DNA of 26,410 bases, from IMG/VR virus record IMGVR_UViG_3300032288_000997, positions 1 through 26,410 of that record, one strand, 5' to 3'. The notes below the pieces were generated by a model that was not told the origin of the DNA, did no database searches, and saw only the letters and a list, made by a program, of their open reading frames with translations. This document shows, piece after piece, positions 1 through 26,410 of the stretch. Position 1 is the stretch's first letter, and every line of letters starts with the position of its first letter. The position numbers were made by a program, and so were the translations under genes. The DNA is from a virus.

Positions 1-26
1 CGCAGGGCTACTGGTTGTTTATCCAT
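1..26 (-). CDS. start of a leftward gene cut by the window edge
   Basis: Only the first eight codons (MDKQPVAL) lie in the window, so no function can be given. The ATG at 26-24 is preceded on the minus strand by AAGGAGAAGAACA, the same ribosome-binding leader used at two junctions just upstream. It overlaps the end of the preceding gene by eight bases. The shared leader is the main reason to believe the start. Confidence 0.5.
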
Positions 27-195
27 TGTTCTTCTCCTTGTTCAGCGCCGACACCACAGCCACCAAATGCTGTGGGTTTAGCTTCTCGCCCGTCTCTCGT
101 TCGTACTGGTTGCCGATCTGCAAGCACCGGATCATCGTGTCGAAGACCACATCAACGCCAAACTTGTCGATTAGCTCTTTGGTCTGTGGGTTCAT
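19..195 (-). CDS. small hypothetical phage protein (58 aa)
   Basis: The product begins MNPQTKELIDKFGVDVVFD and has no recognised domain; it is probably a small helical cytosolic protein. A start further upstream at 264 is possible, but the ATG at 195 is preferred. That ATG forms a 4-base ATGA overlap with the stop of the previous gene and has a strong AAGGAGAA Shine-Dalgarno sequence seven bases before it. The C-terminus reads NKEKNNG because the ribosome-binding site of the next gene lies inside the coding sequence. Confidence 0.7.
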   Translation of the reverse strand: MNPQTKELIDKFGVDVVFDTMIRCLQIGNQYERETGEKLNPQHLVAVVSALNKEKNNG

Positions 196-494
196 GTGTT
201 CTTCTCCTTGAGCTTGGCTTCGGCCCACCAGACAGCCGACTGCCATGCTTGTAAAGTTACCCAAGACTCTTTACAGCCTTGTTCAATCTCCTCATCCGTC
301 AGCCCGACCCACTCCCGCTGCGCCGCACTTGGTTGCAAGACCTTTATCGGCTTCCACTCTCCGCACTTTTGGCGGCCTGCTTGACCGTGTACGCGCGTGT
401 AAAAGCACGCATCGGGATCGCCACCGTCAAGCACGCAGTTATCTGGCTCTTGGCCTTCAAGATCAACGTGGCAGGCATATTTCTCATCGCTCAT
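192..494 (-). CDS. hypothetical phage protein with LTDEEI motif (100 aa)
   Basis: The N-terminal half has four cysteines (near residues 8, 20, 30 and 44) and aromatic residues, and could bind a metal, but the spacing fits no zinc finger I know. The second half carries VGLTDEEIEQG, a short motif recurring in small proteobacterial phage proteins of unknown function. The start at 494 forms an ATGA overlap with the upstream gene and has AAGGAGAA before it. The end KEKNT is encoded by the ribosome-binding site of the next gene. The role is unknown. Confidence 0.7.
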   Translation of the reverse strand: MSDEKYACHVDLEGQEPDNCVLDGGDPDACFYTRVHGQAGRQKCGEWKPIKVLQPSAAQREWVGLTDEEIEQGCKESWVTLQAWQSAVWWAEAKLKEKNT

Positions 495-883
495 GTGTTC
501 TTCTCCTTGATGCCGTGCGCGGCTTCGACGGCGCGGGCGAACTTGACGATGTCTTTGGCGAGCCGTGGCTCCTCTGCCGGATGAAACGGCCAGAACCTCT
601 GGTATTCAAGCCAAATCTTCTCATCCGTCAACGGCAGGCGCTGTGCTGCGGGTGGGGTGGTGTAGAGGGGTCTAACGTCAGCTTGCGGTGGCTTGCGATA
701 GTACAGATCAGTCTGGTCGTGCACACCCTGCCACGCCACCGGCTCCTGCTTCTCAGCGGCCTCGATGGCGGTGCGTAGGGCAGTGATGGTCTTGTCGTAG
801 ACCAAATGCTCGTACTTCAATCGAGGATCGCGCCTGCATTCTTCCAGCGCCTCCAGCGCCTGCTTCATTGCTTCAATGCTCAT
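491..883 (-). CDS. hypothetical phage protein, MSIEAMKQALEALE type (130 aa)
   Basis: The protein opens with an amphipathic helix (MSIEAMKQALEALEECRRD). It then has a linker around QEPVAWQG, a PLYTTPP segment and LTDEKIW. This mosaic layout is common among hypothetical proteins of phages and prophages of proteobacteria; no biochemical role is known to me. An in-frame ATG at 898 would add five residues. The ATG at 883 is preferred because it makes an ATGA overlap and has GGAGGACAGA directly upstream. The C-terminus again ends KEKNT. Confidence 0.75.
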   Translation of the reverse strand: MSIEAMKQALEALEECRRDPRLKYEHLVYDKTITALRTAIEAAEKQEPVAWQGVHDQTDLYYRKPPQADVRPLYTTPPAAQRLPLTDEKIWLEYQRFWPFHPAEEPRLAKDIVKFARAVEAAHGIKEKNT

Positions 884-1080
884 TCTGTCCTCCAGCATCT
901 GTAAGAGCCATCAGGCATCTTTTTCGTGACGAATGCCATGCCGTGCTTGTCGCCGTAACGCATAGCCGCCACAGCCACAGTCCCCCGCTTCACCTCTGGT
1001 GGGATGGCAAAGCTGTCACCGACTTGCATCTCATCAAACGGGAACTTTTTGGGGATTGGTATTCCAGATTCGACTTTCAT
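880..1080 (-). CDS. small conserved phage protein (66 aa)
   Basis: Compact protein with the pattern IPIPKKFPFDEMQVGDSFAI near the N-terminus and YRCWRTE at the C-terminus. I have seen this pattern in small phage and prophage proteins of unknown function. The FPF..M..GDSF segment suggests a small beta-rich domain. The start at 1080 has GAGAGGACAGA upstream and overlaps the stop of the preceding gene by four bases, so translation is probably coupled. No catalytic residues can be named. Confidence 0.7.
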   Translation of the reverse strand: MKVESGIPIPKKFPFDEMQVGDSFAIPPEVKRGTVAVAAMRYGDKHGMAFVTKKMPDGSYRCWRTE

Positions 1081-1292
1081 TCTGTCCTCTCTTTCTTTTT
1101 ATCCACACAGTCTTTGCAGATAAATCTCATAAGGCCCGGTACGATCTTCAAGTCTCCGCCAGTTGGGGGCTTGTTCTGCTGGCATTTCCAGCACATCTTC
1201 CACCGCGTATTCAGGTGTCTTTTTGCGTCGAGTTGCGGCCTGATTGCCGTGAGATTTTCAGCCAGAGTGTTCTTAAATCCTGTCCCTCTCAT
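1077..1292 (-). CDS. small zinc-finger-like protein (71 aa)
   Basis: Two CxxC pairs are visible, CWKC at residues 34-37 and CKDC at residues 59-62, consistent with a single zinc ribbon or knuckle. The flanks are basic (KKKERTE at the end), which would suit nucleic-acid or protein binding; this is inference. A longer reading from 1343 exists. The ATG at 1292 is preferred because it forms an ATGA overlap with the upstream stop and has AAGGAGAG eight bases before it. Confidence 0.65.
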   Translation of the reverse strand: MRGTGFKNTLAENLTAIRPQLDAKRHLNTRWKMCWKCQQNKPPTGGDLKIVPGLMRFICKDCVDKKKERTE

Positions 1293-1504
1293 AGCTGCTC
1301 TCCTTTTACTAGGCGGCGGTATCGAGAAACATTGTTCCTCCATGCCCTTGGGTCGCCTACGTTTTTCGCCAGAATTTGTGGTTCAGAAAATTGAGCGAAG
1401 ATTGCTTTGAAGTGCGATCCAGCCCTTGGTTCCGCGTGTATCACATCAAAGCCCTCCCGAGCGTAGTACTCAACCTGTTTGCGAATTGCTTTTGGAATCT
1501 GCAT
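1289..1504 (-). CDS. small hypothetical protein (71 aa), possible HicA-like fold
   Basis: The product begins MQIPKAIRKQVEYYAREGF and contains PRAGSHFKAIF followed by a basic GDPRAWRNNVSRYRRL tail. A GSH-K segment after a short helix and strand recalls HicA/dsRBD-like small RNA-binding folds. The resemblance is weak and no partner antitoxin is evident. The start is uncertain. The ATG at 1504 overlaps the upstream gene by 35 bases and has only a weak AAGG signal, while the ATG at 1567 would overlap by 98 bases. Confidence 0.6.
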   Translation of the reverse strand: MQIPKAIRKQVEYYAREGFDVIHAEPRAGSHFKAIFAQFSEPQILAKNVGDPRAWRNNVSRYRRLVKGEQL

Positions 1505-1670
1505 CTGGAGTGCCTTGATTCTTTTCTGATGGAACCCAGCCAAACCGCTTCCATGTTTTCTGCACATCCGTAGCGGCGGCAGGTACGTACTTGAAGTTGG
1601 GGTCGAGTAACGACAGGTAGTGCGGTCTGCGTTTAGCGTTTGCTACGGGTTGCTTGGTCTGTTCATTCAT
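1470..1670 (-). CDS. hypothetical phage protein (66 aa)
   Basis: Basic, probably partly disordered protein with a central FKYVPAAATDVQKTWKRFGW segment, which looks like the one ordered stretch. The C-terminus (SKSNSQTG) is low complexity. The start at 1670 forms an ATGA overlap with the VRR-NUC gene and has GGAGGCAACGAA upstream. Translation is therefore likely coupled to the nuclease. No function is recognised. Confidence 0.65.
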   Translation of the reverse strand: MNEQTKQPVANAKRRPHYLSLLDPNFKYVPAAATDVQKTWKRFGWVPSEKNQGTPDADSKSNSQTG

Positions 1671-1957
1671 TTCGTTGCCTCCACGATAAGTTGCTCTACA
1701 AAATCTACGTCAAGCTCGGTGATCACAAGCGCCACGCCACCAGCTTGTCGTATGGCTTCAAGATTGGACTGCTGAAGTGCAGTGACCTTGCCTTTGCCAG
1801 CCTTGCACTCGATTGCTACGAAGCGCCCACGAAAGCAAATCAAGATGTCAGGGACCCCTGACGTTCCAAAACCACCCGTCACAGGCATGCAGTGGTATGC
1901 GCCCATCGCCTTGAGTGTCTTGATGACCTTGGTCTTGACTTTGCCTTCTGGTGTCAT
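1667..1957 (-). CDS. VRR-NUC domain nuclease (96 aa)
   Basis: A stand-alone PD-(D/E)XK-type nuclease of the VRR-NUC family. The catalytic signature is visible as GVPDI (D37) and, 13 residues on, ECK (E50, K52), followed by the helix with Q62/Q63. An N-terminal glutamate (E4) is also typical. Viral members of this family are thought to cut branched or Holliday-junction DNA during replication or before packaging; family-level knowledge, not shown for this protein. The start at 1957 overlaps the upstream stop by four bases with a GAGG signal before it. Confidence 0.85.
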   Translation of the reverse strand: MTPEGKVKTKVIKTLKAMGAYHCMPVTGGFGTSGVPDILICFRGRFVAIECKAGKGKVTALQQSNLEAIRQAGGVALVITELDVDFVEQLIVEATK

Positions 1958-2292
1958 TTCTGTAGCCTCATGTCCATCAGTTGTTCATACGGCATAACAA
2001 TCACATACATGGTCTGTGATACGCGCCAGCCGATATCTTGCAGTTTCGGGTTCTGTGTGTTCACATAAACGCCCAGATCGGTTATCTCCCATTCGTTGCG
2101 TGACACAAAGGGAAACGCATTGATCATCGCCAATGACACCTTCAGGTTGGGCGGCAGTGTTTCGTCCGTGTAGTGACGCGACTGATACTTGCCCACGTTG
2201 ATCGTGTACTCATCGTATTCTGTCCACATGGGTACGCGATAAGACGATGTCAAGGACTCGTGCGGAATCGGGAGAAACTCCTCACGCTTCAT
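1954..2292 (-). CDS. hypothetical protein (112 aa)
   Basis: Begins MKREEFLPIPHESLTSSYRV and is rich in aromatic residues, with no domain I recognise. A longer reading up to 2400 would lie almost entirely inside the preceding gene. The ATG at 2292 is therefore preferred, overlapping that gene by 11 bases, although its Shine-Dalgarno sequence is weak. It sits directly downstream of the large unknown gene of the MoxR/VWA block. Confidence 0.65.
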   Translation of the reverse strand: MKREEFLPIPHESLTSSYRVPMWTEYDEYTINVGKYQSRHYTDETLPPNLKVSLAMINAFPFVSRNEWEITDLGVYVNTQNPKLQDIGWRVSQTMYVIVMPYEQLMDMRLQK

Positions 2293-3214
2293 TAGGAATG
2301 AGCACCCACAGAATATGGCGTCCCTCGTACCCAGTAGCAACATCCACATCAGAATAATAAGAGTCACTCCACGGAATGTTGTACGGGTTGTGATCCGCAT
2401 AAGGATGCTTCGGCTGCATGTACGCCTTGAGGATGGTCAAATCAGCCGCGAGGTCCGGGTGGTCGTCCAAAGTCAGACATCCTTTGATGTCTTCAATGTT
2501 GACCGTATCAAGCACAACATCGCCGTCGCTGTCGTGCTTGAGGGTGGCGGTGGCTTTTCCGAGTACGTAGCCTGAAAATTTCTCATCACGCGTTACTCTC
2601 AACCCAACTAGCTTACAGCCCTTGGTAAACCGAATCGTGTCTGCAACCTTTGCCTTTACGCTATCTGCTGCCAACTGTAGATTGTGATAGCAATCTCGGA
2701 CTTCCTGATCGAGTTGAGGGTCAACACTATTCGTGACGTAATGCTCAACCAAATACTTTGCCAGCTTGCTAGGAATATTCGTGGAGACGGAAGACCGCGA
2801 GTAATACACAGACCTGAACGCATACTTCACACCACTTGCATATTGCTCGACCACTTGCGCCAAAGTGGGCACATCCCGATGCAGCCGCACCGACTTCAAG
2901 AGACCAGTTATCGAGTCAGAGTCCCGTGTGTCTCTACTTGAACGCACTGACCCGCGCTTCTTGGTAACAAAAGATGATGTGTAATAAAAGTATTCCTTGC
3001 CATCATGTCTGCTCACCCCAAGGTATCCGAAGGGAAGCCCCTCAGCCAACGACAAACAAACTTTATGTCCGTCAGAGTGGTTTTTGACGGCCTCAATGTA
3101 TACGTTAAACGCACTACAGAACTCGTGAACCAACCGCTTCAGTTTTTCGTTGTTGTCCAGAACTGATTGAGTCTTTTCCTTGTCCGCATGCGATGCGATG
3201 ATTTCTTTTGCCAT
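2282..3214 (-). CDS. large hypothetical phage protein (310 aa)
   Basis: I do not recognise a family. The sequence looks soluble and mixed alpha/beta, with a polar N-terminal helix, a serine/arginine-rich stretch (about residues 88-100) and a tyrosine-rich C-terminal region. No membrane segment, signal peptide or nucleotide-binding motif is seen. AAGGGGT lies before the ATG at 3214. It follows the VWA gene by 17 bases, so it may belong to the same functional block; that link is by position only. Confidence 0.75.
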   Translation of the reverse strand: MAKEIIASHADKEKTQSVLDNNEKLKRLVHEFCSAFNVYIEAVKNHSDGHKVCLSLAEGLPFGYLGVSRHDGKEYFYYTSSFVTKKRGSVRSSRDTRDSDSITGLLKSVRLHRDVPTLAQVVEQYASGVKYAFRSVYYSRSSVSTNIPSKLAKYLVEHYVTNSVDPQLDQEVRDCYHNLQLAADSVKAKVADTIRFTKGCKLVGLRVTRDEKFSGYVLGKATATLKHDSDGDVVLDTVNIEDIKGCLTLDDHPDLAADLTILKAYMQPKHPYADHNPYNIPWSDSYYSDVDVATGYEGRHILWVLIPNEA

Positions 3215-3231
3215 GTCTTACCCCTTCTTGC

Positions 3232-4446
3232 TTAGTTGAATGGAACGACCACACCGGATGGCGGGGTCCATGATTTGTTGCAGGTCACAAGCCACAGCGT
3301 AGGCATTGCGATCTCCCATGTCGGGCTACTCTCCACATAGCCGTCGGTGAACACAATTACGCATTCAGCCTTTACTGACTTCTTGTTTATGTAGTCAGCC
3401 ACGCACCCAACGCGAGTGCCTCCACCTCCTTTGGGTTTGAGCAGGTTTGCGATATTACTGTAGTCTTCGGGTTTGAACAACTGTTCGCCGTGAACCTTAG
3501 TGTCCCACCACAATACGCGGACAGCTTCAGGCTGCACAAGCTCACATATCTGAGCCAACTCGGACGCAGCCTCGTTAAGCTGATTCTGATCTATCGAACC
3601 CGATGTGTCGATAGCAAACACCACCTCGCCTACAGTCTCATCTTCTAATGTTGGCATGTAGATGTCACTGGGCAACAGACGCCTGTTGAACTTGCGCCAC
3701 GTATACTCGTCACGACCTTTGGTGCTTGATGTAACAAACTCACGCAACACCTCACGCCAGTCAACCTGCGGCTCAAACATCTCAGTGATACTACGCGGCA
3801 ACTCGATCCCCAAGCGCCCAGCCAACAGCGCACCTTCTCTCAGCGCACGGTCAACCTGCTCGTCCAACTCTCGTAGATCATCTGGGTCAAGGTCACCTAC
3901 ATCATGCTCGTCAAACTTGTAGTCACCATTGCTTGACGAATCACCTGAGCCACCGCCTTCACCTTCATCTTTATTGCCCCCACCGCCGCCACCTTCGTTG
4001 CCTTCCATCTCCTTCTTGAGGATACGGTAAACCTCACGCATGTTCATGTTGTCAAACCGCTTGTCGTAGCAACCGCCTTCGGGCAGTTTGGCTAGATCGG
4101 GTTCGTTCATGTTTGTGATGATGGAATTGACAACGTAGTCAGCCGCCATGTTCGCAAGCTTCGGGTTCTCCTTGAACAGGTCGAGACTGTGAGACATATG
4201 TCTCAGGGCAATGTGCAGGTTCTCGTGCAAGACCAGACCAGCCACCTCCGCATCTGTCTTGCACACAGCGTTCAGGAACGCTCTGCCATACTTCTTGTCC
4301 ACACCGTTGGTGTAAGCAGTGACTGACGGACTATCTATCACCTCCGTCTTGCCCATCATCATCACGCCAGAATACAGCGCAGTCTTGGGGTGCTTCATCA
4401 GCGCAATGTGCGCCTTCTTCACCCGTTGTTCTTCAGTCAGTTTCAT
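3232..4446 (-). CDS. DUF2201-type metallopeptidase/VWA protein, partner of MoxR ATPase
   Basis: Two-part protein of about 404 residues. The N-terminal half has a zinc-peptidase motif HENLH (about residues 75-79) followed by a helix AADYVVNS that often supplies the third ligand. After a glycine/glutamate-rich linker (about 150-175) comes a VWA domain with the metal-ion-dependent adhesion site DTSGS (281-285), a GGGGT loop (about 345) and FTDG (about 369). Such proteins usually work with MoxR AAA+ ATPases, as in CobS/CobT-like pairs. A true cobalt chelatase is unlikely here. Two tandem ATGs exist at 4449 and 4446. The second is better spaced from GGAGG and overlaps the stop of the 29-residue gene as TGATG. 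Confidence 0.85.
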   Translation of the reverse strand: MKLTEEQRVKKAHIALMKHPKTALYSGVMMMGKTEVIDSPSVTAYTNGVDKKYGRAFLNAVCKTDAEVAGLVLHENLHIALRHMSHSLDLFKENPKLANMAADYVVNSIITNMNEPDLAKLPEGGCYDKRFDNMNMREVYRILKKEMEGNEGGGGGGNKDEGEGGGSGDSSSNGDYKFDEHDVGDLDPDDLRELDEQVDRALREGALLAGRLGIELPRSITEMFEPQVDWREVLREFVTSSTKGRDEYTWRKFNRRLLPSDIYMPTLEDETVGEVVFAIDTSGSIDQNQLNEAASELAQICELVQPEAVRVLWWDTKVHGEQLFKPEDYSNIANLLKPKGGGGTRVGCVADYINKKSVKAECVIVFTDGYVESSPTWEIAMPTLWLVTCNKSWTPPSGVVVPFN

Positions 4447-4535
4447 CATGGCCTCCAGTAAAAAACATCTAACAACAAAACAAGGACAGCGATGAACAGC
4501 ACTACCGTCACTACCTTTTCAGACAGAGGAGTCAT
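4446..4535 (-). CDS. 29-residue single-pass membrane peptide
   Basis: Tiny gene between the MoxR and VWA genes. It has an excellent Shine-Dalgarno sequence (GGAGGTCAAAG before ATG). The product is almost a bare transmembrane helix: a short MTPLSEK head, about 17 hydrophobic residues from V8 to L22, then DVFYWRP. It overlaps the upstream 59-residue gene by 17 bases, and its TGA overlaps the tandem ATGs of the VWA gene. Function unknown. It could anchor or regulate the MoxR/VWA complex at the membrane (inference), or act mainly as a coupling leader peptide. Confidence 0.6.
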   Translation of the reverse strand: MTPLSEKVVTVVLFIAVLVLLLDVFYWRP

Positions 4536-4698
4536 CTTTGACCTCCGCTACATCACAAACGTACCCCTCTGCGGTGTTGTTGCACCGTGAGGGTTCAAAC
4601 CAATCAAGCATCGTTGCTTCGGCCTCGGCTTGAGTCTCAGCTTCAATCTCGATCTCTTGGGTGTAGGTCATCACCACAGTACCTTTCCAGCGTTTCAT
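4519..4698 (-). CDS. small acidic protein (59 aa), resembles DpnD/PcfM-type proteins
   Basis: Reads MKRWKGTVVMTYTQEIEIE, then an AETQAEAEATML helix and a C-terminal EGYVCDVAEVKDDSSV strand. The strand, 'eAet..eAea' helix, strand pattern is like small DpnD/PcfM-like phage proteins and like the gene at 7864-8046 in this window. The start lies eight bases after the stop of the MoxR gene with GAGG before it. Function unknown. Its position inside the MoxR/VWA block is notable. Confidence 0.65.
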   Translation of the reverse strand: MKRWKGTVVMTYTQEIEIEAETQAEAEATMLDWFEPSRCNNTAEGYVCDVAEVKDDSSV

Positions 4699-4705
4699 AC
4701 ACGCC

Positions 4706-5791
4706 TCACATCAGCATGTGGTTTTCAATCGCCCAGTTCTTGATCTGCTCGTTGTACCGAGCGATCCGGGGCTTTGTCCGCATCATCATGGTGAAGAACA
4801 AGCTCTGCACTTCGGAGTGTGGGATGCGCTTGACGAACTCCATATAGGATGTCAGACCACCCTGATCCTCAATGTAGTCAGTCGCCTCAAACATCATCAT
4901 GATCAGCGCTGAAATATCTGACGGAACCTTCGCGGTGTCTGGCGATTTGATGATCTCAGCGTAGGGCACTAGCTTGCTTTCCAGATTGATAAACGCAGCC
5001 ATTGATTTAGCGGCGGCCTCACCGATAGTGCCAGCCAGCGCCACGGCCAATGTGTTCTCGCTGAACTTGTTCCGGTTCTCCACGATGACAGACGCCTTAG
5101 TGAGTGAGCGAGGCGAGGCGAATGACTTAGCCGACCCACTAGGCTTGAAGATGTACGGGTTGTCGCTCTGATCCGGGTCGGTGTATGACTTCATAACCCG
5201 AGGGTTCATCGCCACCCAAGCACGGATGGAACGCGCCACGCGAGGCTTGCCATCGACCACCCCACCAGCCCAAGCATTCCACTCATCTGCCGATGGCTTA
5301 CGCATATCGGCCAGACAGACGCGGTTAGCTGCGTGAGCCAGCATGTTGTCACCTACACCGTCCGATGCGTTGTTACTTGTGCCAAACAAGATAGACCCTT
5401 CGGGCAGCGGAACATCACCAACCGTTCGCTCCAGCATCATGCGAGTGAAGATCACCTGCAACAGCTTGGGTGCTTTCATAAACTCATCGAGCATGATCAC
5501 CTTCTTCTTGCCATTGCCCAGCTTGAAGAGTGAAGACACGTAGTACTCAAGAGACCTGCTCTCGTGGTTGGGGATGGACGCGGCAATGTCCATCATGTCC
5601 TTGACAGGACAGTCCACGTAGATGAAGTCGTACTCATCCGTGCCCATCTCAGCCTCCAGCATCTTGAGGATGCTTGACTTGCCGACACCCGGCTCGGAGA
5701 CGATGATCGGCGTGATCTCATGGCCGACAGTCTTGATTAGGTCTTTGGCCTCGTTGATGGAGACGCGCAGTTTGAAATTGATTTGAGACAT
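4706..5791 (-). CDS. MoxR-type AAA+ ATPase (361 aa)
   Basis: Clear P-loop ATPase. From the chosen start, Walker A is SEPGVGKSS (about residues 32-40), Walker B is VIMLDEF (98-104), sensor 1 is in LFGTSNN (N140) and a likely arginine finger is in HAANRV (R157). This layout is typical of MoxR/CobS-like ATPases, chaperone-like enzymes that remodel a VWA-containing partner; that partner is probably the protein encoded just downstream. The ATG at 5791 (MSQINFKL) is preferred over one at 5848, which would overlap the upstream gene; AAAGGGAAACC precedes it. Confidence 0.88.
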   Translation of the reverse strand: MSQINFKLRVSINEAKDLIKTVGHEITPIIVSEPGVGKSSILKMLEAEMGTDEYDFIYVDCPVKDMMDIAASIPNHESRSLEYYVSSLFKLGNGKKKVIMLDEFMKAPKLLQVIFTRMMLERTVGDVPLPEGSILFGTSNNASDGVGDNMLAHAANRVCLADMRKPSADEWNAWAGGVVDGKPRVARSIRAWVAMNPRVMKSYTDPDQSDNPYIFKPSGSAKSFASPRSLTKASVIVENRNKFSENTLAVALAGTIGEAAAKSMAAFINLESKLVPYAEIIKSPDTAKVPSDISALIMMMFEATDYIEDQGGLTSYMEFVKRIPHSEVQSLFFTMMMRTKPRIARYNEQIKNWAIENHMLM

Positions 5792-5816
5792 GGTTTCCCT
5801 TTCTGTGAATAATGAA

Positions 5817-6035
5817 TCAGCACACGGTGACAGTCTTATCGGACGCAACCTCTTTGATGACCAGCTTGTCGTCCTTGTCGATCATCAGAGTCACCTCCTT
5901 CTTCGCTACCCCTACCAACGATCTATGGAACATTGCGGCAATCACAAACGTACTCTTGGCCCGCTTGCGCTCGACATTCCACAAGAACAGCATCACGCCC
6001 AGCGCGATCAGCAACACAACTTCTAAGTCACTCAT
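5817..6035 (-). CDS. small membrane-anchored protein (72 aa)
   Basis: The N-terminus has one clear transmembrane helix (about residues 4-20, LEVVLLIALGVMLFLW). It is followed by a basic stretch (ERKRAKS) that would keep the rest in the cytoplasm, and a soluble tail ending SDKTVTVC. The start forms an ATGA overlap with the DUF3150-like gene, and GAGGAG precedes it. It sits between that gene and the MoxR gene, so it may tether the complex to the inner membrane (inference). Confidence 0.7.
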   Translation of the reverse strand: MSDLEVVLLIALGVMLFLWNVERKRAKSTFVIAAMFHRSLVGVAKKEVTLMIDKDDKLVIKEVASDKTVTVC

Positions 6036-6949
6036 TTAAAACTCCTCAGTGGTGCGAACTTGTTGAGCATGTCGTCAATGTTGTCCTTGACGGTCTGCCT
6101 GACGTATGAACTCTCGCGCAGATCGGTCAGCGTCACGCCTGTGAGCGCGTCCTCCATCGCCACACACGCATCGTTGAGCGCAGCGTTGTTGGTCAGGTTG
6201 AACTTCTTGAGCGTCTGTGCAATCTCTCGCGCCTGATTGACAGTCGTCTCGTAGACCTTCTTGCGCTTGACCTTGCCGTCCTCATCGGGCGTGACCTCCT
6301 CGCATGCGTTACGCAACCGTGAAGCAATCGCCACAAAGCGTTCAGCCGCATCCTGCATCACGTTGTCCACGATGTCCCGCACCTGTCGCTCGTAGTGATG
6401 CTTCAGGTCATCAGCAATCGCCTCCGAAATCTGGCCGGTGCGAAAGTCGTTTGCGGGAACAGATGTAATAAACAACTTCATCCGGAACTTGGAACGCACA
6501 TCTACTACGTCAGGGTACTCTGATCGGTCAAACATATCGCCCTGCTTGAACGCGGCGTCAGAGACCAAGCCCGGATACGCTACGACAAAATCATCGAGCA
6601 GCTTGTTGAACGCAACCTCATGCTCTGCGTACTCCTTCTTGAATTTCTCGATGTTGAATGTGGGCAGCAAGCGTGTCGATCCAGCCCAGTCGTAGGTCGC
6701 CCGCTGAAGCCAGTTCCTCACCGTCTGCCGATAGTTCAACAGCGCTTTGTGTTGGGCACAGTTTGAAAGCAAGTTCTTGGTGAACCTGCCAGCATCGGCT
6801 GACGCATTCTTTGCTGTGGTCACCTCGTTGGAAATGCTCTGGTCTTGCTTGGTCGCCGTCCAGACATTTACTTCCACCGAGACAAGTACGGAGGATGTGG
6901 CGAGGCTGATGCGGGCAGCCTCTGATGGTGCGGTGAGTTCAAAGTTCAT
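6032..6949 (-). CDS. DUF3150-like phage protein (305 aa)
   Basis: Predominantly helical, soluble protein. The N-terminal strand SVLVSVEVNVWTATKQD is followed by long helices and ends with a helix around VKDNIDDMLNKFA. The opening and the position next to a MoxR ATPase and a VWA protein fit the DUF3150 family, found beside such genes in phages and mobile elements; I rate the family call as moderate. The biochemical role is unknown. The start at 6949 overlaps the upstream stop by four bases, with AAGAGGACAAC before it. Confidence 0.65.
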   Translation of the reverse strand: MNFELTAPSEAARISLATSSVLVSVEVNVWTATKQDQSISNEVTTAKNASADAGRFTKNLLSNCAQHKALLNYRQTVRNWLQRATYDWAGSTRLLPTFNIEKFKKEYAEHEVAFNKLLDDFVVAYPGLVSDAAFKQGDMFDRSEYPDVVDVRSKFRMKLFITSVPANDFRTGQISEAIADDLKHHYERQVRDIVDNVMQDAAERFVAIASRLRNACEEVTPDEDGKVKRKKVYETTVNQAREIAQTLKKFNLTNNAALNDACVAMEDALTGVTLTDLRESSYVRQTVKDNIDDMLNKFAPLRSFK

Positions 6950-7155
6950 GTTGTCCTCTTGGGGTTAAGTTGAGATAAAACGGTCGGATCAGTCACAAGG
7001 ATGTAGTTTGATTTGTTTAGCGGGGCTACAGTCCATGAGCGGCGCTTGAGTTGTGCGTCAGTCTCCCCGCACTCTTTGCACAGCACATAGCCAGCCTCGC
7101 GGCGGGCAGGGTCGTACTCCTCCTTGCACAGGTCGCACTCGCAGGGGGCAGTCAT
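6946..7155 (-). CDS. small zinc-ribbon-like protein (69 aa)
   Basis: Cysteines at residues 5, 7, 10, 26 and 29 form CDLC and CKEC knuckles, which would hold one zinc ion. The rest (KRRSWTVAPLNKSNYILVTD) has no known motif. The ATG at 7155 shares one base with the stop of the preceding gene (TGATG). A TTG at 7158 could also serve. No strong Shine-Dalgarno sequence is seen, so translation is probably coupled to the preceding gene. Confidence 0.65.
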   Translation of the reverse strand: MTAPCECDLCKEEYDPARREAGYVLCKECGETDAQLKRRSWTVAPLNKSNYILVTDPTVLSQLNPKRTT

Positions 7156-7394
7156 CAAAAGTCCAGACGGTGAGTCGTCAGGGGTAACGTGACGGTGACG
7201 TAGGTATGCGCCTCGTCCATCGCCTCATCCGCTTGCTTGCACAGGTGCGTTTCGTAGTCGGCGGTCTGTCTGTCCACATAGACGGCAACGGGTTTGCCAT
7301 CGCAGACCATCACATGAACCACCGGGGGTCTTACCTGCGGGGCCACCGGCTCAACCCGCATTAGTTCCTCAAAGTATTTCTTACTCTGTCCCAT
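7155..7394 (-). CDS. hypothetical protein (79 aa), first gene of the long left operon
   Basis: Begins MGQSKKYFEELMRVEPVAP and has a small beta-rich core (VVHVMVCDGKPVAVYVD). No family is recognised. The ATG at 7394 is preferred because AAAGGGAG lies seven to eight bases upstream. An in-frame ATG at 7421 (MTFNERECN) sits right after the conserved leader and could be a short upstream-initiated form. This is the first gene after the promoter at 7477-7505 and heads the tightly packed operon running to the left edge. Confidence 0.65.
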   Translation of the reverse strand: MGQSKKYFEELMRVEPVAPQVRPPVVHVMVCDGKPVAVYVDRQTADYETHLCKQADEAMDEAHTYVTVTLPLTTHRLDF

Positions 7395-7417
7395 GTTGCA
7401 CTCCCTTTCGTTGAAAG

Positions 7418-7443
7418 TCATCTATCCCTGACACGTTGAATAG
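7418..7443. repeat. conserved intergenic repeat, copy 1
   Basis: One of four copies of a 24-27 base element, consensus TCATCCAACCCTGACACG followed by TTAAATAG (plus strand). This copy reads CTATCCC in place of CCAACCC and lies in the leader between the stem-loop and the first open frame. On the minus strand the TCAGGG part precedes an ATG. Confidence 0.7.
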
Positions 7444-7470
7444 CTGGGCGCTGAAGTCGCCTGCCCAACT
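7442..7470 (-). promoter_or_regulatory. 5' leader stem-loop at the start of the left operon
   Basis: An 8-base inverted repeat (7442-7449 with 7463-7470; AGTTGGGC pairs with GCCCAGCT, including one G-U) encloses a 13-base loop. It begins at the predicted transcript start. A paralogous hairpin with the same stem and loop lengths is at 8728-8756, with a compensatory change in the last pair. It could be an RNA stabiliser or an operator overlapping +1. Confidence 0.6.
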
Positions 7471-7476
7471 GCTTCT

Positions 7477-7505
7477 ATTGTAGCATAACTTGACAGTTAA
7501 GTCCA
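7477..7505 (-). promoter_or_regulatory. sigma70 promoter for the left operon
   Basis: On the minus strand the -10 box is TACAAT (7482-7477) preceded by TGC (extended -10). A 17-base spacer separates it from a weak -35 TGGACT (7505-7500). The predicted start is near 7470. It would drive the genes from 7394 leftward. Confidence 0.7.
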
Positions 7506-7523
7506 CTTGTTCGATTGACTTTT

Positions 7524-7880
7524 TTAATTAGTGTCTATGAGGTCATAAGGCACATCCACTTCATCCCCCAGCTTGCTCGCAACAAAACAGCGCATAGCTG
7601 CGATCAGGGGTGTGGGGCCATCATGCGGGATGTGTTGATTTCTGTACATGGCTTCCCACAAGGCAGGGCTTTGCGGTACAAGCTCAATCATCTCCCGCTC
7701 AATGAGCGGGCCACCGTGTGCCCAGTCGGTTGTGTACCGTCGCTCTACCGAGCAACCGCCACGTTGAAACACTCTCCCATCAAGTTCATATTCGCAGTCT
7801 CCATGCACGAAGCTAACACCCTCCGCAATTGACACCGCCCAATCAAGGGCCGCACCTGTCAGTTCACTTGTCTTGATCAT
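7524..7880 (-). CDS. ninX: NinX-like protein (DUF2591, 118 aa)
   Basis: The opening MIKTSELTGAALDWAVSIAE and the C-terminal GPTPLIAAMRCFVASKLGDE followed by VDVP are hallmarks of the NinX/DUF2591 family, found in the nin regions of lambdoid and other proteobacterial phages. The biochemical role of NinX is not established. A start at 7946 is possible, but the ATG at 7880 matches the family N-terminus and has GGAGAAAG before it. It overlaps the previous gene by 17 bases and is last in its small operon. Confidence 0.85.
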   Translation of the reverse strand: MIKTSELTGAALDWAVSIAEGVSFVHGDCEYELDGRVFQRGGCSVERRYTTDWAHGGPLIEREMIELVPQSPALWEAMYRNQHIPHDGPTPLIAAMRCFVASKLGDEVDVPYDLIDTN

Positions 7881-8046
7881 TTGCTTTCTCCTCAACGGAT
7901 TCAATGTCCCATGCGGCGTCCTCGTGCTTGTAGTCGCCATGCTCAATCACCTGCCACGCCATGTCCTCGGCTTGGTCGGCGTCCTCTGCCTCAACGGTCA
8001 GCACGATGTAACTTGTGCGGCGCAGTTCAACTTCAAAAGTTTTCAT
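7864..8046 (-). CDS. small DpnD/PcfM-like protein (60 aa)
   Basis: Reads MKTFEVELRRTSYIVLTVEA followed by the helix EDADQAEDMAWQVI and a C-terminal AAWDIESVEE strand. This strand-helix-strand build resembles DpnD/PcfM-like small phage proteins and the 59-residue protein at 4519-4698. The ATG at 8046 is chosen over 8079 because it gives an ATGA overlap and has a near-perfect GGAGGT signal. Confidence 0.7.
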   Translation of the reverse strand: MKTFEVELRRTSYIVLTVEAEDADQAEDMAWQVIEHGDYKHEDAAWDIESVEEKANDQDK

Positions 8047-8297
8047 TTCAATACCTCCGGTTTGTTTTGTTTCAGCCATGTCAATGTGAACTCATGCAGT
8101 CGGGTGATGTTCGTTGTCTCCGTGTAGTCATCGTTCCACTCAAGGTCGCCTATATGTTTATACCCATCCTCACGCTCATTTTTCTCACCCGTGAAGATGA
8201 ATACCTTGTTGCTGTCCGACCATGCGACATGGAAGTCAAGCACTTTGACCTCGATGGCGTTTTCGCCCTCCATCTCCCAAGGCTCTAGATAACGCAT
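8043..8297 (-). CDS. hypothetical protein (84 aa)
   Basis: Acidic, tryptophan-rich protein starting MRYLEPWEMEGENAIEVKVL, with alternating strands (VLDFHVAW, KVFIFTG) suggesting a small beta sheet and an ending helix (RLHEFTLTWLKQN). No family is recognised. AAAGGGATAGG precedes the ATG, and the stop overlaps the next start by four bases. Confidence 0.7.
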   Translation of the reverse strand: MRYLEPWEMEGENAIEVKVLDFHVAWSDSNKVFIFTGEKNEREDGYKHIGDLEWNDDYTETTNITRLHEFTLTWLKQNKPEVLK

Positions 8298-8311
8298 AAC
8301 CTATCCCTTTC

Positions 8312-8686
8312 TTACAAGATGTTGTATCCCTTGAGCCAGCGCCGCGCGTCCTTACCGGGACGGACGATGGTCAATCCGCTGAACTGTGCGTCAGGGGTGT
8401 CTAACCCGCTGTCGTCTTCAAACTCTAGTGAGCCGTCAATGTCGAAGTCAGGGTCGACTGTGTTTGCGTTAAAGCATCGGGCCTCGCTGAAGTCCGCAAG
8501 CTCCTGATCCGTTGCCAGCGTGTTGATGCAGTTGTCTTGCGGTTCCAAGTTGGCAATCGGCGCCGTCCCGGTCACAACGCGCCGTGCCTTGGCAAGCTCA
8601 CGCCTGTAGGTGGGCGAAATGACGAAATGGATTGCGGTGGGGGGCAATGTGTTCCCGATGGGTTTTAGCAGTAGCTTTTGCTTCAT
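8312..8686 (-). CDS. hypothetical protein (124 aa), first gene of the ninX operon
   Basis: Begins MKQKLLLKPIGNTLPPTAIH. The middle is acidic (DPDFDIDGSLEFEDDSGLD) and probably flexible, and the end is basic (GKDARRWLKGYNIL). No family is recognised. The ATG at 8686 has GAGGAAACG upstream. An in-frame ATG at 8707 (MTFEETI) directly follows the conserved leader, as at the 7421/7394 pair. It is the first gene after the promoter at 8763-8791. Confidence 0.65.
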   Translation of the reverse strand: MKQKLLLKPIGNTLPPTAIHFVISPTYRRELAKARRVVTGTAPIANLEPQDNCINTLATDQELADFSEARCFNANTVDPDFDIDGSLEFEDDSGLDTPDAQFSGLTIVRPGKDARRWLKGYNIL

Positions 8687-8703
8687 GATCGTTTCCTCAA
8701 AAG

Positions 8704-8729
8704 TCATCCAACCCTGACATCTAAATTAG
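8704..8729. repeat. conserved intergenic repeat, copy 2
   Basis: Reads TCATCCAACCCTGACA then the diverged TCTAAATTAG. It sits between the leader stem-loop and the ATG at 8707, in the same relative position as copy 1. Confidence 0.65.
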
Positions 8730-8756
8730 CTGGGAAGCAGGGTTATATTCCCAACT
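8728..8756 (-). promoter_or_regulatory. 5' leader stem-loop of the ninX operon
   Basis: An 8-base inverted repeat (8728-8735 with 8749-8756; AGTTGGGA pairs with TCCCAGCT, one G-U) encloses a 13-base loop. It begins at the predicted +1. Relative to the copy at 7442-7470 the last stem pair changes from C-G to A-U, so pairing is kept while the loop sequence differs. Confidence 0.6.
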
Positions 8757-8762
8757 GATTCC

Positions 8763-8791
8763 ATTATACATTTATTAGAAGGTTAAGTCTC
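8763..8791 (-). promoter_or_regulatory. sigma70 promoter for the ninX operon
   Basis: A perfect TATAAT -10 (8768-8763, minus strand) is followed by GGAATCAGTTGGG. The -35 at 17 bases is the poor GAGACT (8791-8786). GACTTAAC in this region is shared with the promoter at 7477-7505. The predicted start is near 8756. Confidence 0.7.
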
Positions 8792-8794
8792 GTC

Positions 8795-8803
8795 TGTGGA
8801 TAA
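8795..8803 (-). promoter_or_regulatory. DnaA box
   Basis: TGTGGATAA on the plus strand is the exact complement of TTATCCACA, the high-affinity DnaA box. It lies just upstream of the ninX-operon promoter. Confidence 0.55.
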
Positions 8804-8871
8804 CTTTCTCAACTAGGGCGTCAGGGTAGGGTGAAGGCTAGTGTAAAGTTTGGGTTGGAACTGGAACGAAA

Positions 8872-8892
8872 AATTGGAATCGCTGGAATCGG
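8872..8892 (+). repeat. 21-base direct repeat, left copy
   Basis: The element AATTGGAATCGCTGGAATCG, plus one further G, is identical to 9377-9397. Each copy holds two TGGAATCG units nine bases apart, like an iteron pair. Confidence 0.75.
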
Positions 8893-8928
8893 AAATGTGC
8901 TGAAGAAGGTATTCAAAAACAATAGAAA

Positions 8929-8955
8929 TACTCTACTAGTAGTAGTAGTAGAGTA
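8929..8955. repeat. short perfect inverted repeat
   Basis: TACTCTACTA (8929-8938) and TAGTAGAGTA (8946-8955) are perfect complements around GTAGTAG, itself part of a TAG trinucleotide run. It could form a cruciform or hairpin within the candidate origin. Confidence 0.7.
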
Positions 8956-8959
8956 CTAT

Positions 8960-9130
8960 AAATTCCAGAATTCCAAGGATTCCAAGCTAAAAAAAGGACA
9001 AAGCTGGTTGAGTGCTTATGTGCTGTGTTTGGGGGTGCTTGATTTTGCACCTCGCGTTCCTTCCTTGCCTTCTCAAAAGATGTGCTCGGCAAACCCTTTG
9101 TCCTTTTGAAAAGCTGGAATTCTGGAATTT
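8960..9130. repeat. long interrupted inverted repeat
   Basis: The arm 8960-8975 (AAATTCCAGAATTCCA) is exactly complementary to 9115-9130, and 8992-9003 (AAAAGGACAAAG) to 9096-9107. An AGCT also pairs between these blocks. The arms flank a 92-base loop. This suggests a long stem in RNA or single-stranded DNA. Confidence 0.75.
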
Positions 9131-9137
9131 CCACAGG

Positions 9138-9146
9138 TTATCCACA
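9138..9146 (+). promoter_or_regulatory. DnaA box
   Basis: A perfect TTATCCACA. A related TTTCCACAGG sits about ten bases earlier, giving a tandem TTTCCACAGG / TTATCCACAGG pair. Confidence 0.55.
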
Positions 9147-9376
9147 GGCTAAGTCCTTGATTTTAAACAGGAAAACGACGATTCCAGAAAAAATTCCAGT
9201 TTGGAACAAACTTTACAAACTTGGAATTTTTGTAGTACTTTTGTTTATTTCGACTTGGAATCGGTTGGAATCAAAAACCCGAAAAGTTCTTCTACGCAAT
9301 CACGAAAAAGAACTTGGCGCTTTTCGATTCCAACTATTTCAACTCAGTTCCAGCTTGATTGGAACTTGGAATTGGC

Positions 9377-9397
9377 AATTGGAATCGCTGGAATCGG
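9377..9397 (+). repeat. 21-base direct repeat, right copy
   Basis: Identical over 21 bases to 8872-8892. Together the two copies bracket the TGGAAT-rich segment. Confidence 0.75.
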
Positions 9398-9407
9398 GAA
9401 GAGGAAA

Positions 9408-9434
9408 TCATCCAACCCTGACACGCTAAATAAG
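9408..9434. repeat. conserved intergenic repeat, copy 3
   Basis: Reads TCATCCAACCCTGACACG then CTAAATAAG. Unlike the other copies it has no obvious -10 box or gene close by on its left; it borders the TGGAAT-rich region. Confidence 0.7.
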
Positions 9435-9463
9435 AGTCTAGCCATGCGGGGCCATGCGTCTGC

Positions 9464-9490
9464 GCTCACGCCCACGCCCACGCCCACGCG
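9464..9490. repeat. CACGCC hexamer tandem repeat
   Basis: Three to four copies of CACGCC in a row, followed by CACGCGG. The paralogous intergenic cassette near 10390 has only CACGCTCACGCGG, so this copy appears to have expanded. Confidence 0.65.
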
Positions 9491-9539
9491 GTCATACACG
9501 CACGCGCCGACAAATAACTGGTATCAAAAATCGCGGACG

Positions 9540-9570
9540 AAAAAAAAACCCGGAGCCTTTCGGCTCCGGG
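9540..9570 (-). terminator. Rho-independent terminator after the 229-residue gene
   Basis: On the minus strand, CCCGGAGCC pairs with GGCTCCGGG across a GAAA tetraloop and is followed by about nine T residues. It lies about 20 bases after the stop codon at 9589. Confidence 0.9.
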
Positions 9571-9588
9571 CTAATCATCACTCAGTCA

Positions 9589-10278
9589 TCAAGCGTTATA
9601 TGCTTTCCAGAAAGCGGCTCTTGCTGTGCGGAAGCGGACTGGATCGGCGGTCTCATCACCCTTATTTTGTTTTACTTTTACTGACTTGTCCCACGCATCG
9701 AATACCTTATTTGCAGATTCGATAAAGTTTAACGTGGTGCGAGTCTTTTTCTCGCCGGACTGCTCACGCAGGATATCGCGCACCGCTGACTCCAAATCCT
9801 TATTTTTATTGGACTCATACCCGCGCCACTTCGTGCGCCACTCTTTGACCACCTTATGCTGTTCCGGGTCATCCTTCGCAAGCCTGCCAAATTCCTGCTG
9901 AGATATCCCTGATGCAACATACACGCTGACAATCTGGACTTCCCGCTTTTCTTTTCGTGCGGCCTCGAATTTTTCCGCATGGTCAGCATCCAGACTGTTT
10001 GTCAGTTTTAGCCATGCCCCTGTATCTTTGCTGACAATGTAGTAATCCTGCCCCTGCTTTTCGTGAAAGCGTAGTTTGTAACCCTCGGCCAAATCATTGC
10101 GAATCTCTTTATGAGAATTAACGACAGGCTCTGAGACAAATTCAGGATACTGAAGCATATACATTGCGATACTACGGATTGACTCTCCGATTCGGGCTAG
10201 TTTATAACCCGCATCTTTGAGGCTAGTAGGCTCGGAAAATTCAATAGCCGAGAGAGGCTTTTCTGTCTTTACTTTCAT
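9589..10278 (-). CDS. hypothetical phage protein (229 aa) next to the candidate origin
   Basis: Soluble, charged protein that I do not recognise. The N-terminal third holds a helix around IGESIRSIAMYMLQYPEF. The middle has a strand pair YKLRFHEKQGQDYYIVSKDT, and the C-terminal half is rich in lysine, arginine and helices (KEWRTKWRGYESNKNKD). The basic C-terminus and the position next to the iteron-like region would suit a DNA-binding replication protein, but no known motif supports this. GGAG lies ten bases before the ATG. It has its own promoter and terminator. Confidence 0.75.
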   Translation of the reverse strand: MKVKTEKPLSAIEFSEPTSLKDAGYKLARIGESIRSIAMYMLQYPEFVSEPVVNSHKEIRNDLAEGYKLRFHEKQGQDYYIVSKDTGAWLKLTNSLDADHAEKFEAARKEKREVQIVSVYVASGISQQEFGRLAKDDPEQHKVVKEWRTKWRGYESNKNKDLESAVRDILREQSGEKKTRTTLNFIESANKVFDAWDKSVKVKQNKGDETADPVRFRTARAAFWKAYNA

Positions 10279-10307
10279 TTTTCATTACTCCAATGAAGTT
10301 TTACAAA

Positions 10308-10335
10308 ATACGCCAAACGGGATTGTCTGGCGTAT
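10308..10335 (-). promoter_or_regulatory. 5' leader stem-loop before the 229-residue gene
   Basis: ATACGCCA (10308-10315) and TGGCGTAT (10328-10335) are a perfect 8-base inverted repeat around a 12-base loop. The outer edge lies within a few bases of the predicted transcript start. It may act as an operator or as a 5'-terminal RNA hairpin. Confidence 0.6.
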
Positions 10336-10339
10336 GGTT

Positions 10340-10345
10340 ATTATA
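10340..10345 (-). promoter_or_regulatory. -10 box of the promoter for the 229-residue gene
   Basis: Perfect TATAAT on the minus strand. No good -35 hexamer is found at 16-18 bases; instead the conserved CTATTTAACGTGTCAGG element occupies that region. This may mean an activator-dependent promoter. Predicted start near 10333. Confidence 0.6.
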
Positions 10346-10350
10346 TGACG

Positions 10351-10375
10351 TCATCCAATCCTGACACGTTAAATA
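10351..10375. repeat. conserved intergenic repeat, copy 4
   Basis: Reads TCATCCAATCCTGACACG then TTAAATAG. It overlaps the -35 region of the promoter at 10340-10345, whereas copies 1 and 2 lie downstream of their promoters. Confidence 0.7.
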
Positions 10376-10445
10376 GTGCGTCAGGCCACGCTCACGCGGT
10401 CAGACTCGCGCGGCCACTAATAACTGGTATCAAACCACGGGGCAC

Positions 10446-10476
10446 AAAAAAACCGGGAGCCGTGTGGCTCCCGGTT
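10446..10476 (-). terminator. Rho-independent terminator after the 72-residue gene
   Basis: Minus strand: AACCGGGAGCC pairs with GGCTCCCGGTT around a four-base loop, with a run of seven T residues that includes the last two stem bases. It starts just past the stop at 10479 and closely resembles the terminator at 9540-9570. Confidence 0.9.
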
Positions 10477-10478
10477 GG

Positions 10479-10697
10479 TCAGAAATTGTCTGCGAAGAAT
10501 TTAAGCGGGTCGTCTGCGCAAAGGAAATCAAATTTATTGAACACGCCACTTTCCCCGCTGAGAGTGTCCGTAATAGTCACCTTGTTGTCTGGCCAATATT
10601 TGACCGCCAACCCGCAACCTTTGGCTTGAAATTCTCTTTCGGCCATATATTCTTCCGTGTGCAGGCTTACATCAAGTCCTCTATCTCTAGTATTCAC
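10479..10697 (-). CDS. hypothetical protein (72 aa), GTG start
   Basis: The product starts (M)NTRDRGLDVSLHTEEYMAE and contains KVTITDTLSG and a hydrophobic end PLKFFADNF. No family is recognised. The start codon is GTG at 10697, with GAAAGGAAAG eight bases upstream. The hairpin at 10717-10735 separates it from the upstream gene and may attenuate read-through into it. Confidence 0.65.
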   Translation of the reverse strand: MNTRDRGLDVSLHTEEYMAEREFQAKGCGLAVKYWPDNKVTITDTLSGESGVFNKFDFLCADDPLKFFADNF

Positions 10698-10710
10698 GGT
10701 GCTTTCCTTT

Positions 10711-10735
10711 CAAAATGGGGGGCGCTTGGCCCCCC
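10711..10735 (-). terminator. terminator- or attenuator-like hairpin
   Basis: Minus strand: a 7-base GC-only stem (GGGGGGC with GCCCCCC) and five-base loop followed by ATTTTG. The T tract is short, so termination may be partial. Confidence 0.55.
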
Positions 10736-10747
10736 GGTTGGTTTAGA

Positions 10748-11185
10748 TTAATTGCAGACAATCATGTATTTGGGGCGCTCTACATGCTCGACACCCACTT
10801 GGACTCGCTGGCAAGCCCCGCTATCCTCATCAGCGTAAGCCCAGACATTTACCCTTGTGTCTTCCACGTTGTAGACATAATCCCGATTCAGGCATTCCGC
10901 CGTTTCCCGTGTTTCCTTGCACTCCCCCATGTTTTCGAGGGTATTCAGAAGCATGGTCAATTCCATGCTCTTGAATCCCGGCAGATTGCGCATCGTAATG
11001 TAGATGTGCCCGCCTGTAGATACATGGATGTGGTCATCGTCACGCAAACATTTAACCAGCTTGCTGACGATGCGACCCAGAGTCCTACGATTGCCCTTGA
11101 GCTTCTGTACGTCACCTTGCATCATTTTGACGTTTTGCTTTGCGTCAGCCAATGCCTTGTTCAGGATTTCAGTAGTACGTTTCAT
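10748..11185 (-). CDS. hypothetical coiled-coil protein (145 aa)
   Basis: Starts MKRTTEILNKALADAKQNVK and continues as a lysine-rich helix to about residue 45, probably a coiled coil. A beta-rich domain with HIHVSTGGHIYITMRNLP follows, and several strands lie near the end (RVNVWAYADED). No family is recognised. An in-frame ATG at 11221 is possible, but it would lie inside the predicted leader hairpin, and the ATG at 11185 has GAGGAAAC before it. It is the first leftward gene after the divergent control region. Confidence 0.7.
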   Translation of the reverse strand: MKRTTEILNKALADAKQNVKMMQGDVQKLKGNRRTLGRIVSKLVKCLRDDDHIHVSTGGHIYITMRNLPGFKSMELTMLLNTLENMGECKETRETAECLNRDYVYNVEDTRVNVWAYADEDSGACQRVQVGVEHVERPKYMIVCN

Positions 11186-11210
11186 TTTGTTTCCTCTATT
11201 GAGAGAATTG

Positions 11211-11228
11211 CCGAACAACATCGTCCGG
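11211..11228 (-). promoter_or_regulatory. 5' leader stem-loop of the first leftward gene
   Basis: CCGGAC and GTTCGG (minus strand) pair over six bases including one G-U, with a six-base loop. The stem begins one base after the predicted transcript start at about 11229, as in the other leftward leaders. Confidence 0.5.
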
Positions 11229-11235
11229 TAAACAA

Positions 11236-11263
11236 ATTATAGGGGATATCCCTTTTCTGACGA
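11236..11263 (-). promoter_or_regulatory. sigma70 promoter with palindrome, leftward
   Basis: Perfect TATAAT (11241-11236) with TCGTCA (11263-11258) as -35 at 16 bases. The spacer holds a perfect 10-base palindrome GGGATATCCC, which could be a repressor site. Confidence 0.65.
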
Positions 11264-11380
11264 ATTATCGCCCCCTGAGCGACCCCCACCCCCCAGATCG
11301 CCAAATGGGTCCCCCCGCGTCCCCTATCAGTATGATTTGCACAAATCACCACCCCATTTCCCAAACTCCCCCCCCCTCCC
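11264..11380. other. C-rich intergenic segment with G-quadruplex potential on the minus strand
   Basis: No gene is supported. Runs of 4-9 cytosines occur repeatedly (11272-11293, 11311-11324, 11352-11380). On the minus strand these give four or more closely spaced G runs. A 14-base palindrome GATTTGCACAAATC lies at 11334-11347. Confidence 0.5.
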
Positions 11381-11381
11381 C

Positions 11382-11401
11382 TACTGTTTTTCCATACAGT
11401 A
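11382..11401. promoter_or_regulatory. LexA (SOS) box
   Basis: TACTGTTTTTCCATACAGTA matches the E. coli consensus TACTG-N10-CAGTA and the core CTGT-N8-ACAG exactly. It lies between the divergent promoters, 62 bases before the predicted rightward -35. Host LexA could repress one or both arms here. Confidence 0.65.
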
Positions 11402-11461
11402 TTGTGTAACTCCGACTTTTCCAACCCACCCCCATAGGAGTCCCAACCTCCTCTAAAATTT

Positions 11462-11491
11462 TTTGCACACTGCAAATTTTTCTGATACATT
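11462..11491 (+). promoter_or_regulatory. candidate rightward promoter for the terminase/head genes
   Basis: TTGCAC (11463-11468) and TACATT (11486-11491) are separated by 17 bases. A TTTGCA/TGCAAA inverted repeat (11462-11476) covers the -35. The predicted start near 11498 leaves only about six bases before the ATG at 11504. The match to consensus is modest. Confidence 0.45.
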
Positions 11492-11503
11492 CGCGCTCAT
11501 CTC

Positions 11504-12085
11504 ATGGAGTGCCGCCTTTCCTCTATGGACGACTTTGTTCCAAACATCGACTCAGATATCCCCCTGCCGGAATCGGCCAAGGAGGCTATGCCAGACCTTT
11601 CTCCACGCGAAGAGTTGGAGATGAGGGCAAGAACGGTCAAGATGATTTCTGATCTGACTGGCAAACCCATCGAACCCTCACCCCAGCACAGGGGACAGGC
11701 TCTTGAAGCGGCCAACCATATGCTGGGCGACAAAAGCGTCAGTCCCCAATTAGCTCTCTACGAGAATGAGACCATTGCATATCTTGCCGGTCTCGTAGCT
11801 CAACACGACACGTACGTTGTCAAGGACTTGGCTCAGATCAAAACGTATGTGGTCAACAAGCTGGTGGAAGAAACGCGCCACCCAGAGGCCAAATACAGGC
11901 TCCAAGCCCTGCGCTCACTCGGTGAAATTGACGGTGTTGATGCGTTCAAACGCCGCACTGAGGTCACACATAAGCAGTCCATCGAGGAAGTAGAGAAAGA
12001 ACTCCTCCTCCTGCTTGAGAAAGCCGAGAAACGTACGTTTGATGCACCTGCCAGAGTCATAAATGACGACATCACTGACATCTGA
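11504..12085 (+). CDS. terS: terminase small subunit (193 aa)
   Basis: Position directly before the large terminase and the overall build support this call. It has an acidic N-terminus, a conserved helical core (SPQLALYENETIAYLAGLVA and RLQALRSLGEIDGVDAFKRR) and a charged C-terminal helix. The small subunit would recognise packaging-initiation DNA and load the large subunit. The ATG at 11504 has no Shine-Dalgarno sequence and may lie almost at the transcript end. An alternative ATG is at 11525. It overlaps terL by 23 bases. Confidence 0.75.
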   Translation: MECRLSSMDDFVPNIDSDIPLPESAKEAMPDLSPREELEMRARTVKMISDLTGKPIEPSPQHRGQALEAANHMLGDKSVSPQLALYENETIAYLAGLVAQHDTYVVKDLAQIKTYVVNKLVEETRHPEAKYRLQALRSLGEIDGVDAFKRRTEVTHKQSIEEVEKELLLLLEKAEKRTFDAPARVINDDITDI

Positions 12086-13583
12086 CAGGGTCTTGGAGAT
12101 CAAAAAACTGCTTCCGTCCATGACGGAAGAGGGCAAACGCCACACTTTGGAGCTTCTCAAGAAGTGGGAAGCTGACAAAGTACAAGTTTTGGGGCGTGAT
12201 TCACTGCTTGATTTCGTCGATCACGTATATCCGGGGTACAAAGTTGGCCCTCATCACCGTAGATTGGCCAGAATTTTTGAAGAAATCGCTGCTGGACGCA
12301 AAAAACGGGTGATCGTCAACATCGCACCGCGTCATGGCAAGTCAGAATTGATCTCCTATCTCGCTCCGGCGTGGTTTTTGGGTAAATACCCCCATAAAAA
12401 GGTCATCATGGCCTCCCATACGTCGGATTTGGCGGTCAATTTCGGTCGTCGGGTGCGAAATCTGGTCGGATCGGACCTCTACAAGGACGTTTTTCCTCAA
12501 GTTGAGCTTCAGGCGGACTCAAAATCAGCCTCACGATGGGGGACAAACTTCAATGGCGAATACTTTGCAATTGGTGTGGGTGGCGCTCTTGCTGGGCGCG
12601 GTGCTGATCTATTTATTATTGACGATCCTCATTCTGAGCAAGAGGCTAAAACTGGAAGACCCGATGTCTTTCTTCCTACTTGGGAGTGGTTTCAGTCTGG
12701 CCCTCTCCAGCGCCTTATGCCGGGAGGTGCGATTATCATTGTTATGACTCGGTGGTCCAAGTTGGACCTCACTGGGCAGGTTATTTCCCAGATGGAGCGC
12801 GAAGAGGACGTTGAGCCGTGGGAGGTGGTTGAGTTTCCGGCCATTTTGAACGACAAACCACTGTGGGCGGACTTCTGGTCACTCGATGAACTGCTGGCCA
12901 AGAAAGCGGGCATGGACCCCCGGTACTGGCAGGCTCAATACATGCAGAACCCTGTCTCGGAAGAGGGGGCGCTGATCAAGCGGGAGTGGTGGCAGATATG
13001 GGACAAGGACAGACCGCCGTCGTGCGAGTTCCTGATCATGTCTCTGGACGCTGCGCAGGAGTCCAACAACAGGGCTGACTACAACGCACTGACAATATGG
13101 GGTGTGTTCTTCAACGAAGAGACAAAGAACTACAACATCATCCTGCTCAACGCCATAAAGAAGCGTATGGAGTTCCCGGAACTCAAGAAAATGGTGCTTG
13201 AGGAGTACAAAGAGTGGGAGCCCGATGCGTTCATCGTGGAGAAAAAGTCCAACGGTGCGGCGCTGTACCAAGAGTTTAGGCGTATGGGGGTGCCTGTCTC
13301 TGAGTTTACGCCGGGTAAAGGGCAGGATAAGATCAGCAGGGTCAACGCCGTTTCTGATTTGTTTTCGTCAGGGATAGTGTGGGCACCGGACCGCAGGTGG
13401 GCCAAAGAGGTCATTGAGGAGTGCAATGACTTCCCGTCGGGGGCCAATGATGACTTGGTGGACTCGACAACACAAGCCCTGATGCGCTTTCGGCAAGGGG
13501 GCTTTATCAGGTTGCCGATGGATGAGCCTGAAGAGACTATGTATTTCAAGAGTCACCGCAGAGAGCGGTACTACACGGTTTAA
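12063..13583 (+). CDS. terL: terminase large subunit (506 aa)
   Basis: Packaging motor ATPase and nuclease. Walker A is APRHGKSE (88-95), and Walker B with the catalytic acid is LFIIDDPH (183-190). A coupling-type MTRW lies at 228-231. The C-terminal RNase-H-like nuclease shows D329 in MSLDAA, E393 in IVEKKSNG and the acidic pair in ANDDLVDS (461-468). Length and order of motifs are normal for the family. The ATG overlaps terS and lacks a strong Shine-Dalgarno sequence, so translation is likely coupled. The protein would dock on the portal encoded next. Confidence 0.95.
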   Translation: MTTSLTSDRVLEIKKLLPSMTEEGKRHTLELLKKWEADKVQVLGRDSLLDFVDHVYPGYKVGPHHRRLARIFEEIAAGRKKRVIVNIAPRHGKSELISYLAPAWFLGKYPHKKVIMASHTSDLAVNFGRRVRNLVGSDLYKDVFPQVELQADSKSASRWGTNFNGEYFAIGVGGALAGRGADLFIIDDPHSEQEAKTGRPDVFLPTWEWFQSGPLQRLMPGGAIIIVMTRWSKLDLTGQVISQMEREEDVEPWEVVEFPAILNDKPLWADFWSLDELLAKKAGMDPRYWQAQYMQNPVSEEGALIKREWWQIWDKDRPPSCEFLIMSLDAAQESNNRADYNALTIWGVFFNEETKNYNIILLNAIKKRMEFPELKKMVLEEYKEWEPDAFIVEKKSNGAALYQEFRRMGVPVSEFTPGKGQDKISRVNAVSDLFSSGIVWAPDRRWAKEVIEECNDFPSGANDDLVDSTTQALMRFRQGGFIRLPMDEPEETMYFKSHRRERYYTV

Positions 13584-13592
13584 GGAGCCATC

Positions 13593-16070
13593 ATGGCAAT
13601 GGAAAAAGGTTTGTACGCAGCGCCTCTGGGGATGATGGAGGATGTTGCTCCTCCCGTGGAGATTGAGATCGAGAACCCCGAAGAGGTACGCATCGGCATG
13701 GGCGACATTGAGATTGACCTCAAGCCGCGTAAAGAAACGGCGGAAGATTTTGACGCCAACCTCGCGGAATATATGGACTCAAGTGAGTTGGACTCCTTGG
13801 GTTCAGAGCTTGTCGATGAGTTTGACAAGGACGTACAAGATCGCAAAGAGTGGATGCAGACCTACGTAGAGGGGCTCAAGCTACTGGGTCTGAAGTACGA
13901 GGAGCGTACAGAGCCGTGGAACGGAGCTTGTGGCGTGTTTCACCCCATGCTCACTGAGTCTGTGGTGCGGTTCCAGAGTGAGGGGATTACGGAGACGTTC
14001 CCCGCTGCGGGACCAGTCAAGACCACAATTATTGGCCGCGACACTCCCGAGGTAGAAGAAGCGGCGGCGCGGGTGCGCGATGACATGAACTACCAGCTTA
14101 CCGAGGTGATGGTCGAGTACCGTCCCGAGCACGAGAAGCTGCTGTGGAACTTGCCGATTGCGGGCAGCGCCTTCAAGAAGGTGTACTACGACCCAAGTCT
14201 CGGGCGTCAGGCGGCGGTGTTTATCCCCGCAGAAGACATCGTGGTGCCCTACGGCGCATCAAGTATCGAGAAGGCAGAGCGGGTCACGCATGTGATGCGT
14301 AAGACCAAGAACGACGTTACCAAGCTGATGGAGGCTGGGTTCTACGTGGACGTAGACCTCGGAGAGCCCACGCACCAGCTTGACGACATCGAGAAGCAGA
14401 AGGCCGAAGAGACCGGCATGTCTGCGATACAGGATGATCGGTTCCGCATCCTTGAGATGCACATCGACCTTGACTTGCCCGGATTTGAGCACAAGAATAA
14501 GAAGGGAGAGCCCACTGGGATTGCACTGCCGTACGTGATCACAGTTGAAAAGGGCACCAGCAAGATTCTGGCTATCCGCCGCAATTGGTATGAAGATGAC
14601 CAACTCCACCTCAAACGGCAGCACTTCGTCCACTATCAATACATCCCCGGCTTCGGGTTCTACGGCTACGGGCTTATCCATCTCATTGGAGGTTACGCTA
14701 AGTCCGCTACCATGCTCATCCGCCAATTGGTTGATGCGGGCACTCTCTCGAATCTCCCCGGAGGACTTAAATCACGGGGCCTTCGGATTAAAGGTGATGA
14801 CACTCCCATCGCGCCGGGAGAGTTCCGAGATGTAGATGTACCGTCCGGTTCGATCCGCGACAACATCCTGCCCCTGCCGTACAAGGAGCCGTCTCAGGTT
14901 CTATACACGCTGTTCAATCAGATCGTGACGGAGGGCCGTCAGTTTGCCTCCGCTGGCGACATGAGCGTCAGTGACATGTCGGCCAACGCTCCAGTTGGTA
15001 CGACTCTGGCCCTGTTGGAGCGGCAGTTGAAGGTAATGGGCGCTGTTCAAGCGCGGATGCACTTCTCGATGAAGCAGGAGTTCAAGCTCCTCAAAGTGAT
15101 CATCGCGGACTATACGCCCGAGGAGTATGACTACGAGCCGGTCGATGGCTCCCGCAAGGCCAAGAAGTCCGACTACGACATGGTCGACGTCATCCCGGTG
15201 AGCGACCCCAACGCCTCCACTATGGCGCAGAAGGTGGTCCAGTATCAAGCGGTGCTTCAGTTGGCTCAGACCGCTCCCCAGTTGTATGACATGCCGCTGC
15301 TCCACCGTCAGATGATTGAGGTGCTGGGCATCAAGAACGCGGCCAAGCTGGTCCCGATTGAAGAAGATGCGACGCCAATTGACCCGGTACAGGAGAACAT
15401 GAATCTCTTGACGCAAAAGCCAGTCAAGGCGTTCTTGGAGCAGAACCATCAGGCGCACATTCAGGCCCACATGGCTGCTATGCAGAGTCCGAAGATTCAG
15501 CAGCTTTTGCAGATGAACCCCGCTGCGCAGACTATTGTCGCCGCAACTATGGCCCACATTAACGAGCACCTTGCGTTCCAGTATCGCATTGAGGTTGAGC
15601 AAGCTATGGGTATGCCGCTGCCCCCGCTGCAAGAAAAAGGAGAAGAGCAACAGAAGATTCCGCCGCAGCTTGCAGACCGGGTGGCGGTGCTTTCTGCGCA
15701 AGCGAGTCAGCAGTTGCTCCAGCGTGAGCAGCAGGAGATGGCACAGATGCAGGCCCAGCAACAGATGCAGGACCCGGTGGTTCAAATGCAGATGCAAGAG
15801 TTGCAGTTGAAGATGAAAGACCTTGAACTCAAAGCACAGAAGCAGGCCACCGACGCAGCGGCAAAAGCCGATCAGATCAGGGTTGAGGAAGCACGGATTG
15901 CAGCGCAGAAAGAAATTGCCGCCATGCAGGTTGCAGCCAACGCAGCCGCCGCGAAGGACAAGCTCAACAAAAACATTGAGCTTGAGGGAGCCCGACTTGG
16001 CGTACAGATCGCCAAGGAGAGGTCACAGGCAAACCGCCCACAACGCCAGCCCGAAAGGAGTAAGTCGTAA
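13593..16070 (+). CDS. portal protein (825 aa)
   Basis: Forms the dodecameric ring through which DNA enters the head. Evidence is its position after terL, its size, and a portal-like middle with NLPIAGSAFKKVYYDP, DIVVPYGASSIEKAERVTHV and MSANAPVGTTLALLERQLKV. The last 150 residues are rich in Q, A and M (QQLLQREQQEMAQMQAQQQM) and predict a long coiled coil, perhaps the inner barrel. It is long for a portal, comparable to P22-like portals with barrels. AAGGAG precedes the ATG. Confidence 0.88.
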   Translation: MAMEKGLYAAPLGMMEDVAPPVEIEIENPEEVRIGMGDIEIDLKPRKETAEDFDANLAEYMDSSELDSLGSELVDEFDKDVQDRKEWMQTYVEGLKLLGLKYEERTEPWNGACGVFHPMLTESVVRFQSEGITETFPAAGPVKTTIIGRDTPEVEEAAARVRDDMNYQLTEVMVEYRPEHEKLLWNLPIAGSAFKKVYYDPSLGRQAAVFIPAEDIVVPYGASSIEKAERVTHVMRKTKNDVTKLMEAGFYVDVDLGEPTHQLDDIEKQKAEETGMSAIQDDRFRILEMHIDLDLPGFEHKNKKGEPTGIALPYVITVEKGTSKILAIRRNWYEDDQLHLKRQHFVHYQYIPGFGFYGYGLIHLIGGYAKSATMLIRQLVDAGTLSNLPGGLKSRGLRIKGDDTPIAPGEFRDVDVPSGSIRDNILPLPYKEPSQVLYTLFNQIVTEGRQFASAGDMSVSDMSANAPVGTTLALLERQLKVMGAVQARMHFSMKQEFKLLKVIIADYTPEEYDYEPVDGSRKAKKSDYDMVDVIPVSDPNASTMAQKVVQYQAVLQLAQTAPQLYDMPLLHRQMIEVLGIKNAAKLVPIEEDATPIDPVQENMNLLTQKPVKAFLEQNHQAHIQAHMAAMQSPKIQQLLQMNPAAQTIVAATMAHINEHLAFQYRIEVEQAMGMPLPPLQEKGEEQQKIPPQLADRVAVLSAQASQQLLQREQQEMAQMQAQQQMQDPVVQMQMQELQLKMKDLELKAQKQATDAAAKADQIRVEEARIAAQKEIAAMQVAANAAAAKDKLNKNIELEGARLGVQIAKERSQANRPQRQPERSKS

Positions 16071-16267
16071 TGAATGATGCCATCCGAGTGCTTGCACTCG
16101 TGCAGAAAGAGATTGATAAGTACCGGCAGGAGCAAGTTGCCTTTCTTGCGGCCAGCCGAGCCGATACGTACGACGAGTACAAAAAAGTCTGTGGAGTGAT
16201 CCGGGGTCTTAACTACGCAGATCATGTGATTGACGACCTCGTGCGAAAGGTAACCAACGATGAGTGA
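16070..16267 (+). CDS. small conserved head-region protein (65 aa)
   Basis: Helical protein starting MNDAIRVLALVQKEIDKYRQ, with VCGVIRGLNYADHVIDDLVR in the second half. Small proteins of this pattern sit directly after portal genes in related phages; no function is established. Its ATG shares a base with the portal stop (TAATG), so it is translationally coupled. It ends eight bases inside the next gene. Confidence 0.75.
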   Translation: MNDAIRVLALVQKEIDKYRQEQVAFLAASRADTYDEYKKVCGVIRGLNYADHVIDDLVRKVTNDE

Positions 16268-16664
16268 ATTTGATGTGGCTGCTGTAGACCTCTCCGGTAT
16301 TCTGAACAAGAGTGCGGAGGAAAAGGCCAAACAGCTTCCTGACCCGAAGACATACCACATGCTTTGTGTGGTACCGGAGGCGATGGCGGAGTATGAAGAC
16401 AGTGAAATTCTTAAGTCCGCACAAACCATGCACTACGAGGAGGTTCTGACCCCCGTGTTGTTTGTGGTCAAGCTAGGTCCTGATTGCTACAAAGACCCCA
16501 CTCGTTTCCCCAGTGGGCCGTCGTGCAGAGAGGGTGACTTTGTCATCGTCCGACCCAATTCAGGCACTCGTCTGAAGATTCATGGCCGAGAGTTCCGTAT
16601 CATCAACGATGAATCGGTCGAAGCCGTTGTGGAAGACCCGCGTGGGATCACCCGCGCTGCATAA
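16260..16664 (+). CDS. GroES-like co-chaperonin (134 aa)
   Basis: The C-terminal two-thirds fit a Cpn10 beta barrel: VLFVVKLGPDCYKDPTRF, then GPSCREGDFVIVRPNSGTR, then KIHGREFRIINDESVEAVVE. The mobile loop expected in GroES lies before VLFVVKL. Phage versions (T4 gp31-like) replace host GroES so that host GroEL can fold the capsid protein. The location between portal and scaffold/capsid genes supports that role. About 40 N-terminal residues extend beyond a typical GroES. No GroEL is encoded here. Confidence 0.75.
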   Translation: MSEFDVAAVDLSGILNKSAEEKAKQLPDPKTYHMLCVVPEAMAEYEDSEILKSAQTMHYEEVLTPVLFVVKLGPDCYKDPTRFPSGPSCREGDFVIVRPNSGTRLKIHGREFRIINDESVEAVVEDPRGITRAA

Positions 16665-16674
16665 GGAGTAACAG

Positions 16675-17679
16675 ATGGCAACGCAAGATTTTGAAGAGTT
16701 TGAGTTCCCCGATGAGGCGGAACAAAAGGCGAAATTCAAGGCCGACAAAGCCGATGACGCCGATGTAAAGATTGAAGTCGAGGACGACACGCCGCCACAA
16801 GACCGTGGCCGAAAAGCCGCGCCTCCTCCAGAAGAACTTACGGATGAGGAGTTGAACTCCTACGACGAGAAAGTTCAAGCGCGGTTCAAGAAATTTACCC
16901 GTGGGTATCACGATGAGCGTCGCGCCAAAGAGCAGGCGATGCGAGAGAAAGAGGTTGCTGAAGAGTTCGCCCGCAAGGTGTTTGAACAGAATAAAAAGCT
17001 CCAGCAGCAGCTTTCTAACGGCAGTAAAGCCTACATCGAGACATCCAAAAATGCTGCTCAGGCCGAGCTTGAGTCAGCCAAGGAAAAGTACCGCAAAGCC
17101 TATGAGGCGGCGGATTCTGAGGCCATTATTCAGGCGCAAGAGGCTATTACCAAAGCCACTTTGAGGCTTGATAAAGCCGAAACTCTCAAACCAATTGAGG
17201 TTGAGAAGGAAGAAGAATTTAGCCCCGCCAAGGCAGAGCCTGCCGCCCCGAGAGTCAGTCCCCGGACCAAACGATGGGTGGAAGCCAATAGTGATTGGTT
17301 TGGCGCGGACGAAGAAATGACGATGGCTGCAATGGGTATTGACAAGAAGTTGCAGCGAGAGTATGGTGCGGAATATGTTGGTACGGAAGAGTATTTCCAG
17401 ACAATTGACCGCACCATACGAAAAAGATTTCCTGAGTTCTTTGAGACTCAGAGCCAAGAGGACGATGACCCGCCTCCACGAAAGAGGTCAGCCCCGGCTG
17501 AGGAGGAAGAACTCCCACGCCGTGCTTCAAGACCATCTGCGGTGGTAGCTCCGGCTTCCCGTAGTTCGTCGCCTAGTCGTATCAAACTGAAACAGTCTCA
17601 AGTAAGTCTCGCAAGAAAACTTGGGATTACACCGGAAGAATACGCAAAACAGGTTGCTTTACTTAACAGAGGTGAATAA
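16675..17679 (+). CDS. putative scaffolding protein (334 aa)
   Basis: Highly charged, mostly helical protein: acidic N-terminus (about 1-60), a long coiled coil (about 65-175), a WVEANSDWFGADEEMTMAAM segment in the middle, a proline- and serine-rich linker, and a basic C-terminal helix KLGITPEEYAKQVALL. Position before the capsid gene, coiled coil and charge pattern fit an internal scaffold that shapes the procapsid. Sequence alone does not prove it. AAGGAGTAACAG precedes the ATG. Confidence 0.7.
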   Translation: MATQDFEEFEFPDEAEQKAKFKADKADDADVKIEVEDDTPPQDRGRKAAPPPEELTDEELNSYDEKVQARFKKFTRGYHDERRAKEQAMREKEVAEEFARKVFEQNKKLQQQLSNGSKAYIETSKNAAQAELESAKEKYRKAYEAADSEAIIQAQEAITKATLRLDKAETLKPIEVEKEEEFSPAKAEPAAPRVSPRTKRWVEANSDWFGADEEMTMAAMGIDKKLQREYGAEYVGTEEYFQTIDRTIRKRFPEFFETQSQEDDDPPPRKRSAPAEEEELPRRASRPSAVVAPASRSSSPSRIKLKQSQVSLARKLGITPEEYAKQVALLNRGE

Positions 17680-18158
17680 TGGATCAGCAAACTCAAACCG
17701 ACGCTCCCGTACGTCAGAATCGCTTGGCCCGTGCAATGGAGTCGCGTGAAAAAAACATGCGCCCCCAGCAGTGGCGCGATCCGGATGCCCTACCCAACCC
17801 TGATGAACGTCCGGGCTGGAAGCATCGCTGGGTCCGGTTGAGCACTATGGGTACTGGTGATCCCAAGAACATCTCTAGTAAGTTGCGCGAAGGATACGAA
17901 CCCTGCAAAGCAGAGGACTATCCTGAGCTTATGTTGCCCGCTGTGACTGAGGGCCGCTTCAAGGGCGGCATCGAGATCGGCGGATTGTTGCTTTGCCGCA
18001 TTCCGGAAGAATTTTTGCAACAGAGGATGCAAGCTCTTGAGCAGAGAAACAAAGTTCAGATGGAGTCGGTAGACAACGCTTACCTCAGTGAAAGTGATCC
18101 TCGGATGAAGAAGTTCTCTGAACGAAGCACCAAGGTCACTTTTGGTTCTGGTTCTTAA
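17679..18158 (+). CDS. conserved head-region protein (159 aa)
   Basis: Features GWKHRWVRLSTMGTGDPKNI followed by SSKLREGYEPCKAEDYPEL, then IEIGGLLLCRIPEEF and an ending ERSTKVTFGSGS. This pattern is conserved in phage proteins just before capsid genes. The role is unknown; it may be a minor head or assembly protein. Its ATG shares a base with the scaffold stop (TAATG), with AGAGGTG as Shine-Dalgarno. Confidence 0.75.
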   Translation: MDQQTQTDAPVRQNRLARAMESREKNMRPQQWRDPDALPNPDERPGWKHRWVRLSTMGTGDPKNISSKLREGYEPCKAEDYPELMLPAVTEGRFKGGIEIGGLLLCRIPEEFLQQRMQALEQRNKVQMESVDNAYLSESDPRMKKFSERSTKVTFGSGS

Positions 18159-18173
18159 ATCAAGGAGTCTCTA

Positions 18174-18866
18174 ATGGCTTATCCCACCATCGACCGTCCT
18201 TACGGTCTTAAGCCGATCAATTTGATCGGTGGTCAGGTGTTCGCCGGACAAACTCGCCAATATCAGATTGACCCTGCCGGGTTCGCTGGTAACATCTTTT
18301 ATGGAGATGTGGTGAAGCTTGTTTCGACGGGCTATCTGGAAAAAGATACCGGGCAGGCAACTGCCACTCCCGTTGGTATCTTCCAAGGTTGTTCTTACGT
18401 TAACGCGCAAGGCCAAACCATCTTCGCGCAGTACTACCCCACCGGGTACGCTGCACCTACCGGCACCACCATCACCGCTTATGTCGTTGATGATCCGGAC
18501 GTCCTGTTCAAGGCCGTTCTGGTTGCTGGTCAGACCGAAGGCGGCAATGGCTTGACCCCCACTTATCTGGGGATCAGCGTGATTGGTACGAACGCTGAAC
18601 TGGTGCAAAACGCTGGTTTGACCTCTACCGGCGACAGCCGTATCGGGGTTTACACCACGGGCAACACCGGCACTGCATCGCTGCCTATCCGCATCATTGA
18701 TGTGGTTCCCGATACTGCCAACTCGTCTGGTAACTTTGTCGAAGTGATTTGCAAGTGGAACGCTCCGTACGTGGTTTCTGCCACCACTGAGCCAACCCCG
18801 GGCACCTTCGCCACTACCAGCACTGTGACTGGCGGGCATCAGTACCTCAACCCCGTTGGCGTTTAA
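18174..18866 (+). CDS. putative capsid decoration or minor head protein (230 aa)
   Basis: Beta-rich protein starting MAYPTIDRPYGLKPINLIGG and rich in T, G, V and A, with no catalytic motif. A gene directly before the major capsid gene with this composition usually encodes a structural head component, such as a decoration protein; that assignment is by position. CAAGGAGTCTCTA precedes the ATG. High-level expression is likely because it sits 15 bases from the capsid gene. Confidence 0.65.
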   Translation: MAYPTIDRPYGLKPINLIGGQVFAGQTRQYQIDPAGFAGNIFYGDVVKLVSTGYLEKDTGQATATPVGIFQGCSYVNAQGQTIFAQYYPTGYAAPTGTTITAYVVDDPDVLFKAVLVAGQTEGGNGLTPTYLGISVIGTNAELVQNAGLTSTGDSRIGVYTTGNTGTASLPIRIIDVVPDTANSSGNFVEVICKWNAPYVVSATTEPTPGTFATTSTVTGGHQYLNPVGV

Positions 18867-18881
18867 GCAAAGGAGTAAATC

Positions 18882-19793
18882 ATGGCTATTTCACGCGCAC
18901 AACTGCTGAAAGAGCTGCTCCCCGGCCTGAACGCCCTGTTCGGGATGGAGTACGCTCGTTATGGCGAAGAGCACAAGGAAATCTACGAGACCGAGACTTC
19001 CGAGCGTTCGTTTGAAGAGGAAACCAAACTGTCTGGCTTCTCCGCCGCTCCGGTGAAGAACGAGGGCAGTGCAATTGCCTATGACAACGCGCAAGAGGCT
19101 TGGACCACTCGATACACCCACGAAACCATCGCTCTGGGTTTCTCGATCACCGAAGAGGCGATTGAAGACAACCTGTATGACAGCCTCTCGGCTCGTTATA
19201 CCAAGGCGCTGGCTCGTGCTATGGCCTACACCAAACAGGTGAAAGCCGCCGCTGTGCTGAACAACGGTTTCTCCAACACCTACCCCGGTGGTGATGGCGT
19301 CTCCCTGTTCAACGCAAACCATCCGCTGGTGTCGGGTGGCGTCAACAGCAACACTCCCGGTACTCAGGTCGACCTGAACGAGACTTCCTTGGAAGCCGCC
19401 GTTATTCAGATCGCCGGTTGGACCGATGAGCGTGGCTTGCTGATCGCTGCCAAGCCCAAGAAGCTGATTGTTCCCCCCAGCCTGATGTTCGTGGCCAAGC
19501 GTCTGCTTGACACCGAACTGCGGGTTGCAACTGCTGATAACGATATCAACGCTATCAAGCAGATGGGCGCAATCCCTGAGGGTTACACGGTCAACCACTT
19601 CTTGACCGACACCAACGCTTGGTTCCTGACCACGGACGTTCCCAACGGCATGAAGCACTTCGTGCGGACCCCGTTGCAGAACTCTATGGACGGCGACTTT
19701 GACACCGGCAACGTCCGGTACAAGGCTCGTGAGCGTTACTCGTTCGGCTGGTCGGATCCGTTGGGTATGTGGGGCTCGTCAGGCTCGACCTGA
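18882..19793 (+). CDS. major capsid protein (303 aa)
   Basis: HK97-fold-type capsid protein by pattern: an N-terminal helix, a segment FSITEEAIEDNLYDSLSARY, a flexible region with FNANHPLVSGGVNSN, then LEAAVIQIAGWTDERGLLIA followed by KPKKLIVPPSLMFVAKRLL, and a C-terminal KARERYSFGWSDPLGMWG. The NHPLVSGG and DERGL...P..L pattern is common in Mu-gpT-like capsid proteins. A very good ribosome-binding site (AAAGGAG) and a strong terminator just after the stop agree with high expression. Confidence 0.9.
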   Translation: MAISRAQLLKELLPGLNALFGMEYARYGEEHKEIYETETSERSFEEETKLSGFSAAPVKNEGSAIAYDNAQEAWTTRYTHETIALGFSITEEAIEDNLYDSLSARYTKALARAMAYTKQVKAAAVLNNGFSNTYPGGDGVSLFNANHPLVSGGVNSNTPGTQVDLNETSLEAAVIQIAGWTDERGLLIAAKPKKLIVPPSLMFVAKRLLDTELRVATADNDINAIKQMGAIPEGYTVNHFLTDTNAWFLTTDVPNGMKHFVRTPLQNSMDGDFDTGNVRYKARERYSFGWSDPLGMWGSSGST

Positions 19794-19803
19794 TGAAAAC
19801 CCA

Positions 19804-19850
19804 GTAACCATGCGGGTTACAGAGGGGGACTTCGGTCCCCCTTTCTTTTT
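19804..19850 (+). terminator. strong terminator after the capsid gene
   Basis: AGGGGGAC (19823-19830) pairs with GTCCCCCT (19835-19842) around a TTCG tetraloop and runs into TTTCTTTTT. A second hairpin, GTAACC/GGTTAC, lies just before it (19804-19820). Confidence 0.92.
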
Positions 19851-19854
19851 GAGC

Positions 19855-19883
19855 TTGCGTTATTCATTCTCCTGATGTACACT
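19855..19883 (+). promoter_or_regulatory. promoter of the homing-endonuclease-like gene
   Basis: TTGCGT (19855-19860) and TACACT (19878-19883) lie 17 bases apart directly after the capsid terminator. Predicted start near 19890. Both hexamers are only partial matches. Confidence 0.5.
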
Positions 19884-19907
19884 ATGGGCACCAACCACGG
19901 AGCCCCT

Positions 19908-20636
19908 ATGCGCTGCATCTACAAAATCATCAACGTCCTCAACCAGAACTTTTACGTTGGAAGTGCCGTCAATTACGAGAAGCGGAAGGCGCGACATTTA
20001 TGGCGTCTGCGGCGGGGGGATCACGCCAACAAACACTTGCAAGCGGCGTGGATCAAGTACGGTGAGAAGGCGTTTGTATTTGCGGTCGTACAGACGGTGC
20101 CGGATACCGAAGACCTTCTAGCCGCTGAAAATGTTTGGCTCAAGGAGCATGTGGGCAAGGATTACTGCTATAACTTGGCTACGGACGCTACGGCCCCAAC
20201 ACGCGGTTGGTTTGGTGAAAAGAACCCAATGTGGGGTAAAAGATTTGCACAATCAGACGAAGCCAAAGCCAAAATTGCCGCAGCTTCCAAAACCCGCATC
20301 CAAACCGATGAGGAGAAATTCAAGCGCAGGGCCACCATGCGGGGCAAGCCTCAACCCGCCGCAGTCCGTGCCAAGATCAGCGCCACCTTGTCCGGGGAAG
20401 GCAACTTCTGGTACGGCAAAAAACGCCCCGATCATGGGGCCAAGGTCAGCAAGGCGGTAGAGGTGACAGATACATCAGGGAACGCTACGGTGTACGCCAG
20501 TATTGCTGCACTGCGGGAGGCGTTGAAGCTCAAGCCACCAACCGTGAACCGGGCACTGAAGTCTGGCGCACCACTGACTCGTGGGCCGCTTAAAGGCTGG
20601 TCTTTTAGATATGTTGACACCACAACACCGGCATGA
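19908..20636 (+). CDS. GIY-YIG homing endonuclease with NUMOD domains (242 aa)
   Basis: The N-terminal domain has the GIY-YIG signature in diverged form: CIYKIIN (Y5) and YVGSA (Y16, G18). The catalytic arginine is probably in KRKARH and a conserved glutamate in AAENVWL. NUMOD3-like modules follow (NPMWGKRFAQSDEAKAKI and NFWYGKKRPDHGAKVS). A C-terminal NUMOD1-like helix-turn-helix (ASIAALREALKLKPPTVNRAL) would bind DNA. Such free-standing enzymes spread by cutting alleles that lack them. The ATG at 19908 fits the domain start and has CGGAG upstream; an ATG at 19875 would begin inside the predicted promoter. Confidence 0.85.
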   Translation: MRCIYKIINVLNQNFYVGSAVNYEKRKARHLWRLRRGDHANKHLQAAWIKYGEKAFVFAVVQTVPDTEDLLAAENVWLKEHVGKDYCYNLATDATAPTRGWFGEKNPMWGKRFAQSDEAKAKIAAASKTRIQTDEEKFKRRATMRGKPQPAAVRAKISATLSGEGNFWYGKKRPDHGAKVSKAVEVTDTSGNATVYASIAALREALKLKPPTVNRALKSGAPLTRGPLKGWSFRYVDTTTPA

Positions 20637-20683
20637 TAAAAATTGTTTGGGCAATCTTGCCCTTCACACACAGAGGTACACAC

Positions 20684-20848
20684 ATGAACGCCTACGAACT
20701 TCGCTTCCAGATGCTGCACACCGCCCGAGAGATGCTTGAGTCCGAATACCATGCCAAAGCTACAGCAGGTGAAAAACCAGTTTGGCCTTCGTTGGAAGAG
20801 GTGCTTGAACGAGCGCGGGCATTGAACAGCTTTGTTAGCGAAAAATAA
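20684..20848 (+). CDS. small conserved phage protein (54 aa)
   Basis: Starts MNAYELRFQMLHTAREMLES and continues as a helix with EYHAKA, ending in LEEVLERARALNSFVSEK. Short proteins with the MNAYELRF..L..A...L..EYHA pattern occur in many marine and T4-like phages; their function is unknown. GAGG lies nine bases before the ATG at 20684. A longer frame from 20633 overlaps the previous gene and is not supported. A terminator follows. Confidence 0.75.
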   Translation: MNAYELRFQMLHTAREMLESEYHAKATAGEKPVWPSLEEVLERARALNSFVSEK

Positions 20849-20849
20849 A

Positions 20850-20880
20850 AAATGGGGGCCTTGTGCCCCTTTTCTTTTTC
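20850..20880 (+). terminator. terminator after the 54-residue gene
   Basis: GGGGC (20855-20859) pairs with GCCCC (20865-20869) and is flanked by AAAAAAT and TTTTCTTTTTC. The A and T tracts can extend the stem and work in either direction, but rightward use is most likely. Confidence 0.8.
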
Positions 20881-20979
20881 CTGTATATTGGCTTTATTCC
20901 GGGGTCCCCGGCGTTTCTGACAGTCCCGGCTGACGACATGCAGACAGAGCGCCCTCAATTAACTCGCATGTGAGGAATC

Positions 20980-21402
20980 ATGGCACGTACTACATTCAGC
21001 GGCCCGGTCGTATCTCAGAACGGCTTCATTCAAGGCCACCAACCCACTTCCCTGAACGCTATCAACACCACTGGCACCGCTACTGCGGCTCAGGTTGCTG
21101 ACGGCTACATCACTTCCACTTCGGTTGGAACTGTCACGATTACGTTGCCCACCGGCACTGATCTGGGCACCGCTATTGGCGCATCTCGCGGCACAGTTCT
21201 GGACTTGTTTGTTGACAACACCGCAGGCGCAAGCGTTGTGACTGTGGCCGCAAACACCAACGCAGTCCTATCCAGTGCTGGCGTAGATGGCAGCACCGCC
21301 AACTTTGGCGACCTGACCATTGCTGCTGGTGCAACTGGCTTGGCCCGATTCACCCTGATGTTCTCCAGCGCCACCGCCTACACCTTTAGCCGCACGGCTT
21401 AA
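20980..21402 (+). CDS. putative virion protein, beta-rich (140 aa)
   Basis: Starts MARTTFSGPVVSQNGFIQGH and is rich in T, G, A, V and S with alternating strands, e.g. VGTVTITLPTGTDLG and SVVTVAANTNAVLSSAG. No catalytic motif. The opening GPVVS.NGFI is seen in phage structural proteins; it may be a head decoration or fibre component. TGAGGAATC precedes the ATG. It starts a new gene group after the inserted genes. Confidence 0.65.
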   Translation: MARTTFSGPVVSQNGFIQGHQPTSLNAINTTGTATAAQVADGYITSTSVGTVTITLPTGTDLGTAIGASRGTVLDLFVDNTAGASVVTVAANTNAVLSSAGVDGSTANFGDLTIAAGATGLARFTLMFSSATAYTFSRTA

Positions 21403-21414
21403 TAGGAGCGCATC

Positions 21415-21915
21415 ATGACGATGCAATACGACGTAAAGTCGGCGCATATGACCTCATCCGGGCTGGTGGTTGACTACCGCACCCGGATCAAGGGGGCCAT
21501 TGTGTCCGCGAACGCCAGTGCGGCCACTCGTAATACCGTGTTTGCCAACAATGTGGCGCAGACAGGTACATACGGGCGGTCTACCAATGTTGTGACGGTG
21601 ACCATCACCAATCACGGCCTCACTTCTGGGGACCGAGTTTGGCTGGACTTTTCTGCCGGAACAGGCGGAACTGCGACAGACAACGTCTATGCGGTCACAG
21701 TATCAGATGCCAACACCTTCACGGTGACAGACTCAGCAACCGGCACCATCACGGGTTCTCCTGCGGTGTCTATGTACGCTGACATCCTTTTGGAGGCCGA
21801 CTCCTACAACCCGACCGCATTCAATGTGGTTATCCCGGGCGAAGGCATTTTGGCCAAGGATGGCATTTTTGTGGGTTTGGTGACCAACGTGACCGCAACG
21901 GTGTTCTATGGCTAA
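21415..21915 (+). CDS. putative virion protein with Ig-like/beta module (166 aa)
   Basis: The middle part (about residues 50-120) reads as a beta module common in phage tail or decoration proteins: VVTVTITNHGLTSGDRVWLD, then VYAVTVSDANTFTVTDSATG. The N- and C-terminal parts (TSSGLVVDYRTRIKGAIVSA; DILLEADSYNPTAF) form the rest of the fold. The exact role is not known. AGGAGCGCATC precedes the ATG. The next gene begins eight bases before the stop. Confidence 0.65.
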   Translation: MTMQYDVKSAHMTSSGLVVDYRTRIKGAIVSANASAATRNTVFANNVAQTGTYGRSTNVVTVTITNHGLTSGDRVWLDFSAGTGGTATDNVYAVTVSDANTFTVTDSATGTITGSPAVSMYADILLEADSYNPTAFNVVIPGEGILAKDGIFVGLVTNVTATVFYG

Positions 21916-22162
21916 GACTCCAGCATGGACTCGCAAGGAAGGCAAGAACCCCAAGGGCGGACTCAACGCCAAGGGCCGAGCCTCCTACAACAAGGCCAAT
22001 CCGGGCAAACCGGGGCTCAAGCCTCCGCAGCCCGAGGGCGGCTCACGCCGCGACTCTTTTTGTGCCCGTATGGAGGGTATGAAGAAGAAGTTGACCGGCG
22101 AAAAAGCCAAGAAAGACCCAAACAGCCGTATCAACAAAAGCCTTCGGGCGTGGAACTGCTGA
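21908..22162 (+). CDS. small basic phage protein (84 aa), DUF6321-like
   Basis: Lysine- and glycine-rich protein: WTRKEGKNPKGGLNAKGRAS, then DSFCARMEGMKKK and a conserved end RAWNC. The pattern matches a widespread family of small phage proteins, I believe DUF6321, with no known function. High positive charge suggests nucleic-acid contact or packaging into the virion (inference). Translation is probably coupled, because it overlaps the preceding gene by eight bases and lacks a strong Shine-Dalgarno sequence. Confidence 0.7.
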   Translation: MAKTPAWTRKEGKNPKGGLNAKGRASYNKANPGKPGLKPPQPEGGSRRDSFCARMEGMKKKLTGEKAKKDPNSRINKSLRAWNC

Positions 22163-22163
22163 C

Positions 22164-22367
22164 ATGAGCGAAAACACGGATGCCGTCAAAAATGTGCTAG
22201 ACGTAATAGCGATCTTCAGCACTGTTGGCGCATTTTTAAACATGCTTACACCGTTGTTCGGCTTGATCGGTGCAATCGTTGGTGCCATGCGTATCTACGA
22301 AATGACCACCGGGAAAGACTTTTACAAGCTTTTCCGCAGGAAGAAAGACGATGCCAAGCAAAAGTAA
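22164..22367 (+). CDS. small membrane protein, holin-like (67 aa)
   Basis: One or two transmembrane segments are visible (about residues 10-41: VLDVIAIFSTVGAFLNMLTP, then LFGLIGAIVGAMRIYE), followed by a strongly basic tail (FRRKKDDAKQK). A short N-terminal helix, hydrophobic core and charged C-terminus are usual for class II-like holins. The IYE.TTGK motif is seen in phage proteins annotated as holins. No endolysin lies in the window, so the lysis role is inferred. It overlaps the next gene by 17 bases. Confidence 0.6.
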   Translation: MSENTDAVKNVLDVIAIFSTVGAFLNMLTPLFGLIGAIVGAMRIYEMTTGKDFYKLFRRKKDDAKQK

Positions 22368-22833
22368 AGCCCAACACAACTTGATGGCGATGGTGGCCAA
22401 TGACCCCGCCGCTGCCAAACGTGTAGGAGTCCCGCAGTCTGTTGGTAAAGAGTTCATGAAAGCAGACAAGGGCAAGCGGTTTGGGTCTGGTAGCCGTGCA
22501 GATGCACAAGCTATCAACAAGCCTAAGACCAATCAAGGCAAGATGGAACTTTTCTCAAGAGGTGGTGACATGAAAGAATCGAAAGAGATGATGAAAAAGG
22601 AAGTGTCCTTCATGAAAAAGAAGGGCGCTCCCAAGTCCATGATCAAGCATGAAATGGCCGAGGCTGGCATGAAGAAGATGGCTAACGGCGGCATCACCAC
22701 TGCCAAGATGGGCGCTGTCAAGACCGCCGCCCCCAGCAAAGATGGCGTTGCCACCAAGGGCAAGACCAAGGGCACCATGGTAAAGATGGGTGCTTCTAAG
22801 CCTCTGGGCATGAAAAAGGGCGGCTATTGCTGA
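22351..22833 (+). CDS. basic virion-associated protein, two modules (160 aa)
   Basis: Two parts can be seen. Residues 1-50 follow the pattern PSKSKAQHNLMAMVANDP and VGVPQSVGKEF, typical of one family of small phage proteins. Residues 74-110 follow MKESKEMMKKEVSFMKKKGA and PKSMIKHEMAEAG, typical of another. After these come PSKDGVATKGKTKGTMVKMG and the end MKKGGYC. The first motif recurs in the next two proteins. Function unknown; strongly basic and lysine-rich. AGGAAGAAAG precedes the ATG. Confidence 0.7.
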   Translation: MPSKSKAQHNLMAMVANDPAAAKRVGVPQSVGKEFMKADKGKRFGSGSRADAQAINKPKTNQGKMELFSRGGDMKESKEMMKKEVSFMKKKGAPKSMIKHEMAEAGMKKMANGGITTAKMGAVKTAAPSKDGVATKGKTKGTMVKMGASKPLGMKKGGYC

Positions 22834-22845
22834 TAGGAGGCCATC

Positions 22846-23814
22846 ATGGCTCGACGTTCTCGTTCACGCGATTTAGCTGGCCTTGCCGCACTGGGCGCGT
22901 TGGGTTATACCTTCTTTGGTCCGGGGCGTGATCGTCCAAAAGGTGCGTCAAAAGCTCCGGTTTTTGAAGGCAGACCCGTCCCAGTAGAAGAGATTTTGCG
23001 CGGACGTTCCGCTGATATGCCGTCTCCCGATGCGGATTTTCCTCAAGCTGGAGGCACTCTTGCTCCGGAGGACACTAGCGACTTCCTGTCCCGCAGGTTG
23101 AGGGGCGTCAATGAGGTGGGCCAAGCCACTTCTATGGAAAACATCGCCCCCTTGGAGCGGGCTCGCGTAGCCCGCGCCGCCACACCCCGTGCAGCCGCTG
23201 ACACCACTGCCGCAGCCTATAGTGACGCAAGCCGCCGTAGGGACGTAGTCCCACAAAGCGGTGCTGGCGCAGGTCGTGAGAGTCAAGGCGGCCCCACCCG
23301 CGAAGAAATGTTGGCTCAGATTCCCGTGGGTGGGACTAGAACCGTAGAGGGCGGAGAGCGAGTCTCTGGCAATGAGTTCACTCGTAATGTTGGCAACATT
23401 CTGAACGCGCCGGTCCCCGGGTTTGTGCCAGTTGGCCGTGCTGTTCGTGGTGCTGCTGCCCTACGTCAGCCGCCAGAGGTTGTTCCGGCATTGCCAGCAC
23501 CACAGGCGCGTTTGGCTGGGCCTTCTAGAGGCGCTTTAAAAGAAGCTGAACGCACTGCACGGCAAGAACAGTTGCGGCAACAGGTTCTACGCGAGAACGC
23601 CGCCAACTACGGGCTTGACCCCACTGCTCCGGGTTATGAAGCTGCTATGAGGGCTCTGACCCGAGACCTTGGCGGCAAAGATTTCACGCTCAGGAAAAAA
23701 GGCGGCGCAGTCAAAGCCAAGTCAAAAAAGATGTCTTCTGGCGGTATGTCTTCCGCTTCCAAGCGTGCTGATGGTATCGCCACCAAAGGCAAAACCAAGT
23801 GCAAGATGTATTGA
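22846..23814 (+). CDS. hypothetical protein with KGKTK C-terminal motif (322 aa)
   Basis: Begins with an arginine-rich MARRSRSRDLAGLAALGALG followed by YTFF; the hydrophobic stretch is only marginal as a membrane segment. The middle is alanine-, proline- and arginine-rich and probably disordered. A more ordered helical part follows (about 225-275, REENAANYGLD-like). The C-terminus is lysine- and serine-rich and ends RADGIATKGKTKCKMY. I do not recognise a family. AGGAGGCCATC precedes the ATG. The shared C-terminal motif suggests a common virion or partner-binding role. Confidence 0.65.
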   Translation: MARRSRSRDLAGLAALGALGYTFFGPGRDRPKGASKAPVFEGRPVPVEEILRGRSADMPSPDADFPQAGGTLAPEDTSDFLSRRLRGVNEVGQATSMENIAPLERARVARAATPRAAADTTAAAYSDASRRRDVVPQSGAGAGRESQGGPTREEMLAQIPVGGTRTVEGGERVSGNEFTRNVGNILNAPVPGFVPVGRAVRGAAALRQPPEVVPALPAPQARLAGPSRGALKEAERTARQEQLRQQVLRENAANYGLDPTAPGYEAAMRALTRDLGGKDFTLRKKGGAVKAKSKKMSSGGMSSASKRADGIATKGKTKCKMY

Positions 23815-23823
23815 GGTGTAATC

Positions 23824-24099
23824 ATGACTCCTAAAGACGCCAAAATTTACAAACCCCGTCGTCCCGGTACTACGCTGGCGGATGTGGTGACTCCTGAAGA
23901 ACGGGAACGCCGCGCCCGTATGCGTCAGGAGGTTGAGGATGTCAAGATGCAGCCCAAGCTGGAAGAAGCCTACACAGGCTCCATGACCAGCACTGAGGCT
24001 GCTCCTGAAAAGAAAGCTGGTGGCGGCGTCACTCGCGCAGATGGCTGCATTACCAAGGGCCACACTCGTGGCACTATGGTCAGGATGGCGGGTGCCTGA
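23824..24099 (+). CDS. small protein with KGHTRG C-terminal motif (91 aa)
   Basis: Opens MTPKDAKIYKPRRPGTTLAD, then a charged helix (PEERERRARMRQEVEDVKM). It ends GGGVTRADGCITKGHTRGTM and VRMAGA, the same tail motif as the previous two genes. No catalytic features. GAGGTGTAATC precedes the ATG. It may be a small virion-associated protein (inference). Confidence 0.65.
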   Translation: MTPKDAKIYKPRRPGTTLADVVTPEERERRARMRQEVEDVKMQPKLEEAYTGSMTSTEAAPEKKAGGGVTRADGCITKGHTRGTMVRMAGA

Positions 24100-24101
24100 T
24101 C

Positions 24102-24386
24102 ATGATGTCCAGCCGTGGCATGGGGGCCATTAACCCCAGCAAGATGCCCGGGCCGAAACGCAAGGCCCGTAGGGACGATACTGACTTTGATCAGTACGCG
24201 GCTGGCGGCACGACCAAGTCCAAGGTCAACGAGGCTGGCGTCTACACCAAGCCGGGTATGCGCAAGTCGCTGTTTGAGTCGATCAAGTCCCGTGCGGTGC
24301 AGGGTACGGGCGCAGGTCAGTGGTCAGCCCGCAAGGCACAGCTTCTGGCCAAGCAGTACAAGGCCCGTGGGGGTGGGTACAAGTGA
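24102..24386 (+). CDS. conserved basic phage protein (94 aa)
   Basis: The C-terminal half reads NEAGVYTKPGMRKSLFESIK, then GTGAGQWSARKAQLLAKQYK and ARGGGYK, a strongly conserved pattern in small phage proteins that I associate with DUF5872-type sequences. The N-terminal half is basic and glycine-rich. Function unknown. Its start has tandem ATG codons (24102 and 24105), and its stop overlaps the GTG start of the next gene. The two genes look like a pair. Confidence 0.7.
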   Translation: MMSSRGMGAINPSKMPGPKRKARRDDTDFDQYAAGGTTKSKVNEAGVYTKPGMRKSLFESIKSRAVQGTGAGQWSARKAQLLAKQYKARGGGYK

Positions 24387-24616
24387 AAGACCCGCAGCAA
24401 TCGCTCAAAGACTGGACCGCTCAGAAATGGCGGACTAAGTCTGGTAAGCCGTCATCTAAGACGGGTGAGCGGTATCTGCCTGAAAACGCCATTAAGGCGT
24501 TGACCCCCGCCGAGTATGCTGCCACAACCCGTGCCAAGCGGGCAGGCAAAAAGGTTGGAAAACAATTTGTTAAGCAACCACCCAAGGTGGCGGCAAAAAC
24601 AGCAAGGTACAGGTAA
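24383..24616 (+). CDS. conserved basic phage protein, GTG start (77 aa)
   Basis: Reads (M)KDPQQSLKDWTAQKWRTKSG, then GERYLPENAIKALTPAEYAA and TTRAKRAGKKVGKQFVKQPP, a known pattern of small lysine-rich phage proteins of unknown function, often next to the preceding gene type. The start is GTG at 24383, overlapping the previous stop as GTGA, with GGGGGTGG upstream. An ATG at 24320 would lie deep inside the previous gene and is not supported. Confidence 0.75.
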   Translation: MKDPQQSLKDWTAQKWRTKSGKPSSKTGERYLPENAIKALTPAEYAATTRAKRAGKKVGKQFVKQPPKVAAKTARYR

Positions 24617-24885
24617 TGGCTTGGTCAGACGTACTCAAAGCAGTAATACCAATCGTGGTGGCGGCTTTAGCTTGGCTGCTGGGGCAGGTTGCGTCCTTCT
24701 CTGAGCGCCTGACCAAGATCGAGGGGCAGATGCCTGCTCTTATTACCAAAGAGGGCATCCCGACCGACAGCCCGATCAGTGCCGAACGCAGGGCCGTGCT
24801 AAAAGAGCAGTTGATGACCCACATCAATGATCTTCAAGTTAAAGTCAAACTGATTGAAGAACGCGAAAAGCTGGGGAAGAAATAA
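24616..24885 (+). CDS. membrane-anchored coiled-coil protein (89 aa)
   Basis: One N-terminal transmembrane helix (about residues 5-27, VLKAVIPIVVAALAWLLGQV) is followed by a short linker and a C-terminal coiled coil (RRAVLKEQLMTHINDLQVKV). The layout resembles an inner-membrane spanin (Rz-like) or another lysis-associated protein, but the sequence EGQMPALITKEGIPTDSPIS belongs to a conserved phage type with no proven role. Its ATG shares a base with the previous stop (TAATG). Confidence 0.65.
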   Translation: MAWSDVLKAVIPIVVAALAWLLGQVASFSERLTKIEGQMPALITKEGIPTDSPISAERRAVLKEQLMTHINDLQVKVKLIEEREKLGKK

Positions 24886-25823
24886 TGGCCACCACATCCG
24901 GCGCAAGCAGTTTTAACCTTGACCTGACAGAGTTGGTCGAGGAGGCGTTTGAGCGTGCCGGTTCAGAGATGCGGACGGGCTACGACTTGCGTACTGCTCG
25001 TCGCAGTTTAAACATCATGTTTGCTGACTGGGCCAACCGGGGCATCAACCTCTGGACCATTGAGCAGGGCACGATTGACCTTGTGCAGGGTCAGAACACC
25101 TACGCTCTGCCGACCGACACGATTGATCTTTTGGAGCATGTGATCCGTACCGGGGCCAATGTGGCGGCAACTCAGGCCGACCTGACCATCACCCGGATTA
25201 GTGTTTCTACCTATGCCACCCTGCCGAACAAGCTTCAGCAGGCTCGTCCGATCCAAGTCTGGGTTCAGCGGTACAACGGCCAGCAGAGCCCGACCGGCCT
25301 GTCCATCAGCCAAGTGGGCGGAATCAACGCCACTGTCGATCAAATCACCCTCAACTCTGTGGTTGGCCTGCCTGCCACCGGGTTCATCAAGATTGACTCT
25401 GAGATCATCAACTACGGGTACATCTCAGGGAATACCCTATATAACTGTTTCAGGGGTCAGGCCGATACCACGGCGGCATCCCACAACAACGGGGCGGTGG
25501 TCTACTGGCAGCAGCTTCCGGCCATCACTGTATGGCCAACCCCCGACAACGCCCAACAGTATCAGTTTGTGTACTGGAGACTGCGCAGGACGCAGGATGC
25601 CGGTGGCGGTGTAAACATCATGGATGTGCCTTTCCGGTTTATCCCGTGCATGGCGGCGGGTCTGGCCTATTACATCGCCGGGAAGATTCCCGGTGGCATG
25701 GATCGCCTGCCAATCCTGAAGGCCCAGTATGACGAGGCGTGGCAGTTGGCCGCTGATGAGGATCGTGAGAAGGCCGCAATCAGGTTTGTTCCCCGCCAGC
25801 AGTTCATCGGGAGCACTTACTAA
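24885..25823 (+). CDS. tail/adaptor protein with inserted domain (312 aa)
   Basis: The N-terminal part (LVEEAFERAGSEMRTGYDLR, then LNIMFADWANRGINLWTIEQ) and the C-terminal part (FVYWRLRRTQDAGGGVNIMD, PFRFIPCMAAGLAYYIAG, EDREKAAIRFVPR) resemble head-tail adaptor or tail-tube-A-like proteins of phages with short tails. About residues 140-208 look inserted: LPATGFIKIDSEIINYGYIS and LYNCFRGQADTTAASH, a beta module seen in other phage tail proteins. Its start overlaps the previous stop (TAATG). The tail type cannot be fixed from this alone. Confidence 0.7.
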   Translation: MATTSGASSFNLDLTELVEEAFERAGSEMRTGYDLRTARRSLNIMFADWANRGINLWTIEQGTIDLVQGQNTYALPTDTIDLLEHVIRTGANVAATQADLTITRISVSTYATLPNKLQQARPIQVWVQRYNGQQSPTGLSISQVGGINATVDQITLNSVVGLPATGFIKIDSEIINYGYISGNTLYNCFRGQADTTAASHNNGAVVYWQQLPAITVWPTPDNAQQYQFVYWRLRRTQDAGGGVNIMDVPFRFIPCMAAGLAYYIAGKIPGGMDRLPILKAQYDEAWQLAADEDREKAAIRFVPRQQFIGSTY

Positions 25824-26245
25824 TGGGCAATAGGTTTGCCAGTGGTAAGTATGCGATTGCCCAGTGTGACCGCTGCGATCAGCGGTTCATGCTCAAGCAG
25901 CTTCGCCGTGAGGTCATCAAGACCAAGAACTACGAGTTGTTGGTGTGCCCGGAATGCTGGGACCCCGATCAGCCGCAGTTGCAGTTAGGCATGTATCCTG
26001 TAGATGACCCACAAGGTTTGAGGAATCCTCGTCCTGACCGCAGCTACAGACTGTCGGGCACCAGTGGATTACAGATTGAGACGGGTTCAGGGCCTCTGGG
26101 GACCGGATCGGTTGAAGGCGGAAGCCGCATATTTCAATGGGGCTGGAACCCCGTTGGGGGTTCTTCATTTTTCACCGCCACTGAAACACCAAACAACTTG
26201 GTTCTGACAGTAAATTTGGGCACAATTACGGTTGCAACGACATAA
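25823..26245 (+). CDS. zinc-ribbon structural protein (140 aa)
   Basis: The N-terminal half is a zinc ribbon with C15-x2-C18 and C42-x2-C45 (AQCDRCDQRF and LLVCPECWDP), followed by YPVDDPQGLRNPRPD. This block is well conserved in phage proteins that follow the preceding gene type. The C-terminal half is a beta-rich, serine- and threonine-rich tail. It is probably a virion component next to the tail adaptor; the exact role is unknown. TAATG overlap and GGGAG support the start. Confidence 0.7.
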   Translation: MGNRFASGKYAIAQCDRCDQRFMLKQLRREVIKTKNYELLVCPECWDPDQPQLQLGMYPVDDPQGLRNPRPDRSYRLSGTSGLQIETGSGPLGTGSVEGGSRIFQWGWNPVGGSSFFTATETPNNLVLTVNLGTITVATT

Positions 26246-26252
26246 GGAGTCG

Positions 26253-26410
26253 ATGATGGACAGCATGAAGAAAATCGCCAAGGCCGAAGTGAAGGCCCAC
26301 GAAAAACGTATGCACAAAGGCATGAGGGCTGGCGGCAAGACCAACAGCGACATGCTCAAGTACGGGCGCAATATGGCCAAGGTCATTAACCAGCGCAACC
26401 CCGGTCGCAA
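26253..26410 (+). CDS. small basic phage protein, cut by the right edge
   Basis: Starts MMDSMKKIAKAEVKAHEKRM and continues HKGMRAGGKTNSDMLKYGRN, then a lysine/arginine-rich stretch, without a stop in the window. This pattern is common in short basic phage proteins encoded among virion genes. AAGGAG precedes two tandem ATGs. The second, at 26256, has the better spacing. Function unknown. Confidence 0.7.
   Translation, partial: MMDSMKKIAKAEVKAHEKRMHKGMRAGGKTNSDMLKYGRNMAKVINQRNPGR

Follow-up and report, generated by a model that had tools for sequence, protein, structure and literature searches.

Conserved hairpins at the predicted transcript starts of early promoters in an uncultured phage lineage, with a possible role in mRNA 5'-end protection

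Introduction

What function is served by an inverted repeat that recurs at the predicted first base of one early phage transcript after another? This question is raised by a 26,410-base virus record (IMG/VR IMGVR_UViG_3300032288_000997), which was analyzed over its whole length and is referred to here as the window. The leftward genes, which are the early ones, lie left of approximately 11.2 kb, and the rightward genes include the terminase, portal, and structural genes. The closest relatives of the window are uncultured IMG/VR contigs, and the nearest named phages have a terminase identity to the window of only ~50%; the phage lineage is common, occurs in both freshwater and marine settings, and is uncultured. 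A preliminary description, made from the window alone, had reported a stem-loop at the predicted +1 of four leftward promoters and had offered two readings, a general stabilizer of early mRNAs or operators at +1.

Hairpins at four leftward promoters

The promoters and hairpins of the window are as follows.

7482-7477, minus strand: site 1 promoter, TACAAT, first paired base 7 nt past the -10; gene 7155-7394 downstream
7470-7442, minus strand: site 1 hairpin, AGTTGGGCAGGCGACTTCAGCGCCCAGCT, class C, -13.7 kcal/mol
8768-8763, minus strand: site 2 promoter, TATAAT, offset 7; gene 8312-8686/8707 downstream
8756-8728, minus strand: site 2 hairpin, class C, -10.4 kcal/mol
10367-10340, minus strand: site 3 promoter, GTGTCA-16-TATAAT (-10 at 10345-10340), offset 5; gene 9589-10278 downstream
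10335-10308, minus strand: site 3 hairpin, class B, 11 bp, -15.5 kcal/mol
11263-11236, minus strand: site 4 promoter, TCGTCA-16-TATAAT (-10 at 11241-11236), offset 8; gene 10748-11185 downstream
11228-11211, minus strand: site 4 hairpin, 7 bp, 4-nt loop, -7.0 kcal/mol

All four hairpins were found where the preliminary description had placed them, 5-8 nt after the -10, and the -10 boxes are indeed three TATAAT and one TACAAT; the stems, given there as 6-8 bp, are 7-11 bp long with G-U pairs included. The base 7 nt past the -10 is an A at all four sites and is likely the start base. Sites 1 and 2 have weak -35 boxes (site 1 with TGn-TACAAT) and share the arm AGTTGGG, and the loops of the window (AATCCC, ATGT, and long loops) include no C(UUCG)G loop. 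Since ~30% of random positions in this GC-rich window reach -7 kcal/mol and ~20% reach -9 kcal/mol, hairpins of equal strength are frequent by chance and the four window sites alone are only suggestive. Once relatives are compared, the +1 hairpins are far beyond chance.

The repeated intergenic unit

Site 3 belongs to an intergenic unit, ordered as terminator, boxA, boxB palindrome, promoter, and hairpin, that recurs in dozens of IMG/VR contigs. The corresponding features of the window are listed below.

10476-10451, minus strand: intrinsic terminator before the boxA of the site 3 unit, ending the upstream transcript
10434-10407, minus strand: boxA of the unit before site 3 (TTTGATACCAGTTATTAGTGGCCGCGCG)
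10375-10348, minus strand: boxB palindrome over the -35 of site 3 (TATTTAACGTGTCAGGATTGGATGACGT)
9589-10278, minus strand: 229-aa KDAGY family protein downstream of site 3, the usual gene behind boxA units
9572-9547, minus strand: intrinsic terminator after gene 9589-10278, before the second boxA
9528-9501, minus strand: boxA of the second unit, leading into a repeat-rich, origin-like region
9432-9405, minus strand: copy of boxB in the second unit
8728-8701, minus strand: boxB in the site 2 leader, directly 3' of the hairpin
7442-7415, minus strand: boxB in the site 1 leader, directly 3' of the hairpin

BoxA is an element of ~28 nt (TTTGATACCAGTTATTTGTCNNCGCGCG; consensus TTTGATACCAGTTATTtgtc..cgcgcg) that follows each early-gene terminator, with at most three copies per genome, and is itself followed by a GC-rich spacer and then boxB. 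It was present in 115 IMG/VR stretches. At the second boxA unit of the window (9528-9501), no promoter or hairpin was found. Genomes carry one to three KDAGY paralogues, and every paralogue follows a unit of its own; the predicted structure of the protein is confident (pLDDT 94) and gave no confident fold or family match, which does not prove a new fold.

The boxB sequence, TATTTAACGTGTCAGGrTTGGATGA, contains a palindrome; in boxA units it either precedes or overlaps the -35, whereas at sites 1 and 2 it lies in the leader. Copies from one genome seem to share their half-sites, which seem to differ from one genome to the next (TTTCAC, TCGGGT, TTCCAC), a pattern that may point to a diversifying regulator; a crude test of arm likeness gave only a weak difference, 2.86 within vs. 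2.42 between genomes, with many wrong palindromes picked, and carries no weight here. Repressor control, if any, would more likely use boxB than the repeat at +1.

Position of the hairpin across the lineage

A total of 210 non-redundant units was gathered from boxA stretches and terminase relatives; this set still includes relatives, so that counts drawn from it overstate independence, a limit answered in part by the contigs fetched later (see below). A set of 93 unit promoters was picked on the -10, the -35, and a downstream ribosome-binding site, blind to hairpins. In 65 of these 93 promoters the start of the strongest hairpin falls 5-9 nt past the -10, compared with 10-13 of 93 in four dinucleotide shuffles, and the mean best energy at the start is -9.7 kcal/mol vs. 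-2.3 to -2.6 kcal/mol when shuffled. At 7 nt past the -10, an A stands in 65 and a G in 11 of 89 cases, and the likely start base of these transcripts, judged from promoter position, is A. On the starts so predicted, 70 of 73 stems have their first base no later than +2, and in most cases zero or one 5' nucleotide is left unpaired.

The hairpins also favor the early strand, as set by the terminase orientation of the contigs. A hairpin of -7 kcal/mol or lower lies at the start of 48/82 early-strand intergenic -10 sites, a control offset giving 7/82, and a start hairpin was seen at 5/57 late-strand intergenic -10 sites. A second contig set was fetched later through another gene and has almost no sequence in common with the first. 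Its near relatives have a start hairpin in 12 of 15 cases; for its distant lineage the count is 33/117, or only ~28% of promoter-like sites, where the control offset gives 6/117 and the late strand 12/130. The hairpin is set farther back, ~13-14 nt past the assigned -10, in a small related group (L011, L023 8560, L088 5295, L126 7906). No +1 hairpins were seen in the T4 and lambda controls, where numbers are small, and no enrichment was seen in the cultured terL relatives HTVC023P and 023Pt_psg01, with few promoters each; for a third, DSL-LC04, no promoter passed the filter.

The sequence that follows the stem bears on two further readings. A start-proximal attenuator or terminator would find some encouragement in the U-rich stretch 3' of the stem at some sites (e.g., L008), whereas the 8 nt 3' of the stem contain a mean of 2.8 T and reach six T in only 6 of 73 cases, short of a terminator T-run, and genes with good ribosome-binding sites follow directly; this reading is extremely improbable. 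The hairpin could otherwise act as a leader insulator or translation aid that keeps the ribosome-binding site unstructured or standardizes the leader. In the boxA units measured, 10-44 nt separate its end from the start codon, leaving the ribosome-binding site free as such a role would have it, yet nothing in that role calls for a stem beginning exactly at +1 to +2, and the sharp position peak points instead to a role at the 5' end. The insulator reading is accordingly judged improbable.

Conservation of structure and loop classes

Two hairpin classes, A and B, can be aligned with zero or near-zero gaps; the alignment of class C hairpins is too poor for counting pairs. In class A, 91.7% of cells are paired and two-sided changes occur in 8 of 9 pairs, with a covariation score of 0.609 vs. 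0.303 when shuffled (reached in 0/500 shuffles) and a maximum of 0.181 for slid versions. In class B, which includes site 3 of the window, 99.2% of cells are paired, a percentage biased upward because members were chosen for forming this hairpin; the spread of pair types is informative, with two-sided changes in 7 of 11 pairs and a covariation score of 0.671 vs. 0.262 (0/500 shuffles). Under strand-symmetric scoring, G-U mismatches (67) exceed A-C mismatches (27), the direction expected of folding by the transcribed strand. Combined, these pairing patterns indicate that selection acts on the RNA structure and not on the DNA.

The stem sequences themselves vary freely. Among 80 stems, 63 different 5' arms occur, and at sites 1, 2, and 4 the orthologous sites, in the closest relative (L007) and others, keep a start hairpin with other stem sequences. 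Compensatory changes set L007 apart from the window at site 2 (AGTCAGGA...TCCTGACT in L007, AGTTGGGAA...TTCCCAGCT in the window), and the site 4 hairpin of L007 is TATAATtcaatTACCGGATCAATTCTGATACGGTA. The preliminary proposal that the shape is kept rather than the sequence is thereby borne out, by the covariation of two classes, the excess of G-U over A-C, and the substituted stems at orthologous sites.

The same data weigh heavily against its other suggestion, operators at +1, taken here as DNA sites bound by a dimeric regulator. Inverted repeats in this position commonly serve as operators, but the arms differ within as well as between genomes, the covariation and the G-U excess lie on the transcribed strand, and a shared palindrome, boxB, is already present and fits an operator better. 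This reading is thus very improbable.

The loops behave differently from the stems, being kept within each class: class A, whose members were selected mainly by loop, has an invariant C-G closing pair and NNGGU, class B has CA[AG]UUCGGU, and class C has GGGGAR. Conserved loops and the kept closing C-G are what would be expected if hairpin and loop were read by a phage or host protein (CsrA-like, or an early RNA-binding protein) or by RNA polymerase, as in antitermination of the HK022 put type, and early units do sit between strong terminators, where antitermination could matter. Against recognition stand the single hairpins of ~16-38 nt, unlike the two-stem put RNA of ~70 nt (PMC9378689), the existence of three unrelated loop classes, sometimes together in one genome, and the lack of any Rfam covariance-model match at the gathering score, only unrelated sub-threshold matches being returned. 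Recognition is therefore considered unlikely, if worth keeping in view. An extended version, in which each loop class of a lineage-wide code has its own phage or host reader that selectively protects or licenses early transcripts of the phage while a phage regulator binds boxB, is slightly less probable still and is offered as speculation.

Proposed protection of the 5' end

The reading preferred here, given a probability of roughly 0.6, is that the +1 hairpin is a 5'-end protector that stabilizes early mRNAs against RppH and RNase E. Both enzymes depend on a single-stranded 5' end, and bla mRNA is stabilized by a hairpin at its 5' end (PMC3997798). A leftward, early promoter would start transcription at the A approximately 7 nt past the -10, and the mRNA would open directly with a hairpin of 7-11 bp, having zero or one unpaired 5' nucleotide and the ribosome-binding site left free downstream, some 10-45 nt separating hairpin and start codon. 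Because the first transcribed base would lie within a stable stem or just one base ahead of it, RppH and RNase E would lack a usable 5' end; the hairpin may hide the 5' triphosphate from RppH and hence from 5'-end-dependent decay by RNase E, so that early phage mRNAs would be stabilized in the way that the ompA and papA mRNAs are by their 5' stem-loops. Protection fits the data best because the position is sharp, no T-run follows, the ribosome-binding site is free, and the feature is confined to early promoters. The class-conserved loops are not needed by a pure end-blocker and count against protection, as do the hairpins ~13-14 nt past the -10 in the small related group and the low share of hairpin-bearing sites in the distant lineage. 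The model assumes that the host uses RppH and RNase E; the boxA pattern was not found in GTDB contigs, and thus no host was found.

The preliminary idea of a general mRNA stabilizer consequently holds in part: the hairpins recur generally at early promoters with their structure conserved and occupy the 5' position that a blocking model needs, while the stabilization itself is a prediction from that arrangement.

Comparison with known systems

The 5'-terminal stem-loops of ompA and papA stabilize mRNA (Emory 1992; Bricker 1999, as cited in PMC3997798) and, as in the hairpins described here, are placed at the extreme 5' end with hardly any unpaired nucleotides and with pairing rather than sequence being important; on predicted starts, the stems of the phage lineage lie within ~1 nt of the 5' end. 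The known cases are single host genes, whereas the lineage has such a hairpin at nearly every early promoter, with class-conserved loops and a stabilizing effect that is presumed. Leader hairpins are also known from phages, namely CUUCGG in T4 gene 32, credited with mRNA stability, and GUUCGG in phage 7-11 (PMC8948821); class B loops are often [AG]UUCGG. Those hairpins are not stated to lie at the +1 of a promoter series, and the window loops are not UUCG.

The PeSLs of T4-type phages (Arbiol 2010; Comeau 2014; via PMC4503421), called promoter-terminator motifs in title, are likewise repeated intergenic cassettes of early promoter and stem-loop beside small variable genes, as far as the citing account describes them. 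On that description they would differ in that the +1 hairpin, without a T-run, does not look like a terminator and that boxA and boxB are other sequences; terminators do precede the boxA units. The HK022 put RNA (PMC9378689) is similar in being a structured RNA just past an early promoter (putL) and dissimilar in being a two-stem RNA that binds RNA polymerase, in place of one short stem of variable sequence; two stem-loops within ~70 nt were found neither in the window nor in its relatives. In function, the ompA/papA 5' stem-loop comes closest; among phage cases, the T4 gene 32 and phage 7-11 hairpins do; and in architecture, the PeSL cassette does.

The principle of a stabilizing 5' hairpin is known and its lineage-wide use would be new; a literature search of partial coverage returned no report of systematic +1 hairpins. 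A structure known from single mRNAs is here seemingly a standard part of the early promoter, and compensatory changes have preserved it across large distances. If the hairpins block RppH, these phages would forestall mRNA decay by the host as early as their first transcript; for T4, the involvement of RppH was marked "not yet investigated" in a 2010 review (PMC3014915). If protection is true, the lineage would also offer many naturally occurring short stabilizers of mRNA 5' ends.

Additional features of the window

Class C promoters (7505-7477, minus strand, in the window) share TTGACt-N5/6-GTCAAGTTATGn before TATAAT, TACAAT, or TATACT in many relatives, a motif consisting of an extended -10 and a possible second palindrome over the -35. 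The origin-like region at 8780-9430, which follows the second boxA unit, contains many TTCCAA/TTGGAA repeats and a DnaA-box-like TTATCCACA, and in relatives an origin-like arrangement likewise comes after the last boxA unit. Further left, at 3232-5848 on the minus strand, an ATPase gene is paired with a VWA/metallopeptidase-like (DUF2201) gene in an arrangement that recalls MoxR-VWA pairs.
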